From an uncultured Bartonella sp. (GTDB lineage: Bacteria; Pseudomonadota; Alphaproteobacteria; Rhizobiales; Rhizobiaceae), in NCBI RefSeq assembly GCF_945277285.1, contig NZ_CALYPR010000002.1:1-64000 (forward strand): a stretch of DNA of 64,000 nucleotides, read 5' to 3'. Positions within the stretch are counted from its first letter, which is position 1, and every line of letters starts with the position of its first letter. Shown here piece after piece: positions 1-64,000 of this stretch. Position numbers and translations under genes: made by a program. The notes under the pieces are model-generated. The model was not told where the DNA came from. It saw only the letters and a list, made by a program, of their open reading frames with translations, and did not search any database.

Positions 1-49
1 AAATCCAGTTACGGGCAAAAAGTCCCGCCGATGCAGGACTATCTGTCAC

Positions 50-1897
50 TTATTTTGTCTCTTTCTTCGGCTTCTTTTTGAACAGTGCTTTGAGATTGTC
101 CCAAAGCTCGATTTTTGCTCCCTGACTTTTCATGATGAGAGCCTGCTGGGCAATCGACAAGGTGTTGTTCCATGCCCAGTAAATGACCAGACCGGCAGGG
201 AAAGAAGCCAGCATGAATGTGAAAACAACCGGCATCCATGTGAAAATCATTGCCTGTGTGGGGTCTGGCGGAGTGGGGTTCATGCGCATCTGCAAGAACA
301 TTGTAATGCCCATGATAACCGGCCATGCGCCGATCATCAAAAATGCCGGAACATTATAGGGCAACCAGCCGAAAAGATTGAAAAGCGATGTCGGATCAGG
401 GGCAGCCAAATCCTGTATCCAGCCAAAGAATGGAGCATGGCGCATTTCAATAGTAATATAGAGCACCTTATACAAGGCAAAGAAAATCGGAAACTGCACC
501 AGAAGCGGCCAGCAACCGGCAAGCGGGTTGATTTTTTCGGTTCTGTAAAGCTCCATAATCGCCTGTTGCTGCTTGACCTTGTCATCGGCATATTTCGAGC
601 GGATTTCAAGCATTGCCGGCTGCACAACTTTCATACGCGCCATCGACTTATAGGACTTGTTGGCAAGCGGGAACAATACCGCCTTGAGGATAACCGTGAC
701 AAGCAGAATGGCTACACCGAAATTGTTGGTCAGCTTGAAAAGAATATCAATCAGCGCAAACATCGGCTTGGTGATGATCGAGAACCAGCCCCAGTCAATC
801 AGCAATTCGAATTTCAGAATTTTGAGATTGTCCTGATAGGCATTGATGGTCTCGACACGCTTGGCACCGGCAAAAAGGTGGTTGGTGATCGTTTCTGTCG
901 CACCGGTTGCAATGGTCATCGGCTTGCCGGTCAAATCCGACTGGTAATGGGTCGACAAGCGGTCAAAATAGATGAAACGGCTGGTATATTCTTCATCCTG
1001 TGGAGGAATGGCGGCAACTGCCCAATACTTGTCGGTAATGCCGATAAAACCACCTTTGACATTGGAAAAGACCATCTTCTTTTCATTGGCGGCATCGGGC
1101 TTCAAATCTTTCAAAGCAGCATATTTTTCTTCCTTCAGCCCGTCATCACCGGCAACCCCGATCATGCCTTCATGAAGAAGATAGGTGGCACTGGCGTGTT
1201 CGGGCGGAGCAGCGCGGGCAACGCGTGTATAGGGAAGAACCGTGATGACAGATGAAGCATTGTTGGTAACGCTGTCGGTAACGGTGAACATATAATTGTT
1301 GTCAACCGCGATGACACGGTGAAAAACCTGCCCCTGACCATTGTCATAAACAAGACGGACCGGTGTTTTCGGAGTCAAAGTAGTGGTGTCGCCTTCAACT
1401 TTCCATTCGGTGTTGAATTGCGGCAGGCTGCCGGCAGGCAACGCCTTGCCGGTAAAACCGAATTCGGCAATATAAGTTGTGTTGAAACCATTGGGGTTGA
1501 GAAGGGCAATTTCAGGCGAATTCTTGTCAACTGTCAAACGGTAGTTTTTTAAAAACAGATCATCGAACTGGCCGCCAACAAGATTGATCGAGCCTTGCAA
1601 TTCCGGTGTGTCGATGAGCACACGCTTGCTTTTATCAAGTACAGCCTGACGTGCTTCCGGTGTCATTTCAACGCCGCCGGCATTTTCTGCCTCTTTGGCT
1701 TGCGGTGGTGTAACGGTGCCTGCTTCGCCTGTAGGCACGGCCTGATTGTGGGAATTCTGGTCGTTTTCAATCTGGCGGGCAATTTCTTGCGCCTTCTGCT
1801 GGTCGGCATTTTTGGGCGCGACATAGAAATATTGCCAGGCAAGAATAATAAGCAGAGACAATCCAATAGCGATGAAAAAATTACGATTATATTCCAT
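50..1897 (-). CDS. yidC: Membrane protein insertase YidC
   Basis: YidC inserts and folds inner-membrane proteins, alone or with SecYEG. The 615-residue product starts MEYNRNFFIAIGLSLLIILA, the usual N-terminal transmembrane anchor. A periplasmic domain of about 300 residues follows, then the conserved 60KD_IMP core with hydrophobic segments from about residue 370 (FGVAILLVTVILKAVLFPLA) and a lysine-rich C-terminal tail (LFKKKPKKETK), as expected for a Gram-negative YidC. It lies directly downstream of rnpA and rpmH on the same strand, the conserved rpmH-rnpA-yidC order. Length and motifs are complete. Confidence 0.97.
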   Translation of the reverse strand: MEYNRNFFIAIGLSLLIILAWQYFYVAPKNADQQKAQEIARQIENDQNSHNQAVPTGEAGTVTPPQAKEAENAGGVEMTPEARQAVLDKSKRVLIDTPELQGSINLVGGQFDDLFLKNYRLTVDKNSPEIALLNPNGFNTTYIAEFGFTGKALPAGSLPQFNTEWKVEGDTTTLTPKTPVRLVYDNGQGQVFHRVIAVDNNYMFTVTDSVTNNASSVITVLPYTRVARAAPPEHASATYLLHEGMIGVAGDDGLKEEKYAALKDLKPDAANEKKMVFSNVKGGFIGITDKYWAVAAIPPQDEEYTSRFIYFDRLSTHYQSDLTGKPMTIATGATETITNHLFAGAKRVETINAYQDNLKILKFELLIDWGWFSIITKPMFALIDILFKLTNNFGVAILLVTVILKAVLFPLANKSYKSMARMKVVQPAMLEIRSKYADDKVKQQQAIMELYRTEKINPLAGCWPLLVQFPIFFALYKVLYITIEMRHAPFFGWIQDLAAPDPTSLFNLFGWLPYNVPAFLMIGAWPVIMGITMFLQMRMNPTPPDPTQAMIFTWMPVVFTFMLASFPAGLVIYWAWNNTLSIAQQALIMKSQGAKIELWDNLKALFKKKPKKETK

Positions 1898-1911
1898 GAG
1901 CGATTGTCCTG

Positions 1912-2277
1912 TTACCGTTTCAAATTTTCAACTTGCCCGAACCGGCGCTTTATCTCGCTGGTCAGACCTTCAAAAGAGGCTGCAAGCGCATCGGGACGGG
2001 CAATAATTACATAATCTGTCGCCGCGGGGATATCACGCGTTAATGAAACGCGCAAAGCTTCGCGTAGTCGCCGTTTGATGCGGTTGCGCTTGACCGCGTT
2101 ACCATTTTTCCGTGTCACTGTAAAACCGACACGTGGCCGGGTTGTTGCCTTCACATCTTCCGGCAAATCCCGACTTTTCCATTCCAGCAGAAAAAACGGC
2201 CCACGCCGTTTTTGCCCCGTTCGCAATGCCAAAAAATCCGCCCTTTTGCGAAGGCGGAGATACGGTTTCTCACTCAT
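1912..2277 (-). CDS. rnpA: Ribonuclease P protein component
   Basis: This 121-residue basic protein would be the protein subunit of RNase P, which matures tRNA 5' ends. The family signature is visible as [20 protein letters not shown] followed by RRLREALR, the RNR-motif helix that contacts the RNA. It lies between rpmH and yidC, with only 14 bases before yidC, so cotranscription is likely. Confidence 0.95.
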
Positions 2278-2416
2278 TGCAAGAACCTTGCGAAAAACTC
2301 TGCCTGAAAGAGCGGGTTTTGTCTGCAGTTGTCAACACTGGCCAAAGGCAACAAAAAGGAAAAACAGCCGCAAATTTTTCCACGTCTTGCCCCCTTTTGT
2401 TGCAACACCTTATAAA

Positions 2417-2551
2417 TTAGGCAGAAAGGCGCTTGCGACCACGTATGCGGCGGGCGGCAATAACTTTGCGGCCACCAATGCTTGCCATGCGCGCACGAAA
2501 ACCGTGGCGGCGTTTACGGACGAGTTTAGACGGTTGATATGTACGTTTCAT
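2417..2551 (-). CDS. rpmH: 50S ribosomal protein L34
   Basis: A 44-residue, very basic protein ([18 protein letters not shown], ending [10 protein letters not shown]) that is a complete match in length and sequence to ribosomal protein L34. It is the first gene of the rpmH-rnpA-yidC block and is transcribed towards rnpA. Its small size means it is easily missed by length-limited gene calling. Confidence 0.97.
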
Positions 2552-2687
2552 TTATTTAACATACCGCGGCGTGCGGCCCTTCTTGGTTCGATGTGCGGTT
2601 TCCCGCCGGTGAACAGTCAAAGCCCTGTTCTTTGACAAAAAAAGTGCAAGGCAATTTTTGCGCTTATAAGGTTTAGTTTTCGTCGAG

Positions 2688-3722
2688 TCAATTGTTGTTA
2701 GCAGCTTGCGGGCGTCTAATTCCGACAGAATATAGCTCGCGCGCCAGATTTATCTGGGGCACGATATGTGCTTCGTCAACAAGTTCCTTTAAAGTTTTTC
2801 GGGTATCGACCACTTTGAGATCATAAAGATAGGAGGGCAGTTGCCCGGAAAAAAGAATTCGCCAGTCGAGCGGAATGCCGGGGTCGAGAACGCGTGCCAT
2901 ATCGAAAACCACGGTTGTACAATTGGTTGTAACCGTATTATAGAAGCGGGCTTTTTGGGCAAGCTTGTTGGCCGTTTTTAGATAGTTCAAAAACAGGGCC
3001 TTGATCTTTTCTTGCGGCACATTGACCGGATAGCGGTAGACATCTTCATGGCGGATATCGCTGCGCAATTTGATGATATCTTCTTCCGGCGCGGCAATCA
3101 TAATGAGTTCAAAATCCTTGAAAAAACCGCCAATGGCTGAAAATTGCTGGTCTTTGGTGCGCCGTATTTCGGCTGAAAAAACCAGATGGCGGCCATCTTT
3201 GAAGGTAAAGCCGACAAGTGTGTGGGCAATATAAGGGCCCATCCAATAGGATAGATAGACATCAAGGCCGACAATTTCATCAATATTATAAGTGCCGTCC
3301 TGCCAGTTTTCCTTTCCTTGATAAGGCTCAAACCAATCAAAATTACGGATATTTTTGAGGTGGACAATCGCAGGATTGGCTGCGTCGAACTCGGCTTCGA
3401 CAGTGCGTGACAATTCCGGCGCCCAGTCGCGCTCGAGAGTCGGCTTGATGCTTGCCCACCACGTTGCCATGCCGGCAAACATCACAATCAGCAAGACCCG
3501 CCCGACCCATGTTTTTTTAAATTCCAGATAAAGGGCGATTGTACCAAGAAGAATCCATAAAATGGAAACAGCAAGATACCCTGTTTTGCCGAACGGTAGC
3601 TGGTAATAAAAGGCAAAAAGACACCAGATCAGCAAAAAAAAGGCCACAATTATCCAGAGGATGCGCAAAACCGAAGCAAAAATGCGGAACAATCCGTTTG
3701 TCAAGAATTTTATGTGCGACAT
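2688..3722 (-). CDS. DUF4105 (Lnb N-terminal periplasmic domain) membrane protein
   Basis: A 344-residue protein with three hydrophobic N-terminal segments (about residues 15-35, 45-65 and 75-92), then a soluble domain of the DUF4105 family, expected to face the periplasm. The motif NTVTTNCTTVVFD, with Asn and Cys in the NC context, and the late Leu-rich stretch are typical of the family, whose members resemble cysteine peptidases or amidases; activity is not established. The start was taken at MSHIKF (3722), because the 23 codons further upstream look unlike coding sequence. It stands alone, back to back with the small gene at 3794. Confidence 0.8.
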   Translation of the reverse strand: MSHIKFLTNGLFRIFASVLRILWIIVAFFLLIWCLFAFYYQLPFGKTGYLAVSILWILLGTIALYLEFKKTWVGRVLLIVMFAGMATWWASIKPTLERDWAPELSRTVEAEFDAANPAIVHLKNIRNFDWFEPYQGKENWQDGTYNIDEIVGLDVYLSYWMGPYIAHTLVGFTFKDGRHLVFSAEIRRTKDQQFSAIGGFFKDFELIMIAAPEEDIIKLRSDIRHEDVYRYPVNVPQEKIKALFLNYLKTANKLAQKARFYNTVTTNCTTVVFDMARVLDPGIPLDWRILFSGQLPSYLYDLKVVDTRKTLKELVDEAHIVPQINLARELYSVGIRRPQAANNN

Positions 3723-3793
3723 TTCATCAAAACAAAAATGATTGTAATCAATTATAAAACTACCTATGATTGATATTAGAAGGGGCAACAATA

Positions 3794-4033
3794 ATGGGTG
3801 TCAAGATGGATGAACATTGCACCAATATGCAAGGACTGGTCTTGATGATTCGTCAATATCTTTTATCAAAGAATAATTCGATAGAACGGCCAATCAATGG
3901 CATTTTTGATGTCGAACCGGGATTGCATGAATTTCGCTCCCGCAACAAGTCAATCACCATGGATGACGAAAATCTGCGGGATATATTGTGCAGCGAAGCA
4001 TTGCAACTGGGGATGATTTTGCATTTTGGTTAA
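3794..4033 (+). CDS. Small hypothetical protein
   Basis: A 79-residue reading frame starting ATGGGTGTCAAG, preceded by a good Shine-Dalgarno AAGGGGC nine bases upstream. The protein is soluble and acidic in its middle (FDVEPGLHEFRSRNKS) and has no recognised domain. It is divergent from the DUF4105 gene, with 71 bases between starts, so the two promoters must lie close together. Called real mainly on ribosome-binding site and composition. Confidence 0.5.
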   Translation: MGVKMDEHCTNMQGLVLMIRQYLLSKNNSIERPINGIFDVEPGLHEFRSRNKSITMDDENLRDILCSEALQLGMILHFG

Positions 4034-4706
4034 GATTGAAAAATGTCGGGTTGCCTAAAAAGCGGCAGGCAACTTGTTTTCCGGATAATCCGGTCTGATA
4101 GCTATGAAGATGGTCGAAGCAAGGCCAATTTCAATGCGGGGGGAAAAGTTCTTTTAATTTTCCGAGCGAGCGGGAACGGCACAGATTTTTGAAAAATTGT
4201 GGCGTCGAGAAGCTTTTTTATGTGCTGGGAGCTTTAGGCAACATAACGGATAGATGAACAAAAAAGTATAACGCGGAAAAGTTTAAAAAGAGGGCTATGT
4301 TCGCAAGGTTAGGCCAGAAGCGTGACTTTTTTAAAAAAGTTCCCGCTTTTACCGGCAGAATTATCGGCAGGATTATTGGCAAGGTCAATTGGTTATAGAG
4401 CCATAAAAAGCGGCTACTTTTTTTCCGTTTTATTTTACTTTCGCAAAAAAGATATTGCCATTCCTCTCGGTTTTTTGGCAGGTTTTTGGCACCGGGCATC
4501 TTTTAAAAGGGCTGGAAAAAGCTCGATGAGCTGATTGATTGCTTTGACATGAAGCGGATTTTTGCCCAAACTGGCTTACGGATAATGACGGATAGATTTC
4601 AGCGATAATGACGGATAGATAATGACTTCACCCGTAATTGTTTTGTTAACCGGCAAAATTTCCGTTAAGGAATATTTCATAAACGATTTTCCGGCATAGT
4701 TGGATT
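4034..4706. other. Intergenic stretch without a convincing gene
   Basis: About 670 bases. The reading frames here (4218-4499 minus, 4322-4534 plus) are low-complexity and lack ribosome-binding sites. The only structure seen is the direct repeat at 4581-4626. Confidence 0.5.
4581..4626. repeat. Two and a half copies of a 17-base direct repeat
   Basis: GATAATGACGGATAGAT occurs at 4581-4597 and 4604-4620, followed by a partial third copy (GATAATGAC, 4618-4626). A related ATAACGGATAGATGA lies near 4244-4258. The 23-base spacing is about two helical turns, so it could be a binding site for the esterase gene 80 bases downstream, but no known regulator motif is recognised. Confidence 0.5.
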
Positions 4707-5657
4707 ATGACCAAACGGTGTTGCTTTTTTTTCGCTTTCGGTTTTCTGGCACTCATGCACTTTATCTGTGATGCCGGCGCACAAGATTTTGTGCGTGAAA
4801 AATCAAATGGTGGAAACATACCGGAATCAACGACAATTTCGACACAGGACGAATTGCAAAGACAGGCTAGCGAAAAGAAACCGGCTGACACCAAGGCGAT
4901 GGAAACGCAAGGGGGATTAAAATTTCAACCCGCCGGCACCTATTCAAGGAAAGGGGCTTTGATGCAGGACAATAATGAAAACCAGAACGATTTGATCCGC
5001 TTGCAAAATTTTCGCTATCGCCTTGACCGTGCTGTTCATCCATCGGGCGAGATTATTGTTTTGCTGCACGGCTCTGGCGGCGATGAAACCACATTGTTTT
5101 CTTTTGCCCGCCCCATCTGGCCACGGGCTACATTGGTGGGTATTCGCGGGCGGCTGGTGCAAAAAGGCGAAACGCGCTGGTACAGAAAAATTAGTCCGAC
5201 CAAGTTTGACCAGCAGGATGTGGTGCGCGAGGCCGATGGTTTTGTAAAATTTCTTGAAAGTCTGGGCGAGGATGACAATTACGATTTGTCGCGGGCGACT
5301 TTTGTCGGCTATTCCAATGGGGCCAATCTTCTGGCCGTCATTATGATGCGCCATCCCGATCTTGTCCGGCGTGCCATTTTGATGCGCTCGATGCCGGTTC
5401 TTGACACTATGCCACATGAAAATCTGTCTAAAACACGAGTTTTGACGATTTCTGGCAAAAAAGATAAACTTTATTCACCTTTTGCACCGGCTTTATCGGC
5501 ATTGCTGCGTGAAAATGGCGCCAAAGTTGAAAGCCGTATGGTTGACGGTGACCATATGATTGGCAAAGCTGATGCAGAGGTTATTAAAAAATGGGTGGCG
5601 GAACAAAATTTTGGCCAGATTTCAGCTGCCACAAAAACCGGTAGAGTTGCTCCTTAG
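4707..5657 (+). CDS. Secreted alpha/beta-hydrolase, phospholipase/carboxylesterase family
   Basis: A 316-residue protein with an N-terminal hydrophobic signal (CCFFFAFGFLALMHFI, ending near DAGAQ) and then an alpha/beta-hydrolase fold. The oxyanion motif is LLHGSGGDE (about residues 118-126) and the nucleophile elbow is GYSNG (about 201-205). The acid is probably Asp in GKKDKLYSP (about 250) and the His is in VDGDHMIG (about 281). This matches the phospholipase/carboxylesterase (YpfH-like) family; the substrate is unknown. Residues 25-90 are a polar linker with no homology recognised. A later start at MQDNNENQ (4962) would give a cytoplasmic enzyme of normal family length, so export is not certain. 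Confidence 0.78.
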   Translation: MTKRCCFFFAFGFLALMHFICDAGAQDFVREKSNGGNIPESTTISTQDELQRQASEKKPADTKAMETQGGLKFQPAGTYSRKGALMQDNNENQNDLIRLQNFRYRLDRAVHPSGEIIVLLHGSGGDETTLFSFARPIWPRATLVGIRGRLVQKGETRWYRKISPTKFDQQDVVREADGFVKFLESLGEDDNYDLSRATFVGYSNGANLLAVIMMRHPDLVRRAILMRSMPVLDTMPHENLSKTRVLTISGKKDKLYSPFAPALSALLRENGAKVESRMVDGDHMIGKADAEVIKKWVAEQNFGQISAATKTGRVAP

Positions 5658-5730
5658 CCGGTTGACCAGAGGTTCAGGATAGCGATAGGAAAAGAAAAAA
5701 ATCCAGCAAGATTGCAGGAAGGAATAAGGC

Positions 5731-6849
5731 GTGCCCAATATCACAAGTGATGATGTTGTTGAACAATTGAGAAAAGTGAAAGGCCCGGATTTTACCAGCG
5801 ACATTGTCTCGCTCGGGCTGGTGTCGGAAATATTTATTGCTGATGGCAAGGTGTTTTTTTCAATTACAGTGCCCGATGAACGGGCACAGGAACTTGAACC
5901 TTTGCGGCAGGCGGCAGAAAAAGTGGTGCAGGCGATGGACGGGGTGAAGGCGGCTGTTGTCACACTGACAGCCGAAAAGAAAGCCGGTTCGCCTTCTTTG
6001 GCAGATAAGAATAACGGCACTGGCGCGAAAAAGGTGGTTGCCCAGTCCGGTCACGCCCATTCCGGCCGAGGTGTTGGCGAGAAAGTGCCAATTGACGGAG
6101 TGAAACACATTATTGCGGTTGCTTCGGGAAAGGGCGGTGTCGGCAAATCGACAACCGCTATCAACCTTGCTTTGGCACTTGCCGACAAAGGCTTTAAAGT
6201 CGGCCTGCTTGACGCCGATATTTACGGGCCCTCTCTGCCGCGTTTGACCGGCCTTATCAACCAGCGCCCGCGCGCGGTCGAGGGCAACAAGCTCGAGACA
6301 CTGCAAAAATTCGGTTTGAAGTTGATGTCAATGGGCTTTCTTGTCGACGAAGACCGTCCGATGGTATGGCGCGGACCGATGGTCATGTCGGCGGTGACAC
6401 AGTTTCTGCGTGATGTCTTGTGGGGGCCGCTTGATGTACTGGTGGTCGATATGCCCCCCGGCACGGGCGACGCACAATTGACACTTGCCCAGCAAGTGCC
6501 GCTCACAGGAGCTGTCATTGTTTCGACGCCACAAGATCTTGCACTGGTCGACGCACGCAAGGGAATTGAAATGTTTACCAAAGTCGGCGTGCCGATTCTG
6601 GGTGTCATTGAAAATATGAGCTATTTTATTGCGCCTGATACCGGCAAACGTTACGACATTTTCGGCCATGGCGGGGCACGCACGGAAGCCCACCACCGGC
6701 AGGTGCCGTTTCTGGGCGAAATTCCGCTTGATCCGGATGTACGCGCTTTGTCGGATGCCGGCACACCGGTCTATATAACAAAGCCGGAAAGCGTGTTTGC
6801 CAAACTCTATAGCGAGATTGCCGACAAGCTTAAAAGTAACCTGTTGTAA
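5731..6849 (+). CDS. mrp: Mrp/NBP35-type Fe-S cluster carrier ATPase
   Basis: A 372-residue P-loop ATPase (ApbC/Mrp) that carries Fe-S clusters to target proteins. The N-terminal 90 residues form the MIP18-like (DUF59) domain. The deviant Walker A GKGGVGKSTTAINLALALA lies at about residues 133-151, Walker B DVLVVDMPPGTGD at about 233-245. The CxxC usual in many Mrp proteins is replaced by APDTGKRYDIFGHGG, a variant I recall from rhizobial homologues. Translation probably starts at GTG (5731), with an AGGAAGGAA ribosome-binding site just before it. Confidence 0.93.
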   Translation: MPNITSDDVVEQLRKVKGPDFTSDIVSLGLVSEIFIADGKVFFSITVPDERAQELEPLRQAAEKVVQAMDGVKAAVVTLTAEKKAGSPSLADKNNGTGAKKVVAQSGHAHSGRGVGEKVPIDGVKHIIAVASGKGGVGKSTTAINLALALADKGFKVGLLDADIYGPSLPRLTGLINQRPRAVEGNKLETLQKFGLKLMSMGFLVDEDRPMVWRGPMVMSAVTQFLRDVLWGPLDVLVVDMPPGTGDAQLTLAQQVPLTGAVIVSTPQDLALVDARKGIEMFTKVGVPILGVIENMSYFIAPDTGKRYDIFGHGGARTEAHHRQVPFLGEIPLDPDVRALSDAGTPVYITKPESVFAKLYSEIADKLKSNLL

Positions 6850-7144
6850 ACCATGTTTTGCCAAGCGGGATAAGTTGTGCTAGGTTGACTTTGCAACCTT
6901 TGGGCCTAGATGCCATTCAAGGATGTCATTGAAGGTGGAAACGAGCTGCTTTGAACGCAAGTTTATCGCAGTTTTCCCACACAAATGTCAGGAAAATGAC
7001 ATTTTGGCCACAGGATTGCCATGAATACAGTTAATGAATTGATAAGCACACAATGTGTACCGGGTAATGTGTGCTGTGAAAGTAGTGTTTTGTGGCTTTC
7101 GTGAATGAAGTTTGCGTAGAGTGTGAATAAAAAACGGGTGGTGT

Positions 7145-7960
7145 ATGACGAAACGACGTTTGATTGTCAGCGGGAGCATTGTCGTAATAGCGGGATGTTT
7201 GGCAGCCTGTACACAGCAAAACAAACCTAAGGCTGAACTTGCCGATGCAACCAAGTCGATAGCACGAGTAGGGACAATGACAACGCCGTTGTCATATGGC
7301 TATCTGATTGACAAGAAAATTCCGGTTCCGGTTTTGAAAGAACTTGCATTCAATGAAAAAACGGCAAATCCGGCCGCTTTGGCCTCGTCAGGTGCGGCAA
7401 ATCCTGCAGCACAGGCCTCATCGGGTGCGGCAAATCCGGCACTTCTCAATGCCCAGTCATCACCGGTTGAACTTGCACATGCCAGTCCGGAAGTTGAAGG
7501 GCTCATCTCCAAATATTCACTTGCCTATAATGTGCCGGAAAGCCTTGTCAGGCGTGTTGTCAAACGCGAGAGCAACGGCAATCCCAGTATCCGCAACGGC
7601 CCTTATCTGGGGTTGATGCAAATCAGCCACCCGACAGCCAAGGGCATGGGCTATCAGGGCGACCCGAAGGGGTTGCTTGATGCGGAAACCAATTTGCGTT
7701 TTGCAGTAAAATATCTGGCCGGTGCCTATAAAGTGGCCGAAGGCAATGAGGCACAGGCCATGCGCCTTTATGCCCGCGGCTATTATTATGATGCCAAGGC
7801 CAAAGGGCTTCTTGATGATACCGGTCTGAGTGGCAGCTCGGCGGTTTCCGACGATGCACAAAGTGCGGTTGAATCGGTCATCAGGCCAAAGACCAATGCC
7901 AGCACCGGCAATGGCACTGTAAATATCCCGATACCTCAATTGAAAAACAGCGGGACATGA
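7145..7960 (+). CDS. Lytic transglycosylase (SLT domain) lipoprotein
   Basis: A 271-residue lipoprotein: signal with lipobox LAAC (Cys about residue 22), then a linker with two copies of ASSGAANPA (about residues 78-98), then an SLT/goose-lysozyme-like domain from about residue 118. The catalytic Glu is in VKRESNGNPSI; the conserved GLMQISHPTAKGMGY and NLRFAVKYLAGAYK segments follow. It would cleave peptidoglycan glycan strands in the periplasm. The near-perfect linker repeat is open to slippage and length change. Confidence 0.88.
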   Translation: MTKRRLIVSGSIVVIAGCLAACTQQNKPKAELADATKSIARVGTMTTPLSYGYLIDKKIPVPVLKELAFNEKTANPAALASSGAANPAAQASSGAANPALLNAQSSPVELAHASPEVEGLISKYSLAYNVPESLVRRVVKRESNGNPSIRNGPYLGLMQISHPTAKGMGYQGDPKGLLDAETNLRFAVKYLAGAYKVAEGNEAQAMRLYARGYYYDAKAKGLLDDTGLSGSSAVSDDAQSAVESVIRPKTNASTGNGTVNIPIPQLKNSGT

Positions 7961-8109
7961 GTTTTTAAACATTTTGGAGGAATTGTTTAAGGTTTGACAT
8001 CGGCCTGTTATTGAGATTTCGGCTTGTGCCTGATAATACGCTTCTTTATCAAGCACACATTTTTTAAAAAGATGTGGCAATAAAGAAGAACGGGAATGGA
8101 GTTTTATTG

Positions 8110-8811
8110 ATGGCAAGTGTTATGCGAGATCGGTTGATCGTCGGGTTGGACGTGGCCGATATTCAGCAGGCAGAAAAACTGGTTGATTTACTGGGTGATA
8201 CAATCGGTTTTTATAAAATTGGCTATCAATTGTTGTTTGCCGGCGGGCTGGAGTTTGCCCGTGCCCTCAAGAGCGCGAACAAAAAAGTTTTCCTTGATAT
8301 GAAATTGCTGGATATCGACAATACCATTAAAAGTGCGGTTGAAAATGTTGTCAAACTGGGTGTCGATATGCTGACAATCCATGCCTATCCTAAAGCTATG
8401 CGCGCTGCCGTCGAAGCGGCGCGGGGAAGCAATTTGTGTCTGCTCGGCGTTACGGTTTTAACGTCAATGGACGGCGCGGATTTGAAGCAGGCAGGCTATC
8501 GCGATGATCCTCAAACACTGGTACTAAAACGCGCCCGTCAGGCGCGGGAAGCAAAAATGGGCGGCATTGTCGCCTCGGCTGCCGAAGCTAAGCTGTTGAG
8601 AGATGTCATCGGCCCTGATATGGCTCTGGTCACCCCCGGCATCCGCCCGAAGGGCGTGGAAAAAGGTGACCAGAAACGTGTTATGAGCCCGAAAGAAGCA
8701 ATTCAAGCTGGAGCAAGCCATCTTGTGGTTGCCCGTCCGATTGTCAAAGCCAATGACCCATTGGAAGCGGCACACAAGATTTTGGGTGAAATGGAAGAGG
8801 CGCTAGCTTAA
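8110..8811 (+). CDS. pyrF: Orotidine 5'-phosphate decarboxylase
   Basis: A 233-residue TIM-barrel enzyme that makes UMP from OMP, the last step of pyrimidine synthesis. Seen: [10 protein letters not shown] at the N-terminus, the catalytic Lys-Asp motif [12 protein letters not shown] (about residues 59-70), the phosphate-binding [10 protein letters not shown], and [14 protein letters not shown]. The ATG at 8110 was preferred because GGAG lies 8 bases upstream; an in-frame GTG at 8074 would add 12 residues without a clear ribosome-binding site. Confidence 0.95.
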
Positions 8812-8889
8812 GTCCAGCAAAACCACCCATTTTAGCACGATGGGTGAAGCGGGAGGCTGGATCTAGTGTTGAAAGAATGGGAGAATGAA

Positions 8890-10380
8890 ATGTTTGAAGA
8901 CCGCATCCAGAGTGCTGAATTAAGAAAAAAAATTGTTTCTGCCGATGAGGCGGCAAGCCTTGTCAAGGATGGCATGGTTGTCGGAATGAGCGGTTTTACC
9001 CGTGCGGGCGATGCCAAGCTTGTTCCCCATGCAATGGCAAAACGGGCAAAAAGCCACCCCTTCAAAATCAGTCTTCTCACCGGTGCTTCGCTTGGCCATG
9101 ATACCGATAAAATTCTGACCGAGGCCGGGGTTCTGGCGCGGCGCATGCCTTTTCAGGTTGACACCACTTTGCGGGCTGCGATCAACCGTGGTGAAGTCAT
9201 GTTTATTGACGAGCATTTGTCGGAAGTTGTCGAACAACTGCGCGACCACGCGCTTCATCCCCTCGATGTTGCCATCATTGAAGCGATGGTTGTTCATGAA
9301 GACGGCTCCATTGTGCCGACCACTTCGGTTGGCAATTCGGCAAGCTTTGCCATGGCTGCCGACAAGATCATTGTTGAACTGAACACCAGTGTTAATATGG
9401 CAATGGAAGGTATCCACGATATTTATATTCCAACGGCGCGGCCAAACCGCGAACCGGTGGAAGTTCTCAAGCCCGATACCCGCATTGGCACCACTTCTAT
9501 CAAGGTCGATAAAAACAAGATTGCGGCTATTGTCATTTCCGATGTTCCAGACAGCCCGTCACTGATTTTGCCGGCTGACGAGGCAACCAATGCTATTGCC
9601 CGTCACCTGACAACATTTTTTGAAAACGAAGTCAAAAAGGGCCGTCTTGACCGAACGTTAAAGCCGCTACAGGCGGGCATTGGCACCATTGCCAATGCGG
9701 TTTTGACAGGGTTTGTCGATAGCCCTTTCCATAATCTTCAAATGTATAGCGAAGTTTTGCAGGATTCGACCTTTGAACTGTTTGATGCCGGAAAGCTCGA
9801 TTTTGCTTCTGCCTCTTCGATTACGCTGAGCGATGCTTGTGCGGCGCGGGTATTTCCCAATATAGCACGTTATAAAGACCGGCTTGTTTTGCGTCCGCAA
9901 GAAATATCAAACCTGCCTGAAATTATCCGCCGGCTCGGCATTATTGCCATCAACACGGCGTTGGAATTCGATATTTATGGCAATGTCAATTCCACCCATG
10001 TTGGCGGCACCCATATGATGAATGGTATTGGCGGTTCGGGCGATTTTGCCCGCAATGCTTACATTTCGGTTTTTGTTACCAAATCGGTTGCCAAAGATGG
10101 CAAGATTTCTTCTGTCGTTCCGATGGTGGCGCATGTCGACCACACAGAACATGATGTCGATGTTCTGGTCACCGAATTGGGCTATGCCGATTTGCGCGGG
10201 CTTGCCCCGCGTGAGCGTGTACCGGTGATTATTGAAAATTGCGCCCATCCCGATTATCGTGATGTTTTGCGCGATTATTACGAGCAGGCAATAAAACAGG
10301 TTGGCGGGCAGACACCGCATATTCTTTCGGAAGCTTTTGCACTTCATGACAAGCTCAGAAAAACCGGATCAATGTTATAG
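8890..10380 (+). CDS. Acetyl-CoA hydrolase / succinyl-CoA:acetate CoA-transferase family protein
   Basis: A 496-residue class I CoA-transferase family enzyme. Seen: the N-terminal SGFTRAGDAKLVP loop, the CoA-binding LQAGIGTIANAVLTGF, and the likely nucleophile Glu in MYSEVLQDS (about residue 288), which in characterised succinyl-CoA:acetate CoA-transferases forms the glutamyl-CoA intermediate. It would interconvert acetate and acetyl-CoA with succinyl-CoA, or hydrolyse acetyl-CoA. The ATG at 8890 has GGGAG six bases before it. The next gene, rsmI, probably starts within the last 35 bases, so the two are translationally linked. Confidence 0.88.
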   Translation: MFEDRIQSAELRKKIVSADEAASLVKDGMVVGMSGFTRAGDAKLVPHAMAKRAKSHPFKISLLTGASLGHDTDKILTEAGVLARRMPFQVDTTLRAAINRGEVMFIDEHLSEVVEQLRDHALHPLDVAIIEAMVVHEDGSIVPTTSVGNSASFAMAADKIIVELNTSVNMAMEGIHDIYIPTARPNREPVEVLKPDTRIGTTSIKVDKNKIAAIVISDVPDSPSLILPADEATNAIARHLTTFFENEVKKGRLDRTLKPLQAGIGTIANAVLTGFVDSPFHNLQMYSEVLQDSTFELFDAGKLDFASASSITLSDACAARVFPNIARYKDRLVLRPQEISNLPEIIRRLGIIAINTALEFDIYGNVNSTHVGGTHMMNGIGGSGDFARNAYISVFVTKSVAKDGKISSVVPMVAHVDHTEHDVDVLVTELGYADLRGLAPRERVPVIIENCAHPDYRDVLRDYYEQAIKQVGGQTPHILSEAFALHDKLRKTGSML

Positions 10381-11275
10381 GACAGGTTTTTTGACAGACA
10401 GGAAATATATTATCGGGGCGAATGCCTATCAGGCACCCGCCCTTGAACCGGCGCTTTACCTTGTAGCAACGCCAATCGGAAATCTTGGCGACATTACCTT
10501 GCGTGCCATAGAAACGCTTGCTGGTGCCGATGTGCTTGCCTGTGAAGATACGCGCGTTACCCGCATATTGCTTGACCGTTATGGCATTCACCAAAGGCCG
10601 GTTGTCTATCAGGAGCATAATGTTACGGAAGCGGGGAAAAAACTGATGGCCGCGCTTCTCGACATTAAGTCGGTGGCGCTTGTGAGCGATGCCGGTATGC
10701 CGCTTATTTCCGACCCCGGCTTCAGGCTGGTGGAAGAAGCGCGCGAGGCAGGCATCAAAGTTGTGCCGGTTCCCGGGCCTTCTGCTGCTTTGACAGCTTT
10801 GATAGCAACGGGGCTTCCCACAGACAGTTTCTTTTTTGCCGGTTTTTTAAGCACCAAGCATAGCCAGAGGAAAGCCCGTCTGGAAGAATTACGCGGCATT
10901 CCCGGTTCGCTTATTTTTTATGAATCGCCGCACCGCGTTGGTGAAACATTGACCGATATGGTGGAAATTTTCGGGGCCGACCGGCGCGCTGCCGTCTGTC
11001 GGGAAATGACCAAAAAATTCGAAACCGTTGATGTAGCCCCGCTTCATGATTTAGAAAGCCGCTATAGCGAGGCGGAGCGGGTGCGCGGCGAAATTGTGCT
11101 TATTGTCGAGCCCCCGTTAAATGGGGCGCAAGTTATGGATGAGGAAGAAATCGACACACTTTTGCAAAATCTTGCCAAAGAATATCCGGCAGCAAAAGCA
11201 GCGGCCCAAGCGGCGAAAATGACCGGCAAACCAAAACAGCAACTTTACCAGCGCCTGCTTGTTTTGAAAAAATAG
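10346..11275 (+). CDS. rsmI: 16S rRNA (cytidine-1402 2'-O)-methyltransferase RsmI
   Basis: A 309-residue tetrapyrrole-methylase-fold enzyme using S-adenosylmethionine. Seen: ALYLVATPIGNLGDITLRAI (the family GTPIGNLxD signature), ACEDTRVTRILLDRYG, VSDAGMPLISDPG, VPVPGPSAALTALIATGLP and SLIFYESPHRV. All are diagnostic of RsmI (YraL). The ATG at 10346 lies inside the end of the upstream gene; the 15 codons before it are out-of-frame copies of the CoA-transferase gene. RsmI is usually next to yraN; here yraN is about 330 bases downstream. Confidence 0.94.
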   Translation: MTSSEKPDQCYRTGFLTDRKYIIGANAYQAPALEPALYLVATPIGNLGDITLRAIETLAGADVLACEDTRVTRILLDRYGIHQRPVVYQEHNVTEAGKKLMAALLDIKSVALVSDAGMPLISDPGFRLVEEAREAGIKVVPVPGPSAALTALIATGLPTDSFFFAGFLSTKHSQRKARLEELRGIPGSLIFYESPHRVGETLTDMVEIFGADRRAAVCREMTKKFETVDVAPLHDLESRYSEAERVRGEIVLIVEPPLNGAQVMDEEEIDTLLQNLAKEYPAAKAAAQAAKMTGKPKQQLYQRLLVLKK

Positions 11276-11606
11276 CCTTGCTCTTCTGTGGTAAAATCTT
11301 TTTTCAAATCAATAGAACATGCAAGCGGCAAATGGCGCCTGTCAAAAAGGTAAAAACTGCACAAGCGCACAAAAAACCGCAATAATTTATAAAGAACCGG
11401 TATTAAATATTAAAAAACCGGCATTTTTACTTGACTGAACTGCCATTGCTTCACGGGGAAGAAATTTTTTTGACGAGCAATTTAAAAGAAATGAATAACC
11501 GGATATTTTTCAACTCTTACTGTTCGTAAAACTGGTTATTCAGAGTAATAATGGATTTTAAAACAGTGATTGGTGCACCTATTCGACAGAGTTTGTTTTA
11601 ATATTC
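11276..11606. other. Intergenic between rsmI and yraN
   Basis: AT-rich, about 330 bases, no gene seen. It presumably holds the end of the rsmI transcript and a promoter for yraN; no clear terminator or -35/-10 pair was found by eye. Confidence 0.4.
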
Positions 11607-11984
11607 ATGATCATGACAGAAAATCATAAAAGAAAAACCTTTTTGCGCGGTCTTTATGCTGAAAGAAGCGCTGCCTTATGGCTGCAATTGAAAGGCTATC
11701 ATATTGCGGCGCGCCGTTTTGACACCCGCTATGGCGAGATTGATTTGATTGCACGGCGCGGCAATACCATTGCCATTGTCGAGGTCAAAGCGCGGCCAAC
11801 ACTGGCGCAAGCAATGGAGGCCGTCAAGGAAATAAGTCAAAGGCGCATTGAAGCGGCGGCCACTGTCTGGCTTTGCCGCCAGCCAGACCGCAAGAAATTG
11901 CGCTTGCGCTTTGATCTTGTTGCCATTTGCCCATGGAAATTGCCGCGCCATATACCGGCGTTTTTTGTTGCCGAAGATTTTTAA
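11607..11984 (+). CDS. YraN family (UPF0102) protein
   Basis: A 125-residue protein of the UPF0102/YraN family, which has a restriction-endonuclease-like fold and unknown function. Seen: AERSAALWLQLKGYHIAARRF, the metal-site-like YGEIDLIARRGNTIAIVEVKAR (split Asp and ExK), and the C-terminal RFDLVAI. Two ATGs (11607, 11613) are possible starts. Genomic neighbourhood with rsmI is the usual one. Confidence 0.9.
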   Translation: MIMTENHKRKTFLRGLYAERSAALWLQLKGYHIAARRFDTRYGEIDLIARRGNTIAIVEVKARPTLAQAMEAVKEISQRRIEAAATVWLCRQPDRKKLRLRFDLVAICPWKLPRHIPAFFVAEDF

Positions 11985-12359
11985 ATAAAGGTCAATGAAC
12001 AATTCCGTTTGTCTGACCGCTTTTTGCGCCCGCAAAACTTGAATGCATCTTGTTTTTACCTTTTACGGAAACCTGAAACACTGTTTTGGTGGCAAAGTAT
12101 CTGTGCGGCAAAAAAAGAAGAAAGTACAATTTCGGCTTACTTGTTGAAAGCTTGAGAAACCGTTGAAGGTTGGAAAAAAACCGATTTTTTTTAATCAAAA
12201 AGGGCGGGCACCCACCTTAGCACCGTTAAAAAAACATGTTTAAAACAGGATCGAGAAAAAAAAGTTTCGTTTTTATCTCTCATGCGTTAGAAGGAAAAAC
12301 GTTGAATAGTTCGCCTACAGTTTTTCAAAAAACTTCGGCTAGCTTAAAAAGGATTGATT
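11985..12359. other. Intergenic stretch, nothing recognised
   Basis: About 375 bases, AT-rich with homopolymer runs. A GC-rich patch at about 12203-12220 sits in it, but no complete stem or RNA family was recognised. It precedes the small membrane protein gene, whose ribosome-binding site AAAAAGGATT lies just before 12360. Confidence 0.4.
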
Positions 12360-12605
12360 ATGGACGATTATGAGAAGTTCGCAACCGGCCTTATAATAGT
12401 TTTTGGTGCGCTGATTATCGGCGGCCTGATGGCTGCCAATCTTATTGCCATGAACCGCGCCGGTTTTATGTTTGCGTTGACGGCCGGCATTATGGGCTGG
12501 TTTTCTGCATTCGCTATTTTGTTCGACAAGAAAAAAGCCTACCTTATTCTTATTGCTTTGGCGGTTTTGTGTGTTGCTTGCTCGATCGGTATTTTTGTCC
12601 GCTGA
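12360..12605 (+). CDS. Small three-helix membrane protein
   Basis: An 81-residue protein made almost entirely of three hydrophobic segments (about residues 10-30, 36-54, 59-79) with short charged loops (FDKKKAY). No family is recognised. The ATG at 12360 has AAGGATT seven bases upstream. A strong intrinsic terminator follows at 12633, so it is probably a single-gene transcript. Confidence 0.7.
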   Translation: MDDYEKFATGLIIVFGALIIGGLMAANLIAMNRAGFMFALTAGIMGWFSAFAILFDKKKAYLILIALAVLCVACSIGIFVR

Positions 12606-12632
12606 CAATCACAAAAAGTTTTACTAAAAACG

Positions 12633-12660
12633 CGCCGGTTTTTACCGGCGTTATTTGTTT
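12633..12660 (+). terminator. Intrinsic terminator of the small membrane protein gene
   Basis: CGCCGG (12633-12638), six-base loop, CCGGCG (12645-12650), followed by TTATTTGTTT. It is 28 bases after the stop codon at 12605. Confidence 0.8.
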
Positions 12661-12677
12661 CTATTCTTTCGCTTTAT

Positions 12678-12701
12678 TGACATAAAGAAATCTTTATGTC
12701 A
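12678..12701. promoter_or_regulatory. 24-base palindrome upstream of metH, candidate operator
   Basis: TGACATAAAGA (12678-12688), central AA, TCTTTATGTCA (12691-12701): two perfect 11-base arms, 33 bases before the metH ATG. Such symmetry without a T-run fits a dimeric repressor site better than a terminator. ArsR-family regulators sensing S-adenosylhomocysteine (SahR) are known for methionine-cycle genes in proteobacteria; I cannot confirm the motif match. Confidence 0.6.
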
Positions 12702-12733
12702 CTTCTTTCCGGCTGATAGGAAAGGTTTTGTCC

Positions 12734-15700
12734 ATGCCACATTCCGATAAAATGTCACAGTCTGTCGAAAAACTGTTTGGCAGTGATGCGCCGGCAGCAA
12801 ATCGCGCCGGAGAGTTGCGCCAATTGGCCAAAGAGCGCATTTTGATCCTTGATGGCGCCATGGGCACACAAATTCAGGCCTTCCATTTTGATGAAGAGCA
12901 TTTTCGCGGCGAGCGGTTTGTCTCGTGCAGTTGCGCTCTGCAAGGCAATAACGACCTTCTGACATTGACCCAGCCGAAAGCCATTGAAGACATCCATTTG
13001 CGCTATGCCATGGCCGGTGCCGATATTCTGGAAACCAATACATTTTCTTCCACCACTATTGCGCAAGCCGATTATAATATGGAAGACATGGTCTACGAGC
13101 TTAACCGCGACGGCGCGCGGCTTGCCCGCAGGGCTGCTTTGCGGGCCGAGAAAAAAGATGGCAAACCGCGCTTTGTTGCCGGTTCCATTGGCCCGACCAA
13201 TAAAACCGCTTCCATTTCACCCGATGTCAACAATCCGGGTTTTCGTGCCATCACTTTTGACGAATTGCGCATTGCCTATGGCGAGCAGATAGAGGCCCTT
13301 ATAGATGGCGGGGTTGATCTTTTGCTGATTGAAACCATTTTTGACACGCTGAATGCCAAAGCCGCCATTTTTGCTGCTGAAGAAGTGTTTGCCAAACGCC
13401 ATATCAAGCTGCCTATCATGATTTCCGGCACCATTACCGATATGTCGGGGCGCACGCTTTCCGGCCAGACACCGACAGCATTTCTCTATTCTGTTGCCCA
13501 TGCCAAGCCGTTTTCTGTCGGGCTCAATTGTGCATTGGGGGCAACGGCAATGTTGCCGTTGGTCAAGGAAATAGCCGCCAATACCGAAGAGCTTGTTTGT
13601 GTCTATCCCAATGCCGGTCTTCCCAATGCTTTTGGCGGCTATGATGAAACACCTGAAATTATGGCGCAGGAACTTGAACAATATGCCCGTGAAGGGGTGC
13701 TCAATATTGTTGGTGGCTGTTGTGGCACAACGCCCGACCATATCCGTGCCATTGCCGAGGCGGTAAAACCCTATCGCCCGCGCCAGCCTAAAAAGAAGGA
13801 AAAGCTGTTGCATCTTTCCGGTCTCGAGCCGTTTACGCTCACCCGCGACATACCCTTTGTCAATGTCGGCGAGCGCACCAATGTGACAGGCTCGGCCAAA
13901 TTCCGCAAACTCATTACCAATAATGATTATACCGCAGCACTCGATGTTGCCCGCAATCAGGTGGAAAACGGTGCGCAGGTCATCGACATCAATATGGATG
14001 AAGGCTTGATTGATTCTGTAGCCGCAATGCGCAAGTTTTTGAACCTTCTGGCCGCCGAGCCGGATATTGCCCGTGTGCCGATCATGATTGACTCGTCCAA
14101 ATGGGAAGTGATTGAAGAGGGGCTCAAATGTGTGCAGGGCAAATCCATTGTCAATTCGATTTCCCTGAAAGAGGGGGAAGAAAAATTCATCCACCACGCC
14201 AGACTTGCCCGCGCCTATGGTGCAGCTGTTGTGGTCATGGCGTTTGATGAAAAGGGCCAGGCTGATACCGAACAACGCAAGGTTTCGATATGTGAGCGTG
14301 CTTATAAAATTCTCACCGAACAAGTCGATTTTCCACCGGAAGATATTATTTTCGACCCCAATATTTTTGCCGTTGCTACCGGTATTGAAGAACATAACAA
14401 TTATGGTGTCGATTTTATCGAGGCAACCAGAAAAATTCGCCGCGCCTTGCCTTATTGCCATATTTCGGGCGGGGTTTCCAACCTGTCGTTTTCTTTCCGT
14501 GGCAACGAGCCGGTGCGCGAGGCCATGCATTCGGTATTTCTTTACCGCGCCATTGCTGCGGGGATGGATATGGGCATTGTCAATGCCGGACAATTGGCGG
14601 TTTACGAATCGATCGACCCGAAGCTTAGAAAAGCCTGTGAAGATGTTATTCTAAACAGTGATAACGGCGCAACCGAGCGGCTTTTGGCCTTGGCTGAAGA
14701 CTATCGCGGCAAAGAGGGGGGCGGCACCCACAAGGAAAAGGATCTGAGCTGGCGGCAATTGCCGGTGGAAAAACGCCTTGAACACGCCCTTGTCAACGGC
14801 ATTACCGAATATATCGACGCCGATACCGAAGAAGCGCGCCAAAAAGCCAAACGCCCGCTTGATGTGATTGAAGGGCCGCTAATGGCCGGTATGAATGTGG
14901 TGGGCGACCTTTTTGGCGCCGGCAAAATGTTTTTGCCGCAAGTGGTCAAATCGGCCCGCGTTATGAAACAGGCGGTAGCCATTCTATTGCCCTATATGGA
15001 AGAGGAAAAGCGCAAAAATGGTGGCGCCGGGCACCAGAGTGCCGGCAAAATTATTCTTGCCACTGTCAAGGGCGATGTGCATGACATCGGCAAAAACATT
15101 GTCGGTGTTGTGCTTGCCTGCAACAATTATGAAATTATCGACCTCGGGGTAATGGTGCCGGCACAAAAAATTCTTGATGCCGCACGTGCCGAAAAGGCTG
15201 ATGCCATTGGCCTTTCCGGCCTTATCACCCCCTCGCTTGATGAAATGGTCAATGTGGCCCACGAAATGGAAGCGCAAGGGTTTGACATTCCGCTTCTCAT
15301 TGGCGGGGCCACAACAAGCCGCGTCCATACCGCCGTCAAAATCAACCCGCAATATCACCGCGGGCAAAGCGTTTATGTGCTTGATGCAAGCCGCGCTGTC
15401 GGGGTGGTGTCGTCGCTATTGTCGCCGCAAACCAAAAGTGCCACAATCGAAAAAATCCGTCAGGAATATTCGCAAGTTGCTGCCGCTCATGAAAAAGGCG
15501 AAGCGCGCAAACAACGCATTACCCTTGCCGAGGCACGAGCCAATGCGCTCAAACTTGATTTTAAAAACTATACCCCGCCAAAACCGAGCTTTTTGGGCAT
15601 AAAAACCTTTGACGATTGGGATCTGGAAGAGCTTGCCGGTTATTTCGACTGGACCCCGTTTTTCCAGAGTTGGGAATTGCGCGGGCGCTATCCGGCCATT

Positions 15701-16501
15701 CTTGATGATGAAAAGCAGGGTAAAACCGCGCGCCAGCTTTTTGGCGATGCGCAAAAAATGCTTGCCAAAATCATTGCCGAAAAATGGTTTCACCCGAAAG
15801 CGGTCATCGGCTTCTTTCCGGCAAACCGTGTGGGTGATGATATTCGCATCTATAGCGATGAAACGCGCAAGCGCGAGCTTGCTACTTTTTTCACCCTGCG
15901 CCAGCAATTGCAAAAGCGCGATGGCAAGCCCAACCTTGCTCTGGCTGATTTTGTTGCACCGGTGGGCGTGCCCGATTATCTTGGTGCTTTTGTGGTGACA
16001 GCCGGTTTTGGCGAACAGGCCATTGCCGAACGCTTCGAGCGGGCAAATGACGATTATTCGGCCATATTGGTCAAAGCCTTGTCCGACCGTTTTGCCGAAG
16101 CTTTTGCCGAATGCCTGCATGAAAAAGTGCGTAAAGTCTATTGGGGCTATGCAGCAGATGAAAACGCCACAAAAGAAGATCTTATCAGCGAACATTACCG
16201 TGGCATCCGTCCGGCACCGGGCTATCCCGCCCAGCCCGACCACACGGAAAAGGCAACCTTGTTCAAACTGCTTGATGCCACAAAAAACACCGGTGTGAAA
16301 CTGACCGAAAGCTATGCCATGTGGCCAGGCTCTTCGGTTTCCGGCCTTTATTTTTCGCATCCTGACAGCTATTATTTCGGCGTTGCCAAGGTTGAACGCG
16401 ATCAGGTCGAAGATTATGCCGAGAGAAAAGCCATGGCAGTTTCGGAAGTTGAACGCTGGCTTGGCCCGATTTTGAATTACGAGGTGGAAAAAAACAAATG
16501 A
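12734..16501 (+). CDS. metH: Cobalamin-dependent methionine synthase
   Basis: A 1255-residue four-module enzyme making methionine from homocysteine and methyl-tetrahydrofolate. Modules in order: homocysteine-binding ([11 protein letters not shown] near residue 40; zinc ligands in [13 protein letters not shown] near 335), pterin-binding ([26 protein letters not shown]), cap and B12-binding ([13 protein letters not shown], with the cobalt-ligating His of DxHxxG), and C-terminal activation domain ([32 protein letters not shown]). The ATG at 12734 was chosen over the TTG two codons earlier; GGAAAGG lies eight bases upstream. The stop overlaps the next start as ATGA. Confidence 0.97.
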
Positions 16502-17262
16502 AACTAGGATTTATCGGAACCGGTACAATTGCTTCGGCTATGGTGGAAGGCTTGATGAAAAGCAAACTTCCGGTTGAGCAAATCACTGTTTCACCCCGAA
16601 ATGCCGACCACGCCCACCATCTTGCCAAACTTTATGACAAGGTCAAAATCGGCAAAGACAATCAGGATGTCATCAATCAGAGCGATGATGTTTTTATTTG
16701 TCTAAGAAGCCAGATTGCCGAAGAAGAATTGAAAAAACTCGATTTTTCAGGTTCCCGCCTCATCATTTCGGTGATTGCCATGGCAACGGCAGGCGAGGTG
16801 GAAAAATGGATCGGCAAGCCCGTCCACCGCGCTGTGCCCTTGCCGTTTGTTGCCAAAGCAAAAGGGGTAACAGCCATTTACCCCGACCACCCGACCTTGA
16901 AGGAAATTTTCAACGCTCTGGGCGGTGCCATCGTGGTGAAGGATGAAAACCAGTTTGCCCTGATGATGACAGCAGGTTCCCTCATGGGGGTCTATTTCAA
17001 TATGATTGAAACCGCCAATCAGTGGCTGCAAAAAAACGGGCTTGATGAAAGTCAGTCAGTACCTTTTCTTACCTCCATGTATGGCAATCTGGCGGATGAA
17101 ACAAGGGAACAAAAAAAGCCAAATTTTCCGGCGCTGGAAGCCGAATATTCTACCAAAAAAGGCACCAATGAGCTGATTTCCGATTATTTTACCAACCATG
17201 GCGGGCGCGATGCCTTGACCGGCGGCCTTGAAGAAGCGTTCAAACGCATTAAGCGAAAATAG
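16498..17262 (+). CDS. Pyrroline-5-carboxylate reductase family protein
   Basis: A 254-residue NAD(P)-binding oxidoreductase related to ProC. Seen: the Rossmann motif [51 protein letters not shown] and [20 protein letters not shown]. In true ProC the corresponding regions read VRAMPNTP and GSGPAY; these are not well conserved here, so substrate could differ. The start codon overlaps the metH stop by four bases, which implies translational coupling with metH. Confidence 0.8.
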
Positions 17263-17640
17263 GGAAAAGCAAAGCCAAAGGAAAGAATGAAAGGGAAGGA
17301 AAGTAGGAGACAGAAAACCGGGGCAAAAAAACAGGAGAGAGAAAACAGCGGGATAGGAAAATAGCCGAAAAAATTAACAAAAAAAACGCTGAAACGCTCC
17401 CTTCGGTCATGAGCGCTTTTCCTTTTGTTTGTTCATATTTTGCATTGCAAGTTTTATTGTTGCAAGAAAATGGTGCTTGAAATATTTTGGCATTTTGCGC
17501 TGGTTTATTGTTTTAAATAAAAGTGTGGACAGGCTTTTGAAGCAAATGATGACGAGAAAAATTCAATTAGAAATTGAGTTGAATTTCAAAAAAATCGAAA
17601 AAACCGAGCGTAATTTTGTTCGATTTGCCCATTTTTTTCA
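17263..17640. other. Intergenic with weak terminator, before the CRISPR array
   Basis: About 380 bases. The first 100 are purine-rich with AGGAAAG-type repeats. CGCTC (17395-17399) and GAGCG (17411-17415), followed by CTTTTCCTTTTG, make a modest terminator for metH-proC. No gene seen; the frame at 17429-17680 has no ribosome-binding site and ends in the array-flanking hairpin. Confidence 0.5.
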
Positions 17641-17687
17641 AAAAAAATACCCACTTAACGCTTATAAAACAAATAGTTAAGTGGGTA
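17640..17687 (-). terminator. Strong minus-strand terminator abutting the CRISPR array
   Basis: TACCCACTTAAC (17648-17659) and GTTAAGTGGGTA (17676-17687) form a perfect 12-base-pair stem with a 16-base loop; the right arm ends three bases before repeat 1. Read on the minus strand the stem is followed by a run of eight T, the layout of an intrinsic terminator for a transcript leaving the array towards metH. It is therefore evidence that pre-crRNA is made from the minus strand. Confidence 0.8.
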
Positions 17688-17690
17688 TCG

Positions 17691-19048
17691 GTTGTAGCAT
17701 ATTAGAAAATGCGGTCAAGCCGCAACAAGATTTTTATTGACCTTTTCGTTGTCAAGTTGTAGCATATTAGAAAATGCGGTCAAGCCGCAACTGCTTGGCA
17801 GTAATAGCACTTTGCGCAGCAGTTGTAGCATATTAGAAAATGCGGTCAAGCCGCAACTGCGCTTCTGGAACACCATGGGTTTGATAAGTTGTAGCATATT
17901 AGAAAATGCGGTCAAGCCGCAACACCCTATGAAGTGGATGTAGCTGGTCGTTAGTTGTAGCATATTAGAAAATGCGGTCAAGCCGCAACCAACAACAGTG
18001 AGTTCAGATGTTACGGTTGGTTGTAGCATATTAGAAAATGCGGTCAAGCCGCAACACGATCTCTTGCGCGATCTGTTCCATATCCGTTGTAGCATATTAG
18101 AAAATGCGGTCAAGCCGCAACAGCTAACCCGCTGGATCATTGCCACCGACCGGTTGTAGCATATTAGAAAATGCGGTCAAGCCGCAACTGCGTCAACAAA
18201 AACATTTGGCGGCGTCTCGTTGTAGCATATTAGAAAATGCGGTCAAGCCGCAACTCCCTCAAGTAAGTGGGCAATTTTGCCATGGTTGTAGCATATTAGA
18301 AAATGCGGTCAAGCCGCAACCGCTTTCAAGGATGCTTTGAGTGCAGCTCTGTTGTAGCATATTAGAAAATGCGGTCAAGCCGCAACTATGAACACCGCGA
18401 AGACTTGTCTGTTGCAAGTTGTAGCATATTAGAAAATGCGGTCAAGCCGCAACACAGGAGAGCATAATAATGTTGCAACCGCAGTTGTAGCATATTAGAA
18501 AATGCGGTCAAGCCGCAACAGCTGTTGGCGCGATTGCCGGTGCAATTGGTTGTAGCATATTAGAAAATGCGGTCAAGCCGCAACTAAAATGTCCTATTTG
18601 TTGTTGACAGATGTGTTGTAGCATATTAGAAAATGCGGTCAAGCCGCAACATTACTTTCGCGATATTCGCGACGGGAAGAGTTGTAGCATATTAGAAAAT
18701 GCGGTCAAGCCGCAACATCGTTGCAAGCATTTGTGTAAGTTTCCGACGTTGTAGCATATTAGAAAATGCGGTCAAGCCGCAACAACTCCTCAAGGACGCT
18801 ATTCTTAGGCCGCGTTGTAGCATATTAGAAAATGCGGTCAAGCCGCAACTGTGGTGCCACTGACAAAGGACGGCAGGCTGTTGTAGCATATTAGAAAATG
18901 CGGTCAAGCCGCAACAGCGAACGCTCGCTATCGCGAAAGGTAAAAGTTGTAGCATATTAGAAAATGCGGTCAAACCGCAACGCAGCAGCCTAACAATACG
19001 GTCACAGATGGTGTTGTAGCATATTAGAAAATGCGGTCAAGCCGCAAC
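17691..19048 (-). CRISPR. CRISPR array, 21 repeats of 36 bases, type II-C-like
   Basis: Twenty-one 36-base repeats (starts 17691, 17756, 17822, then every 64-67 bases to 19013) with 20 spacers of 29-31 bases. All repeats are identical except the one at 18946, with one G-to-A change (CAAACCGC). On the plus strand the repeat begins GTTGTAGCATATTAG and ends TCAAGCCGCAAC. Read on the minus strand it begins GTTGCGG and ends TATGCTACAAC, like type II-C repeats of alphaproteobacteria such as Parvibaculum. Its end TGCTACAAC resembles the extended -10 carried by Neisseria II-C repeats. The minus-strand terminator at 17640 supports this orientation. No cas1, cas2 or cas9 is in the window. Several spacers translate to phage-like peptides; the one at 18122-18152 matches the local prophage. 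Confidence 0.97.
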
Positions 19049-19091
19049 TGAACGTGGTCGCGCTCAAAACCTTATGAAAGCTTTTTAATCT

Positions 19092-19349
19092 TTGACAGAT
19101 CCGGATGATATTTGGGTTGATTTTCAAACCATGAAGACGACTGGCAAGCAAGTTTTGCGGCGTCGCTATTTGCGGTTTGATGCAAGCGCGCCCGCTCTTG
19201 GCGTGTTTGAGTGGGGAAATGATGGATGGGCAGGAACGACCCTTTTTCCTGTTGATGGTGTTTCTTCAGGAAAACGTGAAAAATATATAGAAGACCAAAG
19301 ACATGGCTGGTTACTTTACCGCCGGCCAATAAAAAAGGGCAATTCGTAA
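19092..19349 (+). pseudogene. C-terminal fragment of a Mu-like phage head-morphogenesis protein (PBECR-type nuclease domain)
   Basis: The 85-residue frame contains TDPDDIWVDFQ, LRRRYLRFD, FEWGNDGWAGTTLFP and YIEDQRHGWLLYRRP. This is the pattern I associate with the nuclease-like domain (PBECR family) at the C-terminus of Mu gpF-type minor head proteins. The same frame extends upstream to 19050 but is broken by TAA at 19086-19088, and the N-terminal head domain is missing, so this is a fragment carried inside the CRISPR locus. A full-length toxin-like gene is less likely because no ribosome-binding site precedes the TTG at 19092. Confidence 0.6.
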
Positions 19350-19360
19350 CAATTGCCCTT
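19335..19360 (-). terminator. Minus-strand intrinsic terminator inside the giant spacer
   Basis: AAGGGCAATT (19335-19344) and AATTGCCCTT (19351-19360) make a perfect 10-base-pair stem with a six-base loop. On the minus strand it is followed by TTTTATT. It would stop transcription coming from the decayed repeats at 19.5-19.9 kb towards the main array, so the main array needs its own promoter (or repeat-borne promoters). Confidence 0.7.
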
Positions 19361-19438
19361 GAGGTCTGGCCTTGGTGGCCGGTTACGCAGCATGGCCTTT
19401 CCTTTTGCAAATGTAATGTAAACAGGAAGGGAAATCAA

Positions 19439-19594
19439 ATGGCAGTCGAAATCAAGCTTGTTTTAAAAGACGGCGAACAACAACGCGTTGACCATGTGCT
19501 TGAACATCTGGCGGAAAAAACCAAGGATGTGAATGGAGCGTTAAGTTGTAGCATATTAGAAAATGCGCTCTCACCGCAACGTTATTTAATATAG
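19439..19594 (+). pseudogene. Start of a Mu gpG-like virion morphogenesis gene, cut by a CRISPR repeat
   Basis: ATG at 19439 with AGGAAGGG before it opens MAVEIKLVLKDGEQQRVD, HVLEHLAEKTKDVNGAL, and then the frame passes into repeat sequence (SCSILENALSPQ) and stops at 19594. In Mu-like phages the gene after gpF is gpG, whose N-terminus has this character; that assignment is tentative. The junction with the repeat at 19545 marks where phage DNA ends. Confidence 0.5.
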
Positions 19595-19771
19595 ACGAAT
19601 TTTTATTTAATTTTGAAGTAGTGGTGTAGGTGAATGGGAAATTCTACTTAAAGACAACCATTCACCTTGTTAGAAGGAAAAACAAAAATCGGCTCTCTTT
19701 TATTGTGTTTCTTCTTCTTAAAACAGAAATGCCAGTTTAACCCTTTGTTTTAAAAGAGATAAACCGGCATT
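19545..19771 (+). ncRNA. Anti-repeat-like CRISPR copy with downstream hairpins; candidate tracrRNA or terminal repeat
   Basis: The 36-base copy at 19545-19580 differs from the repeat at only four positions, all inside the central loop (GCGGTCAAGCCGC becomes GCGCTCTCACCGC). Both arms GAAAATGCG and CCGCAAC are intact. A tracrRNA anti-repeat pairing with a minus-strand crRNA would look like this: two paired arms with a central bulge. Downstream are GGTGAATGG/CCATTCACC (about 19630-19670) and an AATGCC..GGCATT stem ending in TTATTTTG (about 19729-19775). No classical nexus hairpin is seen directly after the anti-repeat, and 190 bases is long for a tracrRNA, so a diverged terminal repeat is an equal alternative. 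Confidence 0.35.
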
Positions 19772-19939
19772 ATTTTGGCATATTAGAAAATGCGGCCTGG
19801 CCGCAACTGAGCATACACATACTAAAGTTACAGAAGGGGTGTAGCATATTAGAAAATGCGGTCAAGCCGCAACAGGCGACTATGTGCGCCACAATGGAAA
19901 AAGGTTTAGCAGAGTAGAAAATACGGTCAAGCAGACTGC
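19772..19939 (-). CRISPR. Decayed distal end of the CRISPR array (three degenerate repeats, two spacers)
   Basis: Degenerate repeats at 19772-19807, 19838-19873 and 19904-19939 with two 30-base spacers between them keep the exact 66-base period of the main array. Similarity falls towards the high-coordinate end: the copy at 19838 differs at two bases, the last (GTTTAGCAGAGTAGAAAATA...) at many. The second spacer translates to GDYVRHNGK, phage-like but not found in this window. Decay at this end marks it as the old, trailer side. Confidence 0.85.
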
Positions 19940-19963
19940 CAATGCACAAGGGGATAATGTTTT

Positions 19964-20302
19964 TCAATGCTTGAGGTAGTTTTTGCGGCCGCTGTCAGTA
20001 TAGCAATAATGGCCGCCGCGCGGGCCAACGCAATAGCTGCCCGAGCGGCAGGAACAATTTCCCGATGTTGGGGCCATTTGAGATGTCGCGCTGCTGCCCT
20101 CTAAACTATTGGTGCGGCTTGTTGCCCCCATATAGGTTGAACAGTCTTTTGTCGATGCGCTGGTGGAACCGTCATTGCACACAAAAGTTGAGCCAATACA
20201 GTGCGATATTCCGCCCTTTTTGCCGGAGCATGGCGTGTTTGCCGCATGGACGGCGAAGGCAGGAAAACAAATGCAAATAAAAATAATCAGAATATTTTTC
20301 AT
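19964..20302 (-). CDS. Small secreted cysteine-rich protein
   Basis: A 112-residue protein with a clean signal peptide (KNILIIFICICFPAFAVHAA) and a mature part rich in Cys, Gly and Ser: CSGKKGGISHCIGSTFVCNDGS, then NCSCRSGSYCVGPRGGHYCYTDSGRKNYLKH. Small periplasmic proteins with the CSGKKGG..HC..FVCNDG pattern occur in rhizobia and Brucella; no function is known to me. Eight Cys suggest disulfides. It is convergent with the CRISPR trailer, its stop lying 25 bases from the last decayed repeat. Confidence 0.72.
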   Translation of the reverse strand: MKNILIIFICICFPAFAVHAANTPCSGKKGGISHCIGSTFVCNDGSTSASTKDCSTYMGATSRTNSLEGSSATSQMAPTSGNCSCRSGSYCVGPRGGHYCYTDSGRKNYLKH

Positions 20303-20779
20303 TGGAAGCCTCTGCTATTTCTATCCGGTATGAGCGCTCATAGCTTTAAGCAAGTTGAATGCCTGATGAAAGGCGGGCGAGAAAGCCCGATCCGTTTTTT
20401 TAAAATATTGTGTTTCCGGTTTTTCTGACATTTTTAAAAAAACCATGGTCTTTTGTCTTGGGGTAGCATCGCAAAATTTGCTTTGCATCATTAAAACCGA
20501 AAGTTTTTCCGTCCTAAGCCGGACAATTTTTAAAAACAAAGCAGCTATTTTCAAAATCTGGTTGAAAATTTTGTTTGCGCCAATTTATTGCAACAATTGT
20601 GATAAATAATTTTCCGGTTCATTAATAAAAGAAACAGCAAAACCAAGGAAAAGCAAAGCCGGTGCAATATCCGAAAAAGTGTTTGCCAAAGCTGAACCGA
20701 AAATAAACGGCTGGTTCAGCAGCAATTCAGCAAGCAGAACATAGACTGGCCACAAGAATCAAAAAAAGGATCGTCTTAC
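20303..20779. other. Intergenic with one inverted repeat
   Basis: About 480 bases without a convincing gene; the minus frame at 20321-20554 lacks a ribosome-binding site. GCTGAACC (20691-20698) and GGTTCAGC (20713-20720) form a perfect 8-base inverted repeat 60 bases before the His-rich gene, without a T-run: a possible regulatory site for it. Confidence 0.45.
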
Positions 20780-21073
20780 ATGAGAAAACTGATTGTTATT
20801 CTTTTGGGGGTTTTGATGACCGTTCCGCTTTGTGGCGCACTTTCAGCCAAAGCGGATGTCTATCCAATGGTTATTATTACCAATGGTGACCATCATCATC
20901 ACTTCCGTCATCACCATCCTTATCCGCCGCATCGTCGTTATTATGAACACCGCCATTTCTATCCGGCACCACCGCCACCTTATTATGGGCCACGTTACGC
21001 GCCGCACCATTTTTACCCGGCACCGCCGCCGCCACCGCACTATCCGCATCGCCCCTATCATGATTGGCGCTAG
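20780..21073 (+). CDS. Secreted His/Pro/Tyr-rich protein
   Basis: A 97-residue protein: signal peptide (RKLIVILLGVLMTVPLCGAL, cleavage near SAKA-DVY) and a mature part with a HHHH run, HFRHHHPYPPHRRYYEHRH, and two related FYPAPPPP segments. Low-complexity His-rich periplasmic proteins usually bind divalent metals; the target is unknown. A strong terminator follows 18 bases after the stop. Confidence 0.72.
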   Translation: MRKLIVILLGVLMTVPLCGALSAKADVYPMVIITNGDHHHHFRHHHPYPPHRRYYEHRHFYPAPPPPYYGPRYAPHHFYPAPPPPPHYPHRPYHDWR

Positions 21074-21091
21074 CAGCTGGTCTAATCGTTC

Positions 21092-21127
21092 AAAGCCCGC
21101 TTTTTCACAACTAAAAAGCGGGCTTTT
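21092..21127. terminator. Bidirectional intrinsic terminator
   Basis: AAAGCCCGCTTTTT (21092-21105) pairs with AAAAAGCGGGCTTT (21113-21126) and has T-runs on both strands. It separates the His-rich gene (plus) from the sugar-nucleotide gene (minus), whose stop codon is at 21172. Confidence 0.85.
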
Positions 21128-21171
21128 GCTTTTTTGCCATAGCATTTTGCCATTGAAATTCCGGCAAAAAG

Positions 21172-23433
21172 TCAGCTCACTTTAAGCGCTTCGGCAAATT
21201 TACGATATTGCGTTAGTGCTGTTATCATATGATAAAAAATGGAAGCCGGTACATCTTCGGCAATGGCGCGGCCATTTTCCGAAATAAGGTCAATCCACAA
21301 ACCTTTCGGTGCGGCATCAATATGCCACCTGAACAGCCGGCCAACACGCGCTTCGATTTCGGGTTTCAGATCCGGCCCGTCATTGCCATCAAGGGCAAGG
21401 GCGGCTTTGATGGCCTCGGTCTGCGGCCAGCTTCGCGAATTGGTGTTGATGGGCATGCCATGGCGCGAAATCGTATTATAGGCAAGGCCGGTGGCGCGGT
21501 TCAAGCCATTGGCAATAGCTGAGGCATAAAGTTTTTTGGCAAGCTTGACCACGCTGCGGTCATGGGCTTTTTTGGCAAAGTCAACCAGCAAGGACGACCA
21601 TTCAAAATGGTGGCCGGGCTCGCAAATATCGCCTTCAGGTGCCGGCGCCCGTTGCCAATTGTCGTCATAATATTCGGCCAGTGTCCAGCTATCTTCGTCA
21701 AAGAAATGTTCTTTGAAAAGGTCAACAATACGTTCCGCACGTTCAAGATAGTCGTTGTCGCCTGTCACATCATACCAGGCCATAAAACTTTCAAACAAAT
21801 GCATATGCGGGTTGGAACGGCGCAAGGTTTTGCTGTCTTTTAGATTGCCGTTTTCAAAAAAGCCTTTGCCGCTTTTATCGGCAAGGTAAAGGTCGATAAA
21901 GGCAAAGGTTTCCATGGCAAGCGGCAGCGCATGTTTGTTGCCAACACGATGGGCGTGGGCGAGTGCCAGAAGCACACAGGCCTGATCATAGGCGTCTTCC
22001 GTCTCGTCCTGCACTTTGCCTTCGCGTGAAAGCGTCAAAACCCAGCCGCCACGGTCGGTCCGGCCATTTTTGCTGATAAATTCAAGGCCGTGGTCAATGA
22101 GTTCCCGATAAGGTCCGTCCCAGCCCATTTCGCCCGCCATGGCAAAAGCATAGATCTGGCGTGCCATAGTGCGCATGCGTTTTCCTCGCAAAACCGGCAG
22201 GCCGTCAAAGCCCAAAGCTTCATAAAAACCGCCTTGCTCGTCAACACCGTTATGCGACCAGAGCGGCAAAGCTTCGTCAAACAGCCAGTGTTCAACACGG
22301 TCAAGATAAGCCCCGCTTTGCGGAATTTTGTCGGCAGCGGGGGTGAATTTGGTTTCGAGCCTTCCGGCTTTTTCCAGTGTTGCCACCACTTCGCGCACAT
22401 GCTGGCTCTGGTCGACAGGGGCCACAAAAGTGGCATCGGTTGTGGCAACCACCGCCATATTGTCAAGCCCGACAGCTGACAACAGTCCCGATTGCGAGCG
22501 CAAATAGCTGCCCTTACAATTGATTGCCACCACATCGCCAATAATGACATTGCCGTTTTCATCAGGCGGGGTCGGGCTTGATTGCTGGTTTAGCAGCGAT
22601 TGCCATGAGCCAAGGTCATTCCATGAAAAACGCGCCGGCACAAGGGCAATGTCTTTGACATGCTCCATAATGGCATAATCGACAGAATCGGAAGGGATGG
22701 CGGCATAATGCTCGTAATCAAGCCATGTGCCGGATATATCGGTATGGGCAGCTTTGAGGGCAACCACCGTTTTTTGCCAGATTTCCGGCTGGAATTTCAA
22801 GAAAGCCTGTTTCATTGTGGCGGCAGAAAACAGGAATATACCGGAATTCCATAAAAAATTGCCCGATTGCAAATATTTTTTGGCCGTTTCCGTATCAGGC
22901 TTTTCAACAAAGCGGATAACGTCATAAACGCCGTTCTGGTCTTTTCCGGTTTCAACATAGCCATAGCCGGTTTCCGGCTTGTCCGGTTTGATGCCAAACA
23001 CCACAATGCGGCCTTCACGTGCTGCTTCAACACCGGCGTGGATGGTTTGCCAGAACTCGTCATCGGTTGAAATTTCATGGTCGGAAGGGGCCACCAGAAT
23101 GAGCGCGTCCCCATATTCGGCAAGCGTAATTGCCGTGGCAAGAGCAACTGCGGCGGCAGTATTTCGCCCCAAAGGTTCGAAAATCGGCCGTCCGCCATTT
23201 AAAGAAAGCCCGGCAATATCATGGCGCAAACGATATTCATGGGCTTCCGAAGCGATAAGAAAAATCGGGTCATGGCCGCTTGCCGGCGCATTCATGCGTT
23301 TGACTGTGCCCGACACCATCGAACCTTTGCCCGAAAGATCATGAAACTGCTTGGGAAAATCTTCTCGCGATAATGGCCAAAGGCGGGTGCCAACGCCGCC
23401 GCTCATAATAAAACTGATGATCTTTTCGGCCAT
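21172..23433 (-). CDS. Mannose-1-phosphate guanylyltransferase fused to an AGE-family sugar isomerase/epimerase
   Basis: A 753-residue two-domain protein. Residues 1-350 are a nucleotidyltransferase of the mannose-1-phosphate guanylyltransferase type: FIMSGGVGTRLWPLSREDFPKQF (split here by family motif GGxGTRLWPLSR), PILVAPSDHEI-like LILVAPSDHEIS, RFVEKPDTETA, and FSWNDLGSWQSLLNQ. Residues 380-753 are an alpha/alpha-barrel of the N-acylglucosamine 2-epimerase/mannose isomerase family (ALPLWSHNGVDEQGGFYEAL, RTMARQIYAFAMA, PHMHLFESFMAWYD, CEPGHHFEWSSLLVDF with the catalytic-type His). Together they could convert fructose- or mannose-6-phosphate towards GDP-mannose for surface polysaccharide. 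Phosphomannomutase is not in the window. Confidence 0.88.
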   Translation of the reverse strand: MAEKIISFIMSGGVGTRLWPLSREDFPKQFHDLSGKGSMVSGTVKRMNAPASGHDPIFLIASEAHEYRLRHDIAGLSLNGGRPIFEPLGRNTAAAVALATAITLAEYGDALILVAPSDHEISTDDEFWQTIHAGVEAAREGRIVVFGIKPDKPETGYGYVETGKDQNGVYDVIRFVEKPDTETAKKYLQSGNFLWNSGIFLFSAATMKQAFLKFQPEIWQKTVVALKAAHTDISGTWLDYEHYAAIPSDSVDYAIMEHVKDIALVPARFSWNDLGSWQSLLNQQSSPTPPDENGNVIIGDVVAINCKGSYLRSQSGLLSAVGLDNMAVVATTDATFVAPVDQSQHVREVVATLEKAGRLETKFTPAADKIPQSGAYLDRVEHWLFDEALPLWSHNGVDEQGGFYEALGFDGLPVLRGKRMRTMARQIYAFAMAGEMGWDGPYRELIDHGLEFISKNGRTDRGGWVLTLSREGKVQDETEDAYDQACVLLALAHAHRVGNKHALPLAMETFAFIDLYLADKSGKGFFENGNLKDSKTLRRSNPHMHLFESFMAWYDVTGDNDYLERAERIVDLFKEHFFDEDSWTLAEYYDDNWQRAPAPEGDICEPGHHFEWSSLLVDFAKKAHDRSVVKLAKKLYASAIANGLNRATGLAYNTISRHGMPINTNSRSWPQTEAIKAALALDGNDGPDLKPEIEARVGRLFRWHIDAAPKGLWIDLISENGRAIAEDVPASIFYHMITALTQYRKFAEALKVS

Positions 23434-24182
23434 TTTTCTTTTCCGGCATTGTTTTTTAAAAGTGTTTTCTCGTTGCTATCGCTTTTCAATGCAAGCGGTC
23501 AAGGGGGGAAAGAAAAGCGGTAAAAGGACGAAGCCAGCGAAAGCTGGAACGATGCTTCAAGGTACTTGCAAAGAAAAAGGCAGGCAAAGGTGGTGCACTA
23601 CGATCACAATTTGCCTCATCCATCATTTTATACCCTTTCCCAAGACCCATGCGACAACGGGAACTGCGTGCTTTTTAACGGCAGGCAAAAGCCGAACCGA
23701 TAGAAAAAGCATGAATAACAGGGAAAGGAGAGAGTGTGCCACAGAAGGTAAAAAGAAAAACTGGGTTTAAAACAATGTTGGTCGCATTAAACCCAAAAGC
23801 GGTAACAACATACTGGCAACCGGCAAGACCGAAAACCAGATATTTATTCTAGAAAAACAGCGTTTTTTGACGTGGCGTGGAAGCTAGCAAAAAGTGGCGC
23901 GCCTTGAAGCTAAAAAAGGCTGCACCGCTCTTCTTTCAGCTTTTTCCACTGATCTTAGCTTTTAATATGATCGGCACAGGCAAGATAGGTCTTACACCTT
24001 CAAGAGACAGCCCCAGACGCCCACACACACCCACAGACAACAAACAGACAGCCATAGACAGCAACCGACAGCCACAGATGGCGGGCAGGAATTAAGTTGC
24101 GGCAATTGTTGACAGGCTTTTTTATAAAAAACACTTGCGGGAAAGTTGTCATAACGGTATAAGCCCGCCAACACCAGTTAGT
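23434..24182. other. Intergenic before tRNA-Pro, nothing coding seen
   Basis: About 750 bases. A low-complexity patch of CAGACA/CCACA units lies at about 24004-24080 (CACACACCCACAGACAAC and similar). Reading frames here lack ribosome-binding sites and coding character. The tRNA promoter should lie just before 24183. Confidence 0.45.
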
Positions 24183-24259
24183 CGGAGTGTAGCGCAGACT
24201 GGTAGCGCACCTCGTTCGGGACGAGGGGGTCGGAGGTTCAAATCCTCTCACTCCGACCA
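24183..24259 (+). tRNA. tRNA-Pro (anticodon CGG)
   Basis: A complete cloverleaf: acceptor CGGAGTG/CACTCCG, D arm GCGCAGACTGGTAGCGC, anticodon stem CCTCG/CGAGG with loop TTCGGGA (anticodon CGG), T arm GGAGGTTCAAATCCTCT, discriminator A and an encoded CCA. AT-rich, phage-type DNA begins right after it, so its 3' half is a natural candidate integration site, but I could not find a second copy of the 3' end in the window. Confidence 0.97.
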
Positions 24260-24904
24260 TTTTTTAAGTAAAATTTAGATACACTTTACAGCGTTAAAGT
24301 CTGTTGATTAACGAGCTTTATTGGCGCGCTTAGCTGTTTCATGACATTTGTTTAAGCTGTTCATCTAAATCGCTTAGAAATGCTTTTTTCATGGAGTATT
24401 CTAGCAAAAATAACAAGCTACATTTTCTATTTAACAAACAAAACTGGGTTATATTAAAAAAGGTAAACGTTGAAAAAGTGTGAATTATTATAAATAATAT
24501 AATAAAATAGAGGCAAAATGAAAAATAATTTTCTTTAACACACCATAATACGAAAAATAATAATATTTTATTCTAAATTATGAATAAAATATTATAAAAA
24601 AGTAATTTCATTTTTTATAACATGTTGAAATAAATATAGAAATTTAACCTATTTCAAAACATTGAAGTAAAATTGATTTCTGCTCTCCTTTAACATAATA
24701 TGTGTATGCTCAAAGGATGATTTTTGTGAGTGATAAGACTTCAGCGGCTTCTGAAGTCTTATCGATTATTAACAATGCAGTAGCAAGGATAATAATCTAC
24801 ACACGTTCCTTTCATTAATGCACATGTGTTAAACTGTCAATTTTTTGGGGGGAAGTAAAATAGTTTTCTATCCATTGCTACAGCTCTTTTAGAGGAGTCT
24901 GCCA
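24260..24904. other. Very AT-rich stretch after the tRNA
   Basis: About 645 bases, far richer in A+T than the flanking host genes, with no reading frame of coding character. A short inverted repeat (CTTCAG..CTGAAG, about 24739-24756) is visible. The composition suggests foreign DNA. Confidence 0.5.
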
Positions 24905-25093
24905 ATGAATTTGGTTAATGACTATATGGTGTCAATTATTAAATTGGCACGTTCAAAAGGCATAAAATGCCACGTTATTTCTGCTTATTTTGGCATCAAC
25001 CAGGGAAGAATATCCGATGTGACAAAGGGAAGAATTGGAAGAGACGTTGCACCGGCTGCAAAACTTCCTCCCGATTTTCCGACGATTCACTAA
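24905..25093 (+). CDS. Small helix-turn-helix protein
   Basis: A 62-residue protein with a helix-turn-helix-like segment: ARSKGIKCHVISAYF then GINQGRISDVTKGRIG, a pattern shared by small DNA-binding proteins of rhizobial chromosomes and phages. The ATG at 24905 has GAGGAG nine bases before it. A GC-rich hairpin follows the stop. Its target is unknown; placed at the tRNA side of the element, it could regulate it. Confidence 0.65.
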   Translation: MNLVNDYMVSIIKLARSKGIKCHVISAYFGINQGRISDVTKGRIGRDVAPAAKLPPDFPTIH

Positions 25094-25101
25094 AAGTAGA
25101 C

Positions 25102-25125
25102 AAGGCGCCCTTTTTGGGGCGCCTT
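25102..25125 (+). terminator. Terminator-like hairpin after the HTH gene
   Basis: AAGGCGCCC (25102-25110), loop TTTTTG, GGGCGCCTT (25117-25125): a perfect 9-base-pair stem. The following bases (GCTTGTC) are not T-rich, so termination may be weak. Confidence 0.55.
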
Positions 25126-25565
25126 GCTTGTCAGCTTATGAAGCTGAATATTTAACGCACGCCTAGAATATGAAGAAAGGCTTTGTCGCCTTTCCAAGGC
25201 AGAAATCACGCTCGCGGCTAAAGTTGAATCTTGCCGCGACTTCTTGAAAACTGTGCAGAACCGATAAATCCGTCTTTATAGTCTGACCTTTTAAAGGCAG
25301 CTTGTGCATGAAAAAAGTCTACTGCGATAATGAAAATAGAAAAATTTTCTTTAACACTGCCAGCGCATCAAACAGTCCGGTTTTCACCTGATAACGTTGC
25401 GGCAGAGCACCAGAATTTCATTTTTCTGTTTTTGAAAATCGCTCGAAAAAAATAATGGAAAAAATTGCGGGAGCTTTCTTGCAGGGGAAAAAATCGACCT
25501 TATTTTTTTATTGACTCGCGTTTAAAAAAGAGAACAATACGAGAACAAACAGGGAGTCGTTCAAG
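25126..25565. other. Intergenic, nothing recognised
   Basis: About 440 bases without coding character or obvious structure. It ends at the GGGAG ribosome-binding site of the small gene at 25566. Confidence 0.4.
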
Positions 25566-25772
25566 GTGAGTAAAGCGATAGAAAAAGATATTTGCGCAGA
25601 CGATGCTGATGATATTGATGGTCTCATTGCCGCTTATAATGGTGATGCAAAAGCGCTTATCAAAGCTTTGCTTGACGAACGCCAAATGCTTATCCATGAG
25701 ATCGAGCTTGCCGCATCAGCCATGTCAATCGGTTACGGGCGGGGGTGGAAACCGAAATTGCCAAAGGATTAA
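25566..25772 (+). CDS. Small acidic hypothetical protein
   Basis: A 68-residue frame beginning with GTG (25566); a GGGAG lies about a dozen bases upstream. The protein has an acidic N-terminal part (DICADDADDIDGL) and a C-terminal IHEIELAASAMSIGYGRGWKP. Codon use looks coding and the protein is not low-complexity, but I recognise no family. Confidence 0.45.
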   Translation: MSKAIEKDICADDADDIDGLIAAYNGDAKALIKALLDERQMLIHEIELAASAMSIGYGRGWKPKLPKD

Positions 25773-26028
25773 GCTTTTTATTATTCTTGCAATATCGCGA
25801 TATCTATCAATGCGGGTGGCGCAGTTGTATTTCGGCTCTTCTAACATTGTCACGTGAATTATAAATGTTGGAAATGGCTTATTCTGATAGACCACGAAAC
25901 GAAATGGCAAAAACTTGCTATGAATTTTTTGATCCATTTTGCCGCTATATTAATAAAGATAACAGAGATGTTCGCCCTGCTGTTAGCGTTACTTTAATTT
26001 GTAGAATGATAAGCGATAAAAAGCAAAA

Positions 26029-26379
26029 TCAATCGGTTTTATTCAAATATTTTTCTGCCGTGTGAATGGCAAGGTCAATAACAGTCACCCCGAGCGCACC
26101 ACATAAAAAACCGGCAAGGCCAAGGATTTTTTCGGGCACAACACAAGTGCTGTCGATCAGATCGAATTTGTCAAGCATGTGATAAAGCGTGTTGGCGGCA
26201 AGCTCTGCCCCGTAAATGGCACAGAGTGCACCACCAACCCATTCCATCACACGCTGCGGCCATTTCTTATATGGCCCATGAAGCTGACTCAAAAACGTGC
26301 CACAGGCACCGGCGAGCGCAAGAAGCCCGAGCTTGACCAGATAAGCCAGCCAGTCGGGTGGCGGATTATTTTCTGACAT
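26029..26379 (-). CDS. Putative phage holin
   Basis: A 116-residue protein with three hydrophobic segments (about residues 10-28, 45-65, 83-105) and charged tails (MSENNPPPDW at the start, EKYLNKTD at the end). It sits at the downstream end of the lysis module after endolysin and spanins, where a holin is expected. Holins form the inner-membrane pore that times lysis. The assignment rests on topology, size and place rather than a sequence motif. Confidence 0.6.
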   Translation of the reverse strand: MSENNPPPDWLAYLVKLGLLALAGACGTFLSQLHGPYKKWPQRVMEWVGGALCAIYGAELAANTLYHMLDKFDLIDSTCVVPEKILGLAGFLCGALGVTVIDLAIHTAEKYLNKTD

Positions 26380-26730
26380 TTTAATTTTCTATAAAAACCA
26401 CCATAGTGGCAATCGATATTCCGATAGGTTAGATAAATTAGCCGACTAATATAAGCACCAACTTTAAAACTCGGGCATATTGGAAATTGGCATTTCTCTG
26501 ATACGAACAGTGATAACCATAGTCGCAAACAAACGCAGTTCAAAAGGTAAGGAATTTTACTTATTTTATAGCGGGAATAAGTTTGTGAGAGCTTGATAGA
26601 TTTAAAAAATTAGCCGACTAAAAATAGCTATCTGTCTGATATTCGAATTGGCTGTGTTTCCGGTAAAACAATTTTGTGCGCATGCCATTTATTTTTGCGA
26701 TATTTTTTCAGTGATCGGCTGTTTAACCGG
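26380..26730. other. Gap within the lysis module with a repeated palindromic motif
   Basis: About 350 bases without a gene. AAATTAGCCGACTAA occurs at 26435-26449 and again at 26607-26621; its core TTAG-CCGA-CTAA is an inverted repeat. A regulatory role is possible; holin may have its own promoter here. Confidence 0.5.
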
Positions 26731-26940
26731 TCATCTATTCCAGCATTTCTGTTTTTGGCCGAAGCGGTCGGTGGCAATTATCCAGCGGGTGAGTTGTGGT
26801 TCTTTTTCGACAAGGCGCACCGCGTCATTGGCCTTTGGCGGTTTTGTCCAGCCCGCGCATGAGAACTTTGCATTCGTCTGGCAGCCCGCCAACAGCAAGA
26901 CAGCGGCTATAGGGATTAAGGGTGTTGACTTCATTTTCAA
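26731..26940 (-). CDS. Rz1-like outer-membrane spanin lipoprotein
   Basis: A 69-residue lipoprotein: signal KSTPLIPIAAVLLLAGC with lipobox LAGC, then a short mature part. It begins inside the Rz-like gene in another frame, overlapping it by 116 bases, the classical Rz/Rz1 arrangement. Spanin pairs fuse inner and outer membranes in the last lysis step. The segment encoding QLTRWIIATDR (26765-26795) is matched by a spacer of the CRISPR array at 18122-18152. Confidence 0.72.
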   Translation of the reverse strand: MKMKSTPLIPIAAVLLLAGCQTNAKFSCAGWTKPPKANDAVRLVEKEPQLTRWIIATDRFGQKQKCWNR

Positions 26941-27091
26941 CCTCGCGGGATTTTTGGAAGGCGGTGTTATCCGCCTTCATCTGTTTGGCTTTTTCAGTAT
27001 TTTTGCCAATAAAAAAGCCGCTCGAAGCGGCGGCAATCATAAGGGCAAGCAAAACGGCGATAATGATCGGTATTCGTTGCAAAGTGTTCAT
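26825..27091 (-). CDS. Rz-like inner-membrane spanin
   Basis: An 88-residue protein with one N-terminal transmembrane segment (RIPIIIAVLLALMIAAASSGFFIG) and a periplasmic, helix-rich region (KNTEKAKQMKADNTAFQKS). It contains a Cys pair (RCLAVGGLPDECKVL) that could form disulfides. Topology, position after the endolysin, and the embedded lipoprotein gene support an i-spanin. The start overlaps the endolysin stop by four bases. Confidence 0.68.
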   Translation of the reverse strand: MNTLQRIPIIIAVLLALMIAAASSGFFIGKNTEKAKQMKADNTAFQKSREVENEVNTLNPYSRCLAVGGLPDECKVLMRGLDKTAKGQ

Positions 27092-27753
27092 GCTTCAACC
27101 TCTTTCACGCGCTTGATAAAGTAATAGGCACCAATGGCTACACCAATTACCATGATGAAAGCCAAAGCCCATTGGAACGGCCCGGAACCGGTGGCAAAAC
27201 CGGTAAGCCCCGAGGCGGCACTCACAACCGGGCCGATCACTTCCGGCTTCAATGCCGGATTGATCTTTTTTGTGTCTGCGGCAACATCCTTGGAAGAAAC
27301 AAATGCTCCTTCCATCCACAGATAGCCTTCGGCACGGCGGCGATTAACGAGCCCCTGTTTTTTCTTTTTGTTGTCGTAAACCCATTTCATCAGCTCGGAA
27401 GGAACATCATCATATTTTCCGGCATTGAGTTTTTTGAGAAGGGTAGAGCTTTTAAACTTTTTGATGCCAACATTGTAGGTGAACGAAACAAGCGCGGCAA
27501 ATTGATTGTCGTTAAGCTTGACTTTGACCGATTGCTCGACCGCGTTTTCATATTGGGTAAGGTCGCGCAATAAAATCTCTTCGGCTTCTTTTTCGGTGAT
27601 AACCAGTCCCTTATAAGGTTTCGGGGCACCGGCTGTTGCCGTATGGCCATAGCCAATTGTCCACACCCCGCCACCATCCTGATAGGCTTTGGTTTTTAGG
27701 CCTTCCCATTGTTTCAATTTGGCAAGGCCGTGGGGGCTTATTTGTCGTGTCAT
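27088..27753 (-). CDS. Phage endolysin, lysozyme GH24 family, with C-terminal membrane anchor
   Basis: A 221-residue protein. Residues 1-150 are a T4/P22-type lysozyme: catalytic Glu in LKQWEGLKTKAYQDGGG, then WTIGYGHTATAG giving the E-D-T triad, and NDNQFAALVSFTYNVG and LVNRRRAEGYLWMEG typical of the family. A linker and a hydrophobic segment near the C-terminus (FQWALAFIMVIGVAIGAYYFI) followed by KRVKEVEA would tether it to the inner membrane, unusual compared with SAR endolysins whose anchor is N-terminal. The start is taken at MTRQISPHG; the upstream frame adds 12 unlikely residues. Confidence 0.9.
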   Translation of the reverse strand: MTRQISPHGLAKLKQWEGLKTKAYQDGGGVWTIGYGHTATAGAPKPYKGLVITEKEAEEILLRDLTQYENAVEQSVKVKLNDNQFAALVSFTYNVGIKKFKSSTLLKKLNAGKYDDVPSELMKWVYDNKKKKQGLVNRRRAEGYLWMEGAFVSSKDVAADTKKINPALKPEVIGPVVSAASGLTGFATGSGPFQWALAFIMVIGVAIGAYYFIKRVKEVEA

Positions 27754-27827
27754 GGTGTTTCCTTTCAAGGCAATAAAAAAGCCCCGCAAAAGCGAGGCCG
27801 GTGTTCAGTCGAGTTTTTGTTTGGTTG

Positions 27828-28445
27828 TTATTGTATGTTTGCCGCCCATTGCCACAAAGTGTCGAATTGTTCTTTTGGCATGTTGGCAACGGCTGCCATT
27901 TTTTCCAACAATGGGAAATCGTGCGAAAAAGTCGTAGATTTAGTAATGTCGATCAACACGCTTTCGCGCTCTTTTTCATCTGCCACATAAAACGGGCTTT
28001 TTTCGTCGGCTATGCCGGAAACAAGGTCTTCTTCCTTGACACCGATCACAAGGGCGGCCTGCCAGAACTGGCGTGCAGTTAAGGATGGAAATGTCGGGGC
28101 AGGTGCAACGATCTTTTCGCCATCCCATAGTTTGCCATAAACACTTCCGCCTTGCCCAAAAGTTTCACCATAATTGTCATCAATGCCAATCAGTTCATAA
28201 CCGGCAATTTGCGATTGCTCAGGGTCATCGGTCATCGAAATGATGCGTTTATTGTCATCAATGGCAATATAAAACTTGTGCGGAAATTTTTTGAATAGGT
28301 CGTGCCATTCAATGCCGTCTTTGTCTTTGAGAACCATGATCTTTGCGGTTTGTGCTTTCTGGACGATATTGCCTTTATCATCTTTGATATCTTCACCGAG
28401 TTTTATCTCTTCCTGAGTAGCTGCGAGTTTACCAAAATTTTTCAT
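27828..28445 (-). CDS. Phage tail-fibre-associated protein
   Basis: A 205-residue soluble protein (MKNFGKLAATQEEIKLGED...), located between fibre and lysis genes. The C-terminal half (FPSLTARQFWQAALVIGVKEEDL and LLEKMAAVANMPKEQFDTLWQWA) resembles the helical tail of phage fibre-assembly or baseplate-attached proteins of alphaproteobacterial phages, but no domain is named with certainty. The ATG at 28445 has GGAGG eight bases before it and overlaps the end of the upstream fibre gene by a frameshifted stop/start. Confidence 0.6.
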   Translation of the reverse strand: MKNFGKLAATQEEIKLGEDIKDDKGNIVQKAQTAKIMVLKDKDGIEWHDLFKKFPHKFYIAIDDNKRIISMTDDPEQSQIAGYELIGIDDNYGETFGQGGSVYGKLWDGEKIVAPAPTFPSLTARQFWQAALVIGVKEEDLVSGIADEKSPFYVADEKERESVLIDITKSTTFSHDFPLLEKMAAVANMPKEQFDTLWQWAANIQ

Positions 28446-28446
28446 T

Positions 28447-29274
28447 TTACCATCCTCCAAGAGCGAACCAGCCGCGATTGGCAATATAAAGTTGAGGCTG
28501 ATGACCGCCAAAATAATTTGTGGTGCCATAGGTGTTCAGCGCAAGCGATGTTGCAAAAAAACCGGATGGCAAATGCGACCACGATTGCCCCACTTGTATT
28601 TCTGCCCAACCGGCAACACGGCTGTCGGTGACGCAACAGTTTCTGCTGTCACCCGCAAAGGCAGAACAACGACTTTCAATGTGTCGATATAAATTTCCGT
28701 TCTGCCATAGTGAGCCGGTAATATCACCAGTTTCCCAAATTCGTGCTTTCCCTTGGACAGTTAAAACGTTCGCATCAATACCACCCGTAACCTCCAATGA
28801 GTCAGTGATTGTTCCACCTGCTTTTGCAAGATAAGTGTTATCAAGATTTGCAATCCTGTTGCGTTCATCAGCAGTCATGACCTTGGCATTGTCTGCCTCT
28901 TTCATATTGGCCATATCAAAGGCATCGGTGCGCTTGTTCTGCGGGTCATAGATTGCCACTGTCATGTCGCCACCGCCTGTCAGATTTTGCCAGCCGCTAC
29001 CAGATAGAAAGGTGGTGTTAGATGGCGCACCATTGGTGTTAATTTCGTCAACGGTGATTTTGTCTTTATAGGCAAGGTTCTTAAGGTTTTGGGGTTGCAC
29101 CGCGCTATCTGCTTTTTTGCCCTGTTCGGCAGTGGCAAATTGGCTGAAATCGGCTGTAGCGGCGGTGCCGAGAACCGATGGTGTGACAGCTTTGTCACTT
29201 GCCGCGCGCGCTGCCATATCCTGTTTTGTGGCCGTTGGAATTTCAAAAGTATGAGTGTGATAAGGTACTGCCAT
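28447..29274 (-). CDS. Phage tail fibre protein
   Basis: A 275-residue protein: short N-terminus with repeated Ala/Thr linkers (TPSVLGTAATADFSQFATAEQGKKADSA), a middle NTYLAKAGGTITDSLEVTGGI segment typical of trimeric fibres, and an aromatic, Gly-rich C-terminus (TNYFGGHQPQLYIANRGWFALGGW) that would be the receptor-binding tip. The C-terminal tip has four Cys in RCSAFAGDSRNCCVTD-like sequence. It follows the small gene at 29275 without a gap. Confidence 0.78.
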   Translation of the reverse strand: MAVPYHTHTFEIPTATKQDMAARAASDKAVTPSVLGTAATADFSQFATAEQGKKADSAVQPQNLKNLAYKDKITVDEINTNGAPSNTTFLSGSGWQNLTGGGDMTVAIYDPQNKRTDAFDMANMKEADNAKVMTADERNRIANLDNTYLAKAGGTITDSLEVTGGIDANVLTVQGKARIWETGDITGSLWQNGNLYRHIESRCSAFAGDSRNCCVTDSRVAGWAEIQVGQSWSHLPSGFFATSLALNTYGTTNYFGGHQPQLYIANRGWFALGGW

Positions 29275-29442
29275 TTAAGCCCCCAGTTTTTTTAGACGGT
29301 TTTCTATTTCGTCAATTTTTTGTTGAAGTGGCGCAATGAGTGAGGAAAGTGGCACATGAGCCATGTGGTTGTTAGCGTAAATGAGCACGCGGATTTTTTC
29401 CGGGGCCGTAACCCCCGATATTGCAAAAGGTTGTTCGTCCAT
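29275..29442 (-). CDS. Small phage protein between two fibre genes
   Basis: A 55-residue protein starting MDEQPFAISGVTAPEKI, C-terminal half predicted coiled coil (LIAPLQQKIDEIENRLKKLGA). Its ATG lies four bases after the stop of the collar-domain gene and its TAA is directly followed by the ATG of the next fibre gene, so all three are coupled. A trimerisation or fibre-linking role is a guess from the coiled coil. Confidence 0.6.
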   Translation of the reverse strand: MDEQPFAISGVTAPEKIRVLIYANNHMAHVPLSSLIAPLQQKIDEIENRLKKLGA

Positions 29443-29446
29443 TGCT

Positions 29447-30388
29447 TCAGGCCTTGATGATATATTGGATTGCCAGATTGACAGGGCGTGCTTCATTGCC
29501 GCCTTCGGAATTAATAAGAAGGGCGTGGCTATGCCTGCCGGCGGTAGAGGTGTAATCGGTGGCTTTGTCTAACCAACCCCACCCGTGGTTGCCATCCGGC
29601 CCGTCGTTGGTATCTATTCGTTTGCTATAAGCATGGTTGTGGTCGCCATTTTCGGTGGTCATGCCGGAATGGCTGTGCACTTTATTCTGGCTATCCTGCC
29701 ATGAGGCAAAAGTGCGGTTGGCATCAACACCTCTTCCGGCATCACATCCGCGTAAGAATACCCCGCGCAAATCCGGAACGGCAAAAGATGTTTGTCCATC
29801 TCCTTTGCCCCACCATTCACCAATTGCTGCAAAAAGTGCCGGATATTGGGCGCGATTAAGCAGGCGTCCGTCACATGGTATCCAGCCCTCAGGGGCAGTG
29901 GGCGCACCGAACATGGCAATTGTGCCGGCCGGTATGGATTGCTGTGGTGTCGGAGCTGACAAAAACCAGCCGCCACTGCCATTGTTCAATGCCTGATGAT
30001 AGACGGCTTCATAAATTCCACCAGCCTGAATGTCTCCGGCTGCCAAGGGGATTACACCGCCATAGGTGGCTTTGAATATCGGCTTATATTCCATATTGTT
30101 GACGCATAGAGTGCTGGCGCCGCCATTTGTGTAAAGGGCACGAAAACGGATAGTTATTCCGTTGGCATAAGATGTGACAGGGGCTTTTAGAGTGATGCGG
30201 ATGGAAGAGGGCTGCCCGTCAACACTGACATCGCCACCAAGGTCGGCTATATATTCCCGCATGCGCTGCATCATCGAACGGGCAGAATTGTTGACCGTGC
30301 TTGGCGGTTGGCCTTCTGTCCAGTTGATAATATTGTCAGCATTGGCATTGCTTGCAGCCGAAAACGACCAGTCGTAAATCGAGCTCAT
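29447..30388 (-). CDS. Tail fibre protein with phage tail-collar domain
   Basis: A 313-residue fibre. The N-terminus (SSIYDWSFSAASNANADN, INWTEGQPPSTVNNSARSMM) is the conserved virion-attachment module of many rhizobial phage fibres. The middle has the collar signature IPAGTIAMFGAPTAPEGWIPCDGRLLNRAQYP, with SFAVPDLRGVFLRG and a C-terminal His-rich GDHNHAYSK, RHSHALLI of collar tips, which bind metal in related fibres. The start overlaps the stop of the upstream gene (ATGA). Confidence 0.85.
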   Translation of the reverse strand: MSSIYDWSFSAASNANADNIINWTEGQPPSTVNNSARSMMQRMREYIADLGGDVSVDGQPSSIRITLKAPVTSYANGITIRFRALYTNGGASTLCVNNMEYKPIFKATYGGVIPLAAGDIQAGGIYEAVYHQALNNGSGGWFLSAPTPQQSIPAGTIAMFGAPTAPEGWIPCDGRLLNRAQYPALFAAIGEWWGKGDGQTSFAVPDLRGVFLRGCDAGRGVDANRTFASWQDSQNKVHSHSGMTTENGDHNHAYSKRIDTNDGPDGNHGWGWLDKATDYTSTAGRHSHALLINSEGGNEARPVNLAIQYIIKA

Positions 30389-30726
30389 AATGTGCCTCCA
30401 CTGTTGAATTTCGGCTTCATCGTTTCGAGAAGCTTGGCAAGGGCTGTTGATTGCTCGACTGATGGCCCGCGCACCGGCGAAAGTTGCATGGAATTTAACG
30501 GTGGGCTTTCTTGGCTGTCCAAACCGGAAAATGCGTTTGACAGGGCTAGCGAAGCATCTGTCAAGCCCGTTTTTATGTCACCGCTTGCCAGCTTGTGATA
30601 AGCATCGACAAGATTTGGCACTGGATTTTTATTCTGTGTGGGCAGCTGAGGAGCGATCGAACCAAAGATCTCTTGCCGGTTATTTGCGATAGGCAATAGA
30701 GAGGTCGGAAATTGTCGCAAAGTCAT
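30385..30726 (-). CDS. Phage protein upstream of the fibre genes
   Basis: A 113-residue protein starting MTLRQFPTSLLPIANNRQEI. The middle (NLVDAYHKLASGDIKTGLTDASLAL) is helical and the rest is polar and low in motifs. The four-base overlap with the fibre gene supports it being real. Function unknown; the 38 residues encoded further upstream in frame look non-coding. Confidence 0.55.
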   Translation of the reverse strand: MTLRQFPTSLLPIANNRQEIFGSIAPQLPTQNKNPVPNLVDAYHKLASGDIKTGLTDASLALSNAFSGLDSQESPPLNSMQLSPVRGPSVEQSTALAKLLETMKPKFNSGGTL

Positions 30727-31229
30727 TTCAGGATTACCTCCGTTAATAAATAAAAAGCACAGGCAAAATGATACTGCCTGCGCAATTGGTGTTTTGAAAA
30801 TTGGTCGGTTTTGTAAGTGCTTGAGGCCACCCGCAACCATGCTTGTTTTTAAAATTTCGCGAAAGCTAAAAGCCGAGCGGGCATTTGCAGGTTTTGGAAT
30901 GCGTTGCTAAAATCCGGCAGAGTACGGCTGTTGAACAAGACAATCGGGACAGGGCCCGACAAGTACAGGTTTTTCGTTTCGCGTTTTTTTGATATCGCAT
31001 TTAATCAGGAAAGCCATAGTTTTTCCTTTTTGCCGGACGTTTCGGGACTGGCATTCTTGATTGTTATTCATTTTGAAGGGAAACCGGAAAATCGGTCAAA
31101 TGCGCGATTTATGTTAAGCTCACTGTATTTTACACCGTTTTACAATAAGATGTTTGTTTTTTGATTTGCCTGGCAAACAGTTTTTGTGGCATTTATTCGT
31201 TTAGTCATTGTAAAATGAAGGGGAAGGGG
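30727..31229. other. Start of an accessory island, no gene seen
   Basis: About 500 bases. The plus frame at 30904-31164 has no ribosome-binding site. The island (30.7-35.3 kb) interrupts the late operon with lipoprotein and membrane-protein genes on both strands. Confidence 0.4.
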
Positions 31230-31579
31230 ATGAAAAAAACTATTTTTATTTTGCTATTCTGTTACTTGCAGGGTGTGAAACCACACCGATTGACCAGTTG
31301 CCCTATGCCGAACAGGTAAAACTTTCCAATAAGTTCGAGGCAACCTGTCAGGCATTGGGCCTGAAGCAAAACAGCAAGGAATATAAACAATGTTATTATC
31401 AAGAAGCGGTTGCTGAACAAACAAGGCGCAATCAAAACGTCCAACGGCTCAACAATATGCAAAAAGCCGCGGATCAAATACAGGAAAACAACAGGCAAAA
31501 CCAACCAAAAATGATCACTTGCCAGTCTAGTCCCGGATTATTAGGCCAGACAATTCAAACCAATTGTACGCAGTTCTGA
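31230..31579 (+). pseudogene. Small lipoprotein gene with a one-base frameshift in its signal peptide
   Basis: ATG at 31230 follows an AAGGGGAAGGGG ribosome-binding site and starts MKKTIFIL. The lipobox ILLLAGCETTP and the mature part (LPYAEQVKLSNKFEATCQAL, ending QTIQTNCTQF) lie in the next frame, open to 31579. One extra A in the seven-A run (31233-31239) or one extra T in the T run would join them into a normal lipoprotein of about 117 residues. It is either inactivated, phase-variable or affected by a sequencing error. Confidence 0.6.
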
Positions 31580-31857
31580 TTTTCACCAAATCGTGCATTT
31601 TCTTGATTGTTAAATAGGTACACGGGAAGTGGTGCCTTTGTCCGAAAAAGCCGGTTAAAAGTTATTTGCAAGCACGTGTTTGACCAAATTAGAACTGTTT
31701 TTTCAACACCATTACAACTGAAAATAAAATGCGGGATCCGTTTTGATGAAGACCCCGCATTTTTCACTGCTTAATCGTTTTTATAAAAAAATGCATAGCG
31801 TTATTTTCCGCTGTTTTATTTTTCAGACTGCTTCCCCGAACAATTCAAACGGCGAGA

Positions 31858-32325
31858 TTATTTTTTAATATCGAGGCCAAGAATATGGGCTGCATCATAG
31901 GCTTTAGCCGGAATTTTCTGTCCCTTCGAAAACATTTTGATTGTCGTCGAGGTGGTATTGATTGTTCTTACATCGTTGGTTGTATAAGACTCGGCGTCAA
32001 AGGTGCTGTTACCATGACTATCGGTGTGGACTGTTCCATGGGTTTCCTTCCTTATTCCCACAAGAACATTTGCAGCACATTGTTGGTCATCATTGATGAT
32101 AAAATGCGTATAGCCGCGTTTTATGGTTTCACGCGCTGCCTTTTGTAAAATCTGCCCATGAACTTGCGCAATATCAGAATTGCCATTGATCTCGGTTTTA
32201 GCGTCAATTCTGACAACGTCGGGTCGCAAGGCGATAATGTCCACGTCTGAACAGGCTAATTCGCTTCCACATGTTACACAACCCGACAGAAATAATGCGG
32301 ATGTAAGAACGATAATTTTATTCAT
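31858..32325 (-). CDS. Lipoprotein, paralogue of the gene at 32581
   Basis: A 155-residue lipoprotein: MNKIIVLTSALFLSGC signal with lipobox LSGC, then RIDAKTEINGNSD, AARETIKRGYTHFIINDDQQ and a C-terminal AYDAAHILGLDIKK. The YTHFII core and the GKxIPAxAYDA ending are shared with the next gene, so the two arose by duplication. Similar small lipoproteins with xxTHFII occur in many proteobacterial genomes with no defined role. The ATG at 32325 is preferred; earlier codons are unlikely. Confidence 0.7.
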   Translation of the reverse strand: MNKIIVLTSALFLSGCVTCGSELACSDVDIIALRPDVVRIDAKTEINGNSDIAQVHGQILQKAARETIKRGYTHFIINDDQQCAANVLVGIRKETHGTVHTDSHGNSTFDAESYTTNDVRTINTTSTTIKMFSKGQKIPAKAYDAAHILGLDIKK

Positions 32326-32580
32326 TTTGAACTGTCCTATTCCAGTTAAAACATTCGACAATATGCCGGTTTTCATATCTTTGAGGAATTTTAAAGAATG
32401 CCAGATTTTTCCGGTTCCCATATTTATGTTTATTGACCGATGTTTTTTAAAAACGCCAAATTGCAACAGAGTAAATGAGAGACCGGCTTTCTGCCACTGT
32501 TAGAATTTTGCAATTATGAAAGACTGTGCGTGGTAAAGAATTTCTTGTTCCTTCTTTTTAAAATATTGTGAATGATGAAT

Positions 32581-33006
32581 TTATCGCTTTGGCTGCTTGT
32601 CAAGAATGACGTTGGCATCATAAGCATTCGCCGGTATTTTGCCTTTCGGCCCGTACATTTCTACAGTGAAAACCGCCCATCCGTGTTGTGATTGGACGTT
32701 CGTATAAGTGTCCCGCGAAAATTCTTTTTCGTTTGTAGAAGTTTGACGGATATTACTGTTAATTTCTTCTTCATATTCCTGATAAGGCTTATACAAACCA
32801 TGTTCGGAATTTTTAATAATAAAATGTGTATAGTTATGGGCTAATGTCGATTGCGCAGCCGTTCTGAGAATTTGATTTTCAGGTGAAATAGAAAACGTTG
32901 TTGTATCTATTTTGTACACATTGGGTGCCAACGCAACTTCTTTTTCACCAAGGCATGCGGATAGAAGCAGCATAGATATAATAATGATGATACGTTCTAT
33001 TTTCAT
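32581..33006 (-). CDS. Lipoprotein, paralogue of the gene at 31858
   Basis: A 141-residue lipoprotein: MKIERIIIIISMLLLSAC signal with lipobox LSAC, then VYKIDTTTFSISPENQ, AAQSTLAHNYTHFIIKNSEHG and GKIPANAYDANVIL. It shares the YTHFII and IPAxAYDA blocks with its neighbour at identical relative places, but otherwise diverges. Tandem duplicated envelope lipoproteins inside a prophage island are typical of lysogenic-conversion genes; function unknown. Confidence 0.7.
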   Translation of the reverse strand: MKIERIIIIISMLLLSACLGEKEVALAPNVYKIDTTTFSISPENQILRTAAQSTLAHNYTHFIIKNSEHGLYKPYQEYEEEINSNIRQTSTNEKEFSRDTYTNVQSQHGWAVFTVEMYGPKGKIPANAYDANVILDKQPKR

Positions 33007-33581
33007 TTTAACTTGTCACAAAGAATTATCTATTCCCATAGATCAATAGTTATTGTTATTAAAAACTTTCACAAGTAAAATTATATTTCTAATTCACGTT
33101 AAATTATGATCGTAAACGTGTGGCTTTTTGCTATAAAAATAACACAATTTACGGCATGGGTGGGCAAATTCGGGCAGCCGAAATGAAACGTGATTGACCG
33201 TTGAAATGGCGTAAACGCCGTGAAATTGTGTTTTATAGGGTGAATTTTCTCAATGGAATTTTTTCAAAAAATTGGTATCGGTTCGGGTTAAAAAAGCCAT
33301 TTTTCCCGGCTTGATGATTCGATCATGGACAGCCTGAATGGCGTTTATTTTTTTTCCAACGCGAAAAGTTTATAAAAACAGTGCTGAAATCCGTTTTTAA
33401 TCATTGTAACTTTTGGCGTTATCTTTTGAAGAAAGCAACGCCTTTAATGTTTCTTTAACTGGCAGCCTAAGGATAAAAAGCAACAGTACTATTCACCGGT
33501 AATACAAATGAAAATCGTAAACGAGGTTGTTTTTAAAGTGATTTTTGTGCTATTCTATGAATGTAATAGCGGAGGGTCAAA
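33007..33581. other. Divergent intergenic region in the accessory island
   Basis: About 575 bases between the minus-strand lipoprotein and the plus-strand secreted protein. AT-rich, presumably with promoters for both; no clear hairpin or repeat seen. Confidence 0.4.
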
Positions 33582-34076
33582 ATGTTAAAAAATATCGCTA
33601 TTTTGAGTGGGCTTTGTCTTTCACTTTTTTCAACAGGACCCGTTTTTGCAGGTTGGCAGCATACCGAATGGGGTATGTCTGTTGACGAGGTGAAAAAAAA
33701 TCTGGGTGACCAGAATTTGACAAGGAAAAACCCCAACGCCGAATTATACGAAACTCCTTATCTGGTAAATCTCGGTGGTGGTAAAAAGCTTGACACGGAA
33801 GCTGTTCTTTATTTTTCACCAAACGTAAAGAAGCTTTATGCTGTAAGTGTCTTAAGTTCCAACCAGTCTGATTGCAGTGCAATTCAGACAGAACTCAAAT
33901 TCACCTATGGAAACCCGCTTTTTACCGACACGGACGGTACCACCAAAAACGAATATTGGCTTGACCGGAAAAACAACAATCGTGTCAGTTTTCTGATTAT
34001 TGACCAGAAAAAGCCTGATCATTGTATTGTAAGATATACCGAGCCAAAGGAAAAAAATCAGGATAACGGCATGTAA
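33582..34076 (+). CDS. Secreted protein of unknown function
   Basis: A 164-residue protein with a signal peptide (ILSGLCLSLFSTGPVFA-GW) and a mature part opening WQHTEWGMSVDEVKKNLG, a WGMSxxEV motif seen in many short exported proteins of proteobacteria. Two Cys (SDCSA, DHCIV) could pair. The ATG has GGAGGGT seven bases upstream. Likely an accessory gene of the prophage. Confidence 0.68.
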   Translation: MLKNIAILSGLCLSLFSTGPVFAGWQHTEWGMSVDEVKKNLGDQNLTRKNPNAELYETPYLVNLGGGKKLDTEAVLYFSPNVKKLYAVSVLSSNQSDCSAIQTELKFTYGNPLFTDTDGTTKNEYWLDRKNNNRVSFLIIDQKKPDHCIVRYTEPKEKNQDNGM

Positions 34077-34565
34077 GAAGTATTGAGACACAACGGGACT
34101 GTCATTCAGGACAGGTCAGGACGTTATCGGCGTGTGAGTAGCGGCTGAAATTTTGCCGTTACAAATTCGGGAAGCTGTTTTTATTTTTCAGCTTATTTTC
34201 TGCGTTAATTTTTAGTTTCATTGTTTTTAATCAAACAAATCATAAAGCGATATGGTTTCAGACCGTCAGCTATTTTTTATAAAGGCGAGCGTTTTTGAAT
34301 AAAGTTCGGTTTTTTCTTAACTGTCTCAAAACGCTTCTCGCACAATTGTGTTTGTAAAAATCGCGTTAATTTTTAAAGTCAAACAATAGGTAACCAGCCA
34401 GGTTATCGTCTGCGAGAAAAACCATCAGTTGTTTAAAAAATCAGTTTACTACCGTTTTTTGTATTCAAAATTGCTTGTTATATTGCTATCGGCACCATCG
34501 CTGTAGCTATCTTCAGCGCAATAGGCTTGGAATGGCCAAGATGCAGATTTTTTTGTTAATGGTGG
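34077..34565. other. Intergenic, AT-rich, nothing recognised
   Basis: About 490 bases with no coding frame of merit. The downstream gene may start at TTG 34566 or GTG 34575. Confidence 0.4.
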
Positions 34566-35132
34566 TTGAAAAACGTGGAAATCTTTCGGCTCATAATTGA
34601 AATTTTAGTTACTATAGTAGTTTTTAGGGTTTTATTTATTGGAGTTAAATCAAACTTTTCTAGTTATATACGTGCTGCGATTGCTATAGTTGCTATACCA
34701 ATGATTATTCTTTTTCTTTTTCCAATAGAAAAAGGATGGAAATATAAACACATGCATGAATTTAAGAATAAATTTGATTATTATTCAAAAAATAATGTCA
34801 ATTATAAAGATGTTATGGATTCTAACGAGATTGAAGAGTTTAGTAAAAATGATAAAATTGTAAAAACAACAAAAATGGAGCGAAGAGACCACGGGATTGA
34901 CGCTTATTTCTATCTTGTCGATCCCGATACGCCCATATCAGCCAAATTCTATTGTGACAAAATATTGGCCGAGCGACAAGAATTTCTCGTAAAACAGGGC
35001 CGCTCTATCGCTTGTGATATTCTTGGAAGAAATAGCCCGGCAGAATTTTTAACAGTAGTTTATACCTATGGCGGTGAAGAAGCCTCTTATACTTATACGA
35101 ATAAATGGTGCGTGAGTTTCATTGATGAATAA
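34566..35132 (+). CDS. Membrane-anchored hypothetical protein
   Basis: A 188-residue protein with two N-terminal transmembrane segments (LIIEILVTIVVFRVLFIGV and AAIAIVAIPMIILFLFPI) and a soluble domain (HEFKNKFDYYSKNNVNYKDV, then KFYCDKILAERQEFLV). The first 300 bases are much more AT-rich than the last 250, suggesting a mosaic origin. Start uncertain (TTG at 34566 or GTG at 34575). Its role is unknown; place and composition suggest a phage accessory gene. Confidence 0.6.
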   Translation: MKNVEIFRLIIEILVTIVVFRVLFIGVKSNFSSYIRAAIAIVAIPMIILFLFPIEKGWKYKHMHEFKNKFDYYSKNNVNYKDVMDSNEIEEFSKNDKIVKTTKMERRDHGIDAYFYLVDPDTPISAKFYCDKILAERQEFLVKQGRSIACDILGRNSPAEFLTVVYTYGGEEASYTYTNKWCVSFIDE

Positions 35133-35348
35133 TATTCAAGTTTTTCTTGAAGTCATCTGTTGCCATTTTTGGTAACGCTTCTCGCACCAAAATAATTAAA
35201 ACCATTTGCGATTTTTAGGATTGTCGCAGCCGATTTTTCAAACGTCGTTTTCACTTTGCCTGCAAAAACCGGAATTGGTTGATAATCTTGCCTGAGTGAA
35301 TGCAAGCAGGCTGTGATAAGTCTTTGTATTTTGTTTCGAGCCCCTCCA

Positions 35349-36401
35349 TCATCCAACTCTTTCCATTTCAAAGCCGAGTTTTGAATAATCCACCATCAAA
35401 AGTCCGTCGCGCGGGTCAACGGCCACCGCATTGGGATTGGTTTTTAGCACTTCCTGTGCCATCACGCCGCGATAACGTTGTGGCTCACCGATATAATTGA
35501 AGTCATAAACATTGTAGCCATTGCGTTTGCCAACAAGTGAGATGTTTTCTTTGGCGCGGATATCCGATTTGCCAAAAAGTCCGCCCAGAGCCGCAAGACC
35601 GTTCCCTATATTGTTAAAGCTATTGCCACTTTGTTTCTGGGTTTGATTTCCTGTTGTCGTACCATAATTTCCGGCAGCCCCTTGAGCTGCGCTCAACAGC
35701 ATGGAAAGCCGGTTCCAGCCGCGATTATCTTCTTCATTCCATTGTTCACGCGCCGCATCGAGTTTCTGCTGGTTATTCTGGTCGAGTTGCGTTCCGCCTT
35801 TTAATGCATTCAAAAAGGCATTGCCTTGCCCCTGATAGTAATTGCCGGCAGCCGCAAGTTGGTTGTTGTTTGCATTGTCGATGAGCTGGTTGGCATTCAT
35901 CATATTTTCAATGTCTTTGTTATACTGGTCTGACAAACCACTGGTCGATAATTGCCCGAGTTGCTGTGCCATAACGCCTGTATGGGCGCCCGAACCATAG
36001 CGGCCGGCACCACTCATCTGGCTGTTGATTGTCGTTGCTGCATTATCAAGGCTGTTTTGCAGGCTTTGGTTGAAAGCAGCATTATTTCCCAGCATTTTTC
36101 CTGCAGCCAGATCTTTAAGATTTTGTGCAGTCGCATTTTGCCCGCTTGCCAGCCCCTGCAAATAGCTATTGCCATAATTGCCGGCCGTGTTTTGTAAGCC
36201 GTTAATTGCGTTCAAAGTATTGTTGCTTAAATCGCCCACCCGCTCACCTTGATAAACATTCCCGCCTTGACCGGAATTATAAAGGTTCATGGCATCTTTG
36301 GCACCGGTTTTAAAAAGTGGTGCAGCCCAACTTGGCGGTGCACTTGTCTGTGTTGATGTTTGCTTGGTTTTGCCGCCTTTTCCGCTACTACTACCGCCCA
36401 T
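35349..36401 (-). CDS. Phage tail/injection protein with C-terminal S74 peptidase-like chaperone domain
   Basis: A 350-residue protein. The first 270 residues are Asn/Gln/Gly-rich with helical repeats (LYNSGQGGNVYQGERVG, GRYGSGAHTGVMAQQLGQLS). The end has the S74 intramolecular-chaperone pattern SDIRAKENISLVGKRNGYNV, then YRGVMAQEVLKTNPNAV, in which the Ser of SD and the Lys of KEN are the self-cleavage pair. S74 domains trimerise fibres and then cut themselves off; in some podovirus-like elements the domain sits on an internal virion protein. The start overlaps the previous gene by 11 bases. Confidence 0.75.
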   Translation of the reverse strand: MGGSSSGKGGKTKQTSTQTSAPPSWAAPLFKTGAKDAMNLYNSGQGGNVYQGERVGDLSNNTLNAINGLQNTAGNYGNSYLQGLASGQNATAQNLKDLAAGKMLGNNAAFNQSLQNSLDNAATTINSQMSGAGRYGSGAHTGVMAQQLGQLSTSGLSDQYNKDIENMMNANQLIDNANNNQLAAAGNYYQGQGNAFLNALKGGTQLDQNNQQKLDAAREQWNEEDNRGWNRLSMLLSAAQGAAGNYGTTTGNQTQKQSGNSFNNIGNGLAALGGLFGKSDIRAKENISLVGKRNGYNVYDFNYIGEPQRYRGVMAQEVLKTNPNAVAVDPRDGLLMVDYSKLGFEMERVG

Positions 36402-36831
36402 TGTTCAATTCCTTTCTATATTTTACAATACTTGCACTATAGCCATGCGCGCGCATAATTTTTGACCAGCCAATGCGCCCGATCGGGCAGATTTCCGATG
36501 CCCCAATGCTTTTTGCCCAAGCCTCGACCGGTTCGATCATATCGGCAATTTTCGGGCCGCCTTCACCGGCAAGTTCTAGAAGTTCGACACGTTTTTTGCC
36601 GTTTTCGAGTTTTTCGATATGCGAGGTGACAAAGGCAACAAAGGCGTCTTTGTCATCAAGAATGAGCCATAATTGCCGTTTGCCGTTTGCTATTTCTTCG
36701 GCAATATTTTTTAACGATATATCGTCGGGAAAACGCTCGACAATTTTGTTCATAGCCGCTGTAATATCATCGCCATAACGGGCTATTTTTTCAAAACTCC
36801 AGTTTTCGGTCAGATAAATGTGGTAGCTCAT
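36391..36831 (-). CDS. Phage GNAT-like protein
   Basis: A 146-residue protein (MSYHIYLTENWSFEKIARYG). It has the layout of phage GNAT-fold proteins found between head-tail genes: LWLILDDKDAFVAFVTSHIE for the central strands, VELLELAGEGGPKIADMIEPVEAWAKSIGA for the acetyl-CoA-binding helix region, and GWSKIMRAHGYSASIVKYRKEL at the end. The canonical Q/RxxGxG/A loop is not clean, so catalytic activity is doubtful. It overlaps the upstream gene by four bases. Confidence 0.65.
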   Translation of the reverse strand: MSYHIYLTENWSFEKIARYGDDITAAMNKIVERFPDDISLKNIAEEIANGKRQLWLILDDKDAFVAFVTSHIEKLENGKKRVELLELAGEGGPKIADMIEPVEAWAKSIGASEICPIGRIGWSKIMRAHGYSASIVKYRKELNNGR

Positions 36832-38294
36832 CTTGTGCCTGCTTGCGAAAGGCGAACGTCAAAGCCGGCAATATGTGACCATCGCTCGCCGGCCGGAACG
36901 CGCAAACGGAATTTGTGAAAACGGGCGCGCGAGCGCACATGATAGCGGCCGGTATTATAGGATGGCTGCCGCTCGGTTGACCATTTGACCGGCTCTTGCG
37001 TGTTTCTTCGCATTCTTGCGCCAATCGCGATAAACGCCTGATCGGTATCAATTTGTGGTATGATGTTTTCAAGCCGGTTGATGTCGCCATTGGTGGCACC
37101 GATTTCTTGCGAGGAAACAGTGGCTTCCATCGGCTCACCGGAAAACGACCCGAGCCTGTAGTCGATTGAAAAAGCCCCGAGAATGGGCGCGCCGCCTTGC
37201 CAGGCTTTGCTATCAAGCGAAAACGGCAGCTCTTCTATCACTGTGGTAATGGCATCAAGCCCGTCAAGCGTGTAGCCGCTGGTATAAATCGGCATAATGG
37301 CACTGACTGCAATATCGACTACAGACCATTTTTGTAAACCCCAGTCGTAGATGAGAAGCTCGTTAAAAACGCCTTTGCCGTTATAATCCAGCGCCCAATA
37401 GACACGGTTATAAAACGGGTCGATTGCACAAAACATTTCGGTAAGATTGTTGGCATTCATGCGGGTAAAAATGGTGCGGTCGATTTTTTCAAAACCGATT
37501 GGTGAAACCTCGCCGTCAGAACTAATCTGGAAAAAACCGCCTTCATCGGCATAGAAAGACAATTCCCCCCGACTGCCGATCGAATTCATAGATTTAACAC
37601 CGCGCTTGTCATGAATTTTCTGGAAGGAAAAAATAATATCGGATCCGGGAATAAAGGTGCCGCGATAAATGGCCGATTGTAAAAAAATAAGCGGGTTTGT
37701 CGCTTCACTCGATCCTTGCACCGCGCCACCATCGGGAAAATCCTGATAGTCGCAGGACTTTTTTCCCACTGTCCACCATTCAACATCGTTCAAGCCCGAC
37801 CAATAGACACGGTTGGGATTATCCGGCAATTGCATGAGACAAACAAAATCGCCCCACACTTTGATAAGACCGGCGCGTGGCGGGTTGCCGCCAAGATCGC
37901 GAAAAGTGGCAGACCTGCCAAGCTCGTAAACCTGCGGGGCATTGTTTTTATTGACGGCAATAATATAATTGCCGAACGAAGCAAACGACCAGCGCGCTTC
38001 CTCGGAAGCCGAATATTGCTTGTCTTTCTGGCTGATATCTTTCCACGACACATCGGTATTGTCGAGAATGAAAAGTTTTGTTGCCGTGCCGGCAAAAATT
38101 GCCGTTGTGCCGTCAAGCGCGCGGGCGGCAAAGGCACCCAGCGGCTTTTCCGGAAAAGTTAGTGAAAAAGCCTTGAAATCGGGCATGGGAATATAACTGC
38201 CATCAGCCGGCAACACATTGCGGATATCGTCGGTAAATTCGCCATTGATATCGGCAATATCGGGGCGGTATTCGGCCACTGGAATAAAGCTCAT
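36828..38294 (-). CDS. Phage tail hub/stabilisation protein (P22 gp10-like position)
   Basis: A 488-residue protein rich in beta-strands with many aromatic residues (WVDIAVSAIMPIYTSGYTLDG-type segments; FRLRVPAGERWSHIAGFDVRL at the end). Its length and place after the gp4-like adaptor match P22 gp10, which plugs and stabilises the packaged head at the tail hub. Sequence identity to gp10 was not tested. It directly follows the adaptor gene with no gap. Confidence 0.7.
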   Translation of the reverse strand: MSFIPVAEYRPDIADINGEFTDDIRNVLPADGSYIPMPDFKAFSLTFPEKPLGAFAARALDGTTAIFAGTATKLFILDNTDVSWKDISQKDKQYSASEEARWSFASFGNYIIAVNKNNAPQVYELGRSATFRDLGGNPPRAGLIKVWGDFVCLMQLPDNPNRVYWSGLNDVEWWTVGKKSCDYQDFPDGGAVQGSSEATNPLIFLQSAIYRGTFIPGSDIIFSFQKIHDKRGVKSMNSIGSRGELSFYADEGGFFQISSDGEVSPIGFEKIDRTIFTRMNANNLTEMFCAIDPFYNRVYWALDYNGKGVFNELLIYDWGLQKWSVVDIAVSAIMPIYTSGYTLDGLDAITTVIEELPFSLDSKAWQGGAPILGAFSIDYRLGSFSGEPMEATVSSQEIGATNGDINRLENIIPQIDTDQAFIAIGARMRRNTQEPVKWSTERQPSYNTGRYHVRSRARFHKFRLRVPAGERWSHIAGFDVRLSQAGTR

Positions 38295-38990
38295 TTAAAA
38301 CACCGTTGCTTTGATGAGATTGCTGCCATTGCGGCGCGACGTTTCGGCCTTCAAAGCCGATAATTGTTCGTTAAAATCATTGAAAGAAGCTGCCGCCATG
38401 TCGGCATCTTTTAAAATATCTTTGTAAAGCTCATATTTTGCCCGCGCTTTGATAAGGTCGAAGGCATCGCTGAACCACGGTGTTTCTTCGTCTGCCGTCA
38501 AAACGTCATCAAGCCAGTAGGGCTCGAGCAAAAGCCTTATCCGGTAGCTTTTGTCGGGTGTCGGATAAAGGCGCAATCTCTTGGCAAAATAGCTGTAGGA
38601 AAATGGTTCACCGGCTGTTTGTTGTGCCGTTTCCAGTTTTTCCGGGCTTTGAAATTTTAATTGCGTTAGCTCGCCATTTTGTTTTTCCAAAAATACAAAA
38701 CGGATGTGTAAAGCCGTGGCAATTGTGCGCTCGTCAGCCTCGCCATACCATGCCTGATCTTTTTTTGTCGCAAATACTACGTCGCGTGTTTCATTGAAAA
38801 AAAGCGGCTCGCGTGAACAAAAGCGGATAGCTGAAAAAATTGCTTCCTGAATCTGGGAAAAATATTCATTGGTTGTGTCGTCGATTTCGTCCTGAATGAC
38901 GGCGATCATGTCGGAGAAGTTTTTTGTTTTTGGCCTCATCAGTGTCGGCAGACTGATGATCGGCCCCGTTGTAGTGACGATAATGGCCAT
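38295..38990 (-). CDS. Phage head-tail adaptor (P22 gp4-like)
   Basis: A 231-residue helical protein. DEIDDTTNEYFSQIQEAIFSAIRFCSREPLFFNET and RLLLEPYWLDDVLTADEETPW are the segments typical of podovirus tail-accessory adaptors that bind the portal. YELYKDILKDADMAAASFNDF forms the terminal helix. Position between the head genes and the hub supports the assignment. Confidence 0.75.
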   Translation of the reverse strand: MAIIVTTTGPIISLPTLMRPKTKNFSDMIAVIQDEIDDTTNEYFSQIQEAIFSAIRFCSREPLFFNETRDVVFATKKDQAWYGEADERTIATALHIRFVFLEKQNGELTQLKFQSPEKLETAQQTAGEPFSYSYFAKRLRLYPTPDKSYRIRLLLEPYWLDDVLTADEETPWFSDAFDLIKARAKYELYKDILKDADMAAASFNDFNEQLSALKAETSRRNGSNLIKATVF

Positions 38991-39100
38991 TATTTGTATT
39001 CTCCAATTTTCGAGTAGGGGGCGTGAAATCTATGAGTGCCCAATCTGTGTCATCCATTTCCATATATCCAAAAAAAGGGGGCTTGAGTGCCCCCTAAGTC

Positions 39101-39472
39101 CTAATGGTTAGTAACGTAAGTTATGATTGCAACGCCGGAACCCGCGGTTGCTACACTGTCGCGTTTTAAGTAAATGGTTACTTCGTCACTAGCAATCGCC
39201 GCTTCTGACGGAATTGTTAGTTGTGTTATACCAGCAGATGTGAGCGACACTTGTCCGAAAGCATCAGCTTTATTTTTTGTTCCTACGACAACATTTCCCG
39301 CATTAAAAGCATCTTTAACGCCAATAACTCCGTTCAAAATAACCGCATTATCCGGCAATGTACCGAGTTTTACCGTCAGACTATCGTCAAATTTAAAATT
39401 TGCTCGCAAATAGTGCACTTGCTGCAAATGCCCGTCACGCCCCTGAATGGCATTGGGAAGATCATCAGCCAT
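39101..39472 (-). CDS. Small phage head/decoration-type protein
   Basis: A 123-residue, mostly beta protein (LRANFKFDDSLTVKLGTLP, VTIYLKRDSVATAGSGVAIITYV). Such proteins, located right after the coat gene, usually decorate or cement capsids; the evidence is position and size only. It is separated from the coat gene by 61 bases and from the adaptor gene by 110 bases. Confidence 0.6.
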   Translation of the reverse strand: MADDLPNAIQGRDGHLQQVHYLRANFKFDDSLTVKLGTLPDNAVILNGVIGVKDAFNAGNVVVGTKNKADAFGQVSLTSAGITQLTIPSEAAIASDEVTIYLKRDSVATAGSGVAIITYVTNH

Positions 39473-39533
39473 AATGGCCTCCTTAAAATTTAATCAGAAA
39501 GGGGATGGGGCAAATCAATGCCCTTTTTTTTTA

Positions 39534-40652
39534 TCAAACCGGTTCGGCATATGTTGAAATAACAATTGTCGCAAAATCCTGTGTTCCGACAGTGCTGTTT
39601 TTCAGCTTGAAGTTGGTTTTCTTCATGCCAATCAGCGTTTTTGCCGCCACACCAAGCTCGCGTTCATAGTCAAACAGCTCTTCCACCAGCTTGTAGCGTG
39701 TTGGCCCACGGTCTTTACCAAAAGCAATAATACCGGCCTGTGCGCCCAACAGCACGGCACGACGGGTATTCTCGACTGGAGCAGCAGCATCAGCCGAATT
39801 TACCCCTTCGGTAACATGTTCGGCCTCGCGCAAAACTACACCGTTATACATGCCCAGCGAGCCGTCAAAAATTGGGTTTTTAGCACGCGACCCCTGATAG
39901 GCCGCTTTCTGGATATCCAGCCACTGGCCGGTTGCCGTATTGGTGCGCAAGCTCGTTACCTGTGTCGGGTGAAGATAAAGAACATAGACATTGTCTCCTT
40001 CCACGCGCACCGGTCGCAAACGCGGATTGGCAAGTTTTGCCCGCTCCACCGCCTTGTCGATAAGCGAAAGGGTAAAACCATCCTTGTCATCAAGGCTTTC
40101 GTCGGTGGTTTTGCCGTTCGGGCGGATAATGCGTTTGTCGGTTGGCGCGGTCGGCTCATTAAACCCATAGCGTACCGGCGACATGGCGATGGTGCGGCCT
40201 TCAAAATTCATTTCCCTCGCCGTATAGCCGCAAACATGGGTAAAGAACATCAAAGACAGCCGGTCGGCATACCAATCAGTCAAACCGTCCTTTGCTTCCG
40301 AACGCAGGTCGAAAAGCACACGCTGCTGGTCGATCGAGCCTTCATTTTTCACGCGTACAGCATGGGCAAGCTCGTTGATGACAACAGCATCGGTCAAGGT
40401 TGAAAGGGCTTCTTCATTACCTTCGAGTTTTATTCCTTCCGAAACACCATCGCCCATCAACTGGGTGCGCAGACCAAAGCGTACAGTGTCGCCGGCACCT
40501 TTCTGGGTTTCGTCTTTAAGCTGGATAATGCTGTTTGTGTCGGTTCCAATCAACGGGGCAATCTCGGTTGCTTTCGAGACTTCGACTGCAAGTTTCTTCG
40601 ACCACGCACGAACAGCCAAGGGGTCGTTTACCCCGATGGTTGTGATAGCCAT
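39534..40652 (-). CDS. Phage major capsid protein, N4-gp56 family
   Basis: A 372-residue coat protein. The N-terminus (TTIGVNDPLAVRAWSKKLAVEV) and AVRVKNEGSIDQQRVLFDLR, with later LLGAQAGIIAFGKDRGPTRY and VELFDYERELGVA-like LVEELFDYERELGVAAKTLIG, are characteristic of the N4-gp56 (DUF4043) capsid family. It assembles the procapsid on the scaffold encoded just upstream. The stop codon lies 62 bases before the decoration-type gene. Confidence 0.88.
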   Translation of the reverse strand: MAITTIGVNDPLAVRAWSKKLAVEVSKATEIAPLIGTDTNSIIQLKDETQKGAGDTVRFGLRTQLMGDGVSEGIKLEGNEEALSTLTDAVVINELAHAVRVKNEGSIDQQRVLFDLRSEAKDGLTDWYADRLSLMFFTHVCGYTAREMNFEGRTIAMSPVRYGFNEPTAPTDKRIIRPNGKTTDESLDDKDGFTLSLIDKAVERAKLANPRLRPVRVEGDNVYVLYLHPTQVTSLRTNTATGQWLDIQKAAYQGSRAKNPIFDGSLGMYNGVVLREAEHVTEGVNSADAAAPVENTRRAVLLGAQAGIIAFGKDRGPTRYKLVEELFDYERELGVAAKTLIGMKKTNFKLKNSTVGTQDFATIVISTYAEPV

Positions 40653-40829
40653 AATGGCCTCCTAAAATTCAATTGAGTTTTTTTGAGAAAATTGACGCCT
40701 CTGACGTTGAGCGATGACACGAAAACCGGTAAAAAACCGCCGGTTGGGCTGAAATGATACCGTCCATTTCAAACGAACATCCTTTTTTTGAGTGAATGAA
40801 AGAAGGCGGATGGCACCTTTTTTAAAAAA

Positions 40830-41786
40830 TTATTCCCCCTTCATCAAAAGGTTGAAGGCTTTTTCATTTCTGGGATTTCTAATCCATTCGGCAAATTCAT
40901 GATCGGACATTTTGTCAATTGCTTCCAGACTTACCGGATCGGCAATGGCCCGCCCATTGCTTGCGGTTAAGGTGCGCGAGGCATTCTGCTTGGCGCGCAT
41001 GCTGGCAATATTGCGGTTAAAAGGCGCACCTTTACCGGAAAAACCGGCATTTCTGGCATAGTTATAAATCACTTCTGCCGGATTGGCGCCGGTTTCAATG
41101 GCCGCCATAATAATGGCATTAAGTTCGCTGCCAATCTGCTTGTTGATTTCGTTTTCATCGGCAAAAGCGGGATAGGCCGCTTGCAATGCTTTTAATTGGT
41201 TGACGCGCGTTTCATAAAGATAATCGGCGGCCGCATCAAAATCGGGCAATTCGCCTTTCAAAGCGGTAATCGAGGTAGCAAAATAATCCTTCACCGTTTC
41301 ATAGCGTTTGGCTGCTTCTGCAAATTGCTGCTGTTGTTGTTGGGCGGCTCGTGCTTCTGCCTGTTGCTGCTGCAACTGGCCACCCAGCCATTTGACATAG
41401 CCGACAAAATCTTTTTCCGGTTCCGGTATTGGCTGTTGCGGGGCAGGGGCTTGTTGCAACCGGATTTCGTCATTTTGCAAGCTTGAAAGCTGTTGGGCTA
41501 TTTTGAAACGCTCCTGCATGCGGGCAAGTTTGGCATGCGCTTCGGCAGCATCGGCCTGGGCTTTTTTGCGTTCTTCGCGTTCGGCATGAAGGGCGCCATG
41601 CGGCACCATATGGCTCGGCCTTTTCGCCTCCTTGTCGAAAGTGGTTTTGTTGCCTTCGTCGGGGTTTTCGTCCTCTTTCAGGTCGTCCTGATCAAGTTTT
41701 CCGGCATCCTCAATGGTCTTTTCCTCTTCAACACCGCTTTCCAACGCTTGTTCTTCTTCCAAAGTAAATTCGGCTGCAATATCCAT
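40830..41786 (-). CDS. Phage scaffolding protein
   Basis: A 318-residue acidic, Gln- and Ala-rich protein: acidic N-terminus (DQDDLKEDENPDEGN), coiled-coil centre with a run of Gln (QLQQQQAEARAAQ), and a basic C-terminal helix region (DHEFAEWIRNPRNEKAFNLL). Composition, lack of globular motifs and position between portal and coat are those of podovirus scaffolds that shape the procapsid and leave before maturation. Confidence 0.78.
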   Translation of the reverse strand: MDIAAEFTLEEEQALESGVEEEKTIEDAGKLDQDDLKEDENPDEGNKTTFDKEAKRPSHMVPHGALHAEREERKKAQADAAEAHAKLARMQERFKIAQQLSSLQNDEIRLQQAPAPQQPIPEPEKDFVGYVKWLGGQLQQQQAEARAAQQQQQQFAEAAKRYETVKDYFATSITALKGELPDFDAAADYLYETRVNQLKALQAAYPAFADENEINKQIGSELNAIIMAAIETGANPAEVIYNYARNAGFSGKGAPFNRNIASMRAKQNASRTLTASNGRAIADPVSLEAIDKMSDHEFAEWIRNPRNEKAFNLLMKGE

Positions 41787-41925
41787 AGTTTTTCCTTGTC
41801 ATTGGCCCTTTCGCAAAAAGGGGCAAGAGAGCATCAAAACGCCGATGCTTGTGGCGAAGCCTGCCGTTGTGGCAGGCAAATTTAAAAAGCTTTTTTTAAA
41901 ACTTTTGGATAGGGGCGGGGTCGCT

Positions 41926-43908
41926 CTAGCGCGTGGCTTTCAGCGCATTGGCAAAAGCGCGCGCTTTGGCGGTTTCTTCTTCCATACGCGCCTTTTTACT
42001 CTTCAAATCAAGGTCAATCGCTTTGCCCTGAAGGTCCATTTGCTGGCGCTGCTCTCTAGTTTGCAATTCTCTCGCCAAAGCCTGAAGTTTTAACGCCTGT
42101 TCCTGCTCTTGAGGAGATTGTTGCGGTTGGTTTTTCGCCTCGGCATTTGCCTGTTGGCGCGCTTCTTCGGCTTTTGCCGTCCACCGTTCAATAAGCGAGG
42201 TGGGAAGCGGCGAATAGCGCAAGATTTCCATGCCTATTTCCGGTGTAATATAATCTTTTAGCATTGGCAGCATTTGCTGGATAATGGCAAAGGTGCGCTC
42301 TTTCTCATTCGGGCTTGTCGGCGCATCGTCAACAATAATGTCATATTGCACACTTGCCACATTTTCGTGGCTTAACGCCACATATTGCTTTTTGTCATTT
42401 CCGACAATGCGGATAAGCCGCCCATCCGACAAATAGTTCTGGATAAGATGCAGCATAATCTGCCCCTGACGGCGGCGATAGCGGCGCAGCGAGTCAAAAA
42501 GCGAGGCAAGAAGGTTTAGTGAAGATTGCCGGCGCTGGCTTTCAAGAACGCCGGGCTGGCTCACTTCTCTGGTACCAATAAATTCCGGCGACAAGCCGGT
42601 TACTTGTGAAATGGCTTCCTTGGCCTCATTGAAAAGCTGGAAAAAACCCGCCGGAAATTGCGCCACCGGCTTCGGCTCGATGCGGGCATTCTGGCCGGCC
42701 AGCGCATTTTGTTTGACCCATGTAATGGCATCGGCACGCGCCCAGCTTTCTTCGGCCTGCCGGTCATCATCAAAAGCCCCGCGTTCGGCAAGAATGCCGC
42801 CTTTTGACTGGCTGTTTAAAAGATACATCACCTGGCTGAAAAACTTGTTGGCCCAGCGTTGCGGATCTTTGGTCGGCCGCACAATGCCGTAATAATGCTT
42901 TTTCATTTTGTCGAAATAGCCGGTAATACATTCCCAACCAAGTTGGCCGTTCGGCACCATCGGCCGGTCGGGTCTGGCAAGCACAACTTCACCTAAAAAC
43001 GCCCGTTTGACAATCTTTCGGTTAAGCCTCACCGCTTCCATTCGGGGGTTAAGCTTCTTTTGCTCTTCATATTCTTCTATTGAATAGTCGCGCATTTCAC
43101 CGGTGAGTGTGTCCTGCCCCTTATAGTAGGGTTCACGCTCGAACCAGCGGCATTCAACGAGTGTTACCATACGTCTACTGTTGTTTGAAACCGGCAAGCC
43201 GTCATTGTCATAAACTGTTTCGGGGCTGTGGCTTAAAAGCACGCTATCATTATCAAAAACACCATTTTTTGCCCAACCGGCATGAAGAAGCGTGGGGTCA
43301 ATATCGGGAAACATGCGCCGTGCTTCGGAAAGCGGCTTTTCATCGACATACCAGAGCCGCTCGGCATCAATCAGATTGGCTTTGACTGCGGAAGCGTCCC
43401 ACACCATTTTTAGCAGGTCAAGGCGCGAGACAACCGGTGTTCCTGCCGGATCATCGTCAAAATCAAGACGGGTATCCGTCCAGCCCATGCCACAAATCAC
43501 CGTGTCGGTAAATGCTTCCGAATCTTCATATTCAGCTCCCGCCTGATCGCGAAACCATTCAGCCGCACCGGTTAAAATTTCATTGGCTTTAGCATCACCC
43601 ATTTCGCGCGGAATAAATTGCACTTCCCGCTTGTTGTTGCGCTCCGAGCCGATCACCGCGTTGACGAGTGGTGCAATGCGGTTAAATGTCATCACCGGCC
43701 GCTTTTGCTCGCGCAACACCGCGCTATCGTGCGGGTCCCATTGCTCGCCATTATAAAAGGCATAATCCTCGCGGGCATTTTTGCGCCAATTTGCCACATG
43801 CTCCATATCCTGTTTGAAAAGTTCAAGAAGCGTTTGGGTCAGACTTTCGCGTCCAAATGTGTCGAAACTGTCGGAAGAACCATGGTCGGACGTGTTTTTA
43901 AAATCCAT
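41926..43908 (-). CDS. Phage portal protein (P22 gp1-like)
   Basis: A 660-residue portal. Seen: DMEHVANWRKNAREDYAFYNGEQW, RPVMTFNRIAPLVNAVIGSE, a NKREVQFIPRE strand, the central FFSQVMYLLNSQSKGGILAE, AISQVTGLSPEFIGTRE, and a long C-terminal Gln/Glu-rich coiled coil (about residues 600-650), as in P22 gp1 whose barrel reaches into the head. The order terminase, portal, scaffold, coat supports a P22-type head. Confidence 0.9.
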   Translation of the reverse strand: MDFKNTSDHGSSDSFDTFGRESLTQTLLELFKQDMEHVANWRKNAREDYAFYNGEQWDPHDSAVLREQKRPVMTFNRIAPLVNAVIGSERNNKREVQFIPREMGDAKANEILTGAAEWFRDQAGAEYEDSEAFTDTVICGMGWTDTRLDFDDDPAGTPVVSRLDLLKMVWDASAVKANLIDAERLWYVDEKPLSEARRMFPDIDPTLLHAGWAKNGVFDNDSVLLSHSPETVYDNDGLPVSNNSRRMVTLVECRWFEREPYYKGQDTLTGEMRDYSIEEYEEQKKLNPRMEAVRLNRKIVKRAFLGEVVLARPDRPMVPNGQLGWECITGYFDKMKKHYYGIVRPTKDPQRWANKFFSQVMYLLNSQSKGGILAERGAFDDDRQAEESWARADAITWVKQNALAGQNARIEPKPVAQFPAGFFQLFNEAKEAISQVTGLSPEFIGTREVSQPGVLESQRRQSSLNLLASLFDSLRRYRRRQGQIMLHLIQNYLSDGRLIRIVGNDKKQYVALSHENVASVQYDIIVDDAPTSPNEKERTFAIIQQMLPMLKDYITPEIGMEILRYSPLPTSLIERWTAKAEEARQQANAEAKNQPQQSPQEQEQALKLQALARELQTREQRQQMDLQGKAIDLDLKSKKARMEEETAKARAFANALKATR

Positions 43909-44534
43909 ATCAACCTGCCATAAAAAGTTTTGTATTTTTGCCCCATCTTCACCAGAGGGGCATCACCGGAAAACCGCGAGCCGAGCATTCAATAACCATA
44001 AAAAAAACCGTCAACCGGCCAAACCGGCCAACAGAGCCGCTCCGTCAGCGGCCAACAGAACTGCCCTTTCAAAAGGCCATCCAAGCCGCCCTTTCAAATG
44101 GTCATCAAAACCTGCCGGTTTTTTTCCCGCCCGCAGGCGTTCAAAAGCCCGTTTCATCAATTTTCAAACTGCAAGAAAAACGCATAAAACCGCCATTGCC
44201 ATGGCGCACTCGACCCCGCCCGAAAATTGCCGATATGAGCGAACCGCTCGAAGCTTTGGGCAAAAAATACCGCTCACATAAAGCCGGAATGACTTGTGCA
44301 TAAAAAACCCGCCCGACAGGGCTTTAAAAAAGTCCCAACGGGATAGAGGAAAATTCAAGAAAAACACAGCTTTTTTGGCAGAAGAAACAAACAGCTTTTT
44401 TTTTAAAATCCGCCATGCAATTAAAAAATCGCCACCATTTAATCAGAGCGTTTTGATCAAGCCATTCAAGTGTTTTGGTCAAGTCATTCCGGTGTGCGGG
44501 TAATGCCATTCAAGTGTTTTGGTGTGAAAAGCTT
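43909..44534. other. Gap between portal and terminase with short repeats
   Basis: About 625 bases. CCGGCCAAA-type repeats lie at about 44014-44032. GCCATTCAAGTGTTTTGGT occurs at 44461-44479 and 44504-44522, the second copy just before the terminase stop region. The frames at 43938-44303 (plus) and 44164-44367 (minus) show no ribosome-binding site or coding bias. Confidence 0.5.
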
Positions 44535-45860
44535 CTAGCCTGCCATCCACGATGTCTGGGTGTTCCAGCTTTCCCTGTAACGGCTGATTTTCTGTTTAAT
44601 TGACGGTGCTTCATAGGCCACACACATCAGGCCGAAAGCATCCGCCCCGTGGCTTGCCCAGTCATGTTCCGGCCCCAAACCAATATCGCGTTTGTCGTCG
44701 CGTTTTTCATGGTACCAGCCAAGCGCATCGCGCCCCGCTCCGGTGGTCTTTTCATGAAACCAGATAGAGGCAAAAAGCCGTCTTGCCGCTTCAATGCGGG
44801 CGCGGGCCGCCCCTTTTCCCTGATTTGGAATAATTTCCACCTCGAATCCTGCTTGTTGCAGGGCACTTTCAAAGCTCACATCATGCACGCGGTCTTTGGT
44901 GGCGCCGTCATGCGGCAAGGTTATTTTTGCCTTGCCATATCCCTTTTCGCGCAGCCAGTTGATATGGGCACTCAAAGGCTGCCCTTGTGCTTCATAATAA
45001 TCAAGCACCCGAATTTCGCGGCCAATAAATTGCGCAATCCAGATGGCCGTGGCATCGGCCTTGGCACCGGTGCCACCAATATCGAAAAAGGCTTGCACTG
45101 TCATAAGCGGGTCGATTGCCACATTGCCAATGCGCCCTTCAGCTTTGGCAAGCGCCAGATCTTTGGCAAAATAGGCACCGTCAATTTGTGCCACAAAGCC
45201 GCCTTCCCAAATATGGTCATAATGTTCGGGGCGGTTTTCAAAATCATCAAGGCGGGCACGGTTCAACACATCGGGAAATTTCGGGTTGTCGCGCCAGTTG
45301 AGTTCTACCCCTTTGATGCGTGGATTTAAGCATTGGCGAAACCGCTTTTCCACCGGCGCATCCTTGCGCAAAGGGTTCCACGTCACCCAAAGTTCGGTGT
45401 TCCAGCCGTCGCCTTCCTCGCGCAAGGTCGGGATCAGCGTGTTCCATGCACTCGCCGTCACCGGCTCGGCCTCGTCCACCCAGCACAAAAGCAATCGCCC
45501 TTTTGATTTGATGCTGGCAATATTGCGATCAAGACCGGAAAAAGCATATGTAATGCGCCCGTCTTTTGAACGCACATAAGTTTCGCCAATCACATAATAG
45601 TCTTGCAAAAATGGATACTCGGCAATTGCCCGTTTGATTTCTTCCAAAGAGCTGTCGGCCAAAGAATTCTGGAACTTTCGCGCACAAAGAATAATGCCGC
45701 GAATGCCCCGCATGCCGAAACGGTAGCCGGTTACAGCTGTCATTGTAGCAAAAGACCGCGTTTTGCCCGAGCCGCGCCCGCCCCACGCCGCACGCACATC
45801 GGCCGGCCCGTCAAAAAGCCCGACGAGCTTTTTTGGCAATTCTATTTTTTCTGTCGTCAT
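44535..45860 (-). CDS. Phage terminase large subunit
   Basis: A 441-residue packaging ATPase/nuclease. Walker A GGRGSGKTRSFATM (about residues 24-37), hydrophobic Walker B LLLCWVDEAE (about 105-114), a nuclease-domain acidic set in FFDIGGTGAKADATAIWIAQ and HDGATKDRVHD, and the C-terminal DWASHGADAFGLM. It cuts and pumps DNA into the procapsid through the portal. The start was taken at MTTEKIELPKKL (45860); 15 upstream codons are not conserved in character. No small terminase subunit is certain; the gene at 48887 is the best candidate by place. Confidence 0.9.
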   Translation of the reverse strand: MTTEKIELPKKLVGLFDGPADVRAAWGGRGSGKTRSFATMTAVTGYRFGMRGIRGIILCARKFQNSLADSSLEEIKRAIAEYPFLQDYYVIGETYVRSKDGRITYAFSGLDRNIASIKSKGRLLLCWVDEAEPVTASAWNTLIPTLREEGDGWNTELWVTWNPLRKDAPVEKRFRQCLNPRIKGVELNWRDNPKFPDVLNRARLDDFENRPEHYDHIWEGGFVAQIDGAYFAKDLALAKAEGRIGNVAIDPLMTVQAFFDIGGTGAKADATAIWIAQFIGREIRVLDYYEAQGQPLSAHINWLREKGYGKAKITLPHDGATKDRVHDVSFESALQQAGFEVEIIPNQGKGAARARIEAARRLFASIWFHEKTTGAGRDALGWYHEKRDDKRDIGLGPEHDWASHGADAFGLMCVAYEAPSIKQKISRYRESWNTQTSWMAG

Positions 45861-45994
45861 GGTTTTTCGGCAAATTATTAACGCTGGAATAGTTTCAAAA
45901 AGCAAAGAGGAAAAATTTAATAACCATGCCGTTTACAAAGACATGGCGTTCAACAGCTATAAATAATGGTGAGGCTTGTTGAATATTGTCCAGC

Positions 45995-46059
45995 TACAAT
46001 TCTTGTTGTGCCGTAACTGTCATATAATATTTAGTGACATTTTTTTTGCAAGGAAAAAA
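45995..46059. repeat. Imperfect direct repeat, copy B (flanks the 46-48.9 kb cassette)
   Basis: About 65 bases running from TACAATT through TGCCGTAACTGTCAT to TTGCAAGGAAAAAA. It matches copy A at 48851-48913 over its whole length with about 44 of the central 50 bases identical, including a palindrome-like TGTCAT..ATGACA core. Confidence 0.75.
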
Positions 46060-46217
46060 TAAAAATTTAGCGAAAATTTAAAAACACTTTATCAACAGCT
46101 TATCCACCGTAAGTAAACATTTAACTTTAATATTATTGACTGAAAAATGAATTGTTGAGAAATTTAAAATAGGAAATAGCAAGAGCATCTTTGAATTATG
46201 AATAAAAGGAAATTGCA

Positions 46218-46394
46218 ATGAAATATGAATATTATAAAGACAAAAGAGAAGAATGGCGCTGGCGCCTGAAAGCAGTCAATGGTCAAACGATAGCCGTTAG
46301 TGGCGAAGGCTATGTCAATAAAGCTGATGCCCTTCACGGTATTGACCTTGTCAAATCATCTTCGCAAGCATCGGTTGAAGAGGTAAAAGAATAA
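46218..46394 (+). CDS. YegP-like DUF1508 protein, 58 residues
   Basis: A short gene starting MKYEYYKDKREEWRWRLKAV, then NGQTIAVSGEGYVNKADALHGIDLVKSSS. This is the DUF1508/YegP pattern (FYKDxxGEWRWRLKAxNGxxIAxSxEGYxxKxxAxxGI). Members are small stress-associated proteins of unknown activity. The ATG has AAGGAAATTG before it. It is oriented opposite to the terminase gene and lies within the repeat-flanked cassette. Confidence 0.85.
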   Translation: MKYEYYKDKREEWRWRLKAVNGQTIAVSGEGYVNKADALHGIDLVKSSSQASVEEVKE

Positions 46395-46593
46395 TTTTCA
46401 CGGTGAAACAGCAAAAGCAGGGATAGACCAACAAAACCTGCTTTTTCTGCTCTTATCTGATGTTTGTGCTCTCTGTTTATTTGTGCTGTCCGTTTGTTTG
46501 TGGTCTGTTACGTGCGCTTTTTATTTTTCCCCGCTTTTTGTTTCCGGCATAAGCGGCACTTTTCCTTTCTCTCAAGGGGCGCAGAGCAATTCT

Positions 46594-47046
46594 TTACTTG
46601 TCCTTGCGGCTTGTTTTTTCTTCAAACGGGTCTTTCATCGCCACCAGCTCGATTTTTGTAACCGTTTTGATTTCTTGGCCATTATTGGCGAGCTCGGCCG
46701 GCAAAACCTTGCCAAGAAGGGTGAGAAAGGACGAGGCATTTTTCAAAGCCTGCGCTTCAAGATAGGAAACAAGCCCGTCTTCTCCCAACTGGTTTCCCGC
46801 CTGTTCGGCAGCTTTCAAAATCGCATCTTTCAACAATTTTGTCGCTTTGTCTGGCCTCTTGCCTGCTGCCTTAGCTTTTGGCGTGGTCGCATCGCCCGCT
46901 GTTTTGCCAGTCTCTTTTGCCGTTCTGACAGTCTTTTTTCTTGTCGCCTTGCTTGTTTCTTTCAATGCTGCTTCCGCTTGTTTCTGCTCAGCATCCAAAT
47001 TGCTCACCAGCTCCTCCGCTTCGTTCTTATTTGCCTTTGCCGTCAT
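46594..47046 (-). CDS. Phage-associated basic protein with conserved LLKDAIL motif
   Basis: A 150-residue protein. The N-terminal 70 residues are Lys/Ala/Thr-rich (ATRKKTVRTAKETGKTAG), likely DNA-binding tails. The rest has KATKLLKDAILKAAEQAG, GEDGLVSYLEAQALKNASSFLTLLGKVLPAEL, a block conserved in many alphaproteobacterial phages next to terminase genes. A small-terminase or DNA-binding role is possible but unproved. It is the only gene of the cassette on the late strand. Confidence 0.6.
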   Translation of the reverse strand: MTAKANKNEAEELVSNLDAEQKQAEAALKETSKATRKKTVRTAKETGKTAGDATTPKAKAAGKRPDKATKLLKDAILKAAEQAGNQLGEDGLVSYLEAQALKNASSFLTLLGKVLPAELANNGQEIKTVTKIELVAMKDPFEEKTSRKDK

Positions 47047-47172
47047 TTTTCCTCAACTTTTAAAAAAACTGCTATTGATGGTTGAAAAAATGGCAAACCC
47101 CATCTCTCTGGTTGCTTTTTGCCAGCCTTTTGGCAATAAAATGAGCCAAGCAAATTGCGCAGGCTAAAAGTG

Positions 47173-48702
47173 ATGTTTTCAAGCGGTAAAATTAAAGTCA
47201 AAACAATAGAAGCTATCTGCATTGTGTTGGGATTCTGCTTTTTATTTGCCTCAGCACTTTTATTGGTGGTATATAATATTTTCGGATATCAAATAAATAA
47301 AATTTTGTTAAACTATTTAATAGTATACATTACATTATGTATTATATTATTATTATCTGTAGCTTTTCATAATGTTAAACCAATAAAATTCTATGAATTT
47401 TTTGGGTTTGTAATTTTTTTTGTAGTTTTATTTTCTGGTATTATATATAAAATAGATGATAATTTAAAAAATATATCTAGAATAATTATTTATACGACCA
47501 TTTTGTCTTTTGTTGCAATTGCAATTATAAATAACTTCATAACCAGATTGTTTTTTTGGGAAGGTGACAATAAAAATAGGCAGGATGTCGATGCGGTAAG
47601 CAGCGAATTTGCGGTTGATGTTTTAAGCATCGCGTTATTTTTAGGTATTATTTTAGGTTTATTTGCTTATCTTTTTTTTATTCCGAATAAAGATATATCA
47701 TTATTTTTCGGTGGCATTGATATTAAGAATGTTGCAATTGCTACGGCCGGTCTTGTTACCTTTTTTTGGGGTGCCAAAACGGCCAAAAACAAATCAATAG
47801 AGCTTGAAGAAAAGAAACAGGATGGCAAGCGCCGCGACAAAGAAATTAAAATGGCTGAAGCCCGCGACACCGCTCAGCTCATTGCCAAAGCTTCCGAGCT
47901 TTTGGGGAGTGAAAATGACGCGCAAAAAAATGCCGGTCTTGCTTTTTTGAATAGAGTTGCCAGTCAAAAAGGCGGGCCTCTTCAAAAAGAAGCCTTTAAT
48001 CTGCTGGCAGATTTTATTTTGTCGGATGCAGACACTAAAACGTCGAATAAACCCCACACACGCGCGATATCCTACGTTAATAATCTCCTAAAAGACCAGT
48101 GTCGTGATTTTGAATTAAATGAATGGATAGAAGTTACTTCTGTTGAGTTAGAAAAAAGTAATAAAAATTATAAATTTGAACAATTGAATATTTTGTATAG
48201 AGAATTTAGATTTTCACCATTTTTCCCTTATTTAGTTAATTATCCTAGAACGGAAAAAAAGATATACTATAACAACTGCACCTTTAAATACTTTTCCGGA
48301 AAAAATAACTTTCCCATGATAGATGGTATTTATGCCGAAAATTGTGTTTTCCGTTATTGTAAAATAGGATTCATCGCTGATTATTCAAACGAAATAATTT
48401 ACCTTCAAAACGGGGTTGCACGTTCTTCTTACCACGTTGTAAGAAACGAGTTCTCATATTGTGATTTTAGTGATTGCAAGAACTGGGGACTAATGCGAAT
48501 TGGTTTTCTTCCACAACGGGGGAAGGCATCGTCATCTAACTGCTTTTATTATGCCGGTCATCCACCTTACGGTTTTGATAAAAAACTCGATGGCGCCTTG
48601 TTAACAGAAATTACTTCAGAACAACAATTTGATGAATTGGTCGGAAAATCAATTTTTATGAAATATTCGCCACCTGATGATAAAAAAACGCCAAATGAAT
48701 GA
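47173..48702 (+). CDS. Six-helix membrane protein with soluble C-terminal domain, unknown function
   Basis: A 509-residue protein. Six hydrophobic segments (about residues 12-33, 41-62, 70-90, 97-118, 146-166, 182-200) are followed by a charged helix (ELEEKKQDGKRRDKEIKMAEARDTAQL), a helical region (LLGSENDAQKNAGLAFLNRVA) and a Cys/Asn/Phe-rich end with pentapeptide-like turns (YYNNCTFKYF, YAENCVFRYC, FSYCDFSDC). Base composition shifts inside the gene: very AT-rich at both ends, near host composition in the middle. I recognise no family. It sits opposite to the late genes in a repeat-flanked cassette, where superinfection-exclusion or abortive-infection genes are often found. The start could also be TTG at 47155. 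Confidence 0.75.
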   Translation: MFSSGKIKVKTIEAICIVLGFCFLFASALLLVVYNIFGYQINKILLNYLIVYITLCIILLLSVAFHNVKPIKFYEFFGFVIFFVVLFSGIIYKIDDNLKNISRIIIYTTILSFVAIAIINNFITRLFFWEGDNKNRQDVDAVSSEFAVDVLSIALFLGIILGLFAYLFFIPNKDISLFFGGIDIKNVAIATAGLVTFFWGAKTAKNKSIELEEKKQDGKRRDKEIKMAEARDTAQLIAKASELLGSENDAQKNAGLAFLNRVASQKGGPLQKEAFNLLADFILSDADTKTSNKPHTRAISYVNNLLKDQCRDFELNEWIEVTSVELEKSNKNYKFEQLNILYREFRFSPFFPYLVNYPRTEKKIYYNNCTFKYFSGKNNFPMIDGIYAENCVFRYCKIGFIADYSNEIIYLQNGVARSSYHVVRNEFSYCDFSDCKNWGLMRIGFLPQRGKASSSNCFYYAGHPPYGFDKKLDGALLTEITSEQQFDELVGKSIFMKYSPPDDKKTPNE

Positions 48703-48821
48703 AAGTGCTCGCACAATTTAACGGTTAGAACCTGTCTATAGCTTAAACAACACTCACGCCATTGACAATAATTTTCCGCGTTATTTTAGGAATTGCACAA
48801 CGATCGCCTTGGCAAAAACCA

Positions 48822-48847
48822 AAAGGCAGTAGGTGTCTCCTGCCTTT
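48822..48847 (-). terminator. Terminator-like hairpin downstream of the 48887 gene
   Basis: AAAGGCAG (48822-48829) and CTGCCTTT (48840-48847) pair perfectly; on the minus strand TTGGTTTTTG follows. It would end transcription of the upstream late/early operon before the cassette, or that of the membrane protein gene on the other strand. Confidence 0.6.
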
Positions 48848-48850
48848 GGA

Positions 48851-48913
48851 TACAATTTTCCTCATGCCGTAAATGTCATTAAAAATTTAATGACATTTCT
48901 TTGCAAGAAAAAA
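48851..48913. repeat. Imperfect direct repeat, copy A
   Basis: About 63 bases from TACAATT to TTGCAAGAAAAAA, matching copy B at 45995-46059. It contains a near-perfect 28-base palindrome, AAATGTCATTAAA (48871-48883), AA, TTTAATGACATTT (48886-48898), which overlaps the stop codon of the gene at 48887. Confidence 0.75.
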
Positions 48914-49492
48914 GTGGCGGCTTAAAGCATTCAGCACCAGTCTTGTTGTGCCAACAAGGTGCGGCAGTTCAAGATCTTCCAGCACAATATATTGCAAAGC
49001 GGCGTAAAGATTATCAAATCTGTTATCAAATTGTGCTTCCTGAATGGCGGCGCGTGCTTCTTTATATTGCCTCTTCGCACGCTCGCAGAATTGTTCATAA
49101 CGCTCGGGGTCGGCCACAGTTGATAAATCATCATAATAGGCGGCGGGCGATTGCAGCGCTTTCTTGTAGTTGTTGTCAATTTCAAGATAGCGGAGGCCCG
49201 CATTATACTGCTCTTCGCTCAGTCCTCCGCATTCCGGCCCTGCCATAAAAAGCCGGCCAATATAGGTGGCGGCGCGCGGGTCTCTTGCCTGTTTTTCTGA
49301 AAGGCCGGTATGTTTGGCACGCATTAAAATAGCCAGCCTGTCAGCCGCTTCACGCGGGCGTTTGGCGCGGCTTCTGCGCCCGTTCGGCTCGCGCAGAATG
49401 CCTTCAATTTTCGGCCTGCCGCGCCCGCGTTTGGCTCTGAGCCTGCCTGCCTTTGACCCTGCTTTTAATCGTATAATCTCGACGTCTTGCAT
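48887..49492 (-). CDS. Phage DNA-binding-type protein, possible small terminase subunit
   Basis: A 201-residue protein with a very basic N-terminus containing an AT-hook-like KRGRGRPKI (about residues 21-29) and PNGRRSRAKRPREAADRL. The rest is helical (SPAAYYDDLSTVADPERYEQFCERAKRQYKEARAA). Similar proteins sit upstream of terminase genes in rhizobial prophages. If the 46-48.9 kb cassette is removed it would be the gene directly before the large terminase, fitting a small-terminase role; no direct motif proves it. Confidence 0.55.
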   Translation of the reverse strand: MQDVEIIRLKAGSKAGRLRAKRGRGRPKIEGILREPNGRRSRAKRPREAADRLAILMRAKHTGLSEKQARDPRAATYIGRLFMAGPECGGLSEEQYNAGLRYLEIDNNYKKALQSPAAYYDDLSTVADPERYEQFCERAKRQYKEARAAIQEAQFDNRFDNLYAALQYIVLEDLELPHLVGTTRLVLNALSRHFFLAKKCH

Positions 49493-49565
49493 GTTAATTG
49501 CCTTTCATTTGTCGCTTTTTGTTGGGGGCTGGGATTGCTGTATTTTTGTGGTTCAAGAAAAACGC

Positions 49566-50123
49566 TCAATTTTCATGGTCTAAAGTGGCTGGCGTTTTTT
49601 GTGAGGAATCTGCCGGCTCTTCCTCGGCTCGTAACAGCCGTTCGACATGGTCGATCTTCAGCCATTCGCTCGCTTCAAGCTGCTCGCAATAAGTGGCAAG
49701 TTCAGGGGCGGTGGGCATAAAAGTTTTGTTGAAACCTTCGGCCTTGCCGCGGATAATGTTGAGAACCGATTGGTAGATGGCAAAGCTTGAGCGGCCGGAA
49801 AGCGCCAACATATAAGATTTAGCGGCACTTTCCCCATCCATCTCGCGCGGCAGCTTCATGCCGCCCGAAAGTAGCAGAAATTGCTCCATAATTTCTTCGC
49901 CGCTTGCTGGTATGGCAAGCTCATCTTTAGCTTTTGCAATCGTCTGGCGGATTACCGCCACTTGCGAGGGCGTGGGTTTCATGCCCGCTTTGAAGCGGGG
50001 CGGAAAGCCCGCGCCAGTCGTTTGCGAGGCGAGCTTGACAAGCGTTGAATTGAGGTGCGAAACGGCGCATGGCCTCGGTAACCTTTCGGGCAGTTGATTG
50101 TTTGTCGTTTGCAAATTTTGCAT
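49566..50123 (-). CDS. Phage protein of the replication/early block
   Basis: A 185-residue protein. The ATG at 50123 has GGAG eight bases before it, and the frame upstream of it lies inside the next gene and looks non-coding. PSQVAVIRQTIAKAKDELA, GEEIMEQFLLLSGGMKLPRE and FMPTAPELATYCEQLEASEW are helical segments with no family recognised by me. The first 197 bases overlap the end of the gene at 49927-50766 in another frame, an unusually long overlap. Confidence 0.6.
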   Translation of the reverse strand: MQNLQTTNNQLPERLPRPCAVSHLNSTLVKLASQTTGAGFPPRFKAGMKPTPSQVAVIRQTIAKAKDELAIPASGEEIMEQFLLLSGGMKLPREMDGESAAKSYMLALSGRSSFAIYQSVLNIIRGKAEGFNKTFMPTAPELATYCEQLEASEWLKIDHVERLLRAEEEPADSSQKTPATLDHEN

Positions 50124-50766
50124 TTTTTTTCTCCAGAATGGGGGCAGGTTGGTCGTTCCAGCGTTCCTGATTGAGAAACGTTGTCGGGTTAAGCCATGGC
50201 CGGTCGGGCGGCTTTTGGTCGACATAGCGGTTAAGCCCTGCCATAATGTTTTCAAGGCTGTCATGGCCGCGCGCTTTCAAAAATGCGCTAAGCGCCCTCG
50301 GCTTGCCGCATTTGTTGGGAAAAGCCGGCCAGAAGGTTTCGTAAAATTCGGCTTCAATCGCGCGTTTTTCCGCCCGCCCGCTTTCGTTGCGCTTGACGTT
50401 TCTGGGCGCACCATTTTCCACCGGATTTTCGAAAGAACGGCCACTCGGCTCATACCGTTCGGTTGCAGCCATTGCCGCAGGCGTTAAAGAAAAAGCGGGA
50501 TAGGGGTTATTTTCTTTAAGGGGGTGTGGGGGAACCTTTCTTTTAGGGGAAAGGGGTAATGTTTCACGAGTGTTACATTTGTGCGGTGGTAACGTTTCAG
50601 CAGTTTTTTTGCGTAGACGACAACGGCGCACCCGCTCGCGTGTTTTTGCTTTGCGTGCGCCATCGCGTTCGTCAATATCGGCCAATATTTCCAGCACAGC
50701 CGACATTTGCTCGGTTGAAAGGTTAAGAAGCGCAAGACGGCGCAGTGTTGACGCGTCCATTTTCAA
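49927..50766 (-). CDS. Phage replication-initiation-type protein
   Basis: A 279-residue protein. The N-terminus (LRRLALLNLSTEQMSAVLEILADID) is helical and followed by a basic stretch (RVRRCRLRKKTAE). The C-terminal half has FYETFWPAFPNKCGKPRAL, HDSLENIMAGLNRYVDQKPPDRPWLNPTTFLNQERWND, the block typical of phage replication proteins of the DnaT/replisome-organiser type in rhizobia and Brucella. It would help load the host helicase. The last 65 residues overlap the following gene and may be poorly conserved. Confidence 0.7.
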   Translation of the reverse strand: MKMDASTLRRLALLNLSTEQMSAVLEILADIDERDGARKAKTRERVRRCRLRKKTAETLPPHKCNTRETLPLSPKRKVPPHPLKENNPYPAFSLTPAAMAATERYEPSGRSFENPVENGAPRNVKRNESGRAEKRAIEAEFYETFWPAFPNKCGKPRALSAFLKARGHDSLENIMAGLNRYVDQKPPDRPWLNPTTFLNQERWNDQPAPILEKKNAKFANDKQSTARKVTEAMRRFAPQFNACQARLANDWRGLSAPLQSGHETHALASGGNPPDDCKS

Positions 50767-51239
50767 GCCCCCCGTTTTTTGCCAAGTGGCAATGGGGTGC
50801 GGGGTGTCAAAGCCGCGCGCCAGCGTTCTGAAAAATTTTGCATTAAACTTTGTTGGAAAAGTGCAAAAATCTTTCGGCCATTGTTAAAAACACCCATAAC
50901 CGGACAGGCCGGAAACTTTTTAAAAATGAATTTTTGTTGCCCGTCATTTGCCTGCAGATATTCTTTCCGTAAATGCAAGTGCGCCAAAAGTTGAAAGCCA
51001 AAGCCCTGCGAAGCGGCATGTTTTTCTTTTCCATCAGGGGCAAAATGCCGTTTTGAAAAACCGGAAGATAAAAACAGCCAACAAACAAAAAACAACACAA
51101 GAGAAGATTGTTTTTGAAAACTGATTATGTTGGCAAAAATCTTTTTGTCAAAGACAAGTCTGTAGCCCGCCTTCTTGATTAAAACGGCAGAGAGTTTAAC
51201 TATTGTGGGTAAGAAAGTTCTGATAAAAAAGGAAAGTCC
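50767..51239. other. Gap between minus-strand early genes and plus-strand control block
   Basis: About 470 bases. A divergent promoter region is expected here for the long minus-strand operon, but no -35/-10 pair stands out. The minus frame open from 52193 to 50763 crosses it; I do not trust that frame. Confidence 0.4.
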
Positions 51240-51461
51240 ATGCCGCCGATCAATCCGATGAGAGCCCTCACAGTAAATGCTTCCGTCACTCAGGAAGAAG
51301 TGGCGTTTCGCCTGTTTGCCATCATTGCTGCGACGAAAGATAACGATCTTGCAAGCAAAGATATTCTGCCCCTTTTTGCCAAATGCATGATTGCTGTCGA
51401 AAAGCCGGAAGAATTTCTTTCCCAACTTGAAATCTATAATATCAAGCCGCAACAGGAATAG
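51240..51461 (+). CDS. Small hypothetical protein of the control block
   Basis: A 73-residue protein, MPPINPMRALTVNASVTQEE, with EVAFRLFAIIAATKDNDLASKDI, LPLFAKCMIAVEKPEEFLSQL. The ATG has AAAGGAAAG eight bases upstream. It is helical and soluble with no recognised family. It shares an arrangement (short helical protein encoded upstream of a repressor gene) with the gene at 53621. Confidence 0.6.
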   Translation: MPPINPMRALTVNASVTQEEVAFRLFAIIAATKDNDLASKDILPLFAKCMIAVEKPEEFLSQLEIYNIKPQQE

Positions 51462-52279
51462 GCTTGAATAAAAGAACAAATCCGGCTCATTGCTGTTAAA
51501 CCGGGTTGCGCTGACACTCTCCCTTGCAAAAGACAAGCGCGGGCAAGAACTTGTTGCGGGTGTCTTGCCGCATCTTGGCAAGGGATGCGCCAATAAGCAA
51601 AGCGGCTTTTTTTCTGCCCGCCGGCACATTGCTGCGGCGTTTTCAAAAAGCGGGAAAAATACTGCAAGCGGGGAAACTGTCCCCAGCGGCGGTATGAGCT
51701 TGGTAAGCCGCAGAAAACTTGATGAAACGTGTGGTTTTTCGTGCGGTGCACCTGTTAAATAAAACTTGCCTGCCTGATAAAGTGTGTCCGTTTGAGAAGG
51801 ATTGATTGCGTCATCAGAACGGGCATTTTTTTCGCCCGCAATCGGTTTATCGGCCACGATTACACCGGTTTTTGCTAAAAAATAAGTCGCGTCAGGTGTC
51901 TTGCAATAAACCGCATATTTAAACACACTTCGCCCGTGCACTTTAGCGTGAAATCCGGTTGTATTGACGCTCCGTTTCGGGGGAAAGACAGCGTTTAAAA
52001 CACTCCTGTTCAATTGAATGCCATATAGCTGCAACCAATCTGCAAAAGCTTGCGGTGAAGCAAAATTTCCTGCCTTTATCATCTTTGGCAAAAGCTTGTT
52101 CCGGCCAATGCCACAAACTGCACCCGTTTCCGGTTTTTCCATCATTTTAACCCGCCGGCCAATCACCATGCCGGTTTTAAAAAAACGCCGCATGACAACC
52201 CTGCCGTTTCAATTCCTGTTGACATGGCGTATTCTGATTGCGCCGGAAAATGTCCAGCTTGCAGTCTCATAAACATAAG
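51462..52279. other. Stretch before the first repressor without a trusted gene
   Basis: About 820 bases. Small plus frames (51490-51762, 52018-52272) and a long minus frame (52193-50763) are open, but none has a ribosome-binding site or recognisable protein. Coding status is undecided. Confidence 0.4.
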
Positions 52280-52387
52280 TCATGTTAAAAATAGACCGGT
52301 TTGCTTTTCTGTTGTTCATATCAACATGAAAAATGTCAAAAAGTCAACATGATTTATGTTTTTATTTTTGACATAATGCATGTTATG
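52280..52387. promoter_or_regulatory. Candidate operator cluster of the first repressor
   Basis: TCAACATGA occurs at 52321-52329 and 52344-52352 (23 bases apart, two helical turns) and in inverse as TCATGTTAA at 52280-52288. CATAA..TTATG arms (52372-52387) overlap the repressor start codon. This fits autoregulation by the S24-type repressor encoded next. Confidence 0.55.
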
Positions 52388-53128
52388 GACACAATGGGAC
52401 AAAGATTGCGCAAAGCGCGGCTCAAAGCGGGCTTTTCATCAGCGACGAAAGCTGCTGATGCTATTGGCGTGAGCCATTCGACCTATCGCGCCCATGAAAA
52501 TGGCCAGAATGATTTTAGCCCCGATGATGCGGCAATATACGGGCGCAAATTCGATGTCAGCGCCTCTTATTTATTGACCGGTGAAGAGGGGGCGCGGCAC
52601 AAAATTGTATCGAGCTTTGATCCGGATGTGCCAGACCGGATTGAAAGCGATGTCAAAATACGTTCGCAGCTGAAAGACGGGCAAATACCGGAAATTGATG
52701 TCAAAGCCGGTATGGGCGCGGGTGGCGAGATTATGATTGTTAACCAGCAGCAAAATGCTGTGACGGTTTCAACAGAAGTCATTCGCGATTTTTGGCGGTT
52801 GCCGGATAATTTATTGGCAAAGCTCAACGTTGTGGCATCCAATGTGGCGGTATTGCCCGCTTATGGCGATAGCATGGCACCAACCATCAATGACGGTGAT
52901 GCGGTTTTTATCGACATATCGCACCGCGTGCCGTCCCCACCGGGCATTTATGCCATTGCCGACGAACTTGGCGGCGTCATCATCAAGCGGCTGGAAATTG
53001 TCTCGCGTCCGGGGGCAGATGAAATAAAAGTCGAGGTTATTTCCGATAACCCGCATCATAAGCCGAGAATTTTGAATTTGAATGAAATTGTCATTCTCGG
53101 GCGCTATATCGGCCGCTTCACCCGCTAA
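52385..53128 (+). CDS. CI/LexA-type phage repressor with S24 peptidase domain (first)
   Basis: A 247-residue protein. Residues 1-65 are an XRE-type helix-turn-helix (GQRLRKARLKAGFSSATKAADAIGVSHSTYRAHENG). The C-terminal S24 domain has the nucleophile Ser in YGDSMAPTINDGD and the catalytic Lys in GGVIIKRLEI; the Ala-Gly bond of KAGMGAGGEI is the likely self-cleavage site. It would hold the element silent and be inactivated by RecA filaments after DNA damage. The ATG at 52385 is chosen on family length; MHVMDT at 52376 is possible. Confidence 0.88.
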   Translation: MDTMGQRLRKARLKAGFSSATKAADAIGVSHSTYRAHENGQNDFSPDDAAIYGRKFDVSASYLLTGEEGARHKIVSSFDPDVPDRIESDVKIRSQLKDGQIPEIDVKAGMGAGGEIMIVNQQQNAVTVSTEVIRDFWRLPDNLLAKLNVVASNVAVLPAYGDSMAPTINDGDAVFIDISHRVPSPPGIYAIADELGGVIIKRLEIVSRPGADEIKVEVISDNPHHKPRILNLNEIVILGRYIGRFTR

Positions 53129-53620
53129 AAAATCGTAATCAAAGCAGTCTCAAGTAAGAGCGTGGCAAATTTCGAAAAAGCCGCGCAGTTGATTAAGCTG
53201 TACGGTGTAACAATAGTCGCGGCCGAACTTGAGTGTCCGGTATTTTTTCGCTCATGATAAACGTTGTCTGGTCATCTTTAGTCATCATTCGGACAGATTT
53301 GATTTTGAATATTACATATAAATTAAGCAGAAGGGGTTGAACTGGCATTTGAAAATAGAACAATCGCCAGCCCGTGACCTGCACGGAAAAGAAAAAGAAA
53401 TGCGCTGAAAATCAACGAAAGAGAATGGAAAGATAAACAGATCATGCTGGGCTCCTCTTTTTCGTTGGACGTTACCAAGGTTGAATGTTTTTGGGGTAAA
53501 AGTCGTGATTTTCTTCGATTTAAAAACTGAAAAACTCGAAATAATTGCTATAATAAAACAAACTTTATCTTGTATTGAATAGATATTATTCAACTATCTT
53601 AAAATTTAAAGGGTTAGGTT
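53129..53620. other. Intergenic between the control genes
   Basis: About 490 bases, AT-rich towards the end, no coding frame trusted. A promoter for the gene at 53621 presumably lies near 53560-53600. Confidence 0.4.
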
Positions 53621-53959
53621 ATGACTAAATATGAGTTGAGCGGAAAAAATATTATTGATGCTTTGGTAGAAGCTAAAATAGCAAATGGCAAAGCCGATTT
53701 TGCTCTCAATCTTTTATCAAGTGCTATTCATGCTCTTGATGCGCAAGAATTGCTTCCTCAGCTTACAGAATTTATAGAAATATCCAAAGCAATTGCTCAG
53801 GAAGAAAAGAATTTTCCACAGCTTTATGCAATTGCTCCTTTCGAAACTAATCAGTTTAAAGCGGCTACAGTAGAAGAAGAAGCTGAGCTTGCAAATAAGC
53901 TAAATAAGCTTCGCAATAAAATTGAAAAAAATGTCTTGAAACAATTTCATAAGAAATGA
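53621..53959 (+). CDS. Helical hypothetical protein of the control block
   Basis: A 112-residue protein, MTKYELSGKNIIDALVEAKI, with FALNLLSSAIHALDAQELLPQLTEFIEISKAIAQ and a coiled-coil end (EEEAELANKLNKLRNKIEKN). AAGGGTTAGGTT before the ATG can serve as ribosome-binding site. AT-rich codon use marks recent acquisition. No family recognised. Confidence 0.6.
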   Translation: MTKYELSGKNIIDALVEAKIANGKADFALNLLSSAIHALDAQELLPQLTEFIEISKAIAQEEKNFPQLYAIAPFETNQFKAATVEEEAELANKLNKLRNKIEKNVLKQFHKK

Positions 53960-54359
53960 TCATTGTCGACAAGATTTTTACGGATTGCCTTCATCAGGTT
54001 CTGGCGTTCTTGAAAGTTGTAGTGAATTTTTATAAACCTCAGATATGCGAGCCTTCTTTCACGGGTAGTGTTTTGTTTAAAACGATTCGAATAGCGAGCG
54101 TCAAAACGAATACTTTTACAAAAGTACGGTTCATAAAAAAGACTTGACGTTTTCATGCTGCATCCTTACTTTTTGTCATACATGCCATTTGATGTAGAAG
54201 CAATTGAACCAATTTTCATGTTGGGGCTTTATTTTCGCGTCATTCTCTCAATGGAAAACGGTAGCTTGTTCAATACCTAAACGTTGAGTCTTATCGCCTC
54301 CTGTCCTATTCAAAGACTTTTGCAATAAAATTAGATCAGCTTGCTTGATAATTTGATAA
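53960..54359. other. Intergenic before the second repressor
   Basis: About 400 bases, no trusted gene. It leads into the operator at 54360. Confidence 0.4.
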
Positions 54360-54431
54360 ATATGCATAATGTATAAAATTCTGTCAAACGCAAAATATTC
54401 ATATTGTATAAAAAAATATGCAAAATGGTAG
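54360..54431. promoter_or_regulatory. Operator sites of the second repressor
   Basis: ATATGCATAATGTATAA (54360-54376) and ATATGCAAAATGGTAGA (54416-54432) flank the start of the second repressor gene. The same motif recurs twice at 56404-56454 in front of another gene (ATATGCAAAACGTATAA and ATATACAAAATGTATAT), giving consensus ATATRCAWAAYGTATA. Confidence 0.6.
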
Positions 54432-55063
54432 AAATGAACGAAGAAGAACAGAAGAAAATAGGAACACGCCTAAAATCGGCGCGTAAAGACGCAGGATATC
54501 CGACTGCGACCGATGCGGCGTCTGCTCTAGCGATTAATTACCAGACCTATGCTGCACATGAAAACGGCAATCGCGGAATTAGTAAAGAGGCATTAAAGCT
54601 CTATGCAAAACGGTTTCATGTTACTCTTGATTGGCTGTTAACTGGAAAAAAAGGGGCAATTTTTTCTGTTCCGTTGATGGGGTATATCGGGGCGGGGGCC
54701 GAGATAATGCCAGATTTTGAACAAGTTCCTCCGGATGGTTTAGAACAAATCGAAATTCCATTTTCACTGCCGGATGAAATGGTAGCCTTCCAAGTGCGCG
54801 GAGATTCAATGCTGCCTGTATATAGAGAGGGGTGCATAATTATTGTTTATCGAAACCAGAAAAAACCACTTGAAGCGTTTTACGGCCAAGATGCGGCTGT
54901 TCGCACTTCGGATGGACGGCGTTTTATTAAGACGATCGTTCGTGGGGCAGACGGGGTGAATCTTATGTCGTGGAATGCAAATCCAATTGAAAATGTTAGC
55001 TTAGATTGGATAGGTGAAATTTTTGCGGTTTTGCCAAGTCATTCTATTTTTACTCTAAAGTAA
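54425..55063 (+). CDS. CI/LexA-type phage repressor with S24 peptidase domain (second)
   Basis: A 212-residue protein with an XRE-type helix-turn-helix (IGTRLKSARKDAGYPTATDAASALAINYQTYAAHENG) and an S24 domain: Ser in RGDSMLPVYREG, Lys in GRRFIKTIVRG, and the likely Ala-Gly cleavage in YIGAGAEIM. It shares layout with the first repressor but has different recognition-helix residues, and its start region carries a different operator motif. It probably regulates itself and the gene at 56514. ATG at 54425 or 54434. Confidence 0.88.
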   Translation: MVEMNEEEQKKIGTRLKSARKDAGYPTATDAASALAINYQTYAAHENGNRGISKEALKLYAKRFHVTLDWLLTGKKGAIFSVPLMGYIGAGAEIMPDFEQVPPDGLEQIEIPFSLPDEMVAFQVRGDSMLPVYREGCIIIVYRNQKKPLEAFYGQDAAVRTSDGRRFIKTIVRGADGVNLMSWNANPIENVSLDWIGEIFAVLPSHSIFTLK

Positions 55064-55400
55064 AACATGTTCTCTAAAAATGGCGCACACCAGCCATTAT
55101 TAAAATTCCGGAAAATAGTTCTGTTAATATACTGCATTATTACTAATAATGAACTATATTGCATTTAATTAGTACCAAATGTTCAATCGCTTCCGCAAAT
55201 AATCATTGTTTTTCGTTTTTACTCAGTCCACTTGCCCCTGTGTTTTTGTTTTATACAGATGTAGTAAAAACAAGAACATTTTGAGAATAGCCTATCCAAA
55301 AATATGAATATCATATTGTGTAGGTGTAGCGGTTTCAGCTATTACAATTTTAAGGAGAAATAATCCAGCGCTGAGTTACCTATATACTGGGAGAAGAGGA
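55064..55400. other. AT-rich intergenic before the P63C gene
   Basis: About 335 bases with no coding frame. A promoter for the 55401 gene is expected; AAGGAGAAA at about 55351-55359 is too far from the start to be its ribosome-binding site, while GGGAGAAGAGG just before 55401 is suitable. Confidence 0.45.
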
Positions 55401-56300
55401 ATGAAAGAAGAAATAAAAAGATATGCACTCTTGAGCGGTCCATTGCCAATAGGGGATGTGGATCTAGAGTGTGCTGTACTTGATGACGAAACAAGAGTTT
55501 TGTCTGCAACTTCTATTTTTAAGGCATTTAAGCGACCCCGACAAGGGGTAAATACGCGATTAGAAATTGCTGGAAATTTGATCCCCCCGTTTTTAGCAGC
55601 AAAAAATCTAGAGCCCTACATAAATCAGGATGTTATAGCGCGGACCAAACTTATTAAATATAAGGATGGGAACGCTATAAAATCTGGTTACAACTCAGAA
55701 CTTTTAGCTGAGATGTGTAATGTCTACCTTAGCGCACGTAGAGATGGAGCTTTGGTTGGGAGCCAACTCAAATTGGCTGACCAAGCAGAAATTTTACAAT
55801 CTGCGTTTGCTAAACTTGGTATAGCAGCAATTATTGATGAGGCTACTGGTTATCAAAAAGTCCGGTCTAATGATGCTTTGCGTATATTGCTTGCTAGGTA
55901 TGTAGCAGAAGGCGTTCGAAAATGGATAAAAACATTCCCTGATTCGTTCTTCAGTCAATTGGACCGCCTTTACGGTAATGAAAAGACAACGTCGAAAAAC
56001 AGACCCATTTATTATGGACGTTTTATAAATAAGTACATTTATGAACCAATAGAAAATGGCTATGTAAAAGCGCAATTAGATAAACTGAATATAACGGATG
56101 AGGGTGTACGTAAAGCACGATTTCATCAATGGCTGACGGATCAAGGACGCGATACTCTTATACGACAGCTTGGAAGAGTTGAAGGGCGCATGGAAATAGC
56201 GCCAAATATTGAAGAATTCAAGCGTTTGGAAGAAAAACAGAAGACAATAACCATAGCTCCATATCTGTTTAATGAGATGAACAAGCTTATTGAAAATTAG
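55401..56300 (+). CDS. P63C domain-containing protein
   Basis: A 299-residue protein. The C-terminal half, including DEATGYQKVRSNDALRILLARYV, WIKTFPDSFFSQLDRLYG and RPIYYGRFINKYIYEPI, carries the P63C domain (PF10546), found in phage and plasmid proteins of unknown biochemical role. The N-terminal half (VLSATSIFKAFKRPRQGVN) resembles the KilA-like/antirepressor-type recognition region often fused to it. It is closed by a strong terminator. A regulatory role near the repressors is likely. Confidence 0.82.
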   Translation: MKEEIKRYALLSGPLPIGDVDLECAVLDDETRVLSATSIFKAFKRPRQGVNTRLEIAGNLIPPFLAAKNLEPYINQDVIARTKLIKYKDGNAIKSGYNSELLAEMCNVYLSARRDGALVGSQLKLADQAEILQSAFAKLGIAAIIDEATGYQKVRSNDALRILLARYVAEGVRKWIKTFPDSFFSQLDRLYGNEKTTSKNRPIYYGRFINKYIYEPIENGYVKAQLDKLNITDEGVRKARFHQWLTDQGRDTLIRQLGRVEGRMEIAPNIEEFKRLEEKQKTITIAPYLFNEMNKLIEN

Positions 56301-56320
56301 TGAAGGTAATTAGTAGAATA

Positions 56321-56345
56321 CCCCGCTTCGGCGGGGTTTTTTATT
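56321..56345 (+). terminator. Intrinsic terminator after the P63C gene
   Basis: CCCCGC, loop TTCG, GCGGGG (56321-56336) followed by TTTTTTATT. Perfect stem with the stable UUCG tetraloop. Confidence 0.9.
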
Positions 56346-56403
56346 GATTCAAATTCTTTTCCTTATTCCCTATTCTGATCGGCTACAGGCACTGTTATTA
56401 AAG

Positions 56404-56455
56404 ATATGCAAAACGTATAAAAATATATTGACAATAAATATACAAAATGTATATT
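56404..56455 (+). promoter_or_regulatory. Promoter with two repressor operators upstream of the 56514 gene
   Basis: TTGACA (56428-56433), 16-base spacer, TATATT (56450-56455). Operator-like ATATGCAAAACGTATAA (56404-56420) lies upstream and ATATACAAAATGTATAT (56438-56454) covers the spacer and -10. A repressor bound there would block transcription; the motif matches that at 54360. Confidence 0.7.
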
Positions 56456-56513
56456 TTATTCTCTAACCGCCACGAAAAAGTGCGAGCCGATCCGGCTAAA
56501 TGGAGTAAGGTTA

Positions 56514-56858
56514 ATGAACGCAATGCTTCTCAACAAGCAGATGTTTGTTTCGGCTTTGGCTAAGATGGCCAAGACTGTTGAGCTTGCAGGAGAAAACCAG
56601 CGATTCAGTTGCGAACATGTAAAACCGTTTCTCAAAACCCTTGTTGGTCACCCACGGCAGCAAAAAGTGATGGCCTTGGCGTGGAAACTTTATAAAGGCA
56701 GCCGTATGCGCGGGCAAACATTCGACCGCAAGCGTTTTGCCCTTTATGTTGCATGCGCGCATAGTGAAGTAAGCCATGAAAACGCACCACCCAAAACCCT
56801 TTCGCTGCAAGAAGTCCGCTTTATCGGGTCTGATTGTGCCAGCAAACCGGAAAGATAG
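56514..56858 (+). CDS. Small phage protein under operator control
   Basis: A 114-residue basic protein, MNAMLLNKQMFVSALAKMAKTV, with FSCEHVKPFLKTLVGHPRQQKVM and KRFALYVACAHSEVSHENA; four Cys. No family recognised. The start has GTAAGGTTA before it. The promoter carries two operator-like sites, so it is expected to be switched on when the second repressor is cleaved; an antirepressor, activator or replication-initiation role is possible. Confidence 0.6.
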   Translation: MNAMLLNKQMFVSALAKMAKTVELAGENQRFSCEHVKPFLKTLVGHPRQQKVMALAWKLYKGSRMRGQTFDRKRFALYVACAHSEVSHENAPPKTLSLQEVRFIGSDCASKPER

Positions 56859-57010
56859 AATGAGGCCACGAAACCAAAAACACAACATAACTAAAAAAAG
56901 CCAGCCAGCACAAAGCAACAACAAAACAGCAGTACAAATAGAGCTCTGGCTTTCCGGTTAAAAGGTCATTTCAGGATCGGTTCTGATTGCGCCAGCAAAC
57001 CGGAAAGATA
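56823..57010. repeat. 35-base direct repeat at the end of the 56514 gene
   Basis: 56823-56857 (the gene's last codons) is repeated at 56976-57010 with 33 of 35 bases identical. Both differences are synonymous in the frame encoding IGSDCASKPER and a stop. The second copy therefore looks like the remnant of a second gene copy at the element's edge. Confidence 0.7.
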
Positions 57011-57404
57011 AGACGGCAGCATATGTGCCATTGGTGCATTTTGTTTTTCGGGAAAGCGGCCTTTTTTAAAAGGCAAAGGGCATCTATGGGGGGGCTGGTT
57101 ATCGGGGCAGATTTGCCCCTATTTAAGTGCAGTCCTTTTATTATGTCGGGTAAAAGTTTTCAAATATGGAAAACCAGTTTAAAAATGCCGGAAGATGTTT
57201 TGGTGAATTTAAAAATTCGACTTCAAGTAGCTCCTTAACTTTTACTCAATCCAGTTCGTTTTTTATACCAATTATTTCAACTGATACGATAGATATGACA
57301 TAATTGATGTTACAATCTCTTCATAAAATTCATAATTTTAAAAATGATCTGCGTAAATATGTCACGCACAAAAATCAATTAAAACTTGTATAACGAACGA
57401 TTGA
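57011..57404. other. Junction region between element and hypX
   Basis: About 390 bases, AT-rich after 57240, no gene. No second copy of the tRNA-Pro 3' end was found here by eye, so no att site can be assigned. Confidence 0.45.
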
Positions 57405-57471
57405 GGCAACTCTAAAGAGAAAAATGTTTCTCTTGTTTTTGCTGAAAATTTTTCTCTTGCCTGAAGTTGCC
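57405..57471 (+). promoter_or_regulatory. Structured leader in front of hypX, candidate cis-acting RNA
   Basis: GGCAACT (57405-57411) pairs with AGTTGCC (57465-57471), enclosing a perfect hairpin AAGAGAAA/TTTCTCTT (57415-57422 and 57427-57434, AATG loop) and a second TTTTTCTCTT segment at 57450-57459 that could compete for the AAGAGAAA arm. The start codon of hypX is 35 bases downstream. The alternative pairing looks switch-like. No known riboswitch class is matched. Confidence 0.5.
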
Positions 57472-57505
57472 GTACAAAATTGGATTACGTGAAAAGAGAC
57501 TTCAG

Positions 57506-59185
57506 ATGCCTGAGAATTTGAGAATTGTGTTATTATCTTCGGCTTTCAATGGCTTGACACAACGTGCCTGGCTTTTGCTTCAGGAAGCTGGTTATAAAGT
57601 AACTTTTCAGCTTTTTACCGATGATGAGGATGTCATTAACAATATCGGGCGGATAAAACCCGACATTATTCTTTGTCCATTTTTAAAAGATCGCGTACCG
57701 GAAAAACTTTGGAAAAATGACAAAGTACCTGTCGTCATCATTCATCCGGGCATTGTCGGTGACAGGGGCGCCTCGTCGCTGGATTGGACGATTATGAACC
57801 ATAAAAAGCATTGGGGGGTAACGGCTCTTGAGGCAGTTGAAGAAATGGATGCCGGCCCAATCTGGTCTACCCATGAATTTGCTGTTGATTATCCGGTCAG
57901 AAAATCGGCACTTTATAATAGTCAGGTGTCGGATGCGGCAATGGCCTGTATCTTTGATACAATTGCACTTTTCAAAAAAGGCAAACATCCCGTTGCCGTG
58001 TCTCAATTAAAAAATGTAGAGGGTAGCCTTCAAGCCAATATGAAACAGCCGGAGCGTGCGTTTGCCTGGTCTGAGGAAACCGCTGAAATCGAAAAGAAAA
58101 TAGATGCGGCCGAGGGAATTCCTGGTGTAAAAGCAGAAATCGAGGGGGTGCAATACTTTGTTTATGATTGTCACCCAAGCGAAAGAAAAGGCCCGGCAGG
58201 AAAAATTCTTGCAAAAAGGTTCGGTGCTATTCTCGTCGGAACGGGCGACAAAAGTCTGTGGATCGGGTCACTCAAGCCGGTTACTGACGACAAGTTGTTA
58301 AAATTCAAATATCCGGCGGTTGATGTCATGGGGGAAAAACTGAAAGCTGTGCCGGATCTTTCTTATTCCCTTGGAAAAGACGAGGCGGAAGGCGAATATA
58401 GCCCTGTCTCCTATCGGCAACTGGATGAAATCGGCGAATTGACGTTTGATTTCTATAATGGTGCCATGAGCACAAAACACTGTAATCAGGCAATTCAGGC
58501 GCTTTCTTTTGCCAAACAACAGAACACCAAGGTTCTCATTATCAAAGGCGGGTGGAATGCTTTTTCCAACGGCATCCACCTCAATACTATTGAAGCAGCA
58601 AAAAATCCGGGTGAAGAAGCATGGGCAAACATCAATGCCATCGACGATTTATGTCTGGAAATTCTCACAACCCGACAATTTGTCATCACTGCTTTTACAG
58701 GTAGCGCAGGAGCAGGCGGGGTCATGATGGCACTTGCCGGCGACAAGGTGCTGGCGCGTGAAGGTGTTGTTCTCAATCCGCATTATAAAACAATGGGGCT
58801 TTACGGGTCTGAATACTGGACCTACACTTTGCCAATGCGGGTAGGGCAAAAATTGGCAAGCGAGCTCACACAAAGCTGCCTGCCGGTCAGCGTTGAAAGG
58901 GCGTTTAAAATCGGTCTTGTCGATGCCATTGGTCCAAGAGGCAAAAACGCATTTTTGAATTTTGTCCGTGAGCAGGCAATTTCACAAATAAAATCCGGAC
59001 AAACAGAAAAAATGCTGCACTATGATGGCGATCTTGCCGCTAGTTGCCGTAAAGCAGAATTGAAGGAGATGGAACAGGATCTTCTTCATGACCGGAGCGG
59101 CTTTGATGCGAAACGGCGCTGTTTTGTTCTTAAAAAACGCGCATCAAAAACGCCCGAACGCCTCGTTGCCGATTGGGCGCGTTAA
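57506..59185 (+). CDS. hypX: HypX/HoxX-family protein (formyltransferase fused to enoyl-CoA hydratase domain)
   Basis: A 559-residue two-domain protein. The N-terminal formyltransferase-like part has DIILCPFLKDRVP and IHPGIVGDRGASSLDW. The C-terminal crotonase-like part has GGWNAFSNGIHLNTIEAA, NINAIDDLCLEIL, GSAGAGGVMMALAGDKVLAR and VLNPHYKTMGLYGSEYWTY, all diagnostic of HypX. HypX takes formyl from 10-formyl-tetrahydrofolate through formyl-CoA to CO, for the NiFe-hydrogenase active site under oxygen. No hydrogenase or hyp gene is in the window, so its role here is open. The ATG at 57506 was preferred over an upstream TTG-like extension that lies in the leader. Confidence 0.88.
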   Translation: MPENLRIVLLSSAFNGLTQRAWLLLQEAGYKVTFQLFTDDEDVINNIGRIKPDIILCPFLKDRVPEKLWKNDKVPVVIIHPGIVGDRGASSLDWTIMNHKKHWGVTALEAVEEMDAGPIWSTHEFAVDYPVRKSALYNSQVSDAAMACIFDTIALFKKGKHPVAVSQLKNVEGSLQANMKQPERAFAWSEETAEIEKKIDAAEGIPGVKAEIEGVQYFVYDCHPSERKGPAGKILAKRFGAILVGTGDKSLWIGSLKPVTDDKLLKFKYPAVDVMGEKLKAVPDLSYSLGKDEAEGEYSPVSYRQLDEIGELTFDFYNGAMSTKHCNQAIQALSFAKQQNTKVLIIKGGWNAFSNGIHLNTIEAAKNPGEEAWANINAIDDLCLEILTTRQFVITAFTGSAGAGGVMMALAGDKVLAREGVVLNPHYKTMGLYGSEYWTYTLPMRVGQKLASELTQSCLPVSVERAFKIGLVDAIGPRGKNAFLNFVREQAISQIKSGQTEKMLHYDGDLAASCRKAELKEMEQDLLHDRSGFDAKRRCFVLKKRASKTPERLVADWAR

Positions 59186-59535
59186 AACAATTCAACATAT
59201 TGGCAGACGGATAAACTTATTCATAGTTTAAAAAAGTGGAAAAAAGAACTGGCGAGGCCAAAAAGTTGGCCCCGCCCGAAAATACAGCCAAATTAAAAAA
59301 GCCAAAAAAATTTTGTTTGTCAAAAGCGGGATGTGGCTCTGACAAAGCTTGAAGGGGCCACTTAAAAACGGCTTTTATCGCGCCACAATAGGAAACTGTT
59401 TGACAAAAGGTCTTTTCGGGCCTCCGTCTTGACCGCTTTGGTTTTTGACCTGTTTTGACGTGTTCCGGTTTTTTAATTTCCTGCTATTTGCCCACAACCG
59501 GTTTTTTTAAAATCCTGTTTGCCTGAAGCGTGAGC
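59186..59535. other. Intergenic between hypX and the interrupted gene
   Basis: About 350 bases, no coding frame. CTGGCGAGGCCAAAAAGTTGGCCCCGCC (about 59250-59277, written here only as position and arms GGCC/GGCC) is a weak stem after hypX. Both genes end towards each other. Confidence 0.4.
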
Positions 59536-60282
59536 CTATTTCAGTGAAGGCGGGAAACTTTTGGGAATATAAGTACCGGTTTCCTTGTCCGTCAAAATAT
59601 TGTCCAGTTTTTTCGGGTCTGCTTCTGCTATTGTTTGCTCACTAGCCAATGTTTGCTGGTCAGCTGCCGTTTGCTGATCGTCTATAGACTGTGAACTGTC
59701 GCTTTCGTCCAGTTTTTTTAAAGCCTGCTTCACCTCGTCAAGGGAGGTTGATCCGTCGGTTTTGTCATCACCCAAAATGGCATCCAGTTTCTCGTCAAGC
59801 TTTTTGGCTTTGTCGGAATCCGGATTAATGATAGCCTCGACAAAGTCTTCAACTGAAAGGCCAAGCTTGTCGAGCCCCAATTTTTTGTTGAGTTCATCAA
59901 TGAATTCTTGATACTTGGCCGGGTCTTCTGCCTTTAATGCTTCAAGCGATAATTTTATTTTTCGCCCGAGATCCTTAAGGTCTTTGCCCCCCTTATCAAT
60001 GTCCACACCGACCGATTTTGCCAATTCGCGCAAAATTTTTGCTTTCAGCTCTTCCTTGGTCGTGCGGCTTGAATCAAAAACAGTTGCACCGGCAATTTTC
60101 GTACGTATCTTGTCATAGGTGGATTTTTCTTCAGCTTTGAGCGGCGAAGAATTCTATTGCGCATTGATGATATTTTCTGTAAGCGAAGCCGGTTTCTTGC
60201 CGGCTTTCTCAAGCTGGTCAACCGTTTCCTGCATAATTTTAACAGATGCGAATTTCAGATTTTGCACCGGTGTCAAGGCCAT
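59536..60282 (-). pseudogene. Helical protein gene interrupted by an in-frame amber codon
   Basis: ATG at 60282 with GGAGG eight bases before it starts MALTPVQNLKFASVKIMQET and continues to NIINAQ, then TAG at 60156-60154 (codon 43), and the same frame resumes NSSPLKAEEKSTYDKIRTK through to LRELAKSVGVDIDKGGKDL and the end at 59536. Apart from this one stop the frame is intact for 247 residues. The protein is helical and acidic with Gln/Asp-rich end; no family recognised. Translation restart at TTG 60033 would give only the last 165 residues. Confidence 0.65.
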
Positions 60283-60905
60283 GGCTTTTTCCTCCAGCAG
60301 GTAACGCGCCCTTGATATAGAACCTGCATAATTTGTCCAAGTATATTGTTATCATGATTTGAAAGAAATAAAAATATATTTTACAGAATTTATCTTTTTA
60401 TGTTTATTCATAAAACTATAGAAAAATATTATTGACCTATTCTCGTATAAAGATACGGGAAAGAATTTTAGAACCTTCAAGAAAATTATCGGTTTTCTTA
60501 AAAAACAGCGGTGTTCTGAAAAAAAGTCAAGTAAAAGTCGTTCTGGTTAAAAAACAGCGCTGGCACGTGCGTTTCTATCCGTTTTTTTGCCGGCAGCCTC
60601 TTTTTGAACCGCGTCACTAGAGGCACAAAGGCGATAAGTTTTTGCGGCAAGATATTGCCCTGACAAAGCTTAAAGCCATGTCATTTAAAACGGCTGTTTT
60701 ATCGCGGCACATATTTTATCGGCCTTAGGCAGGTCTGCCCACAATTTACCATTTTTGGCGCGCATGACAAAATTGGTGCATCTGAAGGTCAATCGCCACC
60801 CGTTCCTGCACGGCAGTTTTATAAGATCCTCGGTTTTGTTTATCTTATTGAAACTGTTCATTGCTTTAATGGGCTTTAAAGTATTTTGCCGCGAAAGGTT
60901 ATAGA
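60283..60905. other. Intergenic before the antiporter gene
   Basis: About 620 bases. The plus frame at 60432-60620 has no ribosome-binding site. AT-rich near 60330-60440, where the promoter of the interrupted gene is expected. Nothing else recognised. Confidence 0.45.
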
Positions 60906-62546
60906 GTGGAATCAGTTGTCGTGATATTGGTCTTGCTTGTCGCTGTGGTCATCAGCGGCGCAATATCACGCGCGCTTCCTCTTCCTATTCCGCTGCCACT
61001 CATTCAAATTGTCGTCGGGGTGGTGGTTTCGCTTGCCGGAGACATGGGGGTCAAACTCCGGCCGGAAATGTTTTTCTTGCTGTTTTTGCCGCCACTTCTG
61101 TTTCTCGATGGCTGGCGCATTCCCAAGGATGGCTTGCGGCGCGACCGCTGGACAGTGCTGGAATTGGCTCTTGGGCTGGTGGTGTTTACGGTTCTCGGGG
61201 TCGGCTTTTTCACTTACTGGATGATTCCGGCTATGCCGCTGTCAGTCGCTTTTGCCCTTGCCGCCATTGTCTCGCCAACCGACCCGGTTGCCGTTACAGC
61301 CATTGCCAAACGATCGCCCATTCCAAAGCGCCTGATGCATATCTTGGAAGGTGAATCGCTGTTGAATGATGCTTCAGGTCTGGTCAGCATGCGTTTTGCT
61401 GTTGCTGCCGCCATGACCGGCAGTTTCTCGTTGCTTGCCGCCTTTGGCACATTTTTGTGGACAGCTGTTGCCGGTCTTATCATTGGTGCGGCAACAACAT
61501 TTTGCGTCACATGGGTTAGCAATTTCTGGAACAATAAATTTGGTGAGGAAACCGGCTCGCACATTGTTGTAAGCCTGCTTACGCCTTTTGCCGCCTATCT
61601 TGCCGCCGAACAGGTTGATGCCTCGGGCATCCTTGCTGCGGTTGCTGCCGGTATTTCCATGAGCTTCACCGAAGATAGTCTGCGCAACCTTGCTTTAACG
61701 CGCATTCGCAGGCTTGCTGTCTGGGATACGGTGCAATTTGTTGCCAATGGTGTCATCTTCATCATTTTAGGTGAACAGCTTCCCCATATCATCAGCGGTG
61801 CGGCCATTGTTGTGCAGGAAACCGGCCACCATGAACCGATCTGGCTTGTGATTTATGTTCTTGCCATCAATCTGGCATTGGCTTTACTCAGATTTATCTG
61901 GGTGTGGGTCTCGTTGCGTTTTACGCTTGCACGTGCCTATCGGCATGGTTTCAAACCGTTTATGCCGAGCTGGCGGTTGGTTGCTGTAACATCGCTTGCC
62001 GGTGTGCGCGGCACGGTGACTCTTGCCGGTGTTTTGACATTGCCGCTTTTCCTTCCTGATGGCTCGCCATTTCCTGCCCGCGACCTTGCGATATTTCTAG
62101 CAACCGGCGTCATCCTGATTTCGCTTGTCATGGCAAGCATTATGCTGCCCTATCTGCTCAAAGGTCTGGAATTGCCGCCTGAACCTTCCCACCAGAAGGA
62201 AGAAGAGCGTGCCCATATTGCGGCAGCCGAAGCAGCGATCAAAGCTGTTGAACAGGCTGTCCACATATGGGGCGAGGGGCGTTCCGATGCCGACCTTTAT
62301 ACAACCGCTGGCGCGCGCGTCATGTCGGCCTATCGCGAGCGGTTGGCTGACCAGAATATTTCCGATGCCGATGCGTCGATTGCCCGCAAAACTTCTGAAA
62401 TCGAACGGCGTTTGCGCCTTGAAGCATTAAAGGCCGAGCGGCAAACCTATTTTGCGTTTGGCCGCCGCCACCAGCTTTCAGAAGAAACAACGGCCAAATT
62501 GATCCGTGAAGTTGATCTTCTGGAAACCCGTTTTTCCAATGGCTGA
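60906..62546 (+). CDS. Na+/H+ antiporter, CPA1 (NhaP/NhaA-type NHE) family
   Basis: A 546-residue transporter with about 12 hydrophobic segments and a 130-residue cytoplasmic tail. The ion-binding motif is in IVSPTDPVAVTAIAKR (SPTDP), followed by ILEGESLLNDASGLV (the conserved ND of CPA1 exchangers), VTSLAGVRGTVTLAGVL and VQFVANGVIFIILGEQL. It exchanges Na+ or K+ for H+ across the inner membrane. The start is GTG (60906) with AAAGG upstream. The long charged tail (EEERAHIAAAEAAIKAVEQA) is typical of soluble regulatory tails in this family. Confidence 0.92.
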   Translation: MESVVVILVLLVAVVISGAISRALPLPIPLPLIQIVVGVVVSLAGDMGVKLRPEMFFLLFLPPLLFLDGWRIPKDGLRRDRWTVLELALGLVVFTVLGVGFFTYWMIPAMPLSVAFALAAIVSPTDPVAVTAIAKRSPIPKRLMHILEGESLLNDASGLVSMRFAVAAAMTGSFSLLAAFGTFLWTAVAGLIIGAATTFCVTWVSNFWNNKFGEETGSHIVVSLLTPFAAYLAAEQVDASGILAAVAAGISMSFTEDSLRNLALTRIRRLAVWDTVQFVANGVIFIILGEQLPHIISGAAIVVQETGHHEPIWLVIYVLAINLALALLRFIWVWVSLRFTLARAYRHGFKPFMPSWRLVAVTSLAGVRGTVTLAGVLTLPLFLPDGSPFPARDLAIFLATGVILISLVMASIMLPYLLKGLELPPEPSHQKEEERAHIAAAEAAIKAVEQAVHIWGEGRSDADLYTTAGARVMSAYRERLADQNISDADASIARKTSEIERRLRLEALKAERQTYFAFGRRHQLSEETTAKLIREVDLLETRFSNG

Positions 62547-62858
62547 ACAGGCAAACAGCTTATTAAAACCCGCGAGCAGAAGAAAATTCAAAACGCCTGC
62601 TTTCAGGAAGTATTGACGGGGTTTTGCATAAACCATGCCGGTTGTCTTTCAAGATATTTGTTTGCCAATAAAAAACCTGCCGCCAATTGTGCTTGAGCGA
62701 TTTTTGTCTTCCGTTTTTCGTCCACGTGCTCTTTTTCTGTTTGCAATTTTGTCGGAGACAAGTTTTACCCTTTGCCGTCGACTTGTCTTGGCGCAATTTA
62801 ATTTTGTAAAAACCGGTCAGGCTTATGATTGAGCGATTTTTACCTGCAGTCCCTGTTT
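62547..62858. other. Convergent intergenic region
   Basis: About 310 bases between the antiporter (plus) and the exporter (minus). The minus frame at 62563-63123 is an antisense shadow. No clear hairpin terminator seen. Confidence 0.4.
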
Positions 62859-64000
62859 TTATTTCCGGTTGTTTTTTACCAGTCTGAAACCGCCGGTTAA
62901 AAGCGCAAGCGCAAAACAGGCTGTGCCGCACCACAAGGCATAGCGCGAGCCATAAAGCGAAGAAACAATAAGAAAAAAAGCCACAAGCGTGCTTCCCACC
63001 GATTGGCCGAGAAGCCGTGCCATGCCCATCATGCCACCGGCAGCCCCGCTTCGCATGGGCGGAGCTGCAAGCATGATAACGCGCTGGTTGGGGGCATTGA
63101 AAAACCCCATGCCGGCGCCGCACACCATCATGAAAAACACAATCACAAAAGCAGATGTCTCATGTGTGAGAAGGCTTAGAAAAAACATGCCGCAAGCGCC
63201 GAGAAACATACCGAAAGCAACAAGCAGTACGGGCGAAAAACGGTCGGAAAGGCGACCGGTAAAAGTTGAAGTAAGAGCGGCAAAAGCCGGCCACGGAGCA
63301 ATGAGAAATCCGGTTTCAAACTGGCTTCGGTGCATCAATGTCTGGAATGAAAAGGGCAGCGCCACAAAGGCAATGCCTTGGGCGACAAAGGCAAAAAACA
63401 CCGCCAGAATGGAAAGAGTGAAAATCCGCGATTTGAAAAGATCAAAGGCAAGAAACGGGGCAGGGTGGTTTCTTTGACGAATAATAAGTGCACCAAGCGA
63501 AAAAAACGCAATGGCAAAGGTCACAATAATCATCGGCAGGGGTTGGCGGTGGGCGCATTCGCCAATGGCAAAAATCAGCGCAGCAAAACCGAGCCCGCAA
63601 AAACAGGCGGCAAGGTTGTCAAAACGATAGTGGCTTAACGGGGTTTTGGGGAGCGAATTCAATGAAATGACAAAAGCAATCACGCCAAGCGGCACATTCA
63701 TCAAAAACAGCCAGTGCCAGCTGGTAAACCATAAAATACATGAGGCAAGCGTTGGCCCCAGCGAAAATCCTGTTCCCATGCAAATGGCATTGAGCCCCAG
63801 TCCCAAACCCAGTTTTTTGGCCGGAAAAGTAAAACGTATCAAGGCGAGATTGGTGCTCAATATGCCTGCTGCACCAATGCCTTGCAGAATGCGTGCCGCC
63901 ACCAGACTGGCAAGCGACCATGATAGCCCGCAAAGAAGCGAAGCAATGGTAAACACGAAAAGACCGGCCATAAAAATAATGCGAAAACCAATCACTTCGC
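62859..64000 (-). CDS. MFS drug/solute exporter, DHA2-type, C-terminal part (runs off the window)
   Basis: The C-terminal 380 residues of a 14-helix major facilitator. Seen: ARILQGIGAAGILSTNLALI and LGLGLNAICMGTGFSLGPTLASCILWFTSWHWLFLMNVPLG, which is the DHA2 motif C region (GxxxGPxxGG-like and WRWxFxxNxP), then SHYRFDNLAACFCGLGF and a terminal pair of helices. The frame is open to the window edge without a start codon with a ribosome-binding site, so the first helices lie beyond 64000. The substrate is unknown. Confidence 0.85.
   Translation of the reverse strand, partial: EVIGFRIIFMAGLFVFTIASLLCGLSWSLASLVAARILQGIGAAGILSTNLALIRFTFPAKKLGLGLGLNAICMGTGFSLGPTLASCILWFTSWHWLFLMNVPLGVIAFVISLNSLPKTPLSHYRFDNLAACFCGLGFAALIFAIGECAHRQPLPMIIVTFAIAFFSLGALIIRQRNHPAPFLAFDLFKSRIFTLSILAVFFAFVAQGIAFVALPFSFQTLMHRSQFETGFLIAPWPAFAALTSTFTGRLSDRFSPVLLVAFGMFLGACGMFFLSLLTHETSAFVIVFFMMVCGAGMGFFNAPNQRVIMLAAPPMRSGAAGGMMGMARLLGQSVGSTLVAFFLIVSSLYGSRYALWCGTACFALALLTGGFRLVKNNRK

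Follow-up and report, generated by a model that had tools for sequence, protein, structure and literature searches.

One spacer slot of a CRISPR array in an uncultured Bartonella sp. holds 496 bp of DNA that is, near certainly on the strength of sequence comparison, a contiguous piece of a Mu-like phage drawn from two adjacent structural genes. The array, called array A here, lies in the window, that is, the whole stretch of 64,000 nucleotides that was analysed. As the best explanation we tentatively propose that array A and an infecting phage swapped DNA through homologous recombination at one or two of the array's spacers. The features of the locus are the following.

17545..17690 (about), + strand: leader of array A, 146 bp, 83.6% identical to the leader beside the cas9-cas1-cas2 array of the same genome
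17691..19048, + strand: array A, repeats 1-21 with 20 spacers; crRNA predicted from the - strand (tracrRNA candidate and PAM side)
19049..19544, + strand: phage segment of 496 bp in a single spacer slot, flanked by repeat 21 (19013-19048) and the repeat at 19545-19580
19050..19346, + strand: C-terminal part of the frame of a phage head-morphogenesis protein, with PBECR2 within 19089-19346 and an in-frame stop at 19086-19088
19439..19543, + strand: start of the following phage gene (tail completion / Neck1), of which 35 codons are present before the repeat cuts it off; aligned to the gene start in the phage contig L046
19545..19580, + strand: degenerate terminal-type repeat of array A, with 4 mismatches, of the form GCGCTC[T/A]CACCGCAAC
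19581..19771, + strand: putative decayed leader of a second module (array B), 191 bp; its right end resembles the leader end at G000:C2:99417
19772..19939, + strand: array B, short, with a one-mismatch repeat at 19838, decayed repeats at 19772 and ~19904, and two ~30-bp spacers

The repeat GTTGTAGCATATTAGAAAATGCGGTCAAGCCGCAAC occurs in 21 copies at 17691-19048, 20 of them perfect and one with 1 mismatch, and the ordinary spacers between them (n=20) each measure 29-31 bp. After repeat 21 the slot is exactly 496 bp long, and the insert is flush with its repeats, starting on the base after one and ending on the base before the next. The earlier note, written from the letters alone, had counted 496 bases instead of 30 at this place, which proved correct to the base, and had seen a reading frame crossing the 30-base point; we found this frame to begin at the second base, to meet the stop at 19086-19088 and to reopen in the same phase. 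When the insert was scanned for decayed repeats, no remnant was detected, the best repeat-like 36-mer having 18 mismatches, and no complete gene was found within the 496 bp. Set against the 29-31 bp imposed by the system, the length of the segment and its unbroken phage homology agree with the note's view that no ordinary acquisition took place. We read the repeat at 19545-19580 as the terminal repeat of array A, and the insert as its last (oldest) slot, because the degenerate form of this repeat is common to the last repeat of another array of the same genome (found at G000:C2:110153).

Bases 8-494 of the insert aligned in one piece to the viral contig IMGVR_UViG_3300000333_000027 (L046 for the whole contig, L045 for the matched part), with identity in 398/490 columns (81%, E 1e-133). 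Eighty-six codons of the insert match the Pfam family PBECR2 (PF18810, E 5.4e-15), and this frame, searched against the viral contigs of IMG/VR, matched that one contig with 80% protein identity; L046 reads through at the position of the insert's in-frame stop. The last 106 bases of the insert are the start of the next gene, whose full-length counterpart in L046 (781-1293) matches phrog_26, tail completion or Neck1, and whose position we take to be that of Mu gpG. On their own, the 35 codons at 19439-19543 gave no PHROG match and a Pfam match only below the cutoff; the 86-codon frame gave no PHROG match either. A tblastn search of the insert frame against INPHARED returned 4 records, all below 60% identity: two unannotated human-faeces records (42-43%) and two Rhizobium phage RR1-B records (34%), the RR1-B gene being annotated head morphogenesis protein / minor head protein, an annotation on which the assignment to F rests. 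Mu-like phages follow the order terminase-portal-F-G-protease-major head protein-sheath. L046 shares an end with L075, another contig of the same metagenome, and PHROG matches on L075 and L046 comprised terminase and portal, and neck/tail completion, protease, major head protein and tail sheath. The Mu-like gene set and order were matched across these two partial contigs, on which no transposase was seen. The one-piece alignment to L046 obtained in the phage searches, the PBECR2 match and the PHROG neighbours together bear out the note's claim of one continuous Mu-like phage segment. The piece appears to have been functional as phage DNA for most of its separate history, since 53/80 of its differences from L046 in the compared coding stretches fall at third codon positions.

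The source phage of the insert was not found in our viral, plasmid, GTDB r220 contig and genus searches. The insert had no DNA relative in INPHARED or PLSDB, and none in 70 other Bartonella genomes beyond two ~35-bp matches (in G034 and G057) that we took as chance; in these genus-wide DNA searches the best 5-9 candidates were scored per genome, so that absence is not absolute. At protein level, the same 70 genomes yielded no relative of its frame, and nothing close to it turned up in GTDB r220 contigs. The assembly contains a single copy of the insert, and no relative of the L046 major head protein was detected in this genome; 27/71 genomes of the genus have relatives of that protein, at 27-29% identity. 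A resident prophage was rejected as donor on these two grounds. The same two observations would fit an assembly chimera, in which a phage read was joined to the array; we consider this highly improbable, as there are two junctions, both exactly at repeat borders, and the genome is listed as 100 complete with a contamination of 0.01 in 9 contigs. Three further candidates were discarded: a prophage integrated in the CRISPR locus (the 496 bp cover parts of two adjacent structural genes, and no complete prophage is present), Mu transposition into the array (the insert is an internal piece of two structural genes) and integration of an entire phage by one crossover followed by its loss, after which both ends should share the same 30 bases, which they do not.

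The cas genes lie on a different contig from array A, beside a 4-repeat array (locus L041), and were identified by profile as cas9 (TIGR01865, 616.8 bits), cas1 of the type II branch (TIGR03639 cas1_NMENI, 245.3 bits) and cas2 (TIGR01573, 62.3 bits). In a list of ORFs of at least 90 aa, the operon reads cas9, cas1, cas2, then the array, with otherwise only overlapping ORFs. We class array A by sequence as type II (II-C-like). A tracrRNA candidate is located upstream of cas9 on the opposite strand, with an anti-repeat followed by a hairpin and a T run; it matched no Rfam family at the gathering score, an overlap with sbrA remaining sub-threshold (25.6 of 45 bits). Because this candidate carries the anti-repeat, the crRNA would be made from the strand opposite to the window's +, and the PAM is therefore expected to the left of each spacer in window orientation. 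The PAM was characterized on 53 protospacer sites of 48 spacers, all but one site coming from spacers of sister species; excluded were hits with >4 mismatches, hits next to a repeat or no more than 12 bases from the end of a locus, and 14 array loci. The third base is A or G in 52/53 sites and the second G or A in 46/53, and N-R-R occurs in 45/53 sites vs a background of 25%. The other side has no such bias, and the PAM side agrees with the crRNA strand predicted from the tracrRNA candidate. The one site from this genome, in the prophage of the window, reads GTG and has three mismatches. The Cas9 of G003 is 77% identical to that of this genome over 1091 residues.

In the simplest form of the proposed recombination, the slot would once have consisted of spacer X, a repeat and spacer Y, both spacers deriving from the insert's phage and lying colinear on it, about 436 bp apart. 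Crossovers between X and protospacer X and between Y and protospacer Y would have replaced spacer, repeat and spacer by the intervening phage DNA, which would explain at once the exact ends at the repeat borders and the continuous phage DNA between them. In a weaker form, a single crossover at X would have produced the left end, and repair would have sealed the right end where the terminal repeat begins. The flush ends, the absence of a repeat remnant, the extent of the phage homology and the excess of third-position differences from L046 support recombination, and we also counted for it that exchange between spacers and their phage targets has been documented elsewhere and that some neighbouring spacers in sister arrays derive from one phage contig. 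Both protospacers were known (<=5 mismatches) for 15 neighbouring spacer pairs, of which 3 fall on one contig; 2/3 of these are colinear and represent one pair, spaced 7.4 kb, that two sister genomes share. Spacers of sister arrays that match L046 were counted likewise: they are 2 of the 300 spacers of 13 loci, one in G014 (30/30) and one in the metagenome-assembled genome G062 (29/30), and from these matches we deduce that phages of the insert's kind meet sister Bartonella hosts. None of the same 300 spacers, from sister and own arrays, matched the 496-bp insert.

The right end of the insert bears differently on the two forms. Beside its last 30 bases the PAM candidate is CCG, whose third base fits and whose second is rare (C in 4/53). 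A score as low or lower was found for 4/53 known sites on three positions and for 0/53 on eight, spacer lengths of 28, 29, 31 and 32 gave worse PAMs than 30 on three positions, and 35-39% of L046 positions score as high as this CCG. The motif weighs against a second spacer having sat at the right end, and for this reason we lowered the two-spacer form roughly two- to five-fold. The two-crossover form also needs two neighbouring spacers from the same phage ~436 bp apart, and no pair as close as this was present among the 15 informative ones. The one-spacer form with imprecise closure would need a lucky right junction; altered repeat starts do recur in sister arrays. At the left end, the orthologous flank in L046 (only 81% identical to the insert) is AAT, which would make a poor PAM for recombination and for prespacer integration alike. 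The earlier note had proposed three routes, namely integration of a long prespacer, recombination of a spacer with its protospacer and capture by another route; none of them is singled out by these results, and recombination at two spacers is weakened by the right-end PAM.

Integration of a long prespacer would mean that Cas1-Cas2 inserted untrimmed DNA, with the left, PAM-side end processed and the other end uncut, and with the usual repeat duplication in a slot that was then leader-adjacent. We regard this route as possible, though not probable. Both ends lie exactly at repeat borders, as integrase action gives, a PAM at the left end suffices for it, the right-end PAM being poor, and cas9, cas1 and cas2 are present at the cas locus. 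Adaptation nevertheless fixes spacer length, as the other 20 slots of array A illustrate, and the AAT flank of L046, with the reservation on identity given above, counts against it. We know of no described integration of about 496 bp. Our literature search retrieved no title or abstract on phage DNA of comparable length occupying a spacer slot, which is weak evidence since subscription journals are mostly uncovered.

A comparable slot of 631/632 bp in two sister genomes also speaks for a long prespacer. It was found in G014 (L037, reverse-complement 5245-5875) and G062 (L044, 17147-17778); the repeat to its left is perfect, and the one to its right has a single mismatch. Its two copies would represent one event, because they are 99% identical. 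The DNA starts inside an open frame and has no Pfam match, and its right-end PAM, GAG, is good. The 631-bp insert of G014 had no relative in viral contigs, and within the genus (best 5-9 candidates per genome) it gave, besides the G014/G062 slot, weak matches at four places (27-60 bp), including one at another site in G014. This slot may be the same kind of event as the 496-bp slot, and long DNA with clean borders in a spacer slot is rare, perhaps not unique. A 1413-bp gap of G014 has the right-end PAM GCA, which is middling on three positions and poor on eight. A broader proposal, unlikely in our judgement, is that II-C adaptation in bee Bartonella can now and then integrate foreign DNA several hundred bases long, left untrimmed, as a giant spacer with a working PAM-side guide, the 496-bp and 631/632-bp slots being two independent cases.

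The 13 loci compared contain 298 intervals of ordinary size, and a further 50 measure at least 60 bp. The leader motif ends 26/50 of the long gaps, often at a length of 437-440 bp, and some of these gaps enclose host genes, as in G004, where a 2.8-kb gap matches ribosomal protein L27 and tRNA-Ser records. The other 24 include leader variants, gaps with genes, a 95-bp gap of L038 that hides a one-base-deleted repeat, and the 631/632-bp slot. The recurring leader gaps had raised the suspicion that the 496 bp, too, were a leader between two arrays; this reading and that of a row of ordinary spacers with decayed repeats can practically be dismissed. They are refuted by the uninterrupted alignment to L046 and by the lack of repeat-like sequence inside the insert, which moreover, in BLAST, matched none of the other gaps and flanks of the compared CRISPR loci, leaders included. 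Repair of a break in the array is improbable. A phage fragment would have been patched in through end joining or microhomology, spacer homology being unused, and the repeats that close sister gaps of 763/760, 772 and 95-98 bp do show changes in their first 3-5 bases, so that imprecise joins may occur; here, however, both junctions are exact, which end joining gives only by chance.

The sister CRISPR loci L035-L040, L043, L044 and L259 are chains of leader-array modules interleaved with genes. The genes between sister modules include one for a WYL-domain protein (in several genomes), a SocA/Panacea antitoxin-like gene, a telomere-resolvase fragment and, identified by eye, a possible acyltransferase.

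Varble et al. are said to have described in 2021 the integration of whole prophages into CRISPR loci. Such integration likewise places phage DNA in a CRISPR locus, whereas the present case involves 496 bp from two adjacent structural genes. Ordinary type II spacer acquisition resembles it in the phage origin of the DNA, the exact repeat borders, the array and the leader, and differs in length (29-31 vs 496 bp). Insertion sequences and cargo genes between repeats also form long non-repeat DNA, but no complete gene is contained in these 496 bp. To our knowledge, recombination between spacers and phages is known mainly from experiments and transduction. As with the favoured recombination, the spacer-protospacer recombination of Watson et al. 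(2018) and Varble et al. (2019) would link the array to phage DNA at a spacer, with a junction flush with the repeat. According to a review (PMC8616872), recombination between spacers and phage targets (Watson 2018, Varble 2019) aids the transfer of CRISPR systems, the loci moving through transducing particles, whereas here a short phage piece with two exact junctions sits in a chromosomal array. A further article (PMC10434264) cites this work among the ways in which new spacers might arise, and the available part of an article on bee-gut prophages (PMC10259446) contains nothing on such arrays.

The first ~30 bases of the insert border the repeat on the crRNA seed side, and a normal anti-phage guide may still be made from the slot. 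Within the array, this target should be spared, because the repeat supplies GTT, which is not a PAM, at the PAM place. If recombination did occur, the slot is a natural trace of spacer-phage recombination in which both junctions can be read; if it is a giant spacer, Cas1-Cas2 does not hold strictly to its length rule. In both cases, later spacers against the same phage region would match the host copy and could target the host's own chromosome.

Array A has its own leader, and a second, largely decayed leader-array module seems to come after it. The two-module locus is flanked by proC (named by eye) and a small gene at 19964-20302. In 7 sister genomes where the site was found (best 5-9 candidates scored per genome), the flanking parts lie about 180 to 420 bp apart, and no repeat was detected between or beside them in these 7 sister species (window 17262-19962 for the locus). 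Given a site without repeats there, the locus would be either an addition in this lineage or a loss in the sister species. Whole leader-array modules seem to move, duplicate or get lost in the clade. In G057 (L042, 1320-1355) a lone repeat was observed with no array behind it; over 179 bp, its leader and repeat share 87% identity with their counterparts in array A. The end of the array A leader, directly before repeat 1, carries the inverted repeat TACCCACTTAAC...GTTAAGTGGGTA at 17648-17687. When five leader ends were compared side by side, another leader of the same genome displayed a different pair, ACCTGTTTATC...GATAAACAGGT, likewise complementary; complementary pairs that differ between leaders suggest a selected structure at the leader end.

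Among named genomes, the repeat was found in Bartonella choladocola BBC0122, B. apihabitans BBC0178, B. apis PEB0122 and Bartonella sp. M0177, presumably bee-gut species, and also in uncultured Bartonella MAGs. Spacers were searched in three sets: 24 spacers (21 of the window and 3 of L041, the cas locus of this genome), and 2387/3491 and 2585/3648 concatenated bases, the latter two against 8 and 6 genomes. The array A spacer at 18122-18152 matches the genome's own prophage at 26765-26795 in all but 3 positions, two of which lie close to the PAM-side end, and the flank is GTG; this is probably a tolerated self-target. This prophage extends over about 24300-57000 (an approximate extent) and carries terminase, portal and tail genes, labelled by eye. 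Neither a spacer-like nor a DNA link was detected between it and the insert. Its terminase-like protein has 591 relatives among the matched IMG/VR stretches, the best being 85% identical.
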